Of a stretch of 64,000 bases of DNA, positions 1-64,000 are shown one piece after another. Below the pieces are notes generated by a model. The model searched no databases and was not told where the DNA came from. It saw only the letters and a program-made list of their open reading frames with translations. The position numbers were made by a program, and so were the translations under genes. Positions within the stretch are counted from its first letter, which is position 1. Every line of letters begins with the position of its first letter. The stretch comes from an uncultured bacterium (GTDB taxonomy: Bacteria > Elusimicrobiota > Elusimicrobia > Elusimicrobiales > Elusimicrobiaceae), in NCBI GenBank assembly GCA_949298795.1, contig CASFXV010000006.1, forward strand, positions 1 to 64,000, read 5' to 3'.

Positions 1-2714
1 TTATGGTCCGCCGCACTGCCGCTCCTGTTGCTTCTCAAATAGTTTGCATAACTCTTCTTCTGCTCTATACTCCGCCCTAAGTCTGTCAAGCGGTCATATT
101 CACGCTCCTTACGTAACGCATTGATCTCAGGCTGATACGCGCGCGCCGATTGCTGCAACACCACTTTATCCTTATCCTTAAGCCCTTTTACAAACGCTTT
201 ATATTCATCCATCGGCATTTCGCGCGTCACCAATTTGCCTTTGTCATCCGCATAGTAAAATATCGCTTTCGCCGGGTCCGTGGCGTCCGCTTCCATATAT
301 ACCAAACCGTCTGCACGTACGTCAAATACTCCTCTCGGAACTTCCCCTTTCACCTCCGGCATTAAGGAGCGGTCTTTATACCTTAACGTACCCTGGGCCG
401 CCGCCTTGCGTTCTACCGCATGCCCTTGGTTCCATTTAAACATGTCACGAAGACTGTCTTCCTTCCCTAATCCGTTGCGGCTCATGTCTCTAATCGTACG
501 TTCCGCTTCCCGGTTTAAACGCGCTATCTCATCGTCTATCTTCTTTATGCGCGCAAAATTGCCGCCTTCTGTAAAATGATACGTATTCCCAGCAGCTATC
601 TCCTGGCGCATGTCCTGCAGCCGGGTAATCTCTTTCGCCAGGTCTGTTAAACGGTCATATTCCCGATCAGCCCTCAATGCGTTTATCTCACTCTCATATG
701 ACTGCGCTATCCGCCCTAACATGTCTTTATCCGCTTGGCTCATTTGCCCCATTAAACCATCATACGCGTCCATCGGCATCTCTTTTGCCGTATTTACACG
801 CCCCAGGTCATCTGCATAGTAAAATACCGCTTTCGTCGGGTCCGTCGGGTGCGCCTCCACGTATACCAACCCGTCCGAACGGTATTTGACGGGCCCTTGC
901 TGACTGCCCTTGGACGCTCGCGGCGTTAAAGACCGGCTGTTATACGCTTTACCCATCGGTTTGGGAAACATCTCTGACTGAAGCTGAGATACCGTCTTTC
1001 CTGCTTGGATAGAAGGATTTTTGGGCGTTGCTGCCGCAGTGCCCGCTTTAACGGACCCGGCAGCTTCTTCCGGGAGCACAGTGTGTTGTGCCGCGGGACG
1101 TGCCGTGGCCGCCGGTTTGGAAGGAGCCGCCCCCGTTACACGAGAGGGGGCCACTGAAACCGCCTTTTTACTTGCAGATGAAGCCGCCGCTTTTTGAGAA
1201 AAACTCGCAGACGAGCTTGCAGGTTTTTTACCTGTGAGAGCCGCCGCCCCTTGTTTAACTTTATCCTTTATGTTCCATTTAGCCATTAATTGGCTTAAAC
1301 GTTTGGAACTAACCAACGGAGTAACCATCTCTGTAATACCGATACCGGAAAATAAATCTAATGTTATGGGCATGGTTTTTTTATAAAACTCCGCATTTTT
1401 AGAAATGCGGCGTTTGGTCAGCATGGCAGAAAGCTCTTGGGTTTGGTATTCCCGGCGGCCGGAACGCAGCAAATTATCAGCTGCTTCTTGTGCGACCATA
1501 TAACCGCCAAAATTTTGATTCATGGCAATATCGTACCAGTTCTTGCCTATTTCCTTTTCCACCCCTCTCATAGAAACATAAGAATAGTAGAAAGGTTTTT
1601 CAAATTCAAACAAATCGTTGGTAATTTGAGCGATACTGCGGTTTAACGCCGCGGCAGCCAAACGCCCGGCCACCGTATCAACCACCTCTTCACGAGAGGG
1701 CATTTTTCCATATTCATTAAATTTGGCTATTGCCAGACCGGGGGACAGATAGTCCAACATAGACAAGGCAGTCCCTGCCGTTTCCATGGAACCTTGGAAA
1801 GAAACCGTCTTCCAAACGGCTACCAGTTGGTCCTGCAAGCTGGGGTCCATTTTTTCCGCCTGTTCATAATAATAGCCGGGGAATTCAATTTCCGCAAGCA
1901 AGCTGTCTTTTAACATTTGCTTGGTTAACCCTTTCGGCGCATTGCGCAGGGACAGCCGTTCATTAAGGTACTTCTCTACATCCGCCCCAGGAATAGAATC
2001 CGTCTGCAGCGGAACCAACGTAGAACGGATAAACCCGTTGGAAAGGCGTGTATACGCCCGCACAAAATTTACAATTTCATTCTGCCGTTTAGAAAACACC
2101 GCCGGGTCCACATTTTCCTGCGCTACGGAACAGTCAAAATTTTCATAGCCTTTCATCATAAAGGCCCGCTCTTTTTCTGGCAAGGCGGCATATTTTTTTA
2201 AATTATTACAAATAGTTTTAATCTCATTTACTTTAGCCGCGTAATCCCCCAGTTGGATGTACATAGAACTTAAACTAAAAGCAGCAAACCAAGGGCTTTT
2301 TTTGACAGGAAACGGCAATGTGCGGGATACTTCCACCCGGCGTGGATTTGCTACTATTTTAAGAACCATTTCATTAGCCATCTTTTCCACCGGCTGGGCT
2401 TTTTGAGATTTTAAAGAGTCATAAGTTCCCAGCAAATTAAACATAAAAAAATTACCAGGCTGTTGGAAAGGGGCCAAACCTGGGACGACGTCTTCCCAAA
2501 AAGTCCGCGGGTAGGCCCAAAAAGCAACCGCATTATAACGGTCCTGAAAAGTGGCGTTTTGGCTGGTAGCGTCTTTTACTTTTTTCTGATAGAACTGCTG
2601 AATTAAGGAAGCAGGGCTGCCCGCCGGCACCTCTTTTGCTGCATATTGGGCCGCCGCGGGTAAAGCTACGACAAAGCATAAATACAAAATAATAAAACGC
2701 ATCATACAATACAT
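1..2714 (-). CDS. Secreted repeat protein of unknown function, truncated at the left edge
   Basis: The frame stays open from an ATG at 2714 to the window edge, giving about 900 residues with no stop, so the C-terminus is missing. The start is preceded by AGAGGA about 8 nt upstream. The N-terminus is a hydrophobic signal peptide ending in LPAAAQ. The middle (about 960-1290) is low in complexity and rich in Ala, Lys and Ser, like a linker. The C-terminal part holds two related units about 565 nt apart. Each contains a GLVY-x-EA...DP-x-KA-x-FYYADD motif followed by an EINALR..REYDRL helix. I do not recognise the family. It is probably an exported or surface protein. Confidence 0.75.
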   Translation of the reverse strand, partial: MYCMMRFIILYLCFVVALPAAAQYAAKEVPAGSPASLIQQFYQKKVKDATSQNATFQDRYNAVAFWAYPRTFWEDVVPGLAPFQQPGNFFMFNLLGTYDSLKSQKAQPVEKMANEMVLKIVANPRRVEVSRTLPFPVKKSPWFAAFSLSSMYIQLGDYAAKVNEIKTICNNLKKYAALPEKERAFMMKGYENFDCSVAQENVDPAVFSKRQNEIVNFVRAYTRLSNGFIRSTLVPLQTDSIPGADVEKYLNERLSLRNAPKGLTKQMLKDSLLAEIEFPGYYYEQAEKMDPSLQDQLVAVWKTVSFQGSMETAGTALSMLDYLSPGLAIAKFNEYGKMPSREEVVDTVAGRLAAAALNRSIAQITNDLFEFEKPFYYSYVSMRGVEKEIGKNWYDIAMNQNFGGYMVAQEAADNLLRSGRREYQTQELSAMLTKRRISKNAEFYKKTMPITLDLFSGIGITEMVTPLVSSKRLSQLMAKWNIKDKVKQGAAALTGKKPASSSASFSQKAAASSASKKAVSVAPSRVTGAAPSKPAATARPAAQHTVLPEEAAGSVKAGTAAATPKNPSIQAGKTVSQLQSEMFPKPMGKAYNSRSLTPRASKGSQQGPVKYRSDGLVYVEAHPTDPTKAVFYYADDLGRVNTAKEMPMDAYDGLMGQMSQADKDMLGRIAQSYESEINALRADREYDRLTDLAKEITRLQDMRQEIAAGNTYHFTEGGNFARIKKIDDEIARLNREAERTIRDMSRNGLGKEDSLRDMFKWNQGHAVERKAAAQGTLRYKDRSLMPEVKGEVPRGVFDVRADGLVYMEADATDPAKAIFYYADDKGKLVTREMPMDEYKAFVKGLKDKDKVVLQQSARAYQPEINALRKEREYDRLTDLGRSIEQKKSYANYLRSNRSGSAADH

Positions 2715-2812
2715 AAATAGTATCCTCTTTATTATTGTATTATGTTAATCAAAACGTAAAACCCTTTGTAATATAATATAATAAAAAAATCTATAATTTC
2801 CAGGTACTATTT

Positions 2813-3592
2813 ATGCATATATTAGAAATTCTCTCTAAAAAATGGTATATTCGTTTCTTTTTGCTGTGGTTTACGGCTACGGGCGGCTATGTATTGTTGC
2901 AGGAAGCACTTCCCAAAATGATTGGGGCCGTGGTAGGCGCCATATACAGAACGGGCCTGGGAATGACTATTTTAGACTCCGTGGTTTTAGACTTTATTTT
3001 CAGCGCCGCCATATGGTGTTTCTACGCTGGAGTATTATTGGCTTTCCTTACAATGATTTTTGTTTCATTTTTCCATGCGTTGCTAAATTCTTTTGCTATT
3101 TTTGAAAAATATTTTGACTTTTTAGACACGCTGCGTGCGTCTTTGCGCCTTTTCCCTTTTATAGCCGCCCTCGCCCTAATAGTAACGATTCTAGCGGCAA
3201 TGACGGGGACGCTGGAAAGAATTATCCCTTCTCCCTTTTCCTCCAGCTTTCTTACCAATTTTCTGTTTTCTTTATTGGTGTCACTGGCAGCATTCTTCAC
3301 TACGGCAAACATCATTTCTTCTTCTGTGAAAGACGCCGCCCTCAATACGGCCCGCCTAATACGGGAATATTGGCCCTCTTTCCTGTTACTGTTATTCTCA
3401 TGCACTATATTAATATCACTGTTGGGATGGATTTTATTTGTCAAGGCCAGCCAATCCATATGGTTCCAACTCTTATTAAGCGCAACGGGGTTTTTGCTTT
3501 ACGGTTTAATTGGCGGATTTTTATTTGACTTTTTTATCCGTAACAAAGACCCTTTCCTCTTAAACAGCCAAAGCCCGCAACAACTCTTATAA
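2813..3592 (+). CDS. Polytopic membrane protein of unknown function
   Basis: This 259-aa protein is mostly hydrophobic, with about six predicted membrane segments at roughly residues 15-35, 55-85, 110-135, 145-165, 190-210 and 220-245. A charged cytoplasmic-looking stretch (SVKDAALNTARLIREYWPS) precedes the last pair. It is divergent from the secreted repeat protein, with AT-rich promoter sequence between them, including TATAAT at 2792-2797. The ribosome-binding site is weak. Its layout resembles DUF4013-like or other uncharacterised inner-membrane families, but no motif fixes a function. Confidence 0.7.
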   Translation: MHILEILSKKWYIRFFLLWFTATGGYVLLQEALPKMIGAVVGAIYRTGLGMTILDSVVLDFIFSAAIWCFYAGVLLAFLTMIFVSFFHALLNSFAIFEKYFDFLDTLRASLRLFPFIAALALIVTILAAMTGTLERIIPSPFSSSFLTNFLFSLLVSLAAFFTTANIISSSVKDAALNTARLIREYWPSFLLLLFSCTILISLLGWILFVKASQSIWFQLLLSATGFLLYGLIGGFLFDFFIRNKDPFLLNSQSPQQLL

Positions 3593-3643
3593 AAACAGCA
3601 TTCCCTATAAAATAACGCCTTGCATATAAGGTAAAAACGGAAA

Positions 3644-3652
3644 TGCTATAAT
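3644..3652 (+). promoter_or_regulatory. Extended -10 promoter close to the merR-like start
   Basis: TGCTATAAT lies at 3644-3652, and the MerR gene begins with ATG at 3659. Initiation about 7 nt after the -10 box would fall on the start codon, and no Shine-Dalgarno sequence is present. This predicts a leaderless or nearly leaderless transcript. Confidence 0.55.
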
Positions 3653-3658
3653 AAATTT

Positions 3659-4003
3659 ATGGGACTGGAAGAACTGGAACAAAAAGATTATTTTTCTATA
3701 GGAGATGTAAAGCGCATCACCGGTGTGCCGGAATATTCCGTGCGCTACTGGGAAGCGGAATTTGGCCTGATTAAGCCCATACGCAAGGAAAGCGGCCACC
3801 GCCGATATACTAAAGAAGACGTTTATACTATCCTTAAAATAAAAGATTTAATCTACAAGCATAAACTTACCCTGGAAGGAGCTAAAAAACAGCTGGGCAA
3901 GTATCAATTAGCATCCATGGGCAATACGCCTGCTCCGTCCCGCACAGATATTAAGTTTCTGACGGAAATTAAAGAAACGCTGGAAGATTTAATAAAAGAA
4001 TGA
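3659..4003 (+). CDS. MerR-family transcriptional regulator
   Basis: The protein has 114 aa. Residues about 11-80 form a MerR winged helix-turn-helix: YFSIGDVKRITGVP, then SVRYWEAEFGLIKPIR, then the wing GHRRYTKEDV. The usual long dimerisation coil is short and no metal-binding cysteines follow, so it belongs with the small HTH_17/MerR_1 regulators that often sit beside DNA or RNA housekeeping genes, not with metal sensors. Two tRNA-Pro genes follow immediately. The target is unknown. Confidence 0.9.
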   Translation: MGLEELEQKDYFSIGDVKRITGVPEYSVRYWEAEFGLIKPIRKESGHRRYTKEDVYTILKIKDLIYKHKLTLEGAKKQLGKYQLASMGNTPAPSRTDIKFLTEIKETLEDLIKE

Positions 4004-4040
4004 TAAAATATAAAGGTGGTTGAAAGAAACCACCTTATTT

Positions 4041-4115
4041 CGGGGAGTGGCTCAGAGGTAGAGCGCTCGCTTGGGGTGCGAGAGATCGCGGGTTCGAGTC
4101 CCGCCTTCCCGACCA
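4041..4115 (+). tRNA. tRNA-Pro (anticodon GGG)
   Basis: The cloverleaf is complete. Acceptor arms CGGGGAG and CTTCCCG pair with one G-T. The anticodon stem CTCGC/GCGAG encloses the loop TTGGGGT with anticodon GGG. The T-loop GGTTCGAGTCC is present and CCA is encoded at 4113-4115. Confidence 0.95.
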
Positions 4116-4130
4116 TTTAAAATTATTATA

Positions 4131-4206
4131 CGGGGCGTAGCGCAGATGGTAGCGCGCACGGTTCGGGACCGTGAGGTCGTGGGTTCGAATCCCGCCGCCC
4201 CGACCA
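4131..4206 (+). tRNA. tRNA-Pro (anticodon CGG)
   Basis: The acceptor arms CGGGGCG and CGCCCCG pair perfectly. The anticodon stem CACGG/CCGTG encloses the loop TTCGGGA with anticodon CGG. The T-arm GGGTTCGAATCCC and an encoded CCA are present. The 3' end (from 4200) starts a 51-bp sequence that is repeated exactly at 7061-7111, marking this gene as the anchor of the cassette island downstream. Confidence 0.95.
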
Positions 4207-4250
4207 TTTAGAAAGCCGCTTTTAAGTAAGCGGCTTTTTTGTTGCCTGTG
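4200..4250 (+). repeat. 51-bp direct repeat, copy 1 (tRNA-Pro 3' end plus terminator)
   Basis: The 51 bases from the tRNA-Pro(CGG) 3' end (CCGACCATTT) through the terminator to GTTGCCTGTG recur without change at 7061-7111. Weaker similarity continues for another 70-80 bases, including TTTTTATACATTCCCGTC in both copies. This looks like an attachment-site or recombination duplication. Confidence 0.85.
4212..4240 (+). terminator. Rho-independent terminator after the tRNA-Pro pair
   Basis: AAAGCCGCTT, loop TTAAGT, then AAGCGGCTTTTTT makes a perfect stem with a T tract just after the tRNA CCA end. Confidence 0.9.
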
Positions 4251-4691
4251 CAGCTTAGGTTCCGTCGGAAAATTGCCGCCATTTTTATACATTCCCGTCC
4301 TAGATAGCTTTTAGAGATAGAACTAAAAGGAGCTTTTCCGGGCTTTTTCTCTAACGAGGGAATAGCCCTCATCGCCTTCTCAACTATTCAAAAAAATTAT
4401 TCAGAATCCTATTATTATTTTATATTTGTCTATATCATACCAACTCATTTTTTCTATTGCCTACTTCATCCCTTACCTTTATAAAAACTTGACTTTTATA
4501 ACTATTTTATACTATAATATATTTGTAGATATTTCCTGCCGTACAATCCTTTTTAGTTTTTCTTTACAGCATAGCCCGCTTTCAGGCGGGCCGTTTGGCG
4601 CCGTCCCTTCTTCTGCCCAAGGGGCTTTCTGTTACCTCTGTCTCTGCGCGCCTTCCGTTTTGACGTATTATCTCACCTAAGGAGTAGCCTT
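4251..4691 (+). other. Leader of cassette 1 with promoter and long 5' untranslated region
   Basis: No gene is seen here. The first 80 bases resemble 7112-7190. A strong promoter (TTGACT 4489-4494, 18-bp spacer, TATAAT 4513-4518) predicts a 5' untranslated region of about 165 nt. That leader contains a GCCCGC/GCGGGC hairpin near 4570-4587. AAGGAG stands before the ATG at 4692. The 74-84 aa open frames here have no coding character. Confidence 0.5.
4489..4518 (+). promoter_or_regulatory. Promoter of cassette 1
   Basis: TTGACT at 4489-4494 and a perfect TATAAT at 4513-4518 are separated by 18 bp. The start site should be near 4525, well upstream of the toxin-like gene at 4692. Confidence 0.75.
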
Positions 4692-5645
4692 ATGCCTAAC
4701 AAAAAAACCACTATTCATCCTCTGCGCAAGCACTTACTGGAAACGCGCTTAAAACAAATAGAATATTTAGAGCGCCAACAAGCCCGCCAAGACCATTTTA
4801 CCACACAACTTTACGGTAAAAGGAATTATAACGAAGAAAAAGAAGGTATTCTTTATGAATTACGAAATTCATCTAACAAAAAGATTCCTTATCATATCTC
4901 TAGCAACACAGATTCTTTTATCCCCGCTGAACCCGATGAACCTTCCGACTTTGACAGAAGAAAAACCCTCTGGGAAAATCAACAACAATGGGAACAGTTT
5001 ATGGAAAAACAAACAGAAAACACTAGTTTTCAAAAACCTCCTAAAGAGCAAAACATCTTTGAACGCCTGAATATACCTGATCCCAAAGAAACATTTGCAA
5101 GCATGTCTCCTTATGAAGAGCAAAAACGCTATGTTTATAGATGGCCGCAACCCAAGGGGGCTTCTACGGAAGAATGGGAAAAAAGAAATGAACAGTGGCG
5201 CAATACCCCTAGAAAAGACAAAAATGGCAATATTATAGGCTCTGAGCTACGCTGCAACACTGTCTTCGGCCGGGAGTTATCCAAATTAGGGATTAATGTA
5301 GCCAAAGACAGCAATATGAACAGTATGATCAAAGGAATGGAACTCTCGGGGGATTGGGCTGACTTACCTGTTGATGAAAATGGAAATACAGATCACGCAA
5401 TGGCATTAAAACTAGCCCAAGAAGGATATATTGTCGCGGCTACAGAAAAAGGAGAAAAAAACGGACATGCCGCTTTACTTACAGGAAAAGAAAGGAATTC
5501 CTCAACTTGGAAGGGCAAGGTTCCTGAAGTATATGGCAGCGTCAATGGGAAAACAGCCAAGGCAGAAGGAATCAGCACTCATTGGCAACCCAAAAATAAA
5601 AATAATATAAAATACAAAATATATAGATATAAAAGACCCATATAA
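4692..5645 (+). CDS. Putative papain-fold (NlpC/P60- or CHAP-like) toxin or peptidoglycan hydrolase
   Basis: The protein has 317 aa, no signal peptide, and a charged, Gln/Glu-rich N-terminal half (residues 1-180) that looks like a delivery or linker region. The C-terminal part starts at CNTVFGREL (Cys188), has a helix with ANxNS-like spacing, and continues to NGHAALLTG (His259). A Cys followed about 70 residues later by a His in a short beta strand is the pattern of papain-fold amidases and endopeptidases such as NlpC/P60, CHAP and Tae effectors. AAGGAG precedes the start. The DUF4424-SH3 gene follows 8 nt later, so the pair may be effector and exported partner. The family assignment is inference from the Cys/His pattern. 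Confidence 0.55.
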   Translation: MPNKKTTIHPLRKHLLETRLKQIEYLERQQARQDHFTTQLYGKRNYNEEKEGILYELRNSSNKKIPYHISSNTDSFIPAEPDEPSDFDRRKTLWENQQQWEQFMEKQTENTSFQKPPKEQNIFERLNIPDPKETFASMSPYEEQKRYVYRWPQPKGASTEEWEKRNEQWRNTPRKDKNGNIIGSELRCNTVFGRELSKLGINVAKDSNMNSMIKGMELSGDWADLPVDENGNTDHAMALKLAQEGYIVAATEKGEKNGHAALLTGKERNSSTWKGKVPEVYGSVNGKTAKAEGISTHWQPKNKNNIKYKIYRYKRPI

Positions 5646-5653
5646 AGGAGTTT

Positions 5654-6871
5654 ATGGGCAACCATAGGCCCAACTCTTGGTTGCCCAGAGAAATTATGTT
5701 TAGATATATTTTATGTGTTTTTTGTTGTTTGACAGGATTATACGCCTATGCCAACGACACTTCTGGCACTGTGTTGCCCACGGGAGGAGTAGTGTTTGAA
5801 AAACAAGACGGCATTAAAATGAAAACCGAGGCACTCTATATTCGCCCCGGGCAGATAGAAGTAAATTATCTGTTTGAAAACACCACGGACAAAGATATTA
5901 CTACCCAAGTTTTCTTCCCCCTGCCCCAAATGCCAGCCGTAGAGACTTTCCCGCAAGGCGACCTTGCCCACGATTACGAATTTAAATTATGGGTCAATAA
6001 CAAGCCTGTGCAATATGAAAAACATTGGACTATTCTAAGCGGTGAAACAGACATTACAGCCCTTGTCCCCGTCCTCTTTTATACAGAGGAAGAAATCATC
6101 TCTGAAGCGGAATTAGACCGCCGGGTTGAAATGTTGCAGCCGAAAGAACGACAGCCTTTTATTGATAAAAACATCTTAAAATACGGTTGGATTCTAGACC
6201 CGACTAGAGGAGAAGTGCAAGCCTGGGAAATGACAGATGCGTGGCAGAAACAACTTTCTTACTCTTGGCAGCAAACATTCCCGGCAGGAAAAACCGTTTC
6301 TGTCCGGCATACGTATGTTCCCACGGCAATGACTACAAATGTAGGGACGCCTTTTTCTAAATGTATAGATAAAAATAGCAAAAAATATCAGGATTTCGTA
6401 TTTATACCGAAAAATGAACGCACCTATTCCTGGCAGCACTTAGACGCCCAAGACTATGTGGAATACATTCTCACTACCGCCAACAACTGGCAAGGCTCCA
6501 TAGAAAATTTTAACCTGCTGGTGGAAAGCCCGCTTAAAAGCGTGGGCTGCTTTGACGGCGAGTCCTTTTACGGCGGCCCATATTTTGCCGTCAACCGCCA
6601 AAAATATACGCCTGAATGGGATATATCCGTGGATTTTATAGCAAAAGGAAATATTGTCCGTCCCTACCGCCCAAAAAGCGAGCCTATTCTCTACCGCGTG
6701 GACGGCCCCGCCAACGTGCGCAAGGAACCCAACGGAGAAGTGGTCGGAGAAATGAAAAACGATACCTATGTTTGGGTCTGGCCCGGGGAAAAACAAGGCA
6801 GCTGGTATCCCGTTTTGCAAAACGGCTTGCAAGGCTACACGCACAAACAAAATTTAATAAAAGTGTTTTAA
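5654..6871 (+). CDS. Exported DUF4424-like protein with C-terminal SH3 domain (cassette 1)
   Basis: The long frame has 405 aa, but the conserved start is probably ATG 5696. From there a signal peptide (CVFCCLTGLYAYA) leads to NDTSG, as in the paralogue at 9122. Residues after the signal match DUF4424 (GGVVFEKQDGIKMKTEALYI, then FFPLP). The last 60 residues (YRVDGPANVRKEPNG ... GYTHKQNLIKVF) form a bacterial SH3 domain, often a cell-wall-binding module. AAAGGAG favours ATG 5654, and a perfect 8-bp hairpin lies between the two starts. Ends are nearly identical to the 9122 protein, while the centre (about residues 95-240) differs. A role as immunity or accessory partner of the upstream gene is inference. 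Confidence 0.7.
   Translation: MGNHRPNSWLPREIMFRYILCVFCCLTGLYAYANDTSGTVLPTGGVVFEKQDGIKMKTEALYIRPGQIEVNYLFENTTDKDITTQVFFPLPQMPAVETFPQGDLAHDYEFKLWVNNKPVQYEKHWTILSGETDITALVPVLFYTEEEIISEAELDRRVEMLQPKERQPFIDKNILKYGWILDPTRGEVQAWEMTDAWQKQLSYSWQQTFPAGKTVSVRHTYVPTAMTTNVGTPFSKCIDKNSKKYQDFVFIPKNERTYSWQHLDAQDYVEYILTTANNWQGSIENFNLLVESPLKSVGCFDGESFYGGPYFAVNRQKYTPEWDISVDFIAKGNIVRPYRPKSEPILYRVDGPANVRKEPNGEVVGEMKNDTYVWVWPGEKQGSWYPVLQNGLQGYTHKQNLIKVF
5656..5686 (+). promoter_or_regulatory. Hairpin between two candidate start codons
   Basis: GGGCAACC at 5656-5663 and GGTTGCCC at 5679-5686 are perfect complements with a 15-nt loop. The stem begins at the G of ATG 5654 and ends 9 nt before ATG 5696, so it could mask or promote use of one start. 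Confidence 0.5.
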
Positions 6872-7020
6872 TCCCTGTTTTTCCCTGTTCCAGGGTATAG
6901 GGAATGTATATGCAAAGGCAAATCCTCCGTATAAAATAAGCGGGGCACTCACTTTCCCGCCCACATACAAAGGGCAACTTTTACGGTTTTTCCCTGTATT
7001 TTGCCTGATAAACAGGGATT
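6870..7020 (+). repeat. Cassette 3' element, copy A (possible structured RNA)
   Basis: The element begins at the stop codon of the DUF4424-SH3 gene. AATCCCTGTTT (6870-6880) is complementary to AAACAGGGATT (7010-7020). Inside are a TTCCCT/AGGGAA hairpin and a GCGGG/CCCGC hairpin. Related copies follow the last genes of the next two cassettes at 10332 and 12918. Confidence 0.7.
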
Positions 7021-7060
7021 TGCCCCCATCTTACCGCCTTTGGCAGTATGCACGCCGTGT

Positions 7061-7111
7061 CCGACCATTTAGAAAGCCGCTTTTAAGTAAGCGGCTTTTT
7101 TGTTGCCTGTG
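7061..7111 (+). repeat. 51-bp direct repeat, copy 2
   Basis: This is an exact copy of 4200-4250, including the terminal bases of tRNA-Pro(CGG) and its terminator, but without a tRNA body upstream. The two copies flank cassette 1 (about 2.86 kb). Confidence 0.85.
7072..7101 (+). terminator. Rho-independent terminator of cassette 1
   Basis: The stem GAAAGCCGCTT/AAGCGGCTTTTTT is identical to the terminator behind the tRNA-Pro genes. Confidence 0.85.
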
Positions 7112-7262
7112 TGGCTTGAGTTCCAACGGAGAATTCCCTCCGTTTTTATACATTCCCGTCTTAGAGAGGTTTTAGAGATACAGAAAAAAGTCCCAAAACA
7201 GCCCTTTTTCTCTAGCGGGCAAATAGCGAGGATCCAAATCTGTTACAATGTAAGCATAATTT

Positions 7263-8213
7263 ATGTACTTTACCGATAAAAACCGTATTAAATATTTCAA
7301 AACTCTTATAGAAACACCTGCCCCAGAAAGAAAAAAAGCCCTGGAATCCTTTTATGTAGAATTATTTTTACAAATACCCGAGGGAAGCGCTTGGAAAGGG
7401 TCTAACCAATTGATGGATATTTCACCCCAAGAAAGTCCTGATTTTCTATTTTCATCCAAAAGCGGGGAAAAACAAGGGTTAGAACTGACTGAATGGGTTA
7501 ACAATACCAAACAATGCCGGGTAAACCAAATACTAACAGAAATTGCCCGGGATATTTGTATTGAAGTAAAAAACACAAAGGGTATTTATCTCAGCTTAGT
7601 AATTGATACCTATGACCCCAGAAAGTGGCACAGCCAAACCAGGCAAGAATATATTGATTATATAAAGAATCCAGGCGTAAAAAAACTACAAGAAAACACC
7701 AAAAATCTAAAGAAGATATTTTCGGAAACAATACTAAATAGTGGAATTATTTCAGAAAATTTAACAGAAAAACAAATAGAAGCAAATGAACAATATTTCC
7801 GATTAGTATTTCACAAATCGTGGTTTGGATATCCCAATTTTCATATTAATAATATTAGTATGTGTTGGGAGGATCCCGTTATCTCATTACAAAATTCCAT
7901 TGATAAGAAAAACAAAAAATACAATTCTTTTCTTAATAAATGTGCTACTTGCGATTTGCTAATTACATATCCTTACTATCACACCGGAAATCCTATTTTT
8001 TTCCGACACAAGAGTTTCATTCAAATCCCGCTTTCCCAATGTGTTTTTATTATATTGGAACGGATGGGATATCTCTGTAACGAAATTAAAAACAGTTCTT
8101 CCCTAACAACACCACGCTTTTTCCTGCTGTGCAAACGCCGTTGCCCCTTCCGCCAAATTCATATGGATTACTATGAATACACGGGCCCTAAAAAAGAAAA
8201 GGAAAAAGAATAA
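7263..8213 (+). CDS. Protein of unknown function, possible PD-(D/E)xK-type nuclease
   Basis: The protein has 316 aa and no signal peptide. Residues 57-78 read ESPDFLFSSKSGEKQGLELTEW: a P-D pair (Asp60), a short beta hairpin, then E-L-T (Glu74 to Thr76). That order matches PD-(D/E)xK nucleases with a variant third motif, as in some restriction-like toxins. A tail with clustered Cys, Arg and Lys (CKRRCPFRQIH) could bind nucleic acid. The gene is the first of an operon: its stop abuts the ATG at 8214. If it is a toxin, the exported products downstream would be odd partners. Nuclease identity is only a suggestion. Confidence 0.4.
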   Translation: MYFTDKNRIKYFKTLIETPAPERKKALESFYVELFLQIPEGSAWKGSNQLMDISPQESPDFLFSSKSGEKQGLELTEWVNNTKQCRVNQILTEIARDICIEVKNTKGIYLSLVIDTYDPRKWHSQTRQEYIDYIKNPGVKKLQENTKNLKKIFSETILNSGIISENLTEKQIEANEQYFRLVFHKSWFGYPNFHINNISMCWEDPVISLQNSIDKKNKKYNSFLNKCATCDLLITYPYYHTGNPIFFRHKSFIQIPLSQCVFIILERMGYLCNEIKNSSSLTTPRFFLLCKRRCPFRQIHMDYYEYTGPKKEKEKE

Positions 8214-9125
8214 ATGTATAATAAAAAGATGAAACATTTATTTGCGTTATTTTTGCTTAGTATATGTTGGGTAAGTGGGCAGGCCGATCCCCTGCCCACC
8301 AATCAGGAGGATACCCCCAAAGACACAGAAGCTGTCGTTTATTCCCGCTTCCGAATGTTTAATATGCCCAAACCAGATGAGAACGGGGCCTATGTATTAG
8401 GAGAATTTACCTATAACAATGAATGGACGGATTACTTTATAAGAGAAAATAATTTATATTTTAATTGGTCCGGGACTCTTTATTTTCATCTTATCCCGGC
8501 AGCCCCCCTGCCTATCTTGGAAAGTTTTCAATTGTGGCAAGATAATTACAAAGAATTTGAGAAACAATTTTTAGCAGAATTTGCCGTCCCGCATTTAGAC
8601 GGAAAGAATTTTTCGCTTCCGTGCGGGGAAAATTCCTCGGTAGAATTTATAGAGCAAATCAAAAAGGGCGCCCCCGGAGAAGAAAATGACGTATTTTACA
8701 AAATCATCTGGCATAAGGACGGGAAACAACATACGTTTGCCCGCGAAGAATGCCCCGTCCCGGTGATAGATTTTCCACCCGGCCAATTTGCTTATTGCGA
8801 CGAAAATATACTCTATTATGACGGCTTTGACGATTTCCCCTGGCCGGGAAGAAATAAAGCCCGGCGCGGCATCTTCTTTTGTGATTTACAAAACCACACC
8901 CGCGGGGCTTATGCCGCCACCCCGTACGAGACAAAAGAGAAATCCGCCCTCTATCCCTATAACCCCATTGGAATACCGGGTACAAATTGGATTTTTTATT
9001 TGCAGGATTCCGAAGGCTCCCCCCGCAAAAGCCAGCTTGTGGTGCGCCCCAAACTAACACCGGCGCAAGCGGAAAAAGCCGTCAAAGAATACCAAACTTT
9101 TATTCAAAAAAATACTAAAAAATGA
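8214..9125 (+). CDS. Exported protein, island paralogue family (cassette 2)
   Basis: The 303-aa protein starts with a signal peptide (KHLFALFLLSICWVSGQA, cleavage before DPLP). AAGGAAAAAG precedes the ATG. The C-terminal half shares FAYCDENILYYDG and GIPGTNWIFYLQDS with the 12055-12906 gene (FCQGDVFYYET, AVPGTDYLLYQIS) and with the pseudogene near 27690-28103, so the three form a family private to this region. The function is unknown. It sits between the nuclease-like gene and the DUF4424-SH3 gene, with TAAATG and ATGA junctions, so translation of all three is probably coupled. Confidence 0.65.
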   Translation: MYNKKMKHLFALFLLSICWVSGQADPLPTNQEDTPKDTEAVVYSRFRMFNMPKPDENGAYVLGEFTYNNEWTDYFIRENNLYFNWSGTLYFHLIPAAPLPILESFQLWQDNYKEFEKQFLAEFAVPHLDGKNFSLPCGENSSVEFIEQIKKGAPGEENDVFYKIIWHKDGKQHTFAREECPVPVIDFPPGQFAYCDENILYYDGFDDFPWPGRNKARRGIFFCDLQNHTRGAYAATPYETKEKSALYPYNPIGIPGTNWIFYLQDSEGSPRKSQLVVRPKLTPAQAEKAVKEYQTFIQKNTKK

Positions 9126-10333
9126 AGAAATTATTGTTCATTCTGCTCATTTGCCTTTCCTGTATATCCGCCCGTGCCAACGACACAGCCGGTTATGTGT
9201 TGCCCACGGGCGGCGTGGTGTTTGAAAAACAAGACGGAATTAAAATGAAAACCGAGGCACTCTATATTCGCCCCGGGCAAATAGAAGTAAATTATCTGTT
9301 TGAAAACACCACAGATAAAGACATTACCACCCAGGTTTTCTTCCCCCTGCCGCCTATTGCGGCGGTAGCGGATTATTATGGATATACCCAGGAAGCTTTA
9401 CACCAGTTTCATTTCAAATTGTGGGTAAATGGAAAGCCTAAAAAATATCAAACCATTTTTAACCTAAAACAAGGCAAACGCGCTGTACCTGCGGTGGCTA
9501 ATTCTCTGTGGAAATACCCGGAGGAAGGGCTGAAAGAACCTTTATTTCACGAGCGTGTATCAGCGATGGAAGAAAAAGACCGCCAACTATTAATAGACGG
9601 GAATTTCCTGCACTGGGGCGGCGTATTTCTTCCCAGTAAAGAAACGGGCGACTACGAAGAAGCCGAGGGCTGGACGATTACCGACCGTGAGGAGGATTTG
9701 TGGACAAAAGAAATTTCCTATTTTTGGGTTCAAACTTTTCCCGCCGGCAAAACCGTGCATATCCGCCACACCTACACTCCCTCTTCCAAAAGCACCAATA
9801 CGGGTATGCCTTTTTCCTCTTGCATTAATCCCAACACTTGGGACTACCAGGATTTCGTCCGTATTCCGACTCCGCCGGGCACCGACCACCTGTGGGATAA
9901 GTTAGAAGCCCAGCACTATGTGGAATACATCCTCACTACCGCCAACAACTGGCAAGGCCCCATTGAAAACTTTAATCTGCTGGTGGAAAGCCCGCTTAAA
10001 AGCGTGGGCTGCTTTGACGGCGAGGCCTTTTACGGCGGCCCATATTTTGCCGTCAACCGCCAAAAATATACGCCTGAATGGGATATATCCGTGGATTTTA
10101 TAGCAAAAGGGAGTATTGCCCGCCCATACCGCCCCAAAAGCGAACCCGTTCTCTACCGCGTGGACGGCCCCGCCAACGTGCGCAAAGAGCCCAACGGAGA
10201 AATTGTCGGAGAAATGAAAGACGGCACCTATGTATGGGTATGGCCCGAGGAAAAACAAGGCAAATGGTACCCTGTTTTGCAAAACGATTTGCAGGGCTAC
10301 ACGCACAAACAAAATTTAATAAAAGTATTTTAA
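9122..10333 (+). CDS. Exported DUF4424-like protein with C-terminal SH3 domain (cassette 2)
   Basis: The 403-aa protein has a signal peptide (KKLLFILLICLSCISARA) and starts in an ATGA overlap with the previous gene. After the signal come the DUF4424-like block, a divergent centre (about residues 78-250), a conserved block (YVEYILTTANNWQG) and the same SH3 tail as the 5654 protein. The first 55 mature residues and the last about 150 are almost identical between the two paralogues even at DNA level, while the centre differs. This pattern suggests recombination or gene conversion around a specificity region. Export and wall binding are supported. The biochemical role is unknown. Confidence 0.7.
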   Translation: MKKLLFILLICLSCISARANDTAGYVLPTGGVVFEKQDGIKMKTEALYIRPGQIEVNYLFENTTDKDITTQVFFPLPPIAAVADYYGYTQEALHQFHFKLWVNGKPKKYQTIFNLKQGKRAVPAVANSLWKYPEEGLKEPLFHERVSAMEEKDRQLLIDGNFLHWGGVFLPSKETGDYEEAEGWTITDREEDLWTKEISYFWVQTFPAGKTVHIRHTYTPSSKSTNTGMPFSSCINPNTWDYQDFVRIPTPPGTDHLWDKLEAQHYVEYILTTANNWQGPIENFNLLVESPLKSVGCFDGEAFYGGPYFAVNRQKYTPEWDISVDFIAKGSIARPYRPKSEPVLYRVDGPANVRKEPNGEIVGEMKDGTYVWVWPEEKQGKWYPVLQNDLQGYTHKQNLIKVF

Positions 10334-10484
10334 TCCCTGTTTTTCCCTGTTCCAACATGTAGGGAATTTATATGAAAAGGGAAAGTGTGCCTATTAGAAA
10401 TAAACGGGGCGCTCAGCTTTTGCCCACATACAAAAGGGCAACTTTTACGGTTCTTCCCTGTATTTTGCCTGATAAACAGGGATT
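10332..10484 (+). repeat. Cassette 3' element, copy B
   Basis: AATCCCTGTTT (10332-10342) pairs with AAACAGGGATT (10474-10484). The inner TTCCCT/AGGGAA hairpin is kept although its loop differs from copy A. The second inner hairpin is GGGC/GCCC here instead of GCGGG/CCCGC, which suggests structure is kept while sequence changes. Confidence 0.7.
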
Positions 10485-10530
10485 CCCCTCTTACCGCCTT
10501 TGGCAGTCCGCACGCCGTATCCGTCCATTT

Positions 10531-10561
10531 AAAAAGACACCTGTTACAAGGTGTCTTTTTT
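10531..10561 (+). terminator. Rho-independent terminator of cassette 2
   Basis: AAAAAGACACCT, loop GTTACA, AGGTGTCTTTTTT. The stem differs from that of cassette 1 but is identical to the one closing cassette 3. Confidence 0.85.
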
Positions 10562-10735
10562 GTTCCATCCTCCAAAATGATCCTCAGTGTTTTGTGAATA
10601 CTAGTTCCTATCTGCACACAGAGCACTTTTTTGTAAATCAAAGACCTCAAAAATTTCCCCTTTTTCTCTGCTTGTTGAAAATGCAGAATCGCGATTGTAC
10701 CATCTATAGCTTCTTACTTCTGCTTTCTGTTAAAC

Positions 10736-10764
10736 TTGACACAGTCTTCATTTTTTTATATAAT
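10736..10764 (+). promoter_or_regulatory. Perfect consensus sigma-70 promoter of cassette 3
   Basis: TTGACA at 10736-10741, a 17-bp spacer and TATAAT at 10759-10764 match the ideal housekeeping promoter. The start site should be near 10771, leaving about 130 nt of leader before the ATG at 10903. Confidence 0.8.
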
Positions 10765-10902
10765 TAATTTATATTATATTTTCCGCTACTATTTCCACTC
10801 GCAATAACAACACCACAATACACCCCCTAAACATAGCCCTGCGCTTTTGTATTATCAAATCTTCCCCCCCTTTGCACTATACTAAAAATACAGGGAGAAA
10901 AT

Positions 10903-11511
10903 ATGGATAAAACACACAATCCTCAAGATGATGTATTCCTCATCATAAACGGCAAACCAAAACGGGTTGTTCCCTATGATTTATCGGAAAGGGAAACAAA
11001 ACAAGAAATCAAATCCATCACCTTTGACGGCAACTATTTAACCACAATCGCCCAAGACAAAAACGGAGTCAAAATAACGCAAAGATTACCCGCTGTTTCC
11101 GGCAAACCACAAAACGGTTTTTTTGACTACTCACCTCAACGCCAACAAGAAAAAGACCAAGGGCCTGTTCCCGAAGGGGAATATATTATCAATCCGCAAA
11201 AAATTGACAGACCTACCCCACTAGACAAGATAATAGGAGTGGTGGGGTCGGGTTGGCTCTTTGGGAAAAAGTTTGGTGCATACCCCGGAGGAGAATTTGC
11301 ATGGGGAAATTGTCGGACAAATATAAACCAAACCCCAAAACAAAAGGAAGAAAGCGGAAGAAGCGGTTTTTTTATTCATGGCGGAACAACCCCTGGCAGC
11401 AAGGGATGTATTGACCTGCTAGACAAGGATGTGGAGTTTTGTAATTTTATAGAAAAATATCGGGGAAAAAACCAGAAAGCCGCTCCTCTTATCGTAAAAT
11501 ATAAAAAGTAA
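10903..11511 (+). CDS. Tlde1-like (DUF2778) L,D-transpeptidase-type effector
   Basis: The 202-aa protein has no signal peptide. The N-terminal half has the SGKP...GPVPEGEYII pattern, and the C-terminal half has GRSGFFIHGG followed by PGSKGCIDL. His159 and Cys169 are the expected catalytic pair of YkuD-fold enzymes, and the spacing matches DUF2778/Tlde1 effectors, which damage peptidoglycan by L,D-carboxypeptidase or exchange activity in the target periplasm. AGGGAG stands before the start. A polytopic membrane protein follows 34 nt later and is the natural immunity candidate. No secretion-system gene is in the window, so the route of delivery is unknown. Confidence 0.75.
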   Translation: MDKTHNPQDDVFLIINGKPKRVVPYDLSERETKQEIKSITFDGNYLTTIAQDKNGVKITQRLPAVSGKPQNGFFDYSPQRQQEKDQGPVPEGEYIINPQKIDRPTPLDKIIGVVGSGWLFGKKFGAYPGGEFAWGNCRTNINQTPKQKEESGRSGFFIHGGTTPGSKGCIDLLDKDVEFCNFIEKYRGKNQKAAPLIVKYKK

Positions 11512-11545
11512 ATGGTATAATAAAGGCTCTAACGGAGCCTTTATT

Positions 11546-12019
11546 ATGTGCAAAATCATCCGCTTCGCCTTGTTTTATCTGGTGGCTCTAGGCACATTGT
11601 ACTTGGCCGCCAACGGTACGTCTGATATGATTACCCAATATCATACGCCTGATGAAACTTGGCGTTGGTGGACGGCTGTTGTACTGTACGATTTGAGCGC
11701 TATTGCTTATGTTGGGTATGCACTGTGGCTTTGTCATGGGAAAAAGCAGACTTGGCGGGCTCTGGGTTGTTGGACGACGATGTTCGCAGGGATAATGCCA
11801 CTAATTGGATGCCTTGCCATGTGGATTTTTCCGGACGGGAAAACAGATGATGTTTCTTTGTACTTGTGGACTTATTTGCCGCTCTCGCTTGGGTGTGGAT
11901 TTTGTTGGTGGTTATTGCATAAAGAAAAACCTTTGCTAAGCAAGTGGGGCATTTATCTGGCATTGGAATTTATCGTGGCAACCCTGTGGTGGCTTTGGCT
12001 CGCAGGAACACTTAATTAG
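11546..12019 (+). CDS. Small polytopic membrane protein, candidate immunity protein
   Basis: The 157-aa protein has about five hydrophobic segments (residues about 5-25, 40-65, 75-95, 108-127, 133-155) and is rich in Trp. It is not a recognised transporter. Its place directly behind the Tlde1-like gene, within one probable transcript, is the main reason to suggest immunity or protection. The AGCCTT/ATTATG region before it offers only a weak ribosome-binding site (CGGAG about 9 nt upstream). Confidence 0.55.
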   Translation: MCKIIRFALFYLVALGTLYLAANGTSDMITQYHTPDETWRWWTAVVLYDLSAIAYVGYALWLCHGKKQTWRALGCWTTMFAGIMPLIGCLAMWIFPDGKTDDVSLYLWTYLPLSLGCGFCWWLLHKEKPLLSKWGIYLALEFIVATLWWLWLAGTLN

Positions 12020-12054
12020 AGCAAATAGGCCAAAAAAATTAGTTATATTCTCCT

Positions 12055-12906
12055 ATTACCAACAAAAAAATAAACAAACTTGTATATTTACCCATTTTAC
12101 TCCTCATATCCTGTGCCTTATATGCACAGGATACGGACATTACGGATACTAAAGAAGAGAAACACCCCGGGAAAAACGCTTTTGTGATGAGCCAAATGGC
12201 CGTTTACTCACAGGGGCTAGCGCAGCCGGACGGAAGCTTGCTCGTTGCGGAAGACTTTACATATGCTTCCGAAGGAATTGATTTCTATAACACGCCCGAA
12301 GATGACTTGTATATAGAAAATGGCGAAAATTTAATTAAATTTTCCCCTGACAAGCCGGCTCTTGCTTTGGTGCAGGGTGTATGGAACGGATATCCGGATC
12401 TGTTTGCAGAATACAAGTTGGGCCCTTACCGGTATCAGCCTAAAAAAGCCCCCCCGTTAACCTTTTATTGCAATAAAGAAAAAACCCAATATATTACCCT
12501 AACAGACAGCCGCAAACCCGCTGACTGCGACGGCTGCGATTACGTAGCCCCTTATGATGCAGCATGGCATGATGATAAACTTAAAAAGACTAAAAAACTG
12601 AAGTTAGCCAAAGAAATCACACCCGAATATTTCGGCCCGCCGGAATATGTGTTCTGCCAGGGCGATGTGTTTTATTATGAAACGAATGATCCGCAAGACC
12701 CCGCAAAACCCGTCTGGTGCGAAGTCATCCGCGCCCACCATATTTCCACAGAGAAAGATGAAATTTTTATCTCCCTGCCTGCAGAAAAATGCGGAGCCAA
12801 ATTAAGCGGCCCTATGGCGGTACCGGGGACGGATTATTTGCTTTACCAAATTTCTGATTACAAGAAATCCAATACCCAACTATTCATGAAAAAAGGATTG
12901 AAATAA
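12055..12906 (+). CDS. Exported protein, island paralogue family (cassette 3), with damaged or ATT start
   Basis: The first in-frame ATG is at 12184, but the frame is open upstream and encodes a convincing signal peptide (KKINKLVYLPILLLISCALYAQ) beginning at codon 12055, which is ATT. A single G-to-T change would turn an original ATG into this ATT. No Shine-Dalgarno sequence is visible before it. Either ATT is used at low level, or the gene lost its start and only a non-exported fragment from 12184 could be made. The mature part has the family motifs FCQGDVFYYET and AVPGTDYLLYQIS shared with 8214-9125. The function is unknown. Confidence 0.6.
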   Translation: MTNKKINKLVYLPILLLISCALYAQDTDITDTKEEKHPGKNAFVMSQMAVYSQGLAQPDGSLLVAEDFTYASEGIDFYNTPEDDLYIENGENLIKFSPDKPALALVQGVWNGYPDLFAEYKLGPYRYQPKKAPPLTFYCNKEKTQYITLTDSRKPADCDGCDYVAPYDAAWHDDKLKKTKKLKLAKEITPEYFGPPEYVFCQGDVFYYETNDPQDPAKPVWCEVIRAHHISTEKDEIFISLPAEKCGAKLSGPMAVPGTDYLLYQISDYKKSNTQLFMKKGLK

Positions 12907-12917
12907 TACGCCCTCTT

Positions 12918-13069
12918 AATCCCTGTTTTTCCCTGTTCCAGGGTGTAGGGAATATATATGCAAAGACAAAGCTTCCGTATAAAATAAGCGGGACACTCAC
13001 TTTCCCGCCCACATACAAAAGGGCAACTTTCATGATTTTTCCCTATATTTTTCCTGATAAACAGGGATT
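12918..13069 (+). repeat. Cassette 3' element, copy C
   Basis: AATCCCTGTTT (12918-12928) pairs with AAACAGGGATT (13059-13069). The TTCCCT/AGGGAA and GCGGG/CCCGC inner hairpins are both kept. It follows the 12055 gene stop by 12 nt. Copy C is closer to copy A than to copy B in the first 60 bases. Confidence 0.7.
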
Positions 13070-13123
13070 TTGCTTACCCCCCTCTTACCGCCTTTGGCAG
13101 TCCCCACGCCGTGCCCGACCATT

Positions 13124-13156
13124 TAAAAAGACACCTGTTACAAGGTGTCTTTTTTG
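13124..13156 (+). terminator. Rho-independent terminator of cassette 3
   Basis: AAAAAGACACCT/AGGTGTCTTTTTT follows the tRNA-Pro-like end CCCGACCATTTA (13114-13125), as in cassette 2. Confidence 0.85.
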
Positions 13157-13360
13157 TGGGGTTTTGGGGTTCATGCGGCCCTCTAAAACCTGCCTGTTTT
13201 ATTCATGCTGTTTTAGCGTACTTTTAGTGGGGCGTAAAAAGCCCTGTATAGGCATTTCTCTAACAGGCAAAGAGAATATCCTCAACCGTTTATTCCCTCC
13301 GCCCGCTTTGCTCCTACTTTTCAAAATTTACGGCCCCGTTTGCCCAATTTATTGTGCTTT

Positions 13361-14602
13361 CTACAAATTGCGGATAGCCCAAGGTTTGGGATAGAGGTTG
13401 TTGGCGCGATTGCCCAAGTTTTTTACAAAGCCAAGCGGATGCCCCTGATACGTCACTAGCACAAAGCCGTGCGGCGTGTTACCGGGCAAGTGAAGCGTTT
13501 CCCTGTGTAAATAGCGCAAAGCCTCTTCTAAGCAGAGCTCCGCCCGGGGAAAATCCGCCTGCTGTATGGATAGCGAAAGCGCCTGCGCCGCCGACGGAAT
13601 TTGTTCCCGTCCCTTGGCTTCTGGCTGAGGAATCCCGTCGGAAAGTACATGCAGCAAGGGGTATTTTTTCACTTGTGCGCGCAAAGAGGACGGCAACGTG
13701 GGAAACGTATTCTCCCCCCCCTGTTTGCGAAGAATGGCCATAAACAGGCCTTCACTGCGAGTCGTACCCGGAATAAAACGATACACAGGCTGCTGCCAAT
13801 GCGCCAGCAAACTGCCCGTAATTTGCCAATCAGGAAAAATGGGCACAGACAAAATATCCGCCCCCAGCTCTTCGGCAATCCAGCGAACGGTTTCCTCGTT
13901 TTCGTGCGTATTAAAGGTGCAGGTGCTGTAAATTAGTAAGCCGCCGTCCTTTAGGCAAGGCCAAATATCGCGCAAAATCTGCCGCTGGCGCTGCGCGCAA
14001 AAATGCACGTTTTGCGGGCTCCACTCGTTGACGGCGTCAGGTTCCCGCCGGAAAAGCCCCTCGCCCGAACACGGCGCGTCCGTTAAAATAACGTCAAATA
14101 GTATGTTTGTTTTGGCAAAATCTTTTGGCGCATTATGCGTAACCAATACGTCCGGGTGCCCTTGTTTTAAAATGTTTTCCAATAGGATATTGGCGCGGCG
14201 GCGGTCAATTTCGTTGCTAACAAGCATAGATCCTTCCGGCAAAGCGGCGCGCATCAGGGTGGACTTTCCCCCCGGAGCGGCGCACAAATCCAGCGCGCTG
14301 ACAGGCGCAGTAACCAACTGCCGCAACACATAATCCAAAAATAATGAAGCGGCCTCCTGCACATAATACACCCCTGCGTGAAAGAGCGGGTCAACCGTAA
14401 AGCGCAGCCGCTCTTTAAGCCAAAAACCCTGCCGGCACCATGGCACCGGATCGGCATTTGGGAAGGGGTTTTCCGCCGCTTTCCACGGGTTTATCCGCAC
14501 GCTTACGGGAGTTTCCTGCAGAAAGGATTGCACAAAACGTTCCCAACGCGCGGCGCCAAATAAGCGGGAAGTATAATCAGTAAATTCTTGAGGCAAAGTC
14601 AT
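13361..14602 (-). CDS. RsmF/NOL1-NOP2-Sun family 16S rRNA (cytosine-C5) methyltransferase
   Basis: The protein has 413 aa from MTLPQEFTDY, whose ATG is preceded by AAGG. The SAM-binding site LDLCAAPGGKS is followed by DAPCSGEG (general cysteine) and YSTCTF (catalytic cysteine), both required for m5C formation. The C-terminus (GFVLVTYQGHPLGFVKN) is the RNA-binding extension seen in RsmF-type enzymes. The gene is convergent with the island and divergent from the CRISPR array, and looks like ordinary chromosome. Confidence 0.88.
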   Translation of the reverse strand: MTLPQEFTDYTSRLFGAARWERFVQSFLQETPVSVRINPWKAAENPFPNADPVPWCRQGFWLKERLRFTVDPLFHAGVYYVQEAASLFLDYVLRQLVTAPVSALDLCAAPGGKSTLMRAALPEGSMLVSNEIDRRRANILLENILKQGHPDVLVTHNAPKDFAKTNILFDVILTDAPCSGEGLFRREPDAVNEWSPQNVHFCAQRQRQILRDIWPCLKDGGLLIYSTCTFNTHENEETVRWIAEELGADILSVPIFPDWQITGSLLAHWQQPVYRFIPGTTRSEGLFMAILRKQGGENTFPTLPSSLRAQVKKYPLLHVLSDGIPQPEAKGREQIPSAAQALSLSIQQADFPRAELCLEEALRYLHRETLHLPGNTPHGFVLVTYQGHPLGFVKNLGNRANNLYPKPWAIRNL

Positions 14603-14896
14603 AAGATACCTTATTGTACAATTATTTATACACAATTACCGATAAATCCCACCTACCTTAGGAACAGCCCACCCATAAGGCCACGTGAGCAGCTGCCCCA
14701 GTTGTTTATAGGAGCTAGTGAGCGGCTTTGCCCTTCTTTGCAATATCTGTTAAGAAGGAGCAATTCCACCCTCCTCCCAGCACTAACCTGCCCCATTAAA
14801 CCCATAATAGGGCTGACAACGCCCAACTGGCTTTTTAGGAAAAACTTTACCGCACACATTATCCCCGCTATGGGACCTAGCGCCCACTGGGACATT
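14603..14896. other. Intergenic stretch before the CRISPR array, possible gene remnant
   Basis: About 290 bases separate the methylase from the degenerate first repeat. Open frames of 107 aa (+) and 80 aa (-) run through much of it, but neither has a good start signal or a family I recognise. It could be an unrecognised RNA, a decayed gene or non-coding flank. No clear AT-rich CRISPR leader is seen here. Confidence 0.4.
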
Positions 14897-17452
14897 AAGA
14901 ATAAGGTATAATTTGGGCCTTTCTGATGACCCCGAATTTCAAGCCGTTCCTATTAGGCAACAAAGAATAAGGTATAATTTGATGCTGGCGGGTATCGTTC
15001 GCCGGTAACCAGTTCCTATTAGGCAACAAAGAATAAGGTATAATTTGTTCCTATTAGGCAACAAAGAATAAGGTATAATTTGGGGAACCTGTTTCAAAAA
15101 AGAGCATTTCAAGTTCCTATTAGGCAACAAAGAATAAGGTATAATTTGAAATCGTCGCGCGCGTTTCTGTTTGCGTAAGTTCCTATTAGGCAACAAAGAA
15201 TAAGGTATAATTTGTGAAAAAGTTAATTAGCTTAATAGCCCTGCGTTCCTATTAGGCAACAAAGAATAAGGTATAATTTGATAAAAAGACTTGACAAACG
15301 CGGCAACGCGGTTCCTATTAGGCAACAAAGAATAAGGTATAATTTGCATGTGCCGTACCGGTTGTTTATGTCTTCTGTTCCTATTAGGCAACAAAGAATA
15401 AGGTATAATTTGTTAATAAGTCTTTCTGCCGTCTGAAAAATAGTTCCTATTAGGCAACAAAGAATAAGGTATAATTATAATTTGTTGGGCATGGGTGATT
15501 ATAACTTGTTGGGAAGTTCCTATTAGGCAACAAAGAATAAGGTATAATTTGGCTTGGTGCCTGGACTGTGCCAAACAGTTTGTTCCTATTAGGCAACAAA
15601 GAATAAGGTATAATTTGTATCCTTGTAAGAACGTTCAACGGAATAAAGTTCCTATTAGGCAACAAAGAATAAGGTATAATTTGACCGAGGCTGCACATGA
15701 GCGTTACCCAATTGTTCCTATTAGGCAACAAAGAATAAGGTATAATGGTACAATTATGGATTACATGTTCCTATTAGGCAACAAAGAATAAGGTATAATT
15801 TGCCAAAGTAGCCGGATTAGCTTTTTCTGCCCGTTCCTATTAGGCAACAAAGAATAAGGTATAATTTGAAAATCTTCCGTACCGTTAGCCGTATCAACGT
15901 TCCTATTAGGCAACAAAGAATAAGGTATAATTTGTATGTCGCTTGTAATTATCAGAATTATAAGGTTCCTATTAGGCAACAAAGAATAAGGTATAATTTG
16001 TCCCAAGGCTCCGGCTCCTTTAGCTTTGGTGTTCCTATTAGGCAACAAAGAATAAGGTATAATTTGCGTTGCGGCGGAGCAGATAGAGGCCGCGCAGTTC
16101 CTATTAGGCAACAAAGAATAAGGTATAATTTGCGCAACCTTTGCAGGAAGCGCAAGAGGAAAGTTCCTATTAGGCAACAAAGAATAAGGTATAATTTGAA
16201 TATGGTTATTACTGTAACCTTAGATTATGTTCCTATTAGGCAACAAAGAATAAGGTATAATTTGGGTTGCGGCGCCGCTTCGTAAATTGGCCAAGTTCCT
16301 ATTAGGCAACAAAGAATAAGGTATAATTTGAAAATCTGAAATCAGACAGTTAGAAAAACAGTTCCTATTAGGCAACAAAGAATAAGGTATAATTTGAAAT
16401 ACGAACAATTAAAAATTTTAGAAGAAGTTCCTATTAGGCAACAAAGAATAAGGTATAATTTGTATTACATGTGGTCCAGCAGTCCAGGGATAGTTCCTAT
16501 TAGGCAACAAAGAATAAGGTATAATTTGCCTCTCTTTGTGTCCCAGTTGTAGATTGATGTTCCTATTAGGCAACAAAGAATAAGGTATAATTTGATAAAA
16601 AGACTTGACAAACGGGGGAATACGGTTCCTATTAGGCAACAAAGAATAAGGTATAATTTGTTTTACTTTCATGTCTTGGATGGCTTGTGCGTTCCTATTA
16701 GGCAACAAAGAATAAGGTATAATTTGACGTACGACCGCGTGGCCCAATGGGCGCAAGTTCCTATTAGGCAACAAAGAATAAGGTATAATTTGCCTCAAAA
16801 TACCGAGGATACGAAAGGGGATGTTCCTATTAGGCAACAAAGAATAAGGTATAATTTGCGCAATAATTTGCACAAGGCTAACAACTTTGTTCCTATTAGG
16901 CAACAAAGAATAAGGTATAATTTGTTTATTCTTGAGGAAAGATATGGCTGTTATGTTCCTATTAGGCAACAAAGAATAAGGTATAATTTGTCCAAGCAAG
17001 AGGCGGCTATCAAACAATATGTTCCTATTAGGCAACAAAGAATAAGGTATAATTTGAGACGGGAAAAACTGGAAGGGGTTTTTAATGTTCCTATTAGGCA
17101 ACAAAGAATAAGGTATAATTTGCATTTTCCGCTTGAAACCGAGCAGGCGCAAGTTCCTATTAGGCAACAAAGAATAAGGTATAATTTGAGTACAAAGCGC
17201 GCCCACTTTTCGCCGACAGTTCCTATTAGGCAACAAAGAATAAGGTATAATTTGGTCGTTATGAAATTCGTTTCTTATTTCTAAGTTCCTATTAGGCAAC
17301 AAAGAATAAGGTATAATTTGAACACCAAGAGGAAGAGGAAAAAAGAAACAGTTCCTATTAGGCAACAAAGAATAAGGTATAATTTGCACATTTTGGAACG
17401 ACCTCGCCAGACGCAAGTTCCTATTAGGCAACAAAGAATAAGGTATAATTTG
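14897..17452 (+). CRISPR. Type II CRISPR array: 39 repeats plus one degenerate repeat, 38 spacers
   Basis: The 36-bp repeat starts GTTCCTATTAGGCAAC and ends AATAAGGTATAATTTG, with mostly 30-bp spacers (66-bp period). The first unit (14897-14915) keeps only the last 19 bases of the repeat. Irregular units are: repeats at 15012 and 15047 that share one G with no spacer; a 42-bp repeat at 15443-15484 with TATAAT doubled; and a repeat at 15714 that lacks its last TTG and has a 20-bp spacer. Pairing with the tracrRNA shows that crRNA is read on the + strand, opposite to the cas genes. Every repeat ends in a TATAAT core. Confidence 0.97.
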
Positions 17453-17467
17453 TATCAATAAAAATTC

Positions 17468-17497
17468 TTGCTAAAAATTAAACATTTTTGTTAGAAT
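17468..17497 (+). promoter_or_regulatory. tracrRNA promoter
   Basis: TTGCTA (17468-17473), an 18-bp spacer and TAGAAT (17492-17497) preceded by TGT (extended -10). Initiation is expected near 17504, a few bases before the anti-repeat. Confidence 0.65.
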
Positions 17498-17503
17498 AAT
17501 TAC

Positions 17504-17590
17504 AGAAACCTTATTCTTTTGTGCCGCATTAGGTAACAAGGGCATTTCAAGCCCGCTAAGGAGGGAGCCGCAAAGGCTCTTCTCCACTTA
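17504..17590 (+). ncRNA. tracrRNA
   Basis: The anti-repeat at 17508-17537 (ACCTTATTCTTTTGTGCC, then GCATTAGGTAAC) is complementary to the repeat with a few bulges, in the orientation expected for a type II guide duplex. It is followed by a GGGC/GCCC hairpin (17540-17554), like a nexus, and a longer hairpin (17560-17585, GGAG...CTCC with inner GAGCC/GGCTC). No T tract follows the second hairpin, so the primary transcript may run to the terminator at 17605-17646. It lies between the array and cas2 and is convergent with cas2. Confidence 0.85.
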
Positions 17591-17596
17591 AAAAAT

Positions 17597-17941
17597 TTAA
17601 AAATCCTCAAACAATATAAGTTGTTCATATTGTTTGGGGGTTTTTTCATGCCGTTGTGAAGGGCCATAGAAATTCTGTGTTAAAGCGTATTGCTTGTCTG
17701 TTATTAAAATAAAAGCACATTTGCCTTGCGGAGGCGTCTGCGGACCTATTTGTTTTATTAAGGCTTGGGCCTGGTGGAGGGTGGGCATATGGCGTACATA
17801 TACCGAAAACTGCATCATACTAAACCCCTTTTGAAGCAAAAGTTTGCGAAAAGCCGCATACCGTTTACGCTGGATTTTTGTCTGTGTAGGCAAATCAAAT
17901 ACAGCCATTACCCACATAATGCGCCAGCTATTGGGGGGCAT
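17597..17941 (-). CDS. cas2: CRISPR-associated endonuclease Cas2
   Basis: About 114 aa. The N-terminal strand MWVMAVFDLPTQT carries the family's conserved Asp, followed by RKRYAAFRKLLLQKGF and the FSVYVRH strand. Cas2 dimers form the core of the Cas1-Cas2 spacer integrase. ATG 17941 overlaps the end of cas1; a downstream ATG at 17917 is possible. The last 12 codons double as an intrinsic terminator on both strands. Confidence 0.92.
   Translation of the reverse strand: MPPNSWRIMWVMAVFDLPTQTKIQRKRYAAFRKLLLQKGFSMMQFSVYVRHMPTLHQAQALIKQIGPQTPPQGKCAFILITDKQYALTQNFYGPSQRHEKTPKQYEQLILFEDF
17605..17646. terminator. Bidirectional terminator inside the 3' end of cas2
   Basis: CCTCAAACAATAT (17605-17617) pairs with ATATTGTTTGGGG after a 9-nt loop, with one G-T pair. 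TTTTTT follows on the + strand (17641-17646). On the - strand the same stem is followed by ATTTTTAAATTTTTT. It can end the array/tracrRNA transcript from one side and the cas operon from the other, while coding for the Cas2 C-terminus. Confidence 0.8.
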
Positions 17942-18914
17942 CTTCAAACTGGTCAGCCTGCCACAGTAAAGAAGAGGAGGCTTTGCCAGGGCGGGCAGGC
18001 TGATTGGGAAGCATTAGTTTACGCCGGGGATCTTCCAAATGAATACAATAACTGTTAACTGCAAAATCTATGCCATGAAATAAACGGTAATTTCGGCCGG
18101 CCAATTCTATTTTGCTTGCTAACAGTAACGCCAAAACCTGCTTTTTAACATTTTTATCAAACTGTTCCAACGGAAACTGCTTAGAGGCTATCTGCCAAAC
18201 AATTCTATCTACTAAAAAACGAAATGGCTCTATAAAATCCTCCGCCAAATTAAAGGGATTATCTTTGCGGTCATGGCCTACGCCAAAATTTAAACATAAT
18301 CCCGCCGCCGCCAGACTACGGGCAATTATCGCACGCAAAACAGCGTATCCATAATTTAAAGCAATATTAACAGGGTCTGCCGCCCCTTGTTTTTCTCTAA
18401 ACAAAATGGGATTGTGAAGAGATGTAAAAAAAGAGGGCCAATAGGATTGGGCTGCTTGCGCTTCCCGCGTAGAAGCATTTTCCGCATTCACCTGGCCGGA
18501 AATTAGTTTCAAGCGGTCTGAAAGGGCGGAATCAAAATCGGAAGCGGCCAAAGCCTGCCCCCTAATTTTAGCTTCTATAAGCTGCTTCCATAGGTTTTTG
18601 CTTTCGGGCCCACTTAAATACTTTGCCTGTAAAAAAGGCCGTTTGGCTCCCTCCAAATTATTGCCAACCGGCAAAGCCATACTGCACGGCATATGTTTGT
18701 TATCGGCAAACACAACCGCCGCGCCTTGTTGGGCCAGTTCCTGCAAAACCGCTAAAGAAACTCTAATGCAGGGATGCGAAAGCACCAATACGGCAATATC
18801 ACAAACCGCTATTAAATGAGATTGCTGGCCCTTGCAAAAACTTATCTTTAGACGCCCTGTATCAATAGACAGGGCGGCCTCGCGGTCTATACTAATTAAA
18901 TGCTGTATACTCAT
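17928..18914 (-). CDS. cas1: CRISPR-associated integrase Cas1
   Basis: The 328-aa protein has the Cas1 fold: a beta-rich N-terminal part (residues 1-80), then the helical catalytic domain with the Glu in NAENASTREAQAAQSYW, the His in LNFGVGHDRKDNPFNLAEDFIEPFR and the acidic ED-x2-EP pair just after it. These are the metal ligands for spacer integration. The start overlaps the cas9 stop (ATGA), so the genes are co-translated. No csn2 or cas4 is present, consistent with subtype II-C. Confidence 0.95.
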   Translation of the reverse strand: MSIQHLISIDREAALSIDTGRLKISFCKGQQSHLIAVCDIAVLVLSHPCIRVSLAVLQELAQQGAAVVFADNKHMPCSMALPVGNNLEGAKRPFLQAKYLSGPESKNLWKQLIEAKIRGQALAASDFDSALSDRLKLISGQVNAENASTREAQAAQSYWPSFFTSLHNPILFREKQGAADPVNIALNYGYAVLRAIIARSLAAAGLCLNFGVGHDRKDNPFNLAEDFIEPFRFLVDRIVWQIASKQFPLEQFDKNVKKQVLALLLASKIELAGRNYRLFHGIDFAVNSYCIHLEDPRRKLMLPNQPARPGKASSSLLWQADQFEDAPQ

Positions 18915-21900
18915 TGGCTTTTTAATTTAGTGATGTCCTGCCGCGTTGCTACCACCTTATATTTTTTAAAATTAGAAATATTTTTGAATTTTTCTTTGAA
19001 ATTCTTTTTAGGAACTTCCGTAGTCAACATACAAACCGCCCCGGAAGAGGAACTAAACTTTCTAACTTTATAGAACTGTTTATTTTCTGTATCGTACAAT
19101 ATATCCCCTATAAAAACACGAATTATTCCTTCCGGAACGCTTTCATGCGGCTGATAACTCCACAAGGGAATTAATTTTACAATCCGTCCTGTTTTGAAGT
19201 CAAACTCAATACAAGCATAGCCGTAATTTCTATAGAATTTATGATGTTTCTTTCCCCCTAAATCCGTATGTATAACCTCTTTATCCACACCCGGCGCAAA
19301 TTGGGCCAAGAAACGCTCCTTGTACATATACTGAAGCTTTTGTACTTTTTTGCCTCTGTAATAAATGCCGTCTTGCGGGTTGTCTTTTTGACCGCAGAGG
19401 GCTTCTTCTGCCGTCATTCCCGCATCTAGTCTGGCTTGCAGTTGCTTTAAAACGGCTTGTTTAATTTCTTCACCAAAGATTACAGATTCCAAATGAGAAA
19501 TCAATTCTGTTTTTGTTCTTAACTTGTTGTTTGCTTTTAAGAAAGATTGTAATGGCGCGCGATGCACAAAACGCGCCATATTCTCTTTCTTCTTCACATT
19601 ATAGGCCGTTTCGTCAAACAATTTCCCTGCCGGGAAGTGGTCCGGTTTATGCCATACCACATAATGCGTCAGGCGTTTTTCTAATTCCTGCCGGATAGCG
19701 TGATACTGCGCAATATCGTCCACCAAAAAACCGGGGATATCCTTGGATTTATCACGTACGCCGTTTTCATCGGTGTATTCTATTTTCTCCAGCGTACCAT
19801 ACCGGGCATGATGGTCGGCCGCGCGCTTAATCATAGACAAATCACACAAGCCGATAACCGCCGCATCTACCGCATGGTGGCGGTAGTCGCACCGTTTATT
19901 AAACTGCAGCAGCGTACGCTGTTCCCGACGGAAATTTTTAAAAGCTTCATCAAAATCCGTCTTTGTTTGCGGTTTTGTATCCAATAAGCGGCAATAGGCT
20001 TCAAAATCACTTTTCAACGCTTTGCTTTCTGAGTATTCCAGCCTGTCTGTATCAAACAATTCCGTCCATTTTTCCGGTTCTATGATATGGTTATCCTTAT
20101 CAAAAAGATCTTTTCCTTCCAACAAACGCACATGCGGCAAAACCCGGTTAAAACGCAAATGCCCGCGCAAATAAGACGTCAACCCGCCAAACGAAGGCGT
20201 AACTTTGGAACAAATGTCTTTACACCACCCCAGCACAATTTTGCCAATCCAAGCCGTTTCCTGATTTTGGCGGTTATTAAAATCCTCTTTCAATTCTTCC
20301 GGCGTTATCAACAAATTATGTATCTTGCGAGCGATACGCACCCCTCTTTGGGTGGGTTTCCATTTGTGATCTTTGGGGGACAGATAGCCTTTTTCCTCCT
20401 TCTTATACAATTGCTGTAAATGTATGACAAAATTAATTAAAGAACTATCATAGCCAAACGTTGCTTTTTCAACAGGGGCTTTATTCTTCTTGGCTTTTTT
20501 ATAATTTTCCTTTTCTGTTTTTAAAAACGCCAAATAAGCGTCTATGTCTTCTTGAAATTTCCATTGATAAGGCAACTGGTTGGATTTTTTTAAATTTTCT
20601 TGTTTAAAAACCAATACTTTGTTTTCAAATACATCCGGCCCGGCTATCTCGCCGCGTTGGGGAATGATATGATCTATCTGAGTGTAATTTTCATCAAACG
20701 CCTGGGAAAAAGAGATATGATTTCCGCTATATGGGCATTTTTCATCTTGTTCTTTCCATAACAAATATTTTTCTATATTGCGCGGGGTTACCAGTACTTG
20801 GCCTTTTTGCAGCTCAGCCACGGCTTCTTGGCGCAGCTGAGCCTGTTGTTTATTTTGACCTTCCAGCCATTTGCGCTGCTGCAGCGATTTTTTCATATCG
20901 CGAGAAAGCTCTACTACAATTTCCTCCGGCAAACCATACTTTTTAACAATATAATTCATTACCCGATAAAATTCCGCCAAAGCACGGCTGATAACAGGGT
21001 CATTAATACTTTCCTGCGCTTTGATGGCCTCTACCGAGCGGAGTTTACCGCGCAGGCTGTGTTCTTGCGTATGAATCTGCGCTAAAACAGCTTCTTCTTG
21101 TTCCCCTTTTAAAATACGTTCAGTAAGCAAACCCAACGCTTTTACCCCGTAGGAGGAGCGGCCTTTCTCCAATGAAAAAGAAGAAAAGACATTTTTATCC
21201 CGCAAAGTTAAAATAAACTCCAAGCCTTCTTGCAAATCTTCCGGGCTGGAGGCTACATTTTTTGTAAGACGGGCAAATTCTTGCTGGATATAAGAAGCAG
21301 AGTTGTCTTCAATATCTGAAAATGTAGTAATATTAGCCAAAAATTCTACCACAAGTTCCTGCCCTTTGTCCGACAGGCCCATCCACTCTTTGAATACGCC
21401 CGCCCGTTGAAAAGCCGCTGATGTGGAATTTCCCCGAATACCCCTTTTGGCCCCATTGCTGCGATCCGCCGTAAAACGCATATCCGGTAAAAAGTTTAAT
21501 TTTTCGTATATTTTAGAAAAAGCCATTACACTGCTATTTTGAATATATGCTTCGGAGGAACCGTCTATATAATCAAATAACATACGCCGGTCTTTGGGAG
21601 ATAAGGCTTCAGGCGCTTTTTTGCCTGGAATATAGAAACGCAAATCAGCAATTTCTTTAGCCAAACGGTATCTTTGATAAGCCAACTGGGCGCAAGAGGC
21701 CCGTTTTTCTTCCGGGAAAACAGCGCAGTCCCCCACTGTTTCCAACTCCCAACGAATAGGCCGCTGATAAAAGATAGCCGAATGAAAAGCCTCCTGCAGG
21801 GAAATTTCCTTTTGGCCGGAAAAATCTGGGAAGAGATTGTCCCCCCATACCGCATACCGGCCCTTTAATTCCACGTGATATTTACTTTGTTCTTCATAAA

Positions 21901-22498
21901 TCCGCCGGAATTCTTCTTCTATCATCTCCCGGTAAATAAAAGTGCCGCTGTCTTCTACTTTGCGCCAAGGATTCCCATTACTGGCGGATTTGCGCTCATA
22001 CAAGAGCTGCCCCAGCGTTTTGCCCCCTTCCAGCAATTTTTCTGTTACTTTTATATTATTTTTTACTTTGCTGCCGTCACTTCCTTTCAACGTGCCTTTA
22101 TAACCGCGATTTTTTACAATATGACAAAACACCTTAATTAGTTGCGGCAGAGAAATTTCCTGCGTTACCGCTTTGGCACGCAAGCAAATTACATCTTCTT
22201 TATCCGCCAAGACATCTTCCCGCGTAATGCCCAAAGAAGCAGCAATAAACCCTATTTTGCGAAGACGCGCCGCTTTACGTTCCACCTGCCGCCTGATAAG
22301 CCTTTCCGCACGGCGCATGCTGTTTAATGTAACCATTTCCTTAGGGGCCACCGGTTCACCAAAAATATAACTGTCTAAATGCAGCACCCCACTGATATGC
22401 TTTTGAGCGTCTAAGTTATATGCAACCACCCCAATAGAAGACGTGCCCAAATCAATTCCCAAACGATAGGAAGCTAATAGCTTATTGTTATCTGTCAT
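18911..22498 (-). CDS. cas9: CRISPR-associated endonuclease Cas9 (type II-C-like)
   Basis: The 1195-aa effector nuclease is guided by crRNA and tracrRNA. RuvC-I is YRLGIDLGTSSIG with Asp16. The arginine-rich bridge helix is RRAERLIRRQVERKAARLRK (about 70-90). RuvC-II is IVVELSRD with Glu530. The HNH domain is YTQIDHIIPQ with Asp609 and His610, plus a downstream ENKVLVF...NLKKSNQLP. RuvC-III is YRHHAVDAA with His875 and Asp878. All catalytic residues are present, so both DNA strands should be cut. AGAGAGG precedes the ATG. The length is somewhat above typical compact II-C enzymes. PAM preference cannot be read from this window. Confidence 0.97.
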   Translation of the reverse strand: MTDNNKLLASYRLGIDLGTSSIGVVAYNLDAQKHISGVLHLDSYIFGEPVAPKEMVTLNSMRRAERLIRRQVERKAARLRKIGFIAASLGITREDVLADKEDVICLRAKAVTQEISLPQLIKVFCHIVKNRGYKGTLKGSDGSKVKNNIKVTEKLLEGGKTLGQLLYERKSASNGNPWRKVEDSGTFIYREMIEEEFRRIYEEQSKYHVELKGRYAVWGDNLFPDFSGQKEISLQEAFHSAIFYQRPIRWELETVGDCAVFPEEKRASCAQLAYQRYRLAKEIADLRFYIPGKKAPEALSPKDRRMLFDYIDGSSEAYIQNSSVMAFSKIYEKLNFLPDMRFTADRSNGAKRGIRGNSTSAAFQRAGVFKEWMGLSDKGQELVVEFLANITTFSDIEDNSASYIQQEFARLTKNVASSPEDLQEGLEFILTLRDKNVFSSFSLEKGRSSYGVKALGLLTERILKGEQEEAVLAQIHTQEHSLRGKLRSVEAIKAQESINDPVISRALAEFYRVMNYIVKKYGLPEEIVVELSRDMKKSLQQRKWLEGQNKQQAQLRQEAVAELQKGQVLVTPRNIEKYLLWKEQDEKCPYSGNHISFSQAFDENYTQIDHIIPQRGEIAGPDVFENKVLVFKQENLKKSNQLPYQWKFQEDIDAYLAFLKTEKENYKKAKKNKAPVEKATFGYDSSLINFVIHLQQLYKKEEKGYLSPKDHKWKPTQRGVRIARKIHNLLITPEELKEDFNNRQNQETAWIGKIVLGWCKDICSKVTPSFGGLTSYLRGHLRFNRVLPHVRLLEGKDLFDKDNHIIEPEKWTELFDTDRLEYSESKALKSDFEAYCRLLDTKPQTKTDFDEAFKNFRREQRTLLQFNKRCDYRHHAVDAAVIGLCDLSMIKRAADHHARYGTLEKIEYTDENGVRDKSKDIPGFLVDDIAQYHAIRQELEKRLTHYVVWHKPDHFPAGKLFDETAYNVKKKENMARFVHRAPLQSFLKANNKLRTKTELISHLESVIFGEEIKQAVLKQLQARLDAGMTAEEALCGQKDNPQDGIYYRGKKVQKLQYMYKERFLAQFAPGVDKEVIHTDLGGKKHHKFYRNYGYACIEFDFKTGRIVKLIPLWSYQPHESVPEGIIRVFIGDILYDTENKQFYKVRKFSSSSGAVCMLTTEVPKKNFKEKFKNISNFKKYKVVATRQDITKLKSQ

Positions 22499-22543
22499 GC
22501 TGAACCTCTCTTAAGCAAATAGAAGTGTATTTCATGCAATAAA

Positions 22544-22621
22544 TTAGCGGGGAAATAAAAGCAAAGACATTATCAAAAAGCCTAAAGCCAAAGTAATAAT
22601 AAAACATTGCGCCCACTGCAT
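22544..22621 (-). CDS. Possible 25-aa membrane peptide upstream of cas9
   Basis: An ATG at 22621 opens a 25-codon frame rich in Leu, Ile and Phe (about 18 hydrophobic residues in one helix-length run, ending LLLFPR) that stops 45 nt before cas9. There is no good ribosome-binding site (AGATAA only), so it may be chance. If real, it would be a single-span membrane peptide co-transcribed with cas9. Confidence 0.3.
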   Translation of the reverse strand: MQWAQCFIITLALGFLIMSLLLFPR

Positions 22622-22682
22622 TTATCTATTTGCTATATACTAATCTAATATTTATATACTATATAAAAATCAAAACCACTTC

Positions 22683-23603
22683 TTACTTGATTTTTTTACT
22701 ATAGGCGGCAATTTTCTGGCCAATAAGGTCAACAAGCTCCTGCGGACGCTTAACCACTATATGCGGCAGCCAAGCCAATACGGTAGGTAAAATTTCTTCA
22801 TATTTTCCCACAAAACACTCTATAAGAAGCCCTTCCCCTGCTGTTTTGCGCAGAATCTTTTGTCGGGGAAAATAAACTTTCTTTTCAAAATAAGAAGCCG
22901 CTTCCTCGGAAACGGTTAGTTCTACCCGTTTATCGCGGTTTCCCTCAAACCAAACGGAAATGCTGTCCTCCAAAATTTTTTCTATCTGTTTAGGGCGTTT
23001 AAAAAAAATACCCGTGGGGGTAAGTTGTTGTATTTTATCCAAGCGAAGTTTTAAAATTAAATTCTCTTTTCCCAGCGCCAACAAATACCAAAACCCGTCA
23101 AACCAGGCAATTTTAAGCGGGGAAATATCCCGGCCGGACAGCTTTGATTTTTCATATATAATCGTTAATTTTTCCCGTTTTCTAATAGCTTTTTCTATTA
23201 ATTTACTATGGGTATCCTCCCAAAAGTTCTGCCCCTTGGGGAGTTTAATATAAAAAGGGTTTTCTTTATCGTTTTCTAAAATACGGTTTCTCAAACTGAC
23301 ATATGTTTCTTGAAAACTCCCCCCCAAACTCCCGGCAATACTGGCAAGCAAGGCCAACATAGCAGCTTCCTTGGCGCTTAATTTTAGTTTTTGCAAAGAA
23401 TACCCTTCCACAAAACAGTACGTCCCTTTATTGGGGCAGAAAATAGGAAAACCCGCCCTTTCCAAAATTTTAATATCACGCTGAATGGTGCGGACATTCA
23501 CCATGAGCCCCTGCGCAAGGTTTGCTACATTCACCGTTCCTTTGTCAAACTCGCTTAGAATATACATCAACCGGCTTATTTTGTTTAAAGTATCCCCCAG
23601 CAT
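22683..23603 (-). CDS. WYL-domain transcriptional regulator
   Basis: The 306-aa protein has an N-terminal winged HTH (residues about 5-60: VNVANLAQGLMVNVRTIQRD, then ILERAGFPI) and a central WYL domain (REKLTIIYEKSK ... SPLKIAWFDGFWYLLALG ... LRLDKIQQL), followed by a C-terminal WCX-like part. WYL regulators often sense nucleic acid or nucleotide ligands and control defence or repair genes. GGGGAG precedes the ATG. It lies 86 nt after rtcB and about 185 nt before cas9 on the same strand, so it may control either or both. The 16-bp inverted repeat upstream of rtcB is a candidate operator. Confidence 0.88.
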   Translation of the reverse strand: MLGDTLNKISRLMYILSEFDKGTVNVANLAQGLMVNVRTIQRDIKILERAGFPIFCPNKGTYCFVEGYSLQKLKLSAKEAAMLALLASIAGSLGGSFQETYVSLRNRILENDKENPFYIKLPKGQNFWEDTHSKLIEKAIRKREKLTIIYEKSKLSGRDISPLKIAWFDGFWYLLALGKENLILKLRLDKIQQLTPTGIFFKRPKQIEKILEDSISVWFEGNRDKRVELTVSEEAASYFEKKVYFPRQKILRKTAGEGLLIECFVGKYEEILPTVLAWLPHIVVKRPQELVDLIGQKIAAYSKKIK

Positions 23604-23689
23604 AAAATCTCCCCTTAAATATTATCTATTAAACCAAACTGCTTTTTGGAAGGCTTCGGTTTATTTTTCATAACAACACCGCCGCATTA

Positions 23690-24904
23690 TCAATTAGTAT
23701 CTTTGGCGGATTGATTTGCCTTCTTCTGCCAGGGCTTAGGTTCATTAGAAGCTTTCACCACTCCCAAAGGACTAAGTTTAACCAAAATTTTAACTAAATC
23801 TTTTTGGTTTTCCATTACTTCGTCAATATTCTTATATGCGCTGGGAGCTTCATCCAACAGTGCCTGTTCATTCATGCGGTGCACAATTCCCTGGCTGTTC
23901 AATATTTCCTGTTCATGCGCCAAGTCCAACTCTCGCATTGCCTTACTGCGGGACATACACCGCCCCGCACCATGGGAACAGGACTGCAGGGAACTTTCAT
24001 TGCCTAGCCCCCGTACAATGTAAGAGCTGGTACCCTGAGAACCGGGAATAATGCCCGTTGTATTTTCACGCGCCAAAGTGGCTCCTTTGCGGTGTACCCA
24101 AACTTTGCGGTTATAATGTTCTTCTATCGCCGCATAGTTGTGATGGATATTAATATCCTGCAAGAAAACAATCTGAGGAAATTCTTCCTTAAAAATCTTT
24201 TTTATAGCAGTGGCAATCATTTTGCGGTTTTCAAAAGCGAAATCTAAACAAAGTTTCATCTCGTTTATATAATCGCCGGCTTCACGCGTGCCTATTGGCA
24301 GAAAGGCTAAATCTTGTTTGACAAGCGCCTCATGCTTAAACAGCGTGCATAGTTTCACCGCTTTTTTATTATAATATTCCGCCACCTGCTTGCCCAAGTT
24401 ACGGCTTCCGCTGTGAATCATAAACCAAATATGACCATCATTACCGCGCTGCACTTCTATAAAGTGATTTCCCCCGCCTAAAGTGCCAATTTGCTTTTGG
24501 GCGGAAAAAAATTCCCGCTTGCACACTTCTGTTTTATTCCAACGGGGCAAATCTAAAAAGAGGGGATTTTCCTGGGCTTCTTTGTGATGCTCAAACCCAA
24601 CGGGGATCCGCTCGTAAATTTTATCTACTATCGCTTGAACCTTATCACGAGAAACATCCGCAAGACTTGTTTGTACCGCCAACATGCCGCACCCGATATC
24701 TACTCCTACCATATTGGGTGAAATAGCATTATCCAGCGCCACCACCCCGCCTATTGGCATACCATAACCGCAATGGGCATCAGGCATTAGGCAAACATTC
24801 CCCACCAAACAAGGGTGCTTGGATAAGTTTTGTACCTGTTGCATTGCCGCGGGTTCTAAATTGCTACACCAAGATAAAATGTTTTGAGCTAATGGTTCCA
24901 TCAT
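23690..24904 (-). CDS. rtcB: RNA-splicing ligase RtcB
   Basis: The 404-aa enzyme joins RNA 3'-phosphate or 2',3'-cyclic phosphate ends to 5'-OH ends with GTP and Mn2+. Signatures are VGVDIGCGMLAVQT (metal-binding Asp and Cys), GTLGGGNHFIEVQ, HSGSRNLGKQ and the guanylylated His in SCSHGAGRCMSR. The length is short of the E. coli enzyme but typical of the bacterial RtcB2-like group. AGGAG precedes the ATG pair at 24904/24901. It begins the co-directional run rtcB-WYL-cas9 and is divergent from the kinase/Thg1 operon. No archease gene is in the window. Confidence 0.95.
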   Translation of the reverse strand: MMEPLAQNILSWCSNLEPAAMQQVQNLSKHPCLVGNVCLMPDAHCGYGMPIGGVVALDNAISPNMVGVDIGCGMLAVQTSLADVSRDKVQAIVDKIYERIPVGFEHHKEAQENPLFLDLPRWNKTEVCKREFFSAQKQIGTLGGGNHFIEVQRGNDGHIWFMIHSGSRNLGKQVAEYYNKKAVKLCTLFKHEALVKQDLAFLPIGTREAGDYINEMKLCLDFAFENRKMIATAIKKIFKEEFPQIVFLQDINIHHNYAAIEEHYNRKVWVHRKGATLARENTTGIIPGSQGTSSYIVRGLGNESSLQSCSHGAGRCMSRSKAMRELDLAHEQEILNSQGIVHRMNEQALLDEAPSAYKNIDEVMENQKDLVKILVKLSPLGVVKASNEPKPWQKKANQSAKDTN

Positions 24905-25193
24905 GTAAATCTCCTATCATAAAATTTAAATAATCTATGGCTGCCATATCAACCCGGAACGGCAGTTTCCGGCCTCCGTTTGCCCCCGATAACCAAAAAG
25001 GGCCCCGTTCCCGCCAGAGGGGTTTTATCAACCCGGGCAGAAACCAGAGGGGTTCTTTCATACATACCCCTATGTAAATATAATAAAACAGTCGGGCGAC
25101 AGCATATGGTCGTGTTAAAACAATTTTAGATATTTTATTGCGACCATATGCTGTCGTTTATTTTTATTAAAATAAAATAAGTATTTTAATTAT
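24905..25193. promoter_or_regulatory. Divergent control region between rtcB and the RNA-repair operon
   Basis: These 289 bases contain the 16-bp inverted repeat at 25097-25156 and a direct repeat CCAGAGGGGTT (25013 and 25042) nearer rtcB. The segment from 25157 to 25193 is almost pure A/T and runs straight into the kinase ATG without a ribosome-binding site. A 65-aa open frame on the - strand overlapping rtcB is a shadow. Confidence 0.6.
25097..25156. promoter_or_regulatory. Perfect 16-bp inverted repeat, candidate operator
   Basis: CGACAGCATATGGTCG (25097-25112) and CGACCATATGCTGTCG (25141-25156) are exact complements separated by 28 AT-rich bases. Each arm contains CATATG and is itself quasi-palindromic, so the pair could be two operator sites or a looped site. 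No T tract follows on either side in terminator position, which favours a protein-binding role. Confidence 0.65.
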
Positions 25194-25655
25194 ATGTTTA
25201 CAAAATATACTAAAACCCTTTTTATCCTAATAGGCATACAGGCAAGCGGAAAGACCACCTTTGCCCATAAGTTCTTGCCCGATTATACCTACATTAGTCT
25301 AGATGAACTACACACCCGCAATAAAGAGCAAACAGCGTTAGAAACCGCTCTTAAAACAGGTTTTAACTGCGTGGTAGACAACACCAACCCCAGCCGCCAA
25401 GAACGAAAGAAGTATATAAATTGGGCCCGATTTAATCATTACAAAACAGTGGGCATATACTTCCGCTCGTCTATCGCTCAATCCCGTCAACGCAATGCCC
25501 GGCGCGCCGGAAAGGCCCAAGTGCCGTTAAAAGCCATATTAGCCACTGCCAAACGCCTTGAGCTGCCTTCTCTGCAAGAAGGATTTGATGAGTTGTACTA
25601 CATAAAAATAGAAAATAGTAATTTTGTCATCTCTAAGTGGGACGAAACTTTATGA
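25194..25655 (+). CDS. Polynucleotide kinase-like P-loop protein (AAA_33 family)
   Basis: The 153-aa protein has a Walker A motif IGIQASGKTTF (residues about 8-18), then YISLDELHTR, then CVVDNTNPSRQERKKYINWA, the layout of the kinase domain of T4-type polynucleotide kinase. A lid with arginines (RQRNARRAGKAQVP) follows. The expected role is to phosphorylate the 5'-OH ends of broken RNA. The phosphatase half found fused in T4 Pnkp is encoded separately at 26464. The stop overlaps the next start by ATGA. Confidence 0.85.
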   Translation: MFTKYTKTLFILIGIQASGKTTFAHKFLPDYTYISLDELHTRNKEQTALETALKTGFNCVVDNTNPSRQERKKYINWARFNHYKTVGIYFRSSIAQSRQRNARRAGKAQVPLKAILATAKRLELPSLQEGFDELYYIKIENSNFVISKWDETL

Positions 25656-26428
25656 AATTTGATGAATTTGATAAAAAAATGAGAAAATTTGAAGAATCTT
25701 TGGATCAGTTTATCCCAACGGATTTTTTTATGGTGGCCCGCCTGGACGGAAAAGGTTTTACCAAATTAACCAAAACAGAAATGGAACTAGAAAAACCTTT
25801 TGATATCCGTTTTAGAGATGCTATTATCAATACCATAAAATATCTCATGAACGGCCAATTCCAAATTATATACGCGTATAATGAAAGCGATGAGATTTCC
25901 CTCTTGTTCCAACATCATACGGATAAATTTAAACGCAAAGTACGAAAATATAATTCCATCTTGGCGGCGGAAACGAGCGTTCACTTTTCCCGCCAGATCG
26001 GCAATAAGGCTATATTTGACTGCCGCATCATACCTTTACCCAATTTGGACGCCGTACAGGATTATTTTGCTTGGCGCCAGGCAGACTCCAACCGAAACGC
26101 CGTGCTTGCCCACTGCTATTACAAATTGGTTGCCTCCGGGAAAACGCCGCCGCAAGCGGCCGCTTATTTGCAAAATTTGCCCTTTCGGGATAAAATAAAA
26201 CTGCTGGCTCATTTTGGCAAGGATTTGCATAGTATTCCCAAATGGCAATTATACGGAATCGCCGTATATTGGCAAGAAACCGCCAAAAGCGGGTTCAACC
26301 CTGTAAAAAACACCCACGAGCAAAGCATACGAAAGAAATTAACCGAAAGTTACGACTTGCCAACCGGCAACGAATATCGAAACTTTATCGCCCGCATAAT
26401 TGCCTGCCCCTTGACTGGGGGAAATTAG
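25652..26428 (+). CDS. Thg1-like protein (3'-5' RNA polymerase, tRNA repair)
   Basis: The 258-aa protein has the Thg1 palm: FFMVARLDGKGFTKLT (Asp32 metal ligand), then EKPFDIRFRDAI, then YAYNESDEISLLF (Asp80-Glu81). These match the carboxylates of tRNA-His guanylyltransferase and bacterial Thg1-like proteins, which add nucleotides to the 5' end of truncated tRNA using a complementary template. The C-terminus (KNTHEQSIRKKL) also fits the family. The gene overlaps the kinase stop, so the kinase may supply the 5'-phosphate that this enzyme must activate. A repair role is better supported by the neighbours than tRNA-His maturation. Confidence 0.9.
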   Translation: MKFDEFDKKMRKFEESLDQFIPTDFFMVARLDGKGFTKLTKTEMELEKPFDIRFRDAIINTIKYLMNGQFQIIYAYNESDEISLLFQHHTDKFKRKVRKYNSILAAETSVHFSRQIGNKAIFDCRIIPLPNLDAVQDYFAWRQADSNRNAVLAHCYYKLVASGKTPPQAAAYLQNLPFRDKIKLLAHFGKDLHSIPKWQLYGIAVYWQETAKSGFNPVKNTHEQSIRKKLTESYDLPTGNEYRNFIARIIACPLTGGN

Positions 26429-26463
26429 GCGCTGACCGCCAGTACTTGGAGAAATAAAACATC

Positions 26464-26904
26464 ATGAAAACTATTTTATTTGACATTGACGGAACCTTGG
26501 CTAACCTTAACGGAAGGGAAAAATTCCTAAAACAGGAAAAACCCGACTGGCAAAATTTTAATGCCAAAATGGAAGAGGACCTGCCCAACACACCAATAGT
26601 GGAACTATACCGCGCCTTATACGAAAGCAAAAAATTTGAAATTATTTTGGTATCCGGGCGGCAAGAAAAATTTCGCAAAGTAACCCAAACCTGGCTAACA
26701 TGGCATGAAATTCCGTTTAACACCCTTTTGATGCGGGCGGATAAAGACCAACGGCCAGACCAGGCAGTAAAACAAGACATATTAAATTCCCTAAAATCAC
26801 AGGGGAAAGAAATCCTTTTTACCGTTGATGACCGGCAAAGCGTGGTAGATATGTGGCGTGCAAACGGCATTACTTGCCTTCAATGCCAAAAGGGGAATTA
26901 TTAA
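26464..26904 (+). CDS. HAD-family polynucleotide phosphatase-like protein
   Basis: The 146-aa protein opens with the HAD motif FDIDGTLANL (Asp nucleophile in DxDGT), has WQNFNAKMEEDLPN, then ILVSGRQEKFRKVTQTWL (motif II), LLMRADKDQRPD and a late acidic VDDR. This is the pattern of the 3'-phosphatase domain of T4 Pnkp, which removes 3'- or 2',3'-cyclic phosphates. It follows the Thg1-like gene by 35 nt. With the kinase at 25194 it makes a split Pnkp. Confidence 0.85.
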   Translation: MKTILFDIDGTLANLNGREKFLKQEKPDWQNFNAKMEEDLPNTPIVELYRALYESKKFEIILVSGRQEKFRKVTQTWLTWHEIPFNTLLMRADKDQRPDQAVKQDILNSLKSQGKEILFTVDDRQSVVDMWRANGITCLQCQKGNY

Positions 26905-27037
26905 TTTTTTGTCATCAGAATCAACAAACAACCCTCTTAAAGCAAGGGTACATGCTTGCGATGACGACTAACAAGCGTGGCAACGTGCCGCTGCAGGCCG
27001 GGTTTATAAAAATAAAAATTGCTGCGGAAAAGTGAAT

Positions 27038-27604
27038 ATGAAAGAATTAGCCATTATCTGCGCTGGATACATTCCGGGAGATATTGCAGATCATCAAAAC
27101 TATCAAAAACGGCTTGGCCAAAATACGCCAATGCCTTCTGCACATGTTAACATCACGGCAAAAGACTATGGGGATATTTCCCTTTGCATAACCTTTAATA
27201 GGAAAACCGTTGAACTAGACGCTGCACTTGGCGCCAATGTTCCGGACGATATCATTGCCTGGTTGGAAGCCATTTGCCTCGGTTATTGCGAAAGCATTTT
27301 TGTAATAGATGAGGAAGGCCCATTAACCATGTTGCGCTATTACTCTACCAGCCAAGCCTCCAGTGGGAGATTTTCTATCTTATCTTCCGCTGGAGATGAA
27401 GCCACTTCCCGCTTATACCAACAAACCGGTGAAACACAAATTATTTGTGATATTTTGATAGACAAAAAAGAATTAGTATCAAAATTTTGGCAAGCGTTGA
27501 CAAACGTCCTAAAAAACATTTCCACAAAACGATTTGAAGAAGTCAACGCAGAGCCCCCTGTCCGCTGTTCTAAAATTATCCAAGATTTTTTAAAAGAAAT
27601 TTAA
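27038..27604 (+). CDS. Unknown protein at the end of the RNA-repair operon
   Basis: The 188-aa protein begins MKELAIICAGYIPGD; a GTG at 27032 is an alternative start. I do not recognise a family. It has alternating strands and helices, with a DIIAWLEAICLGYCESIFVIDEEGP segment in the middle and an amphipathic C-terminal helix. There is no signal peptide or membrane span. It lies 133 nt after the phosphatase gene on the same strand, with no terminator seen between, so it may be a further repair, sensor or toxin-control component. Confidence 0.6.
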   Translation: MKELAIICAGYIPGDIADHQNYQKRLGQNTPMPSAHVNITAKDYGDISLCITFNRKTVELDAALGANVPDDIIAWLEAICLGYCESIFVIDEEGPLTMLRYYSTSQASSGRFSILSSAGDEATSRLYQQTGETQIICDILIDKKELVSKFWQALTNVLKNISTKRFEEVNAEPPVRCSKIIQDFLKEI

Positions 27605-27689
27605 AACCACCATACTATACATTCACACGCGAGGAAATTAAATAATACTTTTCTTCTTTTATTGTTATCCGGCCGAAGTAACGCAAAGG

Positions 27690-28103
27690 AAATTGCGGGC
27701 TATTTAACACCCCCTTTATAGCAAAGAACCGCCTCTCTTTCCTACGCAACACTTCCGAGTGCCACGACGAAAAAACTAAAAACTTAAACCAGGCGAAGAA
27801 ATTCCACCCCCTACGTTCACTCCGCCGGGAAACGCGTTCTGCCAAGGTAATCTGTTCTATTATGTAGCAACCGCAAAGTACAGCCAGAAAAACACGGCCA
27901 CTTTCAAGTGCTCTGACTCCATCCGCTTACAGTATATTTTTACGGATCAAGATGAAGTTTTCCTATCCTTTCCGGCAGGGAAATGCGGCGCCAAATTAAC
28001 CGGCCCTATGGCGGTGCCGGGGTACGGATTATTTGCTTTATCAAACTTCCCATTACAATAAATCCAACACCCAGCTATTAATGAAAACGGGTTGGAATAG
28101 GTT
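27690..28103 (+). pseudogene. Frameshifted remnant of the island exported-protein family
   Basis: The + strand encodes FCQGNLFYYVATAKYSQ and FPAGKCGAKLTGPMAVPG, closely matching the 12055-12906 gene (FCQGDVFYYET, LPAEKCGAKLSGPMAVPG). One inserted T near 28020 breaks the frame; past it the sequence reads TDYLLYQTSHYNKSNTQLLMK, again as in the intact gene. Upstream similarity (HDEKTKNLNQAKKF) is in another frame and the signal-peptide end is missing. It shows that island sequences once extended, or were copied, to this place. Confidence 0.8.
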
Positions 28104-28141
28104 TAAAATATACTTTGTCCGATCATAAAAACCAGGAAAAC

Positions 28142-28172
28142 AAAAAGGCACTTTATTAGAAGTGCCTTTTTT
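28142..28172 (+). terminator. Rho-independent terminator after the pseudogene
   Basis: AAAAAGGCACTT, loop TATTAG, AAGTGCCTTTTTT. The A/T runs on both sides allow it to work in both directions. Confidence 0.85.
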
Positions 28173-28365
28173 GTAAAAGGGAATCTTTTTCTTACCGCCA
28201 AATCCCAGGTATACCCCATGATAAAAATATCTCCACCCAGCCTTATGCAGTTATACGATTACTGTTTAGGAGAGATACAGTTCCGCTTAATAATGTGATA
28301 TAACCCCTCATTAAACAAAACGGCATTTTTTGCCTGGGCAGGCCAATCAGCAAGGGGGTTATTTT

Positions 28366-30176
28366 TCAATTCCTGTAAAGTAAAAGAAGTACCCCCCAGG
28401 GGCTAAAAACATAAATATCGCCGTTCTCAGCATAAACAAATTTTTCGTCCGTCCGGTTGCTGTCAAAAAGACTGCTCCCAGCCGAAGCAAACAAGATAGG
28501 CTCCCCTATCAAATCAAATATAGAAGGCAATGCATCTTCCGGCGTAACCACTACGCTGTCTTGATTTCCGGGCGGGAGTAACCCAGAAGCATACACTAAT
28601 AGAAAAGAATCATAAGGAGTTTCTGTTCCTTCCAAAGGGGTTGCGCTGAAAATAGCGCGGTGATCTGGGAAAATAAAGAAAACCGTATCGGAAAACCAAT
28701 CTCCTTTTTGGGCTTTTTCAAAAAATTCTTCCAAGGCCGCGTCTGCATAATTTAACCGGTTATAATATTGTTCATATTGGTTTTGAGGGTTTGGGAAAGG
28801 CATATGCTGCCGCGACAAAACCGCCGTATACGGGGAGTGGGTAGAAGAAGTATAAAATACGGCAAAAAAGGGCTTTGCAATTTGATGAAGCTGCTGGAAA
28901 AAGAAAGCGGCGGCGGAGTTATAAAATCCTTTATTAAAAGAGGGAGAATCCGCTAATACGGGGATATCTTTTTTCCCATAAAATTTTCCAAAACCCAAGT
29001 ACTTTGTCCAATTGCCAGCCTTTTCTGACAAACGATAATCACTCTGCAAAAATAAAGTATGCCAGCCGGCTTGCCGAAGCGTTTCCACCCAGCGTGAAAA
29101 GTTATAACTTTCCAAACCTGTATTTAAATAAGGAAGGCCCGCCACACAGAGAATGGTAAAAAAAGCCGAAGTGCCCCAATAAACCCCGTGAGCCGGAAGA
29201 ATCAAAGTATCCATAATATAAGGATTTTTCTTTAATATGGTGAAAAAAGGAGTAATATCCGGCCGGGCATTTAAGTATTTTTTATCCCAACTTTCCAACA
29301 AAATAATTACCGCATTTAATTTACGCTGCTGCTTGGGCCCCGTACGCCACAGCGGATATTGGTTGTCTAAAGGAGTATCCTGTGGCAAAAGAACACGCTG
29401 TTTCACAAAAGAAACCGCTTCTTCTTCCGGTAAAAACAACTCCCGCTTTTGATAATAGCGCAAACTACTCCAAGCACTAAACACCCCATTTAAGGCAATA
29501 TCCGTCATTTTAGAATTTAATAGTTGCCGGAGCGGCATAAAACTTAAACTTCTGCCATGAAAAGACAGCTTTCCTTTAATTCCAAAAATAATACTAAAAC
29601 CTATCAAAAGAATAATTCCCAAGCTTATACTGCACGATCTCCACTGATATAAGGAGGCCGGTAATATTTATCAATGAGCTTATATAGGAAATACATCAAA
29701 TAGCCAATTACCCCAATCAAAGGAATAGCAATATACCAATAAGTCAAAAAAGACATAGAAAGAATAAAAGGGATATGCGCTAACGCCGTAATGGGTTCCG
29801 TGCGCAGATGAGTAAAGAAAAGGCTAAAAAACAAAATGTCTCCAATAGTAAAAAAGAATAGGGCGTCCAAAACAAACACAATAAAAGTGGCTAGCGTTTT
29901 CAGAAACCATTTTCCCTTCATTGGGATGAATAGCAGTACAATCAACGGAAGCAAAAAGCAGGCAATGACATATGCATCATAAGTAAAAGATACCCCAAAT
30001 GCCCTCATGATTTCAACAGATGGCAATCCATCAAAATAAGCGCCAGACAACCCAAAAACCATAATAAGCTTACAAATCACCAGAAATAAGTACAGTCCCA
30101 ACACGCTTCCAACGCCTATTGCGCCAGGCAGTAAAATAGAACGGTCATTCACAAACTGCAAAAGTTTCGTTTTCAT
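28366..30176 (-). pseudogene. LTA-synthase/sulfatase-type phosphoglycerol transferase, split by a frameshift
   Basis: Two abutting frames make one protein. 30176-29625 (183 aa) encodes four to five membrane spans, and 29622-28366 (418 aa, no ATG or ribosome-binding site at its start) begins with the last span (GIILLIGFSIIFGIKG) and continues as an alkaline-phosphatase-fold sulfatase domain: NAVIILLESWDKKYL, TSSTHSPYT and FFIFPDHRAIF, with metal-ligand Asp-His. LTA synthases and MdoB-like enzymes have this membrane-plus-sulfatase layout in one chain of about 600 aa. The reading frame shifts between about 29625 and 29660. The usual Thr nucleophile region reads VYWGTSAFF. Inactivation is likely; recoding or sequence error is possible. 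Confidence 0.75.
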
Positions 30177-30205
30177 TTTTTTATAAACTTCTTTTTAAAT
30201 TTTTG

Positions 30206-30699
30206 TTACTTGTATACTTTGGAAGGCCCATTTACAACTTTTATTTTATCAACTCCAAATAACTTACAAAACCGTTTTCCTCTATCAGAAATAATGGGAC
30301 AATATATAGGGATTAGAACAACTAAGGAGGCTACGCCCCAAGCCAAGCAGCCCTCCTTTGGCCGCCAGCCAGCGCCGCAGTATAACCGTCTTCATAAGAA
30401 GAACACGGGCCAAATTTCTCCCCCGGTTCCCGTTCCGCCAAAACCACTTGCGGGGCATAAGTATCAAACGCATATTGTACAGCTGGAATAGAAACCGCCC
30501 CATGTTTAGCGGCCAACACCACCAGCGTCTTGTTTTCTTTTTGGTAAACCGCCAAATAGGGCGGATTTGGCATTTTTTCATACAACTCCGCGCGGCAGGA
30601 ATTGCACTTTAAAACCAATTCCCTATCCGCCCTGAACGTTTGCGCGAAAGGGTGCACGCTTAAGAAAATAAAAGATAGAAACAAACAGCACTTTGCCAT
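30206..30699 (-). pseudogene. Frameshifted exported protein of unknown function
   Basis: An ATG at 30699 gives a signal peptide (KCCLFLSFIFLSVHPFAQ) and a domain with CNSCRAELYEK, LAAKHGAVSIPA and PQVVLAEREPG, which recalls the start of TraB/GumN-like proteins, though only weakly. The frame stops at 30331 after RRAAWLGA. In the next frame the sequence continues sensibly (LAWGVASLVVLIPIY ... GKRFCKLFGVDKIKVVN) to a stop at 30206. A single-base frameshift near 30340 explains both. It is adjacent to another frameshifted gene. Confidence 0.55.
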
Positions 30700-30757
30700 G
30701 TTAAAAAACCCCTTCAACAAGCTGCCAATATTTATTTTTTTAAGTATATATTATTTT

Positions 30758-30766
30758 TGCTAGACT
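30758..30766 (+). promoter_or_regulatory. Extended -10 just upstream of the 30774 start
   Basis: TGCTAGACT ends 7 nt before ATG 30774, so the predicted start site falls on or next to the start codon. No ribosome-binding site is visible. Confidence 0.5.
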
Positions 30767-30773
30767 ATAAGCT

Positions 30774-31664
30774 ATGAAAATAAAAATAGAACCCCTATCC
30801 TGGCCAAAGGTATACACTGCCTTGGTCTTTTACATATGTATTTTGATTGCGGGCGTGCTGTGGTTAACGTCCGGCAGTGACTCCGTCTTAAAAGGACTTT
30901 GGCAAAGCGTTTTGCAAGATACGCGCGAAGACAGTTTGTTTTACTTTATCTTATTAAACATTTTCCCTTGGGCCTTGCTGTTTATGGCGGCAACGTTTGT
31001 TTGGAATTTTTTCAAAAAACGCCGTGCATATGCCACCCAACCCCGCATAACCAGTCTCTCGTTTGAAGAAAAAGGCGTTGTACTGGGGCAAAACCTTTCC
31101 CGCCCCTCGGTTTTTTTGCCCTACGAACAGACGGACTTCTCCCTTACCGCCCTTATCACCATTACCTATAATAAATACCACCAGCCCATACGCAATATAA
31201 ACGGGGTAAAGCTGTCTTTTTCCTCCCAAAACGGGGATTTTTGCGCCCAACATTATGAGAGCCTGCCTTTTATACGCCAAATGCTAAACGAGGGGAAAAA
31301 ATTCCGCTCTTGCCGTGCCAAAGCCCGCCCCGCCGATGGGGGCTCCGCCTCCACCCAGGACGAGAAAGACTATATCCGCTTTTTAGAAGAACAATTTACA
31401 AATTACCTCTGTTACGGCCTTATGCTTACCGTATTTCCCAAGACCCGCAACGGGTTTTTATGGCTGGGCATTATAACCGCTTGTCTGGGGTTTTTTCTGG
31501 GGAACATGTTTTTGCTAATCATAAACTATTCCCCTTTTCCGTTCTTGGTTTTGGTAATGACTGCAACATTTGCGGTTATACTTTTGGTCTGCTATGCCTG
31601 TTTTAAAAAATACATTACAGAAGCTTACACCGCAAAAAAACTGGAAAAAGCAAAACAAAAATAA
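30774..31664 (+). CDS. Membrane protein, paralogue 1 of a tandem pair
   Basis: The 296-aa protein has two N-terminal membrane spans (about residues 14-34 and 60-80), a soluble middle with a beta-rich SLSFEEKGVVLGQN...YEQTDFSLT segment, and two C-terminal spans (about 215-265). FLEEQFTNYLCYGLMLTVFPKTRNGFLWLG is matched by the next gene in the same position. Related domains with a PH-like soluble part occur in many uncharacterised bacterial membrane proteins. The function is unknown. It shares a TAATG junction with the second copy. Confidence 0.7.
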   Translation: MKIKIEPLSWPKVYTALVFYICILIAGVLWLTSGSDSVLKGLWQSVLQDTREDSLFYFILLNIFPWALLFMAATFVWNFFKKRRAYATQPRITSLSFEEKGVVLGQNLSRPSVFLPYEQTDFSLTALITITYNKYHQPIRNINGVKLSFSSQNGDFCAQHYESLPFIRQMLNEGKKFRSCRAKARPADGGSASTQDEKDYIRFLEEQFTNYLCYGLMLTVFPKTRNGFLWLGIITACLGFFLGNMFLLIINYSPFPFLVLVMTATFAVILLVCYACFKKYITEAYTAKKLEKAKQK

Positions 31665-32623
31665 TGGCTAAATTCCACGCCCTCAAATATCCGTTTGTAG
31701 TTACCGTAAAATTTCCCTATTCTTATTTTATTTTAGGGGTTAAGATACTGCTGTTTGCTTGGCTATACATGCTACTGATACTGTGGTTAGCCTATACCGG
31801 GGACACACACCCCCTTTCCTGGGCGCAGGTATGGGCGGAATTTAAAAAAAGCATGCTGCATCTGCCGGCGGGAAATTTCTTTTATTACAGTCTCCCTTGG
31901 GTATTGGCCGGCATAATAGGGTTTAGCGTATTAGACTTTATCCGAAAACGCCAAAAACACCTCTCCGCGCGACCCTTTAGCCAGCTGTCGTTTTACGAGA
32001 ATGACCTCCTTTTAAAAACTCCTAATAATACGGGAAACGTCGTCTGTTCCTACAAAGACACCCTTTTCACCCTAAATGTACAGCCAAAACTGCTCTCGCT
32101 CAAAAATATAACAATTCCTTTTATAAGAAAGGCTACCTTAATTTTTCAAACGCAAGATGAAACGTACGCCATCGCCCATTATACCGGCTTTGCGGGGCTG
32201 CGCCGCCTGATATCCGCCGCTAAAAAATGCCGCTCCTGCGCAATACACACGCAGACTGAAGAAAACCCCTCCGCTAAAGACACGCTTTATGCCGCATTTT
32301 TAGAAAAACAATTAAATAATTACCGCAAATACGGCCTGATGCTGGAGTACATGCCTGACTGGAGAACAGACTTGCTTCTTAGTACCCTTCTTTATGCTTT
32401 GTTGGGAATTATTCCGCTCTGCATGTATGGGGGGTTCGTTGTTTCTAAATCCTCCATTTTGCAAAAAGGCCCCTGGGTAATACACTGTCTGCCGCTGTTT
32501 GGGGTGATTTTCCTGCTTGCCGGTTTCTGGACGTTTAAAAAGTGGTTAACAGAACGCGCCGCGGACAAGCAGTTAAAAAAATTAACCGCAAAACAAAAAC
32601 GCACCGCCGCTTGCGCCAAATAA
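31664..32623 (+). CDS. Membrane protein, paralogue 2 of a tandem pair
   Basis: The 319-aa protein has the same plan as the preceding gene: two N-terminal spans, a soluble domain (QLSFYENDLLLKTPNN), then FLEKQLNNYRKYGLMLEYMPDWRTDLLLS and two C-terminal spans, ending in a basic tail (KQLKKLTAKQKR). The start codon overlaps the previous stop by one base, so the two are translationally coupled and may form a heteromer. The duplication is old, since identity is low outside the motifs. The moxR-bat operon follows. Confidence 0.7.
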   Translation: MAKFHALKYPFVVTVKFPYSYFILGVKILLFAWLYMLLILWLAYTGDTHPLSWAQVWAEFKKSMLHLPAGNFFYYSLPWVLAGIIGFSVLDFIRKRQKHLSARPFSQLSFYENDLLLKTPNNTGNVVCSYKDTLFTLNVQPKLLSLKNITIPFIRKATLIFQTQDETYAIAHYTGFAGLRRLISAAKKCRSCAIHTQTEENPSAKDTLYAAFLEKQLNNYRKYGLMLEYMPDWRTDLLLSTLLYALLGIIPLCMYGGFVVSKSSILQKGPWVIHCLPLFGVIFLLAGFWTFKKWLTERAADKQLKKLTAKQKRTAACAK

Positions 32624-32712
32624 CCCAAAAAAGGCTTTATTTTCTTTTCCGGCTTTATTTATAATATAGGGAGGAAATGCCTTTTGGCATACACCGCGTA
32701 AAAGGGGGTTGT

Positions 32713-33696
32713 ATGGATATAAACACTTTAAACAAACAAGTACAGGCGGAAAGTCTTTTCCTGCAGGATTTAAAACGGGAAGTAAGCAAAGTCATCGTAG
32801 GGCAGGAAGACCTGCTGGAAAAAATGCTGGTGGCCTTGCTGGCGGACGGTCATATCTTAATAGAAGGCGTGCCCGGCTTGGCAAAAACATTGGCCGTTAA
32901 AACCCTGTCTCAAGCCATACACGCCCAGTTCCAGCGCATTCAGTTCACGCCGGATTTGCTGCCCGCCGATATTACCGGCACCCTTATTTTCAACCCGAAA
33001 GAAGGCGTATTCTACCCCAAACGCGGGCCGGTATTTTCCAACTTTGTACTGGCGGACGAAATTAACCGTTCCCCCGCCAAAGTGCAAAGCGCCCTGTTGG
33101 AAGCCATGCAGGAACGCCAGGTGACGATTGGGGAAAAGACCTACGCCCTCCCTTCCCCCTTTATGGTGTTAGCCACCCAAAACCCGGTGGAACAAGAAGG
33201 CACTTACCCCCTGCCGGAAGCGCAGGTGGACCGCTTTATGCTGAAAGTGCTGGTTACTTACCCCACCCGGGAAGAGGAAAAACAAATTTTGGAAAGAATG
33301 TCCACCCACCAACAGCCGCAAATAAACACCCAGGTCACCCCGGAAATGATTTTAAAAGCCCGCCAGGTGACGGACGGCATTTACGTGGACGAAAAAATTA
33401 AAAACTATATTGTCAGCCTGGTTTTCGCTACGCGCGACCCGAAGGCCGCCGGCCTGGAAAAGCTGGCCTCTTTTATTGCTTACGGCGCCAGCCCGCGTGC
33501 CACCATCTTTTTAACGCAAGCCGCCAAGGCATACGCTTTCTTAAACGGACGCGGCTATGTAACGCCGGAAGACATCAAAGCCATCGGCCTGGACGTACTG
33601 CGCCACCGCGTGTTGTTAACCTACGAAGCCGAGGCCGAGAACGTAACCTCTGACCAAATCGTCAAACAAATCTTTGACGCCGTGGACGTACCGTAA
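32713..33696 (+). CDS. MoxR-family AAA+ ATPase
   Basis: 327 aa from MDINTLNKQ, with a GGGGG-type ribosome-binding site. Walker A is GVPGLAKT, Walker B is FVLADEINR, and sensor 1 is VLATQNPVEQEGTYPLPEAQ. MoxR ATPases act as chaperones that mature or insert partners carrying von Willebrand A domains. It heads the bat operon (DUF58, BatA-E), the standard arrangement. Confidence 0.95.
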   Translation: MDINTLNKQVQAESLFLQDLKREVSKVIVGQEDLLEKMLVALLADGHILIEGVPGLAKTLAVKTLSQAIHAQFQRIQFTPDLLPADITGTLIFNPKEGVFYPKRGPVFSNFVLADEINRSPAKVQSALLEAMQERQVTIGEKTYALPSPFMVLATQNPVEQEGTYPLPEAQVDRFMLKVLVTYPTREEEKQILERMSTHQQPQINTQVTPEMILKARQVTDGIYVDEKIKNYIVSLVFATRDPKAAGLEKLASFIAYGASPRATIFLTQAAKAYAFLNGRGYVTPEDIKAIGLDVLRHRVLLTYEAEAENVTSDQIVKQIFDAVDVP

Positions 33697-33718
33697 CCGC
33701 GCGCCGGGGGTAAGCCGT

Positions 33719-34606
33719 ATGGATACCGCGGAAATTTTAAAAAAAGTACGCCAAATTGAAATACAAACCGGAAAATTGGTTTCAGAAACCTTTTCCGGTG
33801 AGTATTTAAGCGTATTTAAAGGACAGGGAATAGAATTTGCCGAAGTGCGCGAATACATCCCGGGGGATGATATACGCTCCATAGACTGGAACGTAACCGC
33901 CCGCACCGGCGTACCTTTTGTAAAAAAATACAATGAAACGCGTGAACTGACGCTTATCATCGCCTGTGACGTTTCCGCCTCCCAGCGTTTTGGCTCTTGG
34001 GACAAATTAAAACAAGAAACCGCCGCGGAACTGGCCGCTTTGTTTGCGTTCAGCGCCATGACCAATAATGACAAGGTGGGCCTGTTGCTGTTTTCTGACA
34101 AAATAGAATTGTTTGTTCCTCCCAAAAAAGGCAAAAAACACATTTTGCGCTTAATCAGGGAATTACTGGCGTTTGAGCCTTCCTCTAAAGGGACGGACAT
34201 CGCCCTGGCTTTAAAAACGCTTACCAAAGTAATCCGCCGCCAAGGCATATTGGTTTTACTGTCAGACTTTATGGCCCCCATTGAACAGTTTGAAAAACCG
34301 TTCCGCCTGGCCGCCAAGAAATTTGACTTAATCCCCGTGGTGATTTCAGACCGAAGGGAAAAAACCCTCCCCGCTCTCTCCGCCTGCTTGGCCGTGCAGG
34401 ACCCGGAAACCGGGGCCGAGGGCATGCTGACCCTTTCCCACGCGGCCGCCGCGCATTTACAGCAAGACGCGCAAAAAAGAGCCTACGCCTTAAAACAACT
34501 TTTTAACCCGCTTAAAATAGAGGCCATATCCGTAGACACGGCTCAGCCGGCGGCGGACCCGGTCATCGCGTTTTTCAAACGCCGCGCCAAGAAATTAAAG
34601 AGGTAA
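33719..34606 (+). CDS. DUF58 protein with VWA-like domain
   Basis: 295 aa from MDTAEILKKVRQIEIQT. The DUF58 signature is FAEVREYIPGDDIRSIDWNVTAR, followed by a VWA-like part with a MIDAS-type CDVSASQRFG. It lacks membrane spans, so it is the cytosolic partner usually found between moxR and batA. GGGGG stands before the ATG, 22 nt after moxR. Confidence 0.92.
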   Translation: MDTAEILKKVRQIEIQTGKLVSETFSGEYLSVFKGQGIEFAEVREYIPGDDIRSIDWNVTARTGVPFVKKYNETRELTLIIACDVSASQRFGSWDKLKQETAAELAALFAFSAMTNNDKVGLLLFSDKIELFVPPKKGKKHILRLIRELLAFEPSSKGTDIALALKTLTKVIRRQGILVLLSDFMAPIEQFEKPFRLAAKKFDLIPVVISDRREKTLPALSACLAVQDPETGAEGMLTLSHAAAAHLQQDAQKRAYALKQLFNPLKIEAISVDTAQPAADPVIAFFKRRAKKLKR

Positions 34607-34607
34607 T

Positions 34608-35615
34608 ATGAAACGTTTTTTAATCTTTTTTATTTGTCTATGCACCTTGCCGCTTTACGGCCAGCAGGCTCCTGCTCCCCGCGGGCAGGCTGCGGCCCAG
34701 CCCCAAGCGCGGCAAGCCGCGGCCGGTAACAAGCCGCCCATTGCTTTTACGCAGGAGCAAGTGCCCTCTTCCGCCGTATTTGCCCAACCGATTACCCTTT
34801 CTTATTCGTTCTCGCACGCGCCCGGCTATAAGGTGGAATTGGACGAAGAAAACCTGCCTAAAGATTTTGAATTTTCCTCTATACAAGGCATGCCCGACTC
34901 CCCCGGCACGTTTACCTATACCATTACGGCTTATCCCTTTGAGTTAAAAGACGCCAAATTAACCCCGCTTACCTTTTTACTTAAAAACGCCGCAGGGGAA
35001 ACCGTTAATTCCATTTCCACGCAAGAAACCAAAATAAACGTTTCCAAAGCGGAAACGTTTAAAGACAACAACTTCCGGGAAATACGGGACCCGTTTCTCC
35101 CTTTTTCTTGGTTTAAATGGCTGCTTATCTTATTAGTAGTAGCCGGGGCCGTATATGCGGCTTGGTACTATTGGAAACGCAAACAAGCCGCCGCCCGCAC
35201 GTTGGGCGCACCAAAAGACAACCGCCCCTGCGACGAAATTGCCCTTTCCAAATTGGAAGCCCTCATACAAAGCGGCCTGTGGGAACGCCACGAATACAAA
35301 ATATTTTATCTAACGCTGACGGATATTTTGCGCGAATACCTGCTGCGCCGTTTTGATATAGACACCACGGCAGACACTTCAGCCGAAATGCTGCGCCGCA
35401 TTAAAAACAGCGGGCAGGAGCTGTTGGCCCCGCTGTTGCCCAAACTGCGCGTATTTTTAAGCTCCAGCGATTTGGTAAAATTCGCCCGCGCCGTCCCGCC
35501 GGAAGAATACCGCAACCGGGATATAGACATTCTGCGTTTGCTTATTGATTCCACTACCCCAAAAAGCCAGGAATTAGTAAAAAACGCCCCCACTAAGCAG
35601 GAGGCCGCCCAATGA
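34608..35615 (+). CDS. Bat operon membrane protein, periplasmic beta domain plus cytosolic helical domain
   Basis: The 335-aa protein has a signal peptide (FLIFFICLCTLPLYGQ), a Pro/Ala/Gln-rich linker, a periplasmic beta-sandwich (residues about 50-150) like part of BatD, one span (FKWLLILLVVAGAVYAAWYYW, about 168-188) and a helical cytosolic region with FYLTLTDILREYLLRRFDID. The cytosolic part matches the BatD C-terminus at 38458. It fits the DUF4381-like gene common in bat operons. The stop overlaps batA. Confidence 0.75.
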   Translation: MKRFLIFFICLCTLPLYGQQAPAPRGQAAAQPQARQAAAGNKPPIAFTQEQVPSSAVFAQPITLSYSFSHAPGYKVELDEENLPKDFEFSSIQGMPDSPGTFTYTITAYPFELKDAKLTPLTFLLKNAAGETVNSISTQETKINVSKAETFKDNNFREIRDPFLPFSWFKWLLILLVVAGAVYAAWYYWKRKQAAARTLGAPKDNRPCDEIALSKLEALIQSGLWERHEYKIFYLTLTDILREYLLRRFDIDTTADTSAEMLRRIKNSGQELLAPLLPKLRVFLSSSDLVKFARAVPPEEYRNRDIDILRLLIDSTTPKSQELVKNAPTKQEAAQ

Positions 35616-36739
35616 TGACGCTCTTTTTAATATCCTGCGTTTTATTAATATTGGTGTTGGCATCTTCTTTATTTGTCAACCTGCCGGAAAAAGTATTTTC
35701 CGCCTTGGTATGGATAATGGGGACGCTTACCGTCTTATTGTTGGCGGCTTTGGTTATCCAGCGTTTACTGGGCACAAAAGCCGCGTTTGCCAACCCGTGG
35801 GCGCTTGTTTTACTTATTTTGCCGGCCGGCGTACTGGCCGTTAAAAGTATTTGGAAAAAATCGTTCACCCCGCATGTGGCCTACTCCCGTGCACGCCAAA
35901 CCATACAGCAGGCTTCTTTGCGAGCCCTGCTTACCGAGTGGCTTCCCATTACCTTATATACGGGGGCGCTTGTTTTGTTTGTGCTGGCGCTGGCGCGCCC
36001 GGTGTTGTTGCGCCATACCACCATTCCCCCCACGCAAGGGGTGGATATTATGCTGGTGATGGACGCTTCCGCCTCTATGCAGCGGCAGGATTTTTATCCC
36101 AACCGTTTTGCCGCCGCCCAGCGCACGGCGGACAATTTTATTCAAAAGCGCATGAATGACCGCCTGGGGCTGGTGGTTTTTTCCCGCTATGCCATGCTGC
36201 AGGCCCCCCTCACGCTGGACCATGATGCCGTGCGGGAACTGTTAAACGGGCTTTATTTGGGCATGATAGACCCCACCTATACGGCCATTGGGGACGCGGT
36301 GGGGGTGGCTATTTCCCATTTAAAAGACAGCCAGGCAAAAAGCAAAATTATTATTTTACTAACGGACGGAGACTCCAACGCCGGCACGATAGACCCCCGC
36401 CTGGCCGCCCAGGCAGCCGCTTCCTACGGCATAAAACTCTATACCATTGCCACCGCCAGCCCGCCGGGCAGCGGGGTGTATTCCAGCCAAGAAGAAGAAA
36501 TTAACGAAGGCCTTTTGATGGAAATGGCCAAAACGGCCAACGGGCAATTTTACCGCGCCAAAAACGAAATGGAACTGGCTACTATTTACGACAAAATTAA
36601 CGAATTGGAAAAAACCACTTTTACCTATAATATCCGTACCAATCAAAGTGATTTTTATATGCCGTTTGTTTTAGCCGGTCTTATTTTATTGGCGGCGGGG
36701 CTGGTGTTGGAAAAACTATTTTTAATCAAGGTACCCTAA
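35612..36739 (+). CDS. batA: BatA, von Willebrand A membrane protein
   Basis: The 375-aa protein has spans near residues 3-23, 30-50, 105-125 and 345-368 around a VWA domain. The MIDAS motif is VMDASASMQRQD, followed by DPTYTAIGDAVG and ILLTDGDSNAG. It is a partner of BatB and MoxR in the envelope complex named from Bacteroides aerotolerance. Its exact role outside Bacteroides is not settled. Confidence 0.9.
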   Translation: MMTLFLISCVLLILVLASSLFVNLPEKVFSALVWIMGTLTVLLLAALVIQRLLGTKAAFANPWALVLLILPAGVLAVKSIWKKSFTPHVAYSRARQTIQQASLRALLTEWLPITLYTGALVLFVLALARPVLLRHTTIPPTQGVDIMLVMDASASMQRQDFYPNRFAAAQRTADNFIQKRMNDRLGLVVFSRYAMLQAPLTLDHDAVRELLNGLYLGMIDPTYTAIGDAVGVAISHLKDSQAKSKIIILLTDGDSNAGTIDPRLAAQAAASYGIKLYTIATASPPGSGVYSSQEEEINEGLLMEMAKTANGQFYRAKNEMELATIYDKINELEKTTFTYNIRTNQSDFYMPFVLAGLILLAAGLVLEKLFLIKVP

Positions 36740-36740
36740 T

Positions 36741-37775
36741 ATGGAATTATTTGGAAAACCTATATTTTTTATATATTTTTTGTTTGCCGCTCTTGCGGCG
36801 GGCGCCATATGGCTGGCGGGCGGAAAATTAAAAAACCGCGCCGTTAACGCATTTTTTGGCCCGCAGGCTTACGCCAAGCTGACGGCCGGGCTGCGCTTAA
36901 ACCATAAATTAAATGCCGTATTCTTTTTTGCGGGGCTGTTTTTCTTATTCACCGCTTTGGCGCGGCCCCAATGGGGGACGGAAGTAATTCAGGCGGAAGG
37001 GAAATTTGCGCAAACCGTGATAGCGGTGGACGTATCCTCCTCCATGAAAGCGCGGGATTTGCAGCCTGACCGCTTGGCCAACGCAAAAAATATGCTGTCC
37101 ATGCTCATTTCCAACTTGAAAGATGAACGCATAGGCATTATCGCTTTTACCACCAAGGCCTATATCCAGTGCCCCATTACCACGGATGAGGCCGCGCTTA
37201 AATATTTTCTTTCCAGTTTAAAGCCGGATATGCTGCCTGTACCCGGCACCGCTTTAGCCGCGCCGGTAGAGTTGTCCGCCCAAATGCTGTCTAAATACCC
37301 CGGGCAGAAAGCCCTTATCCTGCTGACGGACGGGGAAGACCACGAACCGGACCAACTTAAACAAGCCATTAAAGCCGCGCTGGAAAACGGCATTCGCGTC
37401 ATAGCGGTGGGCATTGGCACCCAGGAAGGGGAGCTGATACCCCAGCGGGTGGACGCCTCCGGCAAAGTATTGGAGTATAAAAAAGACAAAAACGGAAACA
37501 CCGTAGTCAGTAAGTTAGACGAAAAATCCCTTTTGGAACTGGCCCAAGCAACCAACGGCGCCTATATTCACTATACAACCCCCGCGCAAGTGGCTTCCAA
37601 GGTAGAAACCAGCCTAAAGGATTTAGATCGCAGCTACTCCGCCTCCGGCAGCCATGCGCGGTATAAAGACCGTTATCAAATCCCGCTGGGTATAGCCATT
37701 TTGCTGTTTTGTTTATGGTTGGTTTGGCCGGCGGGCAAAGCCGCCGCAGACGCCGGTTCAAAAAAGGTACAATAA
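36741..37775 (+). CDS. batB: BatB, von Willebrand A membrane protein
   Basis: The 344-aa protein has N-terminal spans, then a VWA domain with MIDAS VDVSSSMKARDLQPDR, PGTALAAPVE and ILLTDGEDHEP, and a last span (IPLGIAILLFCLWLVW). It starts 1 nt after the batA stop and is a tandem paralogue of it. Confidence 0.9.
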   Translation: MELFGKPIFFIYFLFAALAAGAIWLAGGKLKNRAVNAFFGPQAYAKLTAGLRLNHKLNAVFFFAGLFFLFTALARPQWGTEVIQAEGKFAQTVIAVDVSSSMKARDLQPDRLANAKNMLSMLISNLKDERIGIIAFTTKAYIQCPITTDEAALKYFLSSLKPDMLPVPGTALAAPVELSAQMLSKYPGQKALILLTDGEDHEPDQLKQAIKAALENGIRVIAVGIGTQEGELIPQRVDASGKVLEYKKDKNGNTVVSKLDEKSLLELAQATNGAYIHYTTPAQVASKVETSLKDLDRSYSASGSHARYKDRYQIPLGIAILLFCLWLVWPAGKAAADAGSKKVQ

Positions 37776-37781
37776 AAGAAG

Positions 37782-38453
37782 ATGAAAAAAGCACTATCTG
37801 TTTTCTTTATTTTTTGTCTATGCCCCGCCGTCATGGCCGGGGTAAAAGGGGATTTGTCTAAGGGAAGCCAATTTTATAAAAAACAACAATTTGGCCAGGC
37901 CTTAACTTCTTATCAAAAAGCCCTGGCCCAAGACCCTTATAACCAAGAGGCGCTTTTTAATATCGGCGCGGCCCACTACCGTTTAAAAGAATATAAAGAA
38001 GCCCAAGAAGCGTGGGAAAACGCCTCCCAAAAACCGGGGGAGCGCAAACAGGACGCACAATTCAATTTAGGCAATGCGTTTTTCCGCGCGCAAGACTTAG
38101 ACGCCGCCATTGCGGCCTACCGCAAAGCCATTTTGCAAAACCCGCAAGACAAAGAGGCCATACACAATTTACAAATTGTGCTGGAACAGAAAGAAAAAAA
38201 CCAGCAAAACTCCCCTGACAACCAAAACAATAAAGGGGATAACAGCCAAAACAAAAACAATCAGGGCGGGCAAGACAACCAGCAAGATCAACAAAACCAA
38301 CAACAACAGAAACAGCAAAATCAGGCCAACTCCTCCCAAATGAGCAAAGAGGAAGCCCAGCGGGTAGCCCAAATGGCCAAAGAAAACGAATACCGCCCTT
38401 CTTACGCCACCCCGGGCGGGTTGGAAGATTCCGGCATAGAAAAGGATTGGTAA
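37782..38453 (+). CDS. batC: BatC, TPR protein with Gln/Asn-rich tail
   Basis: The 223-aa protein has a signal peptide (LSVFFIFCLCPAVMA), three TPR units between about residues 25 and 130, and then a low-complexity Gln/Asn/Lys stretch of about 55 residues. The last 30 residues (SKEEAQRVAQMAKENE) are the usual BatC end. It is predicted to be periplasmic, bound to the BatA/BatB complex. Confidence 0.88.
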   Translation: MKKALSVFFIFCLCPAVMAGVKGDLSKGSQFYKKQQFGQALTSYQKALAQDPYNQEALFNIGAAHYRLKEYKEAQEAWENASQKPGERKQDAQFNLGNAFFRAQDLDAAIAAYRKAILQNPQDKEAIHNLQIVLEQKEKNQQNSPDNQNNKGDNSQNKNNQGGQDNQQDQQNQQQQKQQNQANSSQMSKEEAQRVAQMAKENEYRPSYATPGGLEDSGIEKDW

Positions 38454-38457
38454 CTGT

Positions 38458-40281
38458 ATGCGTATACGTAACTTTTTACTTACACTGGCTTTTGCGGCGG
38501 CGGCGCTGGCTGCCCATGCACAAGTAACCATGACGGCCAGCGTAGACAAAACCAACCTGTCCCTGGATGACGAACTGACGCTGACCGTACAAATTACCGG
38601 TGCATCGGGCAATGTCGTCATGCCCCAGCTGCCCAGCCTGCCGGCTTTTAACGTATATTCGCGGGAAGTTTCTTCCATGAACATCAACGGGCAGACTTCC
38701 ACCGTTTTCCGCTACGTTATGCTGCCGCGTTTTCCCACACAGGCCACTATTGGCGCCATCCGTTTTACCTATAACGGCCAAGTATACACCACCCAACCCA
38801 TACAAGTAAACATTTACCGGCGCGTACCGGCCGGACGGGGCCAGGGCGGGGCGGTTCAGCAAGCGTCTTCTTCCGGCACGGGCGGCAATTATGATTCTTC
38901 CGTTTCCGCACGCACGCAAAACAACATTCCGCAAGTGCTCGTTTCCACGGACACCTTGGCTGAACAAAATGGGGATAAAAGTTTCTTTATGACGGCCGCC
39001 GTCAACAATACGTCCCCTTACGTAAACCAACAGGTGGAACTCATTGTGCGTTTTTATTATTCCCGCCCTTTTGCGGGGCAGCCGCCGTATACCCCCCCTA
39101 CGGTAAACAATATTTTTATGGAACCCCTTAAACAAAATACGGAAGGGAGCCAAATTTTAAAAGGAAAGATGTTTCGCTATATAGAGAACCGCTACGTATT
39201 GTCCGGCGTACAGGCGGGTAAGGCGGTTATCGGGCCGGCTATGGTACAGTTCCAACCCGGCAGCAACGACGTCTTTTCCGCCTTTGACCGCCTTTTTGGC
39301 GGCTTGGCGGCGGAGCCCCAGCAGCTGGTAAAAAGCAACCCCATTACCTTAAACATACAGGCTACCCCCTCCGCCGGGCGCCCCGCCAGCTTTTATGGGG
39401 CGGTAGGGACAAATTTTACCCTGCAAGCCCAGGCGGACAGAACCCGCGTGGAAGCCGGGGAAAGCATCAATTTAACCGTTACGGTTAAAGGGCCGGGTAA
39501 TTTAAAACCCACCGCTGATTTAAAAATACCGCAGATAAACGGGTTTCGGGTGTATGACGTAGCGTCTGACTCCGTCACCCTGCCTTTAGGCCGGGGGACG
39601 CAAAGCACCAAAACGTTTAAAACGGTGCTGGTGCCCACGGCATCCGGTTCGTATACTATACCGGCGTTGGCGTGGTCCTACTTTAACCCCAAAACCAAAC
39701 GCTACGTAACGCTGACCACCAAACCCATTTCCGTGGAAGTTACCCCTTCCACTAAGGCGGATAACGCCGTCAGCTTTACCGGGGGAAATACTTCCGGCGG
39801 GTTTAGACGCTTGGGTAAAGACATCCGCTACATAAAAACAGACCCATATCCGGGAGAAGTGGGCTGGTTGGTGTCCGTAGGAGCCTTAACTTGGCTGGCG
39901 TGGATACTGCTTCTGCTCCCTATTGTATGCGGGCTTGCGATATGGCTGGGGAAAGACTCCCTTAAAAGCAAAGGCCCCATTTTAACTGCGCGCAACCAAT
40001 TAAAAAAAGCCTGCGTAGAAGAACAAGTAGCCGTCGCGGTGGAAGAATTTCTATTAAAACGTTTTCACATTAACATGGGCAGCAATAAACTGCGCGAAGT
40101 ATTAGAAATATTAAAACAAAAAGGCGTCCACCCGGACACCTTAAAAGCGTTTGCCGCTTTATGGCAGCGGTTAGACGCCGCCCGCTTTGCGCCGGAAAAC
40201 TTAGCCGCGGCGGACGCCCGCGCGCTGGCCGCCCAAGCGCTTAACCTGCTAAAACATTTAGATGCGGAGGGCCGCTTATGA
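38458..40281 (+). CDS. batD: BatD, oxygen-tolerance membrane protein
   Basis: The 607-aa protein has a signal peptide (LLTLAFAAAALAAHA), several Ig-like periplasmic beta domains (for example MTASVDKTNLSLDDELTLTV and the repeat-like TRVEAGESINLTVTVKG), one span near 475-497 (WLVSVGALTWLAWILLLLP) and a cytosolic helical end. This is the BatD architecture. The stop overlaps batE by 4 nt. Confidence 0.9.
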   Translation: MRIRNFLLTLAFAAAALAAHAQVTMTASVDKTNLSLDDELTLTVQITGASGNVVMPQLPSLPAFNVYSREVSSMNINGQTSTVFRYVMLPRFPTQATIGAIRFTYNGQVYTTQPIQVNIYRRVPAGRGQGGAVQQASSSGTGGNYDSSVSARTQNNIPQVLVSTDTLAEQNGDKSFFMTAAVNNTSPYVNQQVELIVRFYYSRPFAGQPPYTPPTVNNIFMEPLKQNTEGSQILKGKMFRYIENRYVLSGVQAGKAVIGPAMVQFQPGSNDVFSAFDRLFGGLAAEPQQLVKSNPITLNIQATPSAGRPASFYGAVGTNFTLQAQADRTRVEAGESINLTVTVKGPGNLKPTADLKIPQINGFRVYDVASDSVTLPLGRGTQSTKTFKTVLVPTASGSYTIPALAWSYFNPKTKRYVTLTTKPISVEVTPSTKADNAVSFTGGNTSGGFRRLGKDIRYIKTDPYPGEVGWLVSVGALTWLAWILLLLPIVCGLAIWLGKDSLKSKGPILTARNQLKKACVEEQVAVAVEEFLLKRFHINMGSNKLREVLEILKQKGVHPDTLKAFAALWQRLDAARFAPENLAAADARALAAQALNLLKHLDAEGRL

Positions 40282-41000
40282 AAAAACTTTTTGCCGTTTT
40301 GGTTTTATTAGTTGCCTTGGCCGCAGGCGTCTTTGCCCAAAAAGAGGCCTCCCAGGCGGAACAATATTACAGCCAAGGCAAGTTTTCCGCCGCGCTGAAT
40401 TTGTATGAGGACGAATTAAAAAACGCCCCAAACAACCCCTATGTTTACTACAATATAGGTAACTGCTATTTTAAAATGGGCAGCATGGGGTTGGCCGTAG
40501 CCAACTATTACCGGGCGTTCCGTTTAGCCCCGCGGGACGGGGACATCCGCCATAATTTAAATTTGGCGATGGAAAACGCCGGGGAACACCTGGTTCCCGG
40601 CGGCATGCCGGAAGTATTGCATAAATTGTTCTTTTTATTATCCTATAACGAATTAAAAGGCCTGCTGATGCTGTGCTTGGGGGCTTTTTCTTTACTAATG
40701 TGCGTATGGATAATAAACCGCCGCTTTGGAAAAGCGGTTTGGGTTGCGTTGGCGGTGCTTGTCATCTGCGGCGGGTGGTTCTATCTGCGGCGGGGACAGG
40801 AAATGCAGGTTTTGGCGGTAGTAGCCAGCCCCACGGCGGAACTGCGCAGCGGCCCGGGGACCAATTTCCCCGCCAGCGCCAATTTAACCCACGGTCATTT
40901 GGTTATACTAAAAGACAGCCGCAATAATTGGGAAGAAGTAATCGTAAAATCCCAAGGCATACAAGGCTGGATAAAAAGCGAAAGCTTAGAAAAAATTTAA
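40278..41000 (+). CDS. batE: BatE, TPR protein with SH3 domain
   Basis: The 240-aa protein has a signal peptide (FAVLVLLVALAAGVFA), two TPR units (about 25-95), a pair of spans (LKGLLMLCLGAFSLLMCVWI and VWVALAVLVICGGWFYL) and a C-terminal bacterial SH3 domain (TAELRSGPGTNFPA ... QGWIKSESLEKI). It closes the Bat set. Confidence 0.88.
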   Translation: MKKLFAVLVLLVALAAGVFAQKEASQAEQYYSQGKFSAALNLYEDELKNAPNNPYVYYNIGNCYFKMGSMGLAVANYYRAFRLAPRDGDIRHNLNLAMENAGEHLVPGGMPEVLHKLFFLLSYNELKGLLMLCLGAFSLLMCVWIINRRFGKAVWVALAVLVICGGWFYLRRGQEMQVLAVVASPTAELRSGPGTNFPASANLTHGHLVILKDSRNNWEEVIVKSQGIQGWIKSESLEKI

Positions 41001-41018
41001 TACTTTAAAGAGGTTTTT

Positions 41019-41576
41019 ATGTTTATTCAAAAAGAAGCCGACGAACTGATACAAGCCCTTACTTACGTAAAGGAAAATTTAGCCCAACAAACGCAAGACC
41101 TGGCCGACCAAATCATTAAATGCTTTAAAAACGGCGGAAAAGTAATTTTAATGGGCAACGGCGGCAGCGCGGGAGACGCGCAGCACATCGCCGCGGAATT
41201 TGTGGGCCGCTTTAAAAAAGAACGCCCTTCCATGCCGGCTTTGGCTTTAAACACCAATACTTCCACCCTGACGGCCGTGGGGAATGACTACTCTTACGAT
41301 GTGGTATTCTCCCGCCAAATAGACGGGTTTGCCAAACCGGGGGACGTGGTAATCGGCATTTCCACCTCCGGCAACAGCCGCAATGTGTATTTGGCGTTGG
41401 CTTTAGCCAAGCAAAAAGGCTGCTTTACCGCCGCCCTGCTGGGTAAAGACGGGGGCACCATTAAAGACATTGTAGACCTGCCTTTGGTTGTCAAATGGCC
41501 CAATACGCCGCGCGTGCAGGAATGCCATATCTTTCTGGGCCACAGCGTGTGCGACCTGGTAGACCAAGCTTTTTAA
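41019..41576 (+). CDS. gmhA: Phosphoheptose isomerase
   Basis: The 185-aa SIS-domain enzyme converts sedoheptulose 7-phosphate to heptose 7-phosphate for lipopolysaccharide core. Signatures are LMGNGGSAGDAQHIAAEFVGRF, ISTSGNSRNV and the late VQECHIFLGHSVCDLVD with metal or catalytic His and Glu. It follows batE by 18 nt with AAAGAGG before the ATG, and precedes rpiB. Confidence 0.92.
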   Translation: MFIQKEADELIQALTYVKENLAQQTQDLADQIIKCFKNGGKVILMGNGGSAGDAQHIAAEFVGRFKKERPSMPALALNTNTSTLTAVGNDYSYDVVFSRQIDGFAKPGDVVIGISTSGNSRNVYLALALAKQKGCFTAALLGKDGGTIKDIVDLPLVVKWPNTPRVQECHIFLGHSVCDLVDQAF

Positions 41577-41585
41577 CGGAGTATT

Positions 41586-42038
41586 ATGAAAATAGCCGTA
41601 GGATGTGACCACGCCGGTTTCCCGTTAAAAGAAACGGTAGTGGAAAAAATAAAAGAAATGGGGCACGAAGTGCTGGACTGCGGCACAAACAGCACCCAAC
41701 GGGTAGATTACCCGGACTACGCTTTTAAAGCCGCCGCTTTGGTGGCCCAAGGACAGGCGGACCGGGCCGTGCTTATCTGCGGAAGCGGGATAGGCATGTG
41801 TATAAGCGCCAACAAAATAAAAGGCATACGCGCCAGCGTTTGCCACGACGCCTACTCCGCAGCGCAAGGCGTACAGCACGACAATTTAAACGTTCTGTGC
41901 CTGGGGGCGCGGGTAATAGGCCCCAGCACGGCGCAGAACGTGTTGGAACAATTTTTAAATGCTTCTTTTTTGGCGGGAACCCGCCACGAAGAACGCTTGG
42001 AGAAAGTACTCCAAGCGGAAAAGCAAAATTTTAAATAA
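41586..42038 (+). CDS. rpiB: Ribose-5-phosphate isomerase B
   Basis: The 150-aa RpiB fold shows MKIAVGCDHAGFPLK at the start, the catalytic CGSGIGMCISANK loop and HDNLNVLCLGARVIG. It interconverts ribulose 5-phosphate and ribose 5-phosphate. It lies 9 nt after gmhA, with ACGGAG as ribosome-binding site. Confidence 0.95.
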   Translation: MKIAVGCDHAGFPLKETVVEKIKEMGHEVLDCGTNSTQRVDYPDYAFKAAALVAQGQADRAVLICGSGIGMCISANKIKGIRASVCHDAYSAAQGVQHDNLNVLCLGARVIGPSTAQNVLEQFLNASFLAGTRHEERLEKVLQAEKQNFK

Positions 42039-42073
42039 GGCCGAAAGGTCTTTAAAAAAGGAATACAAATATT

Positions 42074-43741
42074 ATGAACACACACGAAACTCCCCTGGCC
42101 GAAGGCATCATTCGCGAAGGCCTGATTAAACTGGAAGGGTTGGAATTTAACACCAAATTTTGGGCTAAAGATCCCACCCTTTGGAAGCAGGACAAAGAAC
42201 ACAAGGAATTTATCGTAAAATTCTTGGGTTGGCAAAAAGTGTATGACTGGACGCTGGAACGCGTGGATGACATTTTAGCTTTTGCGGCCGACGTAAAACA
42301 AAATTTTAAATATGTGGTGGTAATGGGAATGGGCGGTTCTTCGCTCGCGCCGGAAGTAATCCGCACCGTATTTGGCAAACAATCCGGCTACCCGGAACTG
42401 ATTGTGTTAGACACCACCAATGCGGACTGGGTACACGCCGCCAGAACCCATATTGACCCGGCCCAAACCCTGTTCATTTTTGCCAGCAAATCCGGCGGCA
42501 CGGTGGAGCCCTCCTCCCAATACGCTTATTTCCATGAAGAAGTGAAAAAAGCCGGCGTAAAAGACCCGGGGCAGAACTTCTGCGCCATTACAGACCCGGG
42601 CACCGGTTTGGAAACCTTGGCTAAAAAGAATAAATTCCGCAAAATTTTCTTAAACCCGGCTGATATCGGCGGGCGTTTTTCCGCGCTGTCCATGTTTGGC
42701 ATGGTGCCGGCCGCGTTAATGGGCGTGGATATTGTAAAATTGCTTAAAATCGCCCAACAAGAAGCCCAAAGCTTTGGGCCGGAGGCTGATTTTAAGACCA
42801 ACGCCGCCGTTAAATTAGGGGCTTTAATGGGCGCCAGCTTTGCCAACCACAGCAAAGACAAGCTGACTATTATCACCCCCAAAGAACTGGCCTCTTTTGG
42901 TTTATGGGCCGAACAGCTGGTGGCGGAATCCACCGGTAAAGAAGGCAAAGGCATTGTGCCGGTAGTGGGCGAAGGACTGTTTAAAAACTTTGACTACCGC
43001 GAAGACCGCGTATTTGTACACATTTCCAATGGGTCGGAAGACGACAAACGCGTCAGCGCCATTATGGATGATTTGGAAGAACGCAGCTACCCGGTAATGA
43101 CCATCTCTATGGAAGAAGAATATGAGCTGGGGGCCCAGTTCCTGCTGTGGGAAATCGCCACCGCAGCCGCCGGCGCCATTATGGCCATTGACCCGTTTGA
43201 CCAACCCAACGTGCAAGCCGCCAAAACGCTGACCAAGCAAATTTTGGGCAAACTGGAAAAGAAAGAAATTTCAGACGAAGAACTTAACAAACCGTTCATG
43301 GTGGCCAAAGACATTGAAAAAGAAGTGAAATTTGATACCTTAGCCCAGGACGTATACTCCCTCTTGGAAAGCAACGACTATATTGCCCTGCTGGCCTATG
43401 TGTACCCGTCAGAAGAAGCAGCCAAAGCGCTTTTGGCCCTGCGCGATAAAATTTTGACCCGCACCAAACGCGCCGTACTATTTGGTTACGGCCCGCGCTA
43501 CTTGCACTCCACCGGCCAGCTGCACAAAGGGGACGGCAACAACGGCGTGTTTATCATTTTATCCGCCGATGCGGAAAATGACATTCAAATCCCCGGCCAG
43601 CACTATACCTTCGGCCAGCTGTGCGCCGCGCAGGCTTTGGGTGACTTCCAAGCGCTGGAAGAAAAAGGCCGCCGCGTAATTAAAATACACCTTACGCAGC
43701 CTATCTTGCAGGCTATTAAAAACTTAAGCGATAAGTTCTAA
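42074..43741 (+). CDS. pgi: Glucose-6-phosphate isomerase
   Basis: The 555-aa enzyme has SIS domains with VVMGMGGSSLAPEVIR, FASKSGGTVEPSSQ and GRFSALSMFGMVPAAL. It belongs to the branch seen in transaldolase/isomerase fusions but lacks the transaldolase part. The C-terminal third contains HSTGQLHKGDGNNGVF, typical of that branch. It interconverts glucose 6-phosphate and fructose 6-phosphate. A terminator follows. Confidence 0.9.
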   Translation: MNTHETPLAEGIIREGLIKLEGLEFNTKFWAKDPTLWKQDKEHKEFIVKFLGWQKVYDWTLERVDDILAFAADVKQNFKYVVVMGMGGSSLAPEVIRTVFGKQSGYPELIVLDTTNADWVHAARTHIDPAQTLFIFASKSGGTVEPSSQYAYFHEEVKKAGVKDPGQNFCAITDPGTGLETLAKKNKFRKIFLNPADIGGRFSALSMFGMVPAALMGVDIVKLLKIAQQEAQSFGPEADFKTNAAVKLGALMGASFANHSKDKLTIITPKELASFGLWAEQLVAESTGKEGKGIVPVVGEGLFKNFDYREDRVFVHISNGSEDDKRVSAIMDDLEERSYPVMTISMEEEYELGAQFLLWEIATAAAGAIMAIDPFDQPNVQAAKTLTKQILGKLEKKEISDEELNKPFMVAKDIEKEVKFDTLAQDVYSLLESNDYIALLAYVYPSEEAAKALLALRDKILTRTKRAVLFGYGPRYLHSTGQLHKGDGNNGVFIILSADAENDIQIPGQHYTFGQLCAAQALGDFQALEEKGRRVIKIHLTQPILQAIKNLSDKF

Positions 43742-43754
43742 ACCATTGCAAGCC

Positions 43755-43788
43755 AAAAGGCGGTCTTTAAGGCCGCCTTTTATTTTTT
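43755..43788 (+). terminator. Rho-independent terminator between pgi and miaB
   Basis: AAAAGGCGG, loop TCTTTAAGG, CCGCCTTTTATTTTTT. It ends only 9 nt before the miaB ATG, so miaB needs readthrough or a promoter inside this short interval. Confidence 0.85.
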
Positions 43789-43796
43789 ATATACGT

Positions 43797-45023
43797 ATGA
43801 AAGTATTTCTGCAAACCTTCGGCTGCCAAATGAATTTGGCAGACTCCCAAGAAATGTTCTCCCACCTGCACGCGCGTGGGGCCCAGCTTGCCCAAACACC
43901 GGACGAGGCCGATGTTATTTTGGTAAACACCTGCACCGTGCGCGAGCACGCGGAACACCGCGCCGTTTCTTTCTTAGGGCGCCTGGCTAAATGGAAGCAG
44001 CAAAAACCCGGCCGCGTGATTATTTTTGCCGGCTGCGCCGCCCAGCGGCTGGGGGAAAAGCTGAAAAAAGAATTTCCTTTCTTAGATATAGTGGCGGGAG
44101 CCAAAAGTATAGACGCATTCCCGGCACTGTTGGATAAAAGCGGTCTGTTTCCCCCCGCTCAGGAAACTCTTTCTCCCGCGCAAGAGGGCCTTACCGGATA
44201 CGTAACCATTATGCGCGGGTGTGATTTTAGGTGTTCTTATTGCATAGTTCCCTATGTACGCGGGCCGGTAAAATGCCTGTCCGCCCCGCACATTTTGCAG
44301 GAGGTGCGCCAAAAGGCCGCCCAAGGAGCTAAAGAAATTATGCTTTTGGGCCAAACCGTAAACGCTTATAAAGACGGAGCCACCTCTTTTGCCGATTTGC
44401 TAAACCGCGTAAGTGAAGTACCCGGCGTGGAACGTGTGCGTTTTATGAGCCCCCACCCGGCTTACATCACGCCGGATTTTTTGGCCGCCGTACGCCATAA
44501 CCCCAAAATCGCCAAGCATATTCACTTGCCTATACAAAGCGGTTCCACCAAAGTATTGCAGGAAATGAAACGCGGATACACCCGGGAAATATTACTAGAA
44601 AAATTAGCCGCCTTGGCGGATTGCCAGATGACGGTTTCCACAGACATTATCGTCGGCTTCCCGACCGAAACCGAAGAAGACTTTCAACAAACCCTTTCGT
44701 TGGTGGACCAAGCCCAATTTTTTGCCGCCTATTGTTTTAAATATTCCCCCCGCGCCGGCACCCCCGCCGCCCAAATGCCCCTTCTGCCGGAAGAGACACT
44801 GGAACAACGGCTGGATATTTTGTTAAATAAAGTGAGAGATTTAAGCGCCCGCGCCTATACGGCGCAAATAGGCACGCGCCAGCAAGTGCTGATGGAAGAA
44901 GAGAATAAAGGGCGTTCTTCCAATAATTTTTGGGTAAAAACCTCCAAAAATTATACAATAGGCAGTATAGTTGACGTTGAGATAGCCCGTGCGGACGGCA
45001 CTTTATTATTTGCCAAGGAGTAA
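43797..45023 (+). CDS. miaB: tRNA-2-methylthio-N6-dimethylallyladenosine synthase
   Basis: 408 aa from MKVFLQTFGCQMNLADSQ. The N-terminal MTTase domain has the three cluster cysteines (GCQMN, NTCTVREHAEHR, AGCAAQR). The radical-SAM centre is CDFRCSYCIVPYVRG, and a TRAM domain ends the protein. It acts on A37 after MiaA, which is encoded nearby at 45589. The PilZ gene follows 2 nt later. Confidence 0.94.
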   Translation: MKVFLQTFGCQMNLADSQEMFSHLHARGAQLAQTPDEADVILVNTCTVREHAEHRAVSFLGRLAKWKQQKPGRVIIFAGCAAQRLGEKLKKEFPFLDIVAGAKSIDAFPALLDKSGLFPPAQETLSPAQEGLTGYVTIMRGCDFRCSYCIVPYVRGPVKCLSAPHILQEVRQKAAQGAKEIMLLGQTVNAYKDGATSFADLLNRVSEVPGVERVRFMSPHPAYITPDFLAAVRHNPKIAKHIHLPIQSGSTKVLQEMKRGYTREILLEKLAALADCQMTVSTDIIVGFPTETEEDFQQTLSLVDQAQFFAAYCFKYSPRAGTPAAQMPLLPEETLEQRLDILLNKVRDLSARAYTAQIGTRQQVLMEEENKGRSSNNFWVKTSKNYTIGSIVDVEIARADGTLLFAKE

Positions 45024-45025
45024 GT

Positions 45026-45490
45026 ATGACTAAAAAAAATATCCCTGAAAAAAGACGGCACCCCCGTATGCCCGTCATCAGCAATTTAATTGAACCGGTC
45101 AACCTCTTTTATAAAACCCAAGACGGAAAAGAAACCAGCTTGGTAGCCATTTTGGCGGACTTGTCCGCCTCCGGCATGCGCATGATTAGTTTCTTGGGCG
45201 CACCGCTGGCGGATAAATTTTCTATCAATTTACAGCTGCCGGGTACGGAAAAAATGGAAATCGGCGCTAAGATGGCCTGGGTAAAACAGCGGGAAAATGT
45301 ATACACCATCGGTATAGAATTTACCAACATTAAAGACAAAGACGCCAAAGCCATCAGCGAAATGGCCGACGACTTTAATGACTGCGACACCCGCATTTTG
45401 TTAAAACTGCCGGATGTATGCGTCCCCACCTGCAAATGCTGGCGCATTTGCAATAAAATACAAAAAGACGAAAGCTTGTTTGAAAACTAA
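45026..45490 (+). CDS. PilZ-domain protein
   Basis: The 154-aa protein has an N-terminal RRHPRMPV and later DLSASGMRM, the two motifs that bind cyclic di-GMP in PilZ domains. The C-terminal 30 residues hold three cysteines in CVPTCKCWRIC, which is unusual for the family. It may link cyclic di-GMP to pilus or envelope functions; a type IV pilin gene is close by. Confidence 0.8.
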   Translation: MTKKNIPEKRRHPRMPVISNLIEPVNLFYKTQDGKETSLVAILADLSASGMRMISFLGAPLADKFSINLQLPGTEKMEIGAKMAWVKQRENVYTIGIEFTNIKDKDAKAISEMADDFNDCDTRILLKLPDVCVPTCKCWRICNKIQKDESLFEN

Positions 45491-45513
45491 CTCTTACGCA
45501 AATAATAAATGCC

Positions 45514-45546
45514 AAAACCGGGGTCTAAAAAGGCCCCGGTTTTTAT
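45514..45546 (+). terminator. Rho-independent terminator after the PilZ gene
   Basis: AAAACCGGGG/CCCCGGTTTTTATT with a 10-nt loop. Confidence 0.85.
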
Positions 45547-45588
45547 TCTTCCGGCTATCTCTGGGGCAAATTTACTAAAATATAAACT

Positions 45589-46530
45589 ATGAAACCTCTG
45601 GTCATTTGCGGCCCTACCGCCTCCGGCAAGACGGAACTGGCCCTGGAACTGGCCCGGCAGACAAACGGAATCATCATTTCCGCCGATTCCCGCCAGGTAT
45701 ACACCCATTTAACCGCCGGGACAGCCAAACCGAAAGGCATGTGGCAAAACGGCGTGTACTTAGTGGAGGGCATACCATATTATTTAGTGGATTTTTTGCC
45801 CGTAACGGCTGTTTTTAACGCCGGGGCGTTTGCAGAGCGCGCGCGGGAAATTGCCGCCCAAAACCCGGGCCGGCAGATTATTTTTGCCGGCGGAACGGGC
45901 ATGTATTTACATGCTTATTTTGTGGGTATGGATACACTCCCCCCTTCTACCCCGCAAACCCGGGCCCAATTAACCGCCCTGCTGAAAGAAAAAGGCAAAG
46001 AAGGCCTGCATGCGGATTTGGCTCAAAGAGACCCCGTTTCCGCCGCCGCTATTCCCGTGGGAAACGTACAGCGCACCATGCGCGCCTTGGAGTTATGCCT
46101 GCTTACGGGTCAGCCCGCCAGCCAATTAAAAAGCGGTGTTTTTCACACATTGCCGGACCCGGAAAAAAGCGCTTTTGTCTATTTAAATTGGGATAAACCC
46201 GCCCTGGACGCCCGCATACAAACCCGCACGGAAAATATTTTTGACCCGATGTGCGCCGAAACCCAAACCCTTTTAAACCAAGGCGTTGCGGCGGACGCAC
46301 CCTCCCTGAAAAGTTTGGGCTATCCGCAGGCCGTAGCTTTTTTACGGGGAGAACTAACCCGCCGGCAGACCATAGAGCAGATTGCCCTGCTTACCCGCCA
46401 GTACGCCAAACGCCAGCGCACCTGGTTCAACCGTTACACGCAAGCCCTGGTGCTGGAGTTACAAACCCCGCAGAATTTTGACTTGAAAAACATAACGAAA
46501 GATATTTTACGTTTTTCTGCCTCAATATAA
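45589..46530 (+). CDS. miaA: tRNA dimethylallyltransferase
   Basis: The 313-aa enzyme has P-loop CGPTASGKTELALEL, SADSRQVYTHL and the AGGTGMYLHAYF segment of the family. It transfers a dimethylallyl group to A37 of UNN-reading tRNAs; MiaB then adds the methylthio group. No Shine-Dalgarno sequence precedes the ATG and AT-rich -10-like sequence is adjacent. Confidence 0.94.
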   Translation: MKPLVICGPTASGKTELALELARQTNGIIISADSRQVYTHLTAGTAKPKGMWQNGVYLVEGIPYYLVDFLPVTAVFNAGAFAERAREIAAQNPGRQIIFAGGTGMYLHAYFVGMDTLPPSTPQTRAQLTALLKEKGKEGLHADLAQRDPVSAAAIPVGNVQRTMRALELCLLTGQPASQLKSGVFHTLPDPEKSAFVYLNWDKPALDARIQTRTENIFDPMCAETQTLLNQGVAADAPSLKSLGYPQAVAFLRGELTRRQTIEQIALLTRQYAKRQRTWFNRYTQALVLELQTPQNFDLKNITKDILRFSASI

Positions 46531-46533
46531 AAT

Positions 46534-46552
46534 CACCCGCAATATGCGGGTG
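46534..46552 (-). terminator. Hairpin between convergent miaA and pilin genes
   Basis: CACCCGC/GCGGGTG with a 5-nt loop. On the - strand it is followed by ATTTTATATT, so it probably ends the pilin transcript. Confidence 0.55.
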
Positions 46553-46556
46553 AAGT

Positions 46557-47039
46557 TTAAAAACTCATTGTCTTGCAAAACGCTTTTCCTTTATCTGTTT
46601 TACCAATGCAAGTACGCTCCCCCGGAGCTGTTGGATGTACATTAAAATTAATAGAGTAGGAAAAATCTCCTTTTGTTTGACATTCTTCCCAAACTGTAAT
46701 ACCCGGGCAGTAAGACATATAAACATTTCCTTTTGTGGCCTTGGCAGAGTCTTGACTTAACAAATCTATCATAAAATAGTCGTCGCAACTAACGACGGAA
46801 CCCGTACCACACTGCGGAAATTCAATATCCAAGTTTTCCACTCGCTCCGTATAACTCCCATTCGCTAAATAATACGCTTCGCTGGCTTTGGCAATGCTCT
46901 CCATCACTTGTATGGCATTGATTGCACGCGCTTTCATCACTGCTTTTTCATATTGAGGCAAAGCCACAGAAGCTAAAATCCCAATTATTAAAACTACCAC
47001 TAACAACTCTATAAGCGTAAATCCGCCTGTTTTATTCAT
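46557..47039 (-). CDS. Type IV pilin-like prepilin
   Basis: The 160-aa protein starts MNKTGGFTLIELLVVVLIIGILASVALPQYEKA: a short leader cut after Gly by prepilin peptidase, with Glu5 of the mature protein. The hydrophobic N-terminal helix is followed by a globular domain with four or more cysteines that could form disulfides. Elusimicrobia genomes carry many such single pilin genes. It may be a pseudopilin or a minor pilin. Confidence 0.9.
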   Translation of the reverse strand: MNKTGGFTLIELLVVVLIIGILASVALPQYEKAVMKARAINAIQVMESIAKASEAYYLANGSYTERVENLDIEFPQCGTGSVVSCDDYFMIDLLSQDSAKATKGNVYMSYCPGITVWEECQTKGDFSYSINFNVHPTAPGERTCIGKTDKGKAFCKTMSF

Positions 47040-47135
47040 AACAAGTATCCCCTCTCATATGTACTATAAAAACCACTGTATCAAAAAAAAAAAACAAAGC
47101 AAGCCTCACACAAAAAACTTTTATAAAATAGAATT

Positions 47136-48371
47136 ATGGAACGCGTCATCTTAGTAAGCGCCTGCCTGAAAACCCAGCTGCAAAACGAAGAAACCCTGCA
47201 AGAACTGCGCCGCCTGGCCCACACCGCCGGGGCGGAAGTAGTATATATGTACCGCGTACGGGTGGAAGCGTTTAACGCCGCCACGCTGATAGGAAAAGGA
47301 AAACTGCAAGAAATCTCCCTCCAGACAACGACGCTAAAGGCGGACAGCGTGATTTTTGATGATGAAATCTCTCCCGCCCAACAGAATAATTTGGAAGAAA
47401 TCCTCCCCGCCAAAGTGTTGGACAGAACCCGCCTTATCTTAGACATTTTTGCCCAGCGCGCCCGCACCCAAGAAGGAAAACTGCAAGTGGAACTGGCCCA
47501 ATTAAAATACCTTTTGCCCCGCCTGTCCGGGCGGGGGGCGGCCATGATGCAGCAAAAAGGCGGCATTGGCATGCGCGGGCCGGGGGAACGCAAACTGGAA
47601 TATGACCGCCGCCGCCTGCGCCTGCGCATCAGCCGCTTGGAAAAAGAAATAGAAGCCGTAAAAGCCGGCCGAAGCCTGCGCCGGCAAAGAAGGGCCCAAG
47701 TCCCCCTGCCGCAAATTGCGCTGGTGGGTTATACCAACGCGGGCAAAAGCACCTTATTAAACGCGCTTACCCAAAACCAAAGCGTATATGCCGATGACAA
47801 ACTTTTTGCCACATTAGACCCCACCACCCGCCGCGTGCATATGCCCAGCGGCGGGGAAATGCTGTTTACGGATACGGTGGGGTTTATACAAAAACTGCCG
47901 CACAGTTTGGTTACTTCGTTTAGGGCCACGCTGGAAGAAACCTCCTTTGCGGACGTCATCCTGCACGTGCAGGACGCGGCCTCCCCCAACCGCCGGGAAC
48001 AGGAAGCCACCGTACTGCAAATTATTACGGATTTAAAGGCCGAAAACATCCCCCTTATCCCCGTTTTTAATAAAACGGACCTCTTATCCCCCGGGCGCTT
48101 GGAACTGTTGCGCGCGCAGCACCCGCAAGCCGTTTTTGTAAGCGCGCTGGAAGAAGCCAACCTGACCGCTTTGCTCAGGCGGGTGGAACAAGCCGCTTCT
48201 TATAAATGGAAAGTGCATACCCTCACCCTGCGGACGGACCAGCTGAACCACCTGGGTGTTTTTTACGAAAAAGCCCTTGTGATTAACCGAAAAGAAACCC
48301 CCCGCGGCCTGATACTAACCTTTATGGCCACGGAGGGTAATTTTGAAAGTTTAAAACACCGCTTGGCTTAA
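47136..48371 (+). CDS. hflX: HflX-type ribosome-associated GTPase
   Basis: The 411-aa protein has an N-terminal nucleotide-binding domain (ATLIGKGKLQEI), a Gly-rich GMRGPGERKLEYDRRR linker and a GTPase domain with G1 GYTNAGKSTLLNAL, G3 DTVGF and G4 NKTD. HflX splits stalled ribosomes under stress. TATAAA sits about 9 nt before the ATG with no ribosome-binding site, another near-leaderless layout. The 3' end overlaps the convergent protease gene by 4 nt. Confidence 0.93.
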   Translation: MERVILVSACLKTQLQNEETLQELRRLAHTAGAEVVYMYRVRVEAFNAATLIGKGKLQEISLQTTTLKADSVIFDDEISPAQQNNLEEILPAKVLDRTRLILDIFAQRARTQEGKLQVELAQLKYLLPRLSGRGAAMMQQKGGIGMRGPGERKLEYDRRRLRLRISRLEKEIEAVKAGRSLRRQRRAQVPLPQIALVGYTNAGKSTLLNALTQNQSVYADDKLFATLDPTTRRVHMPSGGEMLFTDTVGFIQKLPHSLVTSFRATLEETSFADVILHVQDAASPNRREQEATVLQIITDLKAENIPLIPVFNKTDLLSPGRLELLRAQHPQAVFVSALEEANLTALLRRVEQAASYKWKVHTLTLRTDQLNHLGVFYEKALVINRKETPRGLILTFMATEGNFESLKHRLA

Positions 48372-49369
48372 CTTGCCTGCATGGCCGCATCCAAGGCGGA
48401 GATAATACGGTTAAACTTTTGGTTGGTCAGCTGGGCAGCCCGCGGAACCGCCCCGGTAAAGCGGACTTGGGGCACATGGCTGCGTATAAAAGCAAGCACC
48501 CCGCTGCTAAAACCGGTAAACACAAAATAAGAATCCGCGTTTTGGATGGTGGGCAGGGGTTTGCCGTCCGCGTCTTTAAAGGGCATCGCCCCGTTTTTGT
48601 TTTGGAAACTCATAGACACAATCCCAATCAAATCCCCTTCCGCCGTAAACACGCCGCCGCCGCTGTTTCCTTTCTGCACGCCAAACGCGGTGGAAACACA
48701 GTGTTGCAGTTCGCTCACAAAAAAGGCCTGCCCTGCCGTATTGTATAGCCAAGAAATGTGCCCGTTTTCCGCCCGGGGGACGGCTATGGGCGGCGTAATG
48801 CGTGCGGAAACGGCCGCGTCAAACGTTAATAAACGCGGGGCGGGCGCGTTCCACTGGGCTTGGGTTTCCGGATAAAAGGGAAGTTTCTTTTCAAACTCCG
48901 CACGGGAGAGTTCTTTCTCTTTATCCAAATCCATAAACAGGTAGCCGTCTTTCCCGGGGGCAAAACGAATCAGCGCCACATCAAAACTGCTGCTGCGGTT
49001 TTGAGCGGGATTGTAACCAGGGAAAATAAACACATTGCGAAAAGAAGAATTACTATGCACCCGGGCCTGGGCCAAAAGCGGGTCCGGCGATTGGGCCAAA
49101 TCAAACTGCACCACGCAGGCACGGTTTGCGCCGCAAAAATCATACACGCAGTGGGCGGCGGTAATGTACCAATCCTTCGTTAAGCGCACCGCCTGGCAAT
49201 GCGCGGCCTCCACCTGCCCGTCCGGCGTGCGCTCATCGGCCCATACGGTAAAGCCTTTCTGGGCCAAAAAGGCGTCTGCGTTAATTTGCGGGGTTTTTTC
49301 CGTCTCCTCTCCGTAGGCAAAAACGGGAAGGAGCCCCAAAACGGCTAAAAAATAAGTAAAATATTTCAT
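48368..49369 (-). CDS. Secreted trypsin-like serine protease
   Basis: 333 aa from MKYFTYFLAVLGLLPVFAYG, a signal peptide. The catalytic triad is visible: His in WYITAAHCVYDFCG, Asp in SSFDVALIRF and Ser in VQKGNSGGGVF. Extra cysteines suggest disulfides. The C-terminal 60 residues lie beyond the protease domain. It is probably periplasmic or extracellular. Confidence 0.88.
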   Translation of the reverse strand: MKYFTYFLAVLGLLPVFAYGEETEKTPQINADAFLAQKGFTVWADERTPDGQVEAAHCQAVRLTKDWYITAAHCVYDFCGANRACVVQFDLAQSPDPLLAQARVHSNSSFRNVFIFPGYNPAQNRSSSFDVALIRFAPGKDGYLFMDLDKEKELSRAEFEKKLPFYPETQAQWNAPAPRLLTFDAAVSARITPPIAVPRAENGHISWLYNTAGQAFFVSELQHCVSTAFGVQKGNSGGGVFTAEGDLIGIVSMSFQNKNGAMPFKDADGKPLPTIQNADSYFVFTGFSSGVLAFIRSHVPQVRFTGAVPRAAQLTNQKFNRIISALDAAMQAS

Positions 49370-49431
49370 ATATAGTAGTTTATATAAAAAATACAGAAAA
49401 AGCCACACAAAAACCCTGTATCAAAATTTAA

Positions 49432-49437
49432 TATAAT
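49432..49437 (+). promoter_or_regulatory. -10 box overlapping the first ATG of the plsY frame
   Basis: TATAAT at 49432-49437 overlaps the ATG at 49436, so that ATG cannot be in its own transcript. The next ATG (49445) lies where transcription should begin. Confidence 0.5.
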
Positions 49438-49444
49438 GGAATAT

Positions 49445-50083
49445 ATGACCACTACCGTTATCGTTTTGATTTTAGTCAGTTATTTTTTGGGAGCGGTGCC
49501 TACCGGCTACCTGATTGCTAAGAAGACCATGGGGATTGACATCCGGGAGCACGGCTCCGGCAACCCCGGGGCGGCCAATGTATACCGCACCGTTGGCAAA
49601 TGGGCCGGCGTAAGTACCTTTTTGGTGGACGCGTTAAAAGGGTTCGTTCCGGTTTCGGCCGCTTTATACTTATGCGCAGACAACCCGCATAAATACTGGG
49701 TTGCCATTGCCTGCGGCACCATTGCCATTTTGGGGCATATGTGGACCATTTACCTTAAATTCCGCGGCGGCAAGGGTGTAGCCACTTCCGCCGGCGTATT
49801 TGCCGCTTTGCTGCCTATCCCCACCGCCATTGCTTTTGGCGTGTTTGTCATTTGCGTGGCTTTATGGGGGCGTATTTCCATAGGCTCCATTTTTGCGTGC
49901 ATCGTACTGCCCATAGCCAGCTTTTTAATCGGAAAACACCCCATGTCCGTCAACATCATGGTAACGGCTATCGCCCTGCTGGTTATTTACAAACACGTAC
50001 CCAACATCAAACGCCTGCTGGCCCACAAAGAATTAAAATTTGAAGACGGCGCCAAAAAGAGACAAGAAAATGAAAATAAATAA
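49445..50083 (+). CDS. plsY: Glycerol-3-phosphate acyltransferase PlsY
   Basis: About 212 aa and five membrane spans. PlsY motifs are seen: GAVPTGYLIAKK, HGSGNPGAANVYR, and GHMWTIYLKFRGGKGVATSAG. It transfers acyl groups from acyl-phosphate to glycerol 3-phosphate, and overlaps gpsA, which makes that substrate. The start at 49445 was chosen because a TATAAT overlaps the upstream ATG. Confidence 0.93.
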   Translation: MTTTVIVLILVSYFLGAVPTGYLIAKKTMGIDIREHGSGNPGAANVYRTVGKWAGVSTFLVDALKGFVPVSAALYLCADNPHKYWVAIACGTIAILGHMWTIYLKFRGGKGVATSAGVFAALLPIPTAIAFGVFVICVALWGRISIGSIFACIVLPIASFLIGKHPMSVNIMVTAIALLVIYKHVPNIKRLLAHKELKFEDGAKKRQENENK

Positions 50084-51074
50084 TATTACCGTTTTTGGGG
50101 CTGGCATTTGGGGCAGCGTCATCGCCCAGCATTTAGCCAAAAAAGGCTATCATGTTTCGCTGTGGGAATATTCCGAACCGCTTTTAAACGTACTTAAAAC
50201 CAGCGGTACGCACCCCAATATCCCCAACTTTAAACTGCATGACAACATCCGCCTTACCGGGGATGTTGCCCAAGCCGTAAAAGACACCGATTTAATTGTT
50301 TTTGTTATCTCTTCCAAAGCCATTCGCGCCTTCTGCCGGGAACAGCTAAAACCGCTTTTGGCGGGCAAAGCCGTGCCGGTGGTAAGCGCTTCCAAAGGCA
50401 TAGAAGACAAAACATTTAAAACCATCTGCGAAATTGTGGAAGAAGAACTCCCCCAAATACAAGGCAAAGCCTTGGCCTTCAGCGGGCCCAGCTTTGCGTT
50501 GGAAGTAGCCCAGGGAGTGCCCACCAAAATCATGCTGGCAGGAAAAGACCCCCAGCTTACCGCCCAAATCGCCGAAGTGTTTAACGCAGACCCGATTATT
50601 GTGGTCCCGGCGCAAGACCGCCGCGGTGTGGAATACGGCGGCGGGATTAAAAACGTGCTGGCCATTGGCTGCGGGGTGATTGACGGCATTGGGGACGGCG
50701 CTAACGCAAAAGCGGCCCTTATTACCCAAGCCCTGGCTGAAATGAATGACATTACCGTCAGCCAAGGGGGCGCCGCCAACACCGTATACAGCCTGGCCGG
50801 GTTTGGGGACGCTATCCTTACCGGCATGTCCGCCATATCCCGCAACCGCAGACTGGGCGAAAAATTAGGATCCGGCTTATCCTTAGAAGAAGCCAAAAAA
50901 GAAGTAGGCACCATTGCCGAGGGCGTAAATACCGTGCAAAGCGTGTATGACATCGCCCGCAAAAACCATTTAAAAACCCCTATTATAGACGCCATTTGGC
51001 AAATTGTATGCAAAGGGGAAAAACCGCACGTGCTGCTGCACGCCATGGGTTTTGTAAACCGTGGAAATAAATAA
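50070..51074 (+). CDS. gpsA: Glycerol-3-phosphate dehydrogenase [NAD(P)+]
   Basis: 334 aa from MKINNITVFGAGIWGSVIA, a Rossmann nucleotide-binding start. The catalytic Lys is in VEYGGGIKNVLAIG, and GDGANAKAALITQALAEM is typical. It reduces dihydroxyacetone phosphate for phospholipid synthesis. The first 14 bases overlap the end of plsY, so the two enzymes are made together. Confidence 0.95.
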   Translation: MKINNITVFGAGIWGSVIAQHLAKKGYHVSLWEYSEPLLNVLKTSGTHPNIPNFKLHDNIRLTGDVAQAVKDTDLIVFVISSKAIRAFCREQLKPLLAGKAVPVVSASKGIEDKTFKTICEIVEEELPQIQGKALAFSGPSFALEVAQGVPTKIMLAGKDPQLTAQIAEVFNADPIIVVPAQDRRGVEYGGGIKNVLAIGCGVIDGIGDGANAKAALITQALAEMNDITVSQGGAANTVYSLAGFGDAILTGMSAISRNRRLGEKLGSGLSLEEAKKEVGTIAEGVNTVQSVYDIARKNHLKTPIIDAIWQIVCKGEKPHVLLHAMGFVNRGNK

Positions 51075-51096
51075 GTAAATAAGGAAAAATAGAATT

Positions 51097-51357
51097 ATGA
51101 ATAAAGACGACGTTATCCGCCACCTTACCCGCCATGTATTAGACAAAAAACAAGCGAAAACCTCTGTAGACAAAGTGTTTGAAATCATCAAACACGGCCT
51201 AAAGAGAGACGGCAAAGTGGTTATCAGCAATTTTGGTTCTTTTCACTTAAAAACAGCCCGCCCCGTTACGCGCCGTAACCCTAAAACCGGGGAAAAAGTG
51301 CAAGTGCCAGCCAAACAAAAAGTGCGGTTTAAACCGTCGGAAAACTTGCTTAAATAG
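51097..51357 (+). CDS. HU/IHF-family DNA-binding protein
   Basis: The 86-aa protein has the HU fold: MNKDDVIRHLTR, then VVISNFGSFHLKTARPVTRRNPKTGE, where the beta arm carries the Arg and Pro that insert into DNA. It compacts and bends DNA. GGAAAAATAG precedes the ATG. A terminator follows. Confidence 0.95.
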   Translation: MNKDDVIRHLTRHVLDKKQAKTSVDKVFEIIKHGLKRDGKVVISNFGSFHLKTARPVTRRNPKTGEKVQVPAKQKVRFKPSENLLK

Positions 51358-51376
51358 CTGGCTTTTAAAACAAACA

Positions 51377-51407
51377 CCCCGGGTTTTACACCCGGGGCGC
51401 TTTATTG
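51377..51407 (+). terminator. Rho-independent terminator after the HU gene
   Basis: CCCCGGG, loop TTTTACA, CCCGGGG, then CGCTTTATT. Confidence 0.8.
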
Positions 51408-51413
51408 AAAAAA

Positions 51414-51803
51414 CTAATTGCCCTTATACCCAATCATCACAATCATTAAATACTGAAATACTCCACACACAAACAGAACCCATGTCCAACCGATTCTTAT
51501 GAAAACATTTAACAACCTATATGGGGGAATAATCCACAAATAGATAACAACCACGAGCAAAAATACCCCCCACAATATCCCTATTGTCATAAGAACAGCA
51601 TCTGAAACAGGCCCAATTACCCTTAATAAAAGCCCTAAACAAAAACTGCAAAAACAAAATAGAGTGATTTCTACAATAATTAATCCAATAGAATCCAATA
51701 AAGGAAGAGTACCAGAAACAAAACTCTTTGTTAGCCATTGATGCAATGTCCAAGGAAAGCTGATGGCTTTCCAAATCCAAAGACCTACCTTGTTAAGAAA
51801 CAT
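51414..51803 (-). CDS. Small membrane protein of unknown function
   Basis: The 129-aa protein has three to four hydrophobic segments (about residues 35-60, 65-90 and 103-127) and many Trp and Phe. I do not recognise it. The ATG at 51803 has TTGAATTTATG upstream and no strong ribosome-binding site. It is AT-rich compared with its neighbours and stands alone between HU and the PrcB-like gene. It may be a recent arrival. Confidence 0.55.
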   Translation of the reverse strand: MFLNKVGLWIWKAISFPWTLHQWLTKSFVSGTLPLLDSIGLIIVEITLFCFCSFCLGLLLRVIGPVSDAVLMTIGILWGVFLLVVVIYLWIIPPYRLLNVFIRIGWTWVLFVCGVFQYLMIVMIGYKGN

Positions 51804-51922
51804 AAATTCAACTCCCCAAATACGGATACAATGATTTTTCAGCTATTTTTCCCTACAAAGTCCATTTTAAAAAATATTTTTGTATTCAACAAACAATATA
51901 TTTTTTACCAACCTTTTAATTA

Positions 51923-52723
51923 TTATAAAACTTGTTTTAATTCTATAGGCAGTGCGGACTGTTGGACCGTTTGAACGCTGTGCGTGTTTAATTTGTTTTC
52001 CAGCCCAAAGATATTCACGCGGTAAGTAACTAATATTTTACCGTCTTTTTCTTCTATGGTTTGAATTTCAAAAACTTTATCCGGTAAATTGCTGTCAGAC
52101 TCCAGCACCACCAGCATTTGTTTATTAAAATCCACTTCAGGATATTTGCCGCGGGCAATGGTTTTAAATGCTTTGTAATCCGCAACGCTTTTTATTAAGC
52201 GCGTTTTTACCGGCGCCTCCAGCATGGTAATACTGGTAGGTTCATTCTCTGCCGCCGAAGAAGCTTGGTCTTGCGGGTTTTGCTCACTCTCAGGCTGCAA
52301 ATTAAGCACCACCTGAGAAGAACTTTTCATTCCTTCCACCAAAACGGCGTCCATCTGTTCTTCTTGCGGGGAGGAGGGTTTATCTTGTTCTTCAGGCTGG
52401 GGGGCTACCCCCACCATGCCCTCCACATTAATTTTAGATAGTTGGGAGGGCAGTGTGGCGGCGTTTAAAATCTCCGTATCCGGAGGGTCTACTTCCTCTA
52501 CCCCTTCCGCAAAAGAAGCGTCTTCCAAATCAGCGGTAGAAATACTGTCACTTATGGGAAGTGACGGCTGGGAAGAAGCCGCCACCGCTTCCTGAGCCGT
52601 CTGCTCTGCAGCAGCAAAGTCCTCCTCTGCCGTACTTGTTGGAAACAAAACATACACCGCCCAAGCGGCCGCAAGCACGCTGAGCACCAGTGCAGACATC
52701 ACCAGAAGGGGTTTTTTAGCCAT
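51923..52723 (-). CDS. Membrane-anchored protein with PrcB-like C-terminal domain
   Basis: 266 aa from MAKKPLLVMSALVL. One N-terminal span (SALVLSVLAAAWAVYVLF), a long acidic Ser/Ala/Gln/Glu-rich linker (about residues 35-170) and a C-terminal beta domain (SVADYKAFKTIARGKYPEVDF, then VVLES) that resembles the C-terminal domain of protease-complex subunit PrcB. It follows queF directly. The function is unknown. Confidence 0.65.
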   Translation of the reverse strand: MAKKPLLVMSALVLSVLAAAWAVYVLFPTSTAEEDFAAAEQTAQEAVAASSQPSLPISDSISTADLEDASFAEGVEEVDPPDTEILNAATLPSQLSKINVEGMVGVAPQPEEQDKPSSPQEEQMDAVLVEGMKSSSQVVLNLQPESEQNPQDQASSAAENEPTSITMLEAPVKTRLIKSVADYKAFKTIARGKYPEVDFNKQMLVVLESDSNLPDKVFEIQTIEEKDGKILVTYRVNIFGLENKLNTHSVQTVQQSALPIELKQVL

Positions 52724-52724
52724 T

Positions 52725-53126
52725 TTATTTTTTCTCGTACTTGGCAACAATGACGGAACGCAGCCCGCCGCGCGGGGTAAACGTACCCGTTACCGTCGCC
52801 TTTTTAGGACGGCAGGCTTTTACCACGTCGTCCAAAATTTTATTGGCGATATTTTCCATAAAAATACCCATATCGCGGTATTCAAGCAAATAATATTTAA
52901 GGGATTTTAATTCCAAACACAATTCATCCGGGACATACTCTATCGTAATCACGCCAAAATCCGGCAGGCCCGTTTTGGGGCAGACGGAAGTAAACTCCGG
53001 CAGTTCTATTTTAATATCATAGTCCCGTTTATATTGGTTGGGCCAGCATTGTATATCCGGCAGAACGGCATCCGCGTTTTTGCGCGCGTGGTCAGAAGTA
53101 TAACCAAAATCAATATCCTGTGTCAT
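52725..53126 (-). CDS. queF: NADPH-dependent 7-cyano-7-deazaguanine reductase QueF
   Basis: The 133-aa type I QueF has the catalytic Cys in TSVCPKTGLPDFG, the acid Asp just after it, and the QueF motif ELKSLKYYLLEYRDMGIF. It reduces preQ0 to preQ1 for queuosine in tRNA. It overlaps the ATPase stop by 4 nt. Other queuosine genes are not in the window. Confidence 0.94.
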   Translation of the reverse strand: MTQDIDFGYTSDHARKNADAVLPDIQCWPNQYKRDYDIKIELPEFTSVCPKTGLPDFGVITIEYVPDELCLELKSLKYYLLEYRDMGIFMENIANKILDDVVKACRPKKATVTGTFTPRGGLRSVIVAKYEKK

Positions 53127-55072
53127 CTTATTCTAAGTAACCTCGCTGAATTTAAAAAAACAATACCCAGCCCCAGCGCTAACCCGCCGGGCACTGTATA
53201 CCAGGGCAACCCGCCCTTTACCCCAAACAACACATAAAAGGCCAGTCCCGCCCCAAACAAAAACGAAAGGAAAAAGTTTCCGTGGATAACCCGCTTCAAC
53301 TTTTTATTTATTTTAAATAAATCAGGCAAGGAGTACAAGTCATTACGCTTAATAATAATATCCACCCAGTTATTGTATAAATTGCGCCCGGAAAAGAAAA
53401 CAATGCTGGCGTCTGAACGCAACAGCGCGATAATATCATTAAAACCGTCTCCCACCATCACCACCTTATGCCCGGCGGCGCGCATATTATTAATAATTTC
53501 CGCTTTGGTTTTGGGAAGCACGTTAAAACTCATCTTTTCAATGCCCACTTGTTTGGCAATAGAAGAAACGGACAGCTCATTATCGCCCGATATCAGCACC
53601 AGCTCTTTATCTTTCTGCTGTAAAAAGCGCACCGCGTCCGCCGCACCGGGGCGAAGCGTATCGGACAGGGTTAAATGCCCCAAAAATTTGCCGTTTTTAG
53701 CCACGCAAATAAGCGGTTTATCACCGGAGAACATCTCCACCTGCGTTTCTATCCCCATTTCCCTAAGCCAAGTTTCCCGTCCGCATACAATTTTATCCCG
53801 CCCGCAGTTGGCCACTACCCCCAGCCCGGGCAATACATCAAAAGAAATTACTTTGCGCAGTTTGATATTATGCTCTTTGGCATACAAATTAACCGCTTTG
53901 GCAAAAGGCCCGTCCACCATTTGCTCGGCCGAGGCTACGCTTTCCAACATTTGTTTAAGCTGGGCGGACGTTTCCGCAAATACCCCTTCCACCCGCAATT
54001 CCCCATGGGTAAGGGTGCCGGTTTTATCAAAGAACAACGTGTCAGCCTGGGCCAAATGGTCCAATGCGTCCACATTTTGCAAAATAATTTTATGCGCCGC
54101 CGCCCCCGCATAAGCAAAGGAATGCCCCAACCAAGCGGAAAACACAAACGCCGGCGTGCAGGCCAGCGCTAAAGAAAGCCACAAGGCGCCGGAATAATAA
54201 AATAAATGTTGATAGCCGCTTGCATGCAGCAGCCATACAAAAATTCCGGCGGTATAAAGAACGCTTAAAGGAATGTATAATTTGGCAGAGCGGTCCAAAA
54301 AACAAACGCCGGGGGCGCGGTTAATCTCGCTGTTTTTAATGGCGTTGATAATATCCATCACCACCGAGGTAGCCAACAAACCGGTTACTTCTATATACAT
54401 CTCATCGGCCTTATTTAGCGTTCCGGCAAAAATAACGCTTCCTTTCTTTTTGGCGGTGGGGAGCATATTCCCCGTAATAATGCTTTCATCTACGGCGCTG
54501 GCTCCTTTTGCCACCACGCCGTCACAGGGAATGCGTTCCCCCGGTTTAACTAAAATAATATCCCCGGGGGTTAGCTCATGCGCAAATACCTTAAACGTAC
54601 GGCGGCCCCGGCACAGGCGCGCCGCTTTGGGAAGGAAATCATCCAATTTTTTAATAAACACTTTGGTTTGTTCCCGCCGCTGTACTTCCCGGCGCATGAC
54701 CCATAAAGCCAACACGGCCAGCAAGGCCCCCTCTAAATACAAGTCACTGGGCAAGCCAAAAAGAGGAGCTGACACAAACGTTTTTAATATGGAATATAAA
54801 AAAGCCGCCGTTACAGATAAACTGACCATGAGGGCAAAAGACAACCGCCCATTAGATAAATCTTTTAATGCGGCGCGGTGGAAAAGGTCCGTACAAAATA
54901 AATAGACGCTCAGAGATAAAATAAATATACCGGTGCGGGAGTGGTCAAACACTACGGAAAACAAAATAAAACAAGTAAAAACAAAAGCCAAAACCAAACG
55001 GTATGTATAGGCGCGCGCCGCAAAATCAAACGCTGCGGTACGCACGGCAAAATTAGTTACGGTAGAAGACAT
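53123..55072 (-). CDS. P1B-like P-type ATPase with altered metal-site motifs
   Basis: The 649-aa protein has actuator (ITGNMLPTAKKKGS), phosphorylation (FFDKTGTLTHGEL), nucleotide-binding and hinge (VMVGDGFNDIIAL) motifs, and about six to eight spans. Two P1B hallmarks are changed: the CPC-type membrane motif reads ACTPAF, and the nucleotide-domain HP pair reads GP (EQMVDGPFAKAV). There is no N-terminal metal-binding domain. Transport and ATP hydrolysis are plausible, but the substrate is unclear. The first gene of the ATPase-queF-prcB-like run. Confidence 0.85.
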   Translation of the reverse strand: MSSTVTNFAVRTAAFDFAARAYTYRLVLAFVFTCFILFSVVFDHSRTGIFILSLSVYLFCTDLFHRAALKDLSNGRLSFALMVSLSVTAAFLYSILKTFVSAPLFGLPSDLYLEGALLAVLALWVMRREVQRREQTKVFIKKLDDFLPKAARLCRGRRTFKVFAHELTPGDIILVKPGERIPCDGVVAKGASAVDESIITGNMLPTAKKKGSVIFAGTLNKADEMYIEVTGLLATSVVMDIINAIKNSEINRAPGVCFLDRSAKLYIPLSVLYTAGIFVWLLHASGYQHLFYYSGALWLSLALACTPAFVFSAWLGHSFAYAGAAAHKIILQNVDALDHLAQADTLFFDKTGTLTHGELRVEGVFAETSAQLKQMLESVASAEQMVDGPFAKAVNLYAKEHNIKLRKVISFDVLPGLGVVANCGRDKIVCGRETWLREMGIETQVEMFSGDKPLICVAKNGKFLGHLTLSDTLRPGAADAVRFLQQKDKELVLISGDNELSVSSIAKQVGIEKMSFNVLPKTKAEIINNMRAAGHKVVMVGDGFNDIIALLRSDASIVFFSGRNLYNNWVDIIIKRNDLYSLPDLFKINKKLKRVIHGNFFLSFLFGAGLAFYVLFGVKGGLPWYTVPGGLALGLGIVFLNSARLLRIR

Positions 55073-55080
55073 TTTTTCCT

Positions 55081-56067
55081 TTATTTTGTTAAGAAACGCC
55101 GCGACACGACGCTTTTACGTCCGGCCTCGGTGCTCATCATTCTCATTTTATAATTATACTTGGCGGCGTTGGCCGGGTCCAGCTTGCGGGCTACCAAATA
55201 GTTTGCCACGGCGGAGGGCGGGTCTTCCAAAGCCAACATATCCCCCATCAGTTCATAAGCGGGTACATAACGGCTGGCTAATTCTTTTGTTCTGGAAAGC
55301 ATACCCAAAGCTTGGTCCGTTTCCCCCTGCAAGAATAAAAGTTCCGCCATATAATAATAAGCCAAAGCATAAGAAGGCTGCAAAACCACCGCTTGTTGGA
55401 AATCTTCCATAGCGTTGGCATAATATTTAAGTTTCATGAAGGCGCGGCCGCGTTCCAGCAAGGCGCGCGCGTCAGGGCCTTTTAAACGAAGCAACTCCGT
55501 GTAATCATCCAAAGCGGCTTCATAATTTCCCATAGAAAAATAGGCCAGCCCCCGGTTTAAAAACAGGTTAGGGTAATCCTGCCGGATATTATAAGCGCGG
55601 GCAAAGCTTCCTAATGCTTCCGCCACTTTCCCTTGTTGGTAATAAGCCACGCCTAAGTTCATCCAAGCCAAAAAATAGTTGGGCCGGATATTGGTGGCCC
55701 GCTGCAAATAATAAACGGCCTCCGAATAGCGCCCCATATCTAATAAAAGCGCTCCTAAATTGTTATAGGCCTCCGGTACATTGGGAGACCCTTTCACGGC
55801 AGCCAGGTAATCCTGCTCAGCAAATTCTTGGTTTTTGCGGCGTTCTTTGCTGGTTTTGGCGGGCAGGCGTTCAAATAAAATACCCCGGTTGGTATGGGCG
55901 GCAATATTATCAGGGTCTTGTTTAAGAAGCGTAGTATACAGACGAACCGCTTTGGGCAAATCTCCCTTGTCGGTAGCCAGCTGAGCCTGCTGGAAGAGGC
56001 GTTCCTCCTTAGAGGAACAAGCCGCCAACATGAACAGTGAAATTGCAAGAAGTAAACACTTTTTCAT
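55081..56067 (-). CDS. TPR lipoprotein
   Basis: 328 aa from MKKCLLLAISLFMLAACSSK, with a lipobox LAAC (lipidated Cys about residue 17). About eight TPR units follow (for example AEALGSFARAYNIRQDYPN and YEAALDDYTELLRLK). TPR lipoproteins often act as adaptors in pilus or outer-membrane machines. It overlaps the lspA stop (ATGA), so it is made with the peptidase that processes such lipoproteins. Confidence 0.88.
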   Translation of the reverse strand: MKKCLLLAISLFMLAACSSKEERLFQQAQLATDKGDLPKAVRLYTTLLKQDPDNIAAHTNRGILFERLPAKTSKERRKNQEFAEQDYLAAVKGSPNVPEAYNNLGALLLDMGRYSEAVYYLQRATNIRPNYFLAWMNLGVAYYQQGKVAEALGSFARAYNIRQDYPNLFLNRGLAYFSMGNYEAALDDYTELLRLKGPDARALLERGRAFMKLKYYANAMEDFQQAVVLQPSYALAYYYMAELLFLQGETDQALGMLSRTKELASRYVPAYELMGDMLALEDPPSAVANYLVARKLDPANAAKYNYKMRMMSTEAGRKSVVSRRFLTK

Positions 56068-56549
56068 TTCTCCTCCCGGGGGTGCCAAAAAAATACAGAC
56101 GCCGCCAACAACACCCCGCCAACCGTGATAAAAGAATCCGCTATATTAAATACCGGCCAAACCCTGAAATCTAAAAAGTCTACTACAAAACCTAACTTTA
56201 TTCTATCATAAAGATTGCCCACCGCACCGGCAAAAATAAACACGGCCCCCCATTTGGCAAGCCGCCCGGCGGAAACAATCTCTTTCCAACTATAGGCCAA
56301 ATAAGCCAAAACGGCCAGCATAATCCATATCAACAGCAGATTGCCGTTTTGCATTAAACCAAAAGCCATGCCGGTATTTTCCACATAGTGCAGGCGGAAA
56401 TACGCAAACACATTTACATCTTTATGCTGCAAATAACTTAACGCCCAGTTTTTACTGGCCCGGTCCGCCAATACAATCAGCGCGCCGCACACCCATACGG
56501 CTTTGTTGTGCGCCAGCCAAATTTTTAAGCGGAGCCACGCGTTAGACAC
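56064..56549 (-). CDS. lspA: Lipoprotein signal peptidase
   Basis: The 161-aa membrane aspartyl protease has four spans. The two catalytic Asp lie in VVDFLDFRVW and VFNIADSFITVGG, and the conserved ENTGMAFGL loop is present. It cleaves prolipoproteins before the lipidated Cys. It overlaps the end of ileS by 8 nt, the common ileS-lspA pairing. Confidence 0.95.
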   Translation of the reverse strand: MSNAWLRLKIWLAHNKAVWVCGALIVLADRASKNWALSYLQHKDVNVFAYFRLHYVENTGMAFGLMQNGNLLLIWIMLAVLAYLAYSWKEIVSAGRLAKWGAVFIFAGAVGNLYDRIKLGFVVDFLDFRVWPVFNIADSFITVGGVLLAASVFFWHPREEK

Positions 56550-59370
56550 CTGCCGTCTCCTCTTGCGCTACGGTTAAACCTTCTTTTTCCATTACGGCCG
56601 CGCAGCGGGCGCATAAATCCGCATGTTTAGGGTTGGAACCGATGTCTTCTTTCCACTGCCAGCAACGGGGGCATTTTTCGCCCGAGGCATGCACAGCCTC
56701 TACGTCCAATTCACCGGCGCCGTCCTGCACGTCCACCGCAGACACAATGGCAATTTCCGGCCATAAGTTTTTGGTTTCTTCCAGGAAAGCTTTCATGTCC
56801 GGGTTATCGGTTTTAAAAATAACCTTTGCTTCTAACGAAGCCCCTATCACGCCTTTTTGGCGGGCGTCTTCCAGCTCTTTTTGCACCAAATCCCGTATAT
56901 CGCGGATTTTGTTCCATTTTTCTTCCAGTTTTACATCCGGCACCATGGAAGCGTTGCGCGGCATATCGGAAAGGAAAATACTTTCCGGCAAGTCCTTCCC
57001 GGCCGGGATGGAACGCAGCACCTGCCACGCTTCTTCCGCCGTGAAAGAAAGCACCGGCGCCATTAACTGCAGCAAGGCTTTTACAATTTCCGCCAGCGTG
57101 GTTTGCGCGCTGCGGCGGGAGTGTGAAGAAGCCCCCAGCGTATATAAGCGGTCTTTGGAAGCGTCCAACATAAAAGAAGACAAATCCAAAATACAGAAAT
57201 TGGCTATGCTGCGCATGGCATGGCGGAAGTTAAAGGTGTCATACCCTTTATGCACTTCTTGAATTAACGCGTCCAGCCGGCCCAGCATGTATTGGTCCAT
57301 TTCCGTCAAATCGGCCGCGGCCACCGCGTGTTTGGCGGGCTCATAATCAAACAAATTGCCCAGCGCATAGCGGATTGTGTTGCGCAATTTGCGGTAAGTA
57401 TCCACCGGGCCGCCTAAAATTTCATCAGAAATGCGCACGTCTTCCTGATAGTCCGCAAAAGCCACCCACAGGCGTAAAATATCCGCGCCGAATTTGCTGA
57501 TTACGTCTTCCGGCGCTACGCTGTTGCCCAGGGATTTGTGCATGGGGCGGCCTTGCTGGTCCAGCACCATGCCGTGCGTAACAATGGTTTTAAACGGAGG
57601 GACTCCCTCCAGCGTGAAAGAAGGAATATAAGAACTTTGGAACCAGCCGCGGTGCTGGTCTGACCCTTCGGAATACACATCCGCCGGGAAATCCAACCCG
57701 CGGTCTTTTAACACGGCCGCCCAAGAAACGCCGGAGTCCAGCCAAACGTCCAAAATATCCGTTTCTTTGCGAAACTCGTGAGAACCGCATTCACAGCTAT
57801 AGCCCTGCGGGACCAACTTTTCCACGGGGTCAATAAACCAAAAATCGGAACCTTCTTTCATGGCGCGCTCTTTGATAAAAGAGAACAGCTCATGGTTGAT
57901 TTGCGCTTTACCGCATTTTTTACAATACAAAATGGTTACCGGCGTACCCCAGAAGCGCTGGCGGGACAGACACCAATCCGGCCGAAGCCCTATCATGGAG
58001 CGCATGCGTTCCTCCCCGCCGGCGGGGTAAAATTTTACGTCCTTTAAGCCGGCTTGCAATTTTTCACGCAGGCCGTCTTTGTCAATGCTCATAAACCATT
58101 GTTCCGTAGCGCGGAAAATAATGGGGTTGTGGCAGCGCCAGCAGTGCGGATAGCTGTGGGTGATTTTTTGTTCTTTAATTAAAGAGCCCAGCTCTTCCAA
58201 CTTTTTAACCATTAAGGGGTTGGCGTCAAAAACGTGCATGCCTTCAAACACGCCCGCGTCTTTGGTATAGCAGCCTTTTTCGTCCACCGGGCAGAATACA
58301 TCCAGCCCCCATTGTTTGCCGGCGCGGAAGTCGTCCTCCCCGTGGCCGGGGGCAATATGCACAATACCCACCCCGGCGTCCATGGTTACAAAGTCCGTCC
58401 AAATAACGGGGTTTTCTTTGCCGTTAAGCGGGTGGATGTATTTAAGGCCCACTAATTTTTCCCCGGGCACTTTGCCTACCTGAGCGGCTTCCAGCCCGGT
58501 GTTTTTAATAAATTCCTCGGCCAGTTTTTCAGCCACCACATAATACTCCCCGGTGTGGGCGTCTTTTAAAACGGCATAATCTTCCGTATTGGACACGGCG
58601 GCCGCCATGTTGGAGGGAATCGTCCAGGGGGTGGTGGTCCAAATACCTAAAGAAACGGGTTTGGAAAAGTCCAAATCGCCAAATACTTCAGCGGTGGGGC
58701 GGGCTAATTTAAAACGCAAATAGATAGAGGTGGATTCTACGTCTTTGTATTCGGTTTCCGCGTCCGCCAGGGCCGTTTCGCAATGGGAACACCAGGTAAT
58801 GGTTTTTTGGCCTTTATAGACGTAGCCTTTTTCAATCAAATCCAAAAACACGCCAATCGTAATGCCTTCATAGCGCGGAGCCATGGTAAGGTACGGGTTG
58901 TCCCAATCCCCCTGTACGCCCAGGCGTTTAAAACCCTGGCGTTGGATATCAATAAATTTGGAAGCAAACTCACGCGCTTTTTTACGGAAGGCGGGCACGT
59001 CCGTAATGTGTTTTTTGTCTTGTTTAAGTTCTTTTAATAAGGCTTGTTCAATGGGCAGGCCATGGCAGTCCCACCCCGGAACATAGGGCGTATAGTGCCC
59101 GGTCATCGCGCGGCTTTTTAAAATAATATCCTTAATGGTTTTGTCTAACGCATGGCCGATGTGTATTTTTCCGTTGGCGTAGGGCGGCCCGTCGTGCAAA
59201 ACAAAGTGTTTGCCGGCTTCGTTCTTTTTAAGCATGGCTTCATACAAATTCATCTTTTGCCAAAACTCTAAGATTTTAGGTTCTTTCTGCGCCAGACCCG
59301 CGCGCATAGGAAATTCGGTCTGCGGCAACAGCACGGTATGGGAATATTTATTTTTACTATTTTTTGCCAT
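56542..59370 (-). CDS. ileS: Isoleucyl-tRNA synthetase
   Basis: The 942-aa class I synthetase has the HIGH motif (GKIHIGHALDK), the editing domain, the WFQSSY segment and a KMSKS-like GRPMHKSLGNS. The C-terminal zinc finger CPRCWQWKED ... CARC is intact. It charges tRNA-Ile. The Met-His variant of KMSKS occurs in some bacterial IleRS. Confidence 0.96.
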   Translation of the reverse strand: MAKNSKNKYSHTVLLPQTEFPMRAGLAQKEPKILEFWQKMNLYEAMLKKNEAGKHFVLHDGPPYANGKIHIGHALDKTIKDIILKSRAMTGHYTPYVPGWDCHGLPIEQALLKELKQDKKHITDVPAFRKKAREFASKFIDIQRQGFKRLGVQGDWDNPYLTMAPRYEGITIGVFLDLIEKGYVYKGQKTITWCSHCETALADAETEYKDVESTSIYLRFKLARPTAEVFGDLDFSKPVSLGIWTTTPWTIPSNMAAAVSNTEDYAVLKDAHTGEYYVVAEKLAEEFIKNTGLEAAQVGKVPGEKLVGLKYIHPLNGKENPVIWTDFVTMDAGVGIVHIAPGHGEDDFRAGKQWGLDVFCPVDEKGCYTKDAGVFEGMHVFDANPLMVKKLEELGSLIKEQKITHSYPHCWRCHNPIIFRATEQWFMSIDKDGLREKLQAGLKDVKFYPAGGEERMRSMIGLRPDWCLSRQRFWGTPVTILYCKKCGKAQINHELFSFIKERAMKEGSDFWFIDPVEKLVPQGYSCECGSHEFRKETDILDVWLDSGVSWAAVLKDRGLDFPADVYSEGSDQHRGWFQSSYIPSFTLEGVPPFKTIVTHGMVLDQQGRPMHKSLGNSVAPEDVISKFGADILRLWVAFADYQEDVRISDEILGGPVDTYRKLRNTIRYALGNLFDYEPAKHAVAAADLTEMDQYMLGRLDALIQEVHKGYDTFNFRHAMRSIANFCILDLSSFMLDASKDRLYTLGASSHSRRSAQTTLAEIVKALLQLMAPVLSFTAEEAWQVLRSIPAGKDLPESIFLSDMPRNASMVPDVKLEEKWNKIRDIRDLVQKELEDARQKGVIGASLEAKVIFKTDNPDMKAFLEETKNLWPEIAIVSAVDVQDGAGELDVEAVHASGEKCPRCWQWKEDIGSNPKHADLCARCAAVMEKEGLTVAQEETAGV

Positions 59371-59442
59371 GGAAAAACACTCCGTATATTAAGGATAATT
59401 ATATTATAGAAAATTTACGTCTCTTTACGCGTAAACGCACAC

Positions 59443-59467
59443 AAAAAGCCCGGGGGAAACCGGGCTT
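59443..59467 (-). terminator. Rho-independent terminator after the TPR-ankyrin gene
   Basis: On the - strand: AAGCCCGG, loop TTTCCC, CCGGGCTTTTTG. It lies between the end of the 59525 gene and ileS. Confidence 0.75.
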
Positions 59468-59524
59468 ATACGGATAACAGCAATCTTCGGCCGCCTTATT
59501 TTTAGAAATGGAAGCCCGCACGCA

Positions 59525-60751
59525 CTAACAGCCGTGGGCTTGCATCCACTCCGCTACTGCCGTATGGCGGCAGCTTTGGGCCAAGCTCAGCGCGGTTTGC
59601 CCTTTTTTGTTTTGCAAGTGGGTATCGGCCCCCGCTTCCACCAAAGCTTGAACTTTATCCAACAAACCGGCCTTAGCCGCTTTTATTAAAGCAGTATTCC
59701 CTTCCGCGTCCGTTGCGTTTATAAGAACCCCCGGTGTTGCCAATAACAGGGAAAATACCTCCGGTTTGCAGCGGGGTGAAACCGCATTCAACAACGGCGG
59801 CTGCCCCATTTTATTGACGGCGTTTATGTCTGCCCCCGCCTCAAGCAAAATAGTTACGATTCCCGGCTTCCCGCATAAAATGGCTTTAATCAGCGGTGTC
59901 TCCCCCAGTACTTCCACCTGTGAATCAGCCCCGGAGGCGATTAATTCCCGCACCTGCTCCGCATCCCCTTTAGCGCAGGCTTTTAACAGTTGTTTCCCTT
60001 TAGCCTTGGCGTCTGGATTTTGGCCGGAAGCCGAATCCGGGGCAGTGGTTTGTTCTTGGGGTGCGGGTTCGTCTTTTGGCAAATCGTTTGACGGCTCCTG
60101 CGCGGCAGAGGGTTGCGCCAAATGCAGCAACGTAACCGTTTTTCCTTCCGCAGTATTTATAATAGTGGCCCGATAGCCATTTTTCAACGTAACCTGCATA
60201 CCAGGAGTTCCTTCCGGTATATTGTCAAAAATTTGTTGCTGCAAATCACTTACCGCACAAAGAACGCCTTCATCTTCCGGGCACAAATCCAATGCTTTTT
60301 GATAGTCTTCCAAGGCCTCAGCAAGCTGTTGGGCGGTGCGTCTGACGTTTCCGCGAAACATATATATCTCGTATAAGTGGGGGTGGTCCCGCGGGATCAG
60401 TTTCAACACCTGGGAGGCCGTTTCTATGGCAGCGGTGTGCTGCCCCAACTCTGCTTCACATTGGGCGATATTGACAAGCACGCTGATTTGATTGTTTAGA
60501 TTAAACTCCCAGTCTTCCTCTTTACCGGGGGCGTTACCTTTTGCGAGGCCCAAAGCCAATGCCTGTTTTAAATTTTTCAGGGCGTCTTCATATTTTGTTT
60601 GCTTACTCAGCACGATTCCGCGCAGAGCATACGCTTCCCAAGACTGCGGATACGCCGATACCGCTTGATCGCACAGACGGCTGGCCTCTAACGTTTGCCG
60701 CTGGGATAATAAAAGCTGTATTTGTTCCAGCATTTCTTGTAAATTATTCAT
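59525..60751 (-). CDS. TPR-ankyrin repeat protein
   Basis: 408 aa from MNNLQEMLEQIQ, with GGAGG before the ATG. TPR units fill about residues 1-170 (DYQKALDLCPEDEG). A Pro/Glu/Ser-rich linker follows, then about four ankyrin repeats (GETPLIKAILCGKPGIVTILLEAGAD, NTALIKAAKAGLLDKVQALVEAGAD). The ankyrin part is homologous to that of the next gene upstream, from which it was probably copied. There is no signal peptide. It is a protein-protein interaction scaffold of unknown partner. Confidence 0.85.
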   Translation of the reverse strand: MNNLQEMLEQIQLLLSQRQTLEASRLCDQAVSAYPQSWEAYALRGIVLSKQTKYEDALKNLKQALALGLAKGNAPGKEEDWEFNLNNQISVLVNIAQCEAELGQHTAAIETASQVLKLIPRDHPHLYEIYMFRGNVRRTAQQLAEALEDYQKALDLCPEDEGVLCAVSDLQQQIFDNIPEGTPGMQVTLKNGYRATIINTAEGKTVTLLHLAQPSAAQEPSNDLPKDEPAPQEQTTAPDSASGQNPDAKAKGKQLLKACAKGDAEQVRELIASGADSQVEVLGETPLIKAILCGKPGIVTILLEAGADINAVNKMGQPPLLNAVSPRCKPEVFSLLLATPGVLINATDAEGNTALIKAAKAGLLDKVQALVEAGADTHLQNKKGQTALSLAQSCRHTAVAEWMQAHGC

Positions 60752-60784
60752 TTTTCCTCCGCAGAACGGATGTCTGCAGTAGTC

Positions 60785-60943
60785 TTTTTTTCCGGTTTGT
60801 TTATGCAAAAAATCGGGAAGCTTTTCCAAAGTTTCCCGGCGGACGGCGTGTTTCATTTTGAAGACGTCAATATCGGCCGTTTTGGGGCTTACGCAGATAA
60901 CCTGCGTTAAGAACCGGCTTAAAATGGCGTGGTGTTTTTTCAC
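60785..60943 (-). pseudogene. Duplicated 3' fragment of the DtxR-type regulator gene
   Basis: The frame VKKHHAILSRFLTQVICVSP ... ETLEKLPDFLHKQTGKK copies the last 53 codons of the regulator at 61714-62100 with about ten substitutions. It has no DNA-binding half. It sits between the two ankyrin genes, immediately after the 61686 gene stop. It marks one edge of a tandem duplication. Confidence 0.85.
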
Positions 60944-61686
60944 ATTTCCGAAGGCGCGGCGCCCTTTGAAAGCGTTAAAAATTCCATTACATCCTTATGT
61001 CTTTTGGCCTTTGCCATATCCAAGGCCGTTAACCCGCGTTGATTTTTTATTCCAACTTCCGCGCCGGCCGCCACCAAGGCTTGCACCATTTCCAACTGCC
61101 CTGCTTTTGCCGCTTCCATCAACACCGTATTCCCGCCGGAATCTGTTTGGTTTATCTGTATATCTGGTTGTTTCAAAAGCAGTTGCACGATTTCCACTTG
61201 CCCGTAATCCACCGCCGTTTGCAAAGGGTTGTTTCCGTTTTTGGTAGGTTGGTTTACGTTTGCCCCCGCCTCAAGCAATAAAAGCACCGCCTGGGGCTGA
61301 TTGGTTTTTATCGCTTTAAGCAGAGGCGTTTCCCCAGATTCTTCAACATTTACATTTGCCCCTTTCTGGATTAACAGTTTCATTTTGTCCAAATGGCCAA
61401 ACCAGGTTTCCCGGATAAGCAAGCTGCCAAGACGCTGTCCGTCTGCGGAAGAAATTTCCCGCTCAAAAGAATCTATCAACGCCTTTTGTGCCAGATCCAA
61501 AGTGGCATTGGCTTGTTGGCGTAAGTCTTTAAATTCAGCCTCCAACTTTTGAATTTCAGCAGAGTCTGTTCCTTCCATAGCGCCCGGACCGACGGCAGAA
61601 GTGTTCTTTCCCCCAAATATCAAAAATAAGGCCAACCCCATGGCACAAAGAATAACCAATACTATCCAAAATCGCTTTTTCATCAT
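60940..61686 (-). CDS. Membrane-anchored ankyrin repeat protein
   Basis: The 248-aa protein has an N-terminal span (RFWIVLVILCAMGLALFLIFGG), a helical linker (residues 40-85) and four to five ankyrin repeats (ETPLLKAIKTNQPQAVLLLLEAGAN, NTVLMEAAKAGQLEMVQALVAAGAE). The ankyrins should face the periplasm if the span acts as an uncleaved signal. Partner unknown. It is paralogous to the 59525 gene and follows the DtxR-type regulator. Confidence 0.85.
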   Translation of the reverse strand: MMKKRFWIVLVILCAMGLALFLIFGGKNTSAVGPGAMEGTDSAEIQKLEAEFKDLRQQANATLDLAQKALIDSFEREISSADGQRLGSLLIRETWFGHLDKMKLLIQKGANVNVEESGETPLLKAIKTNQPQAVLLLLEAGANVNQPTKNGNNPLQTAVDYGQVEIVQLLLKQPDIQINQTDSGGNTVLMEAAKAGQLEMVQALVAAGAEVGIKNQRGLTALDMAKAKRHKDVMEFLTLSKGAAPSEM

Positions 61687-61713
61687 GTATTTTCCCTTGT
61701 TTTATTACAATAT

Positions 61714-62100
61714 CTATTTTTCCCCGGTTTGCTTATGCAGATAATCGTGCAGTTTTTCCAGGGTTTCCCGGCTGACGGTATGCTCCATTTTGCAGGCGTC
61801 AATATCGGCCGTTTTGGGGCTTACGCCAATAACTTGCGTTAAAAACCGGCTTAAAATGGCGTGACGTTTTTTTACGTCCTCCGCCGCGCGGCGGCCTTTG
61901 GCGGTAAGTTCCACGCCCTGATACGGCTCATGCGTCAAATACCCTTCTTTGGCTAGCGCGTTTACCGCACCGGTTACGCTGGGGGTTTTTACGCCCAGCA
62001 TATCGCGCACATCGGTAATGCGGGCGCGGCCGTTTTCATCAGCCGCCAGAGAAATAGCCTCTAAATAATCTTCCATGTTAGACGAGAGTTTACGCGCCAT
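61714..62100 (-). CDS. DtxR/MntR-family metal-dependent regulator
   Basis: The 128-aa protein has the winged HTH (MEDYLEAISLAADENGRARITDV, TPSVTGAVNALAKEGYLTHEPY) and the dimerisation domain with metal ligands His, Cys, Glu and His in DACKMEHTVSRETLEKLHDYLH. It lacks the SH3-like third domain, like MntR. It is divergent from gdhA across 121 bp. The metal is probably Mn or Fe. Confidence 0.92.
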   Translation of the reverse strand: MARKLSSNMEDYLEAISLAADENGRARITDVRDMLGVKTPSVTGAVNALAKEGYLTHEPYQGVELTAKGRRAAEDVKKRHAILSRFLTQVIGVSPKTADIDACKMEHTVSRETLEKLHDYLHKQTGEK

Positions 62101-62166
62101 AACGCCCCCAATATTTAGTCTTTCTAACTTTTGTTATATCATAAAAACCCTCCCCGCGGCAACCGC

Positions 62167-62194
62167 TTGCACAAAAGGAAAATGGTGTTATAAT
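62167..62194 (+). promoter_or_regulatory. gdhA promoter
   Basis: TTGCAC at 62167-62172, a 16-bp spacer, and TGT-TATAAT (62186-62194). AGGAGG lies before the ATG at 62222. Confidence 0.65.
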
Positions 62195-62221
62195 AAAAGT
62201 ATCACCAAACAGGAGGGAACT

Positions 62222-63571
62222 ATGGACAGCAAAACCTATGCCGCCGAGTTTTTGGAATACGTCACCAAAAAAGACCCGGCACAAAAAGTTTTTCACCAAG
62301 CCGTTAAAGAAGTGGTTTCCAGCCTTACCCCCGTTTTACAGCAACACCCCTTATACATTAAAGAACGCATTTTGGAACGCATCGCCGAGCCGGAACGCAT
62401 TATCATCTTCCGCGTGCCGTGGCAGGACGATAAAGGCGAAATCCACGTAAACCGCGGTTTTCGCGTACAGTATAACAGCGCCTTGGGGCCGTATAAAGGC
62501 GGTATGCGCTTTCACAGCACGGTCAACCAGGACGTTTTAAAATTTTTAGGCTTTGAACAAGTTTTTAAAAACAGTTTAACCACCCTTCCCTTAGGAGGCG
62601 GCAAGGGCGGCAGCGATTTTGACACCCGCGAAAAGTCAGACAGCGAGGTAATGCGCTTTTGCCACTCTTTTATTAACGAGCTGTACCACCACATCGGCTA
62701 CCATACCGATATCCCCGCCGGGGACCTGGGCTGCGGCGCCCGGGAAATAGGCTATATGTTTGGCCAATATAAAAAATTAACCAACGATTTTACCGGCGCT
62801 TTCACCGGCAAAAAACCCAACTGGGGCGGCAGTTTGCTTCGCCCGGAAGCCACCGGTTACGGAGTGGCCTATTTTGCCCAAAATATGCTGCAAAACAAAG
62901 GCGACAGTTTAGAGAAAAAGACCTGCATTATTTCCGGCACGGGCAATGTGGGCATTTACGCCATGGAAAAACTTACCCAGCTGGGCGCCAAAGTGGTGGG
63001 CTTTATGGATTATGACGGCAGTGTGTACGACCCGGACGGCGTAAACGAAGAAAAACTGGCTTTCTTAAAAGATTTGGTGTTTATGCGCCGCGGCAGTTTA
63101 AAAGAATACGGGCAAAAATTTAAAGCGGCGCATTTCCGCCCGGGCAAAAAAACGTGGGATATCCCCTGTGATTTGGCCTTCCCCACCGCCTGCGAAAACG
63201 AACTGCAGGCCGAAGACGCCAAAACCCTGGCTTTAAACGGCTGCAAAGGCGTGTGCGAAGGCTCCAACATGCCTTGCACGCCAGAGGCAATAGACATTAT
63301 CAAAGAAAATAAAATGCTGTATTCCCCCGGCAAAGCGGCGAATGCGGGCGGGGTGGCCGTATCCGGGCTGGAGATGACCCAAAACAGTATGCGCGTGTAC
63401 TGGACACGCGAAGAAGTGGACCAATACCTCCGCCGCATTATGAACAGTATCCACTCCAACTGTTTGGAAGCCGCCGCCCAATACGGCATGCCCGGCGATT
63501 ACATGGCCGGGGCCAATATCTTTGGCTTTAAAAAAGTGGCGGACGCCATGATAGACCAAGGTTTAGTATAA
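62222..63571 (+). CDS. gdhA: Glutamate dehydrogenase
   Basis: 449 aa from MDSKTYAAEFLEYV. Catalytic and substrate motifs are GPYKGGMRFHSTVNQ, PLGGGKGGSDFD and DIPAGDLGCGAREIGYMFGQY. The nucleotide domain has ISGTGNVGIYAMEKL. The length and motifs match the hexameric NADP-type enzyme that assimilates ammonia. A strong promoter and AGGAGG precede it. Confidence 0.96.
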   Translation: MDSKTYAAEFLEYVTKKDPAQKVFHQAVKEVVSSLTPVLQQHPLYIKERILERIAEPERIIIFRVPWQDDKGEIHVNRGFRVQYNSALGPYKGGMRFHSTVNQDVLKFLGFEQVFKNSLTTLPLGGGKGGSDFDTREKSDSEVMRFCHSFINELYHHIGYHTDIPAGDLGCGAREIGYMFGQYKKLTNDFTGAFTGKKPNWGGSLLRPEATGYGVAYFAQNMLQNKGDSLEKKTCIISGTGNVGIYAMEKLTQLGAKVVGFMDYDGSVYDPDGVNEEKLAFLKDLVFMRRGSLKEYGQKFKAAHFRPGKKTWDIPCDLAFPTACENELQAEDAKTLALNGCKGVCEGSNMPCTPEAIDIIKENKMLYSPGKAANAGGVAVSGLEMTQNSMRVYWTREEVDQYLRRIMNSIHSNCLEAAAQYGMPGDYMAGANIFGFKKVADAMIDQGLV

Positions 63572-63590
63572 ATACCCAGTCCCTTAAAAT

Positions 63591-63623
63591 AAAACCCCGG
63601 CTGTGCAACACAGCCGGGGTTTT
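63591..63623. terminator. Bidirectional terminator between gdhA and the symporter
   Basis: AAAACCCCGGCTGTG, loop CAA, CACAGCCGGGGTTTT. The perfect 15-bp stem with A and T runs on both sides serves the two convergent genes. Confidence 0.88.
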
Positions 63624-63642
63624 AGCGTTTATTTAAAAGCTT

Positions 63643-64000
63643 TTAGCCTATGCGTATGCCCTGCGGGTTACTGGGATGGGAGGGTTCCTCCTGCACCGGC
63701 AAAGAAACCGGCTGCACCGGGCGGCGGGAATAGAGTTTATCCACAATTACCGCTATGGCGCCGTCCCCCGTTACATTGCAAGCCGTGCCAAAAGAGTCCA
63801 TGGCAATATACAAGGCAATCATCAGGCCCAGTTCGGCCTCGCCAAAACCCAACATGCTTTGCAAAATACCCAACGCCGCCATAATGGCCCCGCCGGGCAC
63901 GCCGGGCGCGGCCACCATGGTAATACCCAACATAAAAATAAATCCCGCATATTGGGAAAAGTGAAGCGGCTGACCCGTCATTAAGAAAATAGCCATGGAA
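63643..64000 (-). CDS. SDF-family dicarboxylate/amino acid:cation symporter, C-terminal part
   Basis: The frame is open to the window edge. The sequence contains the C-terminal transport core of the family: VAAPGVPGGAIMAALGIL (hairpin 2) and MDSFGTACNVTGDGAIAVIVDK (last helix, with the substrate-binding Asp/Asn pattern). It takes up glutamate, aspartate or dicarboxylates with Na+ or H+. The 5' part is off the window. It is convergent with gdhA, which may use the same substrate. Confidence 0.92.
   Translation of the reverse strand, partial: SMAIFLMTGQPLHFSQYAGFIFMLGITMVAAPGVPGGAIMAALGILQSMLGFGEAELGLMIALYIAMDSFGTACNVTGDGAIAVIVDKLYSRRPVQPVSLPVQEEPSHPSNPQGIRIG

Follow-up and report, generated by a model that had tools for sequence, protein, structure and literature searches.

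The WYL activator DriD of Caulobacter recognizes ATACGAC(X)7GTCGTAT, which overlies the -35 region and keeps a constant spacing to the -10 element at promoters with a poor -35; the two DNA-binding domains of the protein flank the -35 (PMC12340889). Both DriD and the mycobacterial activator PafBC are switched on by single-stranded DNA (ssDNA) in the WYL domain (PMC11804915, PMC12340889), and PafBC-dependent promoters follow the pattern tTGTCRgtg-8nt-TannnT (PMC5656591), which equals TTGTCR-N11-TANNNT. SiwR of M. smegmatis is a homodimeric WYL activator whose site, an imperfect palindrome, lies between -10 and -35 of the adjacent genes that it controls (PMC10693628). The rtcBA genes, in turn, are under inducible RtcR-sigma54 control, exerted by a nucleic-acid-sensing activator (PMC7790460). 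Here, we describe two sites between an rtcB gene and a divergent set of RNA-repair genes that are very probably operators of a DriD-like WYL activator at two divergent promoters, a reading suggested by a DriD/PafBC promoter grammar, the domains of the adjacent WYL protein, its R37/R41 pair and its structural match to DriD.

The window, a stretch of 64,000 nucleotides from a 1.56-Mb Elusimicrobiaceae genome (G000), carries the arm CGACAGCATATGGTCG at 25097-25112 (+) and, after a gap of 28 bp, its exact reverse complement (25141-25156). This perfect 16-bp repeat, reported in an earlier note, is beyond chance: when the window was simulated 60 times with a first-order Markov model, no perfect arms of 16 bp or more separated by a loop of at most 100 arose. 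The note had seen no other copy of the arm in the window, and a search of the whole genome agrees, as these two are the only exact copies and the next best matches carry 3 mismatches. The one other perfect repeat of this class in the window is a terminator-like hairpin with 16-bp arms and a 3-nt loop (63590-63624); the window also holds three copies of a AATCCCTGTTTTTC...GATAAACAGGGATT inverted pair (6870/7007, 10332/10471 and 12918/13056).

The gene setting that the note had described, between divergent rtcB and repair genes and beside a WYL gene, was likewise confirmed. The minus strand encodes the RtcB RNA ligase (23690..24904) and, downstream of it, the WYL regulator (22683..23603). The plus strand encodes a PNK-type P-loop kinase (AAA_33; 25194..25655, with its ATG at 25194), a Thg1-type 3'-5' nucleotidyltransferase (25652..26428) and a HAD_PNKP-type phosphatase (26464..26904). 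A protein encoded further along that strand (27032..27604) is 39% identical to a protein of the same-genus genome G016 that has its own operator-promoter, and its membership of the operon in the window is uncertain. An Rfam scan of the window returned two tRNAs and nothing else, and we make no riboswitch-like claim for the rtcB 5' leader (24905-25074) because it folds no better than its shuffles (z=-1.2). The order rtcB-wyl-cas9 on one strand is found in the window (18911-22498) and in G052 (L030:9541-11745), with cas9 lacking an operator of its own. The idea of a related site upstream of cas9 did not hold, since a search of that region and the rest of the window found nothing further, even allowing one mismatch in the core or the -10.

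Comparison with 66 same-genus genomes changed our view of what the conserved element is. RtcB is found in 8 of them and Thg1 in 4, and a WYL protein at a minimum of about 69% identity occurs in exactly the genomes with RtcB. The note had asked about related rtcB promoters, and a site is present at the rtcB locus in all 8 genus genomes that have the gene. In five relatives with the same divergent pair, the match of one arm to the other is only 11-14 of 16 positions; G016, G006, G021 and G025 have the same divergent gap and two sites 28-30 bp apart, whose arms no longer match each other. The perfection of the repeat is thus peculiar to the window's genome, and the kept unit is each arm rather than the repeat. 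The constant part in relatives is CGAC-N7-TGTCG with TANNNT 11 nt on, always oriented outward, facing rtcB, Ro60-like and WYL genes on one side and kinase, RlaP and phosphatase genes on the other. The CATATG core, which the note had pointed out in each arm, varies among relatives while CGAC/GTCG is kept, and the determinant is instead CGAC-N8-GTCG plus the 11-nt spacing to the -10.

Further sites in the relatives extend the set of target genes. G016 has a third site facing a separate gene, and its gene L016:7170-7784 is bracketed by two identical, directly repeated CGACCTACTGTTGTCG sites. In G006, G031, G049 and G052 a site lies directly 5' of one gene family in the rtcB locus, which Pfam assigns in G006 to DUF2828/DUF7788 (Ro60-like vWA), and the phosphatase gene has its own site in G017, G049 and G011. 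The Ro60-like and RlaP genes at L026:8914-10485 and L030:5123-6673 appear to belong to the same regulon in these relatives.

A further feature of the sites is the spacing between dyad and -10. The composite CGACN7TGTCGN11TANNNT has 140 matches in the 66 genomes versus 14 for the reversed control, and TANNNT stands at exactly 11 nt in 140 of 297 genus matches of CGACN7TGTCG, which involved no preselection. In the fetched loci, offset 11 holds 87 of 154 oriented sites and other offsets 1-18, a percentage that is inflated because the loci were partly picked from composite matches. Counting back from the -10, the dyad spans about -39 to -24, and its variable middle, which reads CATATG in the window, falls in the -35 slot, where the best match to TTGACA is 2.15 of 6 in composites (n=87) versus 2.94 at comparison promoters. 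No -35 hexamer at normal spacing was seen in the 87 composites; a G at -14 (extended -10), which is conserved in the DriD type, is present in 48 of them and absent from both window promoters. A site at a fixed 11 nt from the -10 and without a -35 looks like an activator site. TTGTCG could have been taken for a -35 followed by a 16-nt spacer, but this reading was dropped when the offset histogram singled out TANNNT, 11 nt on, as the fixed element.

The sites also follow WYL genes across the genus: 135 of the 140 composites are in 38 genomes with a WYL match and 5 in 28 genomes without one (Fisher p=1e-8). Where a genome has sites and a single WYL gene (12 genomes), all 22 sites lie within 10 kb of that gene; the window's genome has one WYL match and exactly two sites, 1.5 kb away. 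Many other WYL genes carry a site directly upstream of themselves. Six WYL-positive genus genomes have no exact composite, three WYL-negative genomes have one or two sites, and a fourth, G023, has kinase-Thg1 genes and a site, yet no WYL match. The G023 copy (L034) sits amid phage-like genes in a genome that also lacks an RtcB match, and we read it as a mobile orphan copy. The note's proposal of an operator for the adjoining WYL protein is thus supported by comparative genomics, as the site class tracks WYL genes and is present at the rtcB loci of the genus; its architecture has to be revised, from one inverted-repeat operator to what we read as two operators, each with its own -10.

The WYL protein of the window resembles DriD in several respects. 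Pfam finds HTH_11, WYL and WCX domains, the wHTH-WYL-WCX architecture of DriD, and a profile search matches the protein to 8tp8 (E=1.2e-7). Foldseek with the predicted model ranks DriD first and PafBC next, both above BrxR and CapW, a match that rests on per-domain similarity because the model has a pTM of 0.39 and the TM-scores are low. The predicted recognition helix contains an invariant R37/R41 pair with the spacing of the SiwR R38/R42 and PafB R44/R48 pairs. As at DriD promoters, a CGAC/GTCG dyad brackets a degenerate -35 and keeps a set spacing to the -10, and a bidirectional promoter has been reported at driD itself. In contrast to DriD, the operator spacer is 8 rather than 7 and the flanks are not ATA/TAT, and we therefore name the protein DriD-like, not DriD. 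Other differences are the use of two operators for two divergent promoters, the RNA-repair targets in the window and the different phylum.

Similar parallels connect the locus with PafBC and its RecA-NDp promoters, as TTGTCR-N11-TANNNT equals the string and spacing of the downstream half-site and -10 found here, although the window sites read CTGTCG, not TTGTCG. PafB and PafC, however, form a heterodimer on a non-palindromic motif, whereas the window's genome has a dyad and a single WYL gene, and we did not file the system under PafBC because this one WYL match leaves no heterodimer. With SiwR it would share the activation of adjacent genes by a WYL homodimer through a palindrome; SiwR differs in its 19-bp palindrome, its other targets and its dependence on the -26 region. 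Inducible rtcB control by a nucleic-acid-sensing activator, as proposed here, would recall RtcR-sigma54; RtcR is, however, a CARF/AAA+ enhancer-binding protein of sigma54 promoters, and here a WYL protein is predicted to act at sigma70-type promoters.

Under the DriD-like model, each arm would by itself suffice as the operator of a homodimeric activator, for which the product of 22683-23603 is the likeliest candidate. Since CGAC-N8-GTCG covers about -39 to -24, the two HTH domains would flank a -35 slot without a usable -35 hexamer. Operator 1 (25097..25112), which reads CGACCATATGCTGTCG on the minus strand, would occupy -39 to -24 of the leftward rtcB-wyl promoter, whose predicted -10, TATTAT (25080..25085, minus strand), lies 11 nt beyond it with no G at -14 and no -35 at normal spacing; the regulator would thereby activate its own gene. 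Operator 2 (25141..25156), CGACCATATGCTGTCG on the plus strand, would take the same place at the rightward kinase-Thg1-phosphatase promoter, with the predicted -10 TAAAAT (25168..25173, plus strand) again 11 nt beyond. The A+T-rich 28-bp spacer (25113..25140), upstream of both promoters and 28-30 bp long in relatives, could be a shared UP-element/alphaCTD region. The WYL domain would bind a ligand that signals nucleic-acid damage; in DriD and PafBC this is ssDNA, and here it may be RNA fragments. The ligand-bound dimer would then bind DNA and recruit RNA polymerase both ways, so that ligase and end-healing enzymes are induced together.

The same two operators could instead serve a BrxR/CapW-like repressor, with the WYL protein blocking RNA polymerase at the two promoters for as long as no ligand releases it. 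The sites do overlap the promoters, BrxR represses via inverted repeats (PMC9122601), and autoregulation is common to both modes of action. A repressed promoter would, however, be expected to have a working -35 of its own, and the 87 composites have none; the fixed 11-nt spacing and the PafBC/DriD match fit activation, and the fold search places BrxR and CapW below DriD and PafBC. We consider repression unlikely on these grounds. Still less probable is that the sites belong to another regulator, such as LexA, and are merely linked to these genes. The window's genome does encode a LexA-type DNA-binding domain at another place, but 62 of 66 genus genomes have a match to such domains, many of them without the site, and none was found in G026 or G031, both of which have sites; moreover, site presence follows WYL genes, and the sites adjoin them.

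Two further readings, in which the repeat is not a regulator's target, strike us as barely credible. Transcribed, the repeat could form an RNA hairpin acting as a terminator, attenuator or 5'-UTR element, given 24 bp at 88% pairing around a 12-nt loop and a weak terminator-like call on the plus strand. Both predicted transcript starts nevertheless lie outside the repeat, and relatives have lost the complementarity while keeping CGAC/GTCG and its spacing to the -10. Equally, the arms could be recombinase sites or the terminal repeats of a small mobile element (inverton, MITE), as the bracketed G016 gene and the sporadic kinase-Thg1 genes (4 of 66 genomes) might suggest. In G016, all of the sites face a gene and are followed 11 nt on by a -10 of their own, and recombinase sites, a candidate raised by the G016 direct repeats, were dropped for the latter reason; the site class, in addition, tracks WYL genes and precedes recA in another family.

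That family (f2) emerged from a scan for the composite across 149 genomes of Elusimicrobiales. Few of its matches fall in other genera of the window's family; in f2 the composite has 875 matches versus 21 for the control in 59 genomes, spread over many contigs. It precedes recA, a PafBC/RecA-NDp-type target, by 34-59 nt in 28 of the 30 f2 genomes examined (L120-L149), which suggests a WYL-driven DNA damage response there. Other f2 targets, in a sample, include a metallophosphoesterase, YhcG-type PDDEXK nucleases, RhuM, ORF6N and BRO proteins and a DNA methylase. It is tempting, if still doubtful, to extend the DriD-like model to an order-wide damage response of Elusimicrobiales under WYL activators with a DriD/PafBC-type promoter code. 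In one family this response would govern recA together with DNA-linked genes; in the family of the window it would have been redirected to RNA repair (RtcB, PNK kinase/phosphatase, Thg1, RlaP and Ro60-like proteins), with the WYL protein sensing broken RNA rather than ssDNA.

Actinobacteria have this half-site with its 11-nt spacing (PafBC) and an alphaproteobacterium has a near-identical dyad (DriD), which suggests that WYL activators use a common promoter grammar. For an RNA-repair locus in which rtcB has a WYL gene, not an RtcR-type one, as its neighbour, our analysis supplies a predicted regulator, operator and promoter code, and makes the choice between RNA and ssDNA as the WYL-domain ligand directly testable. 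Used as a search pattern, the composite also picks out genes linked to damage and defence in an order that has received little study. In many genomes a two-AAA ATPase of 650-670 aa, IetA/TRIP13-like according to PADLOC, is encoded directly behind a site near WYL genes (L030:1063-3003, L085, L086, L037 and L070).

Other observations concern individual relatives. A conserved, strongly folding non-coding stretch of about 320 nt (z=-5.5) sits between operator-promoter and repair genes in G016 (L016:7777-8110) and G025 (L033:11638-12030); it has no Rfam match and is possibly a Y-RNA-like RNA, because a Ro60-like gene shares the regulon. The G025 phosphatase gene (L033:12797-13033) is broken, with an internal stop and its middle part missing. 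Near the rtcB locus of G006, CRISPR-like tandem repeats (L026:14110-14996) translate to repeated NILPYSSVPNRN.
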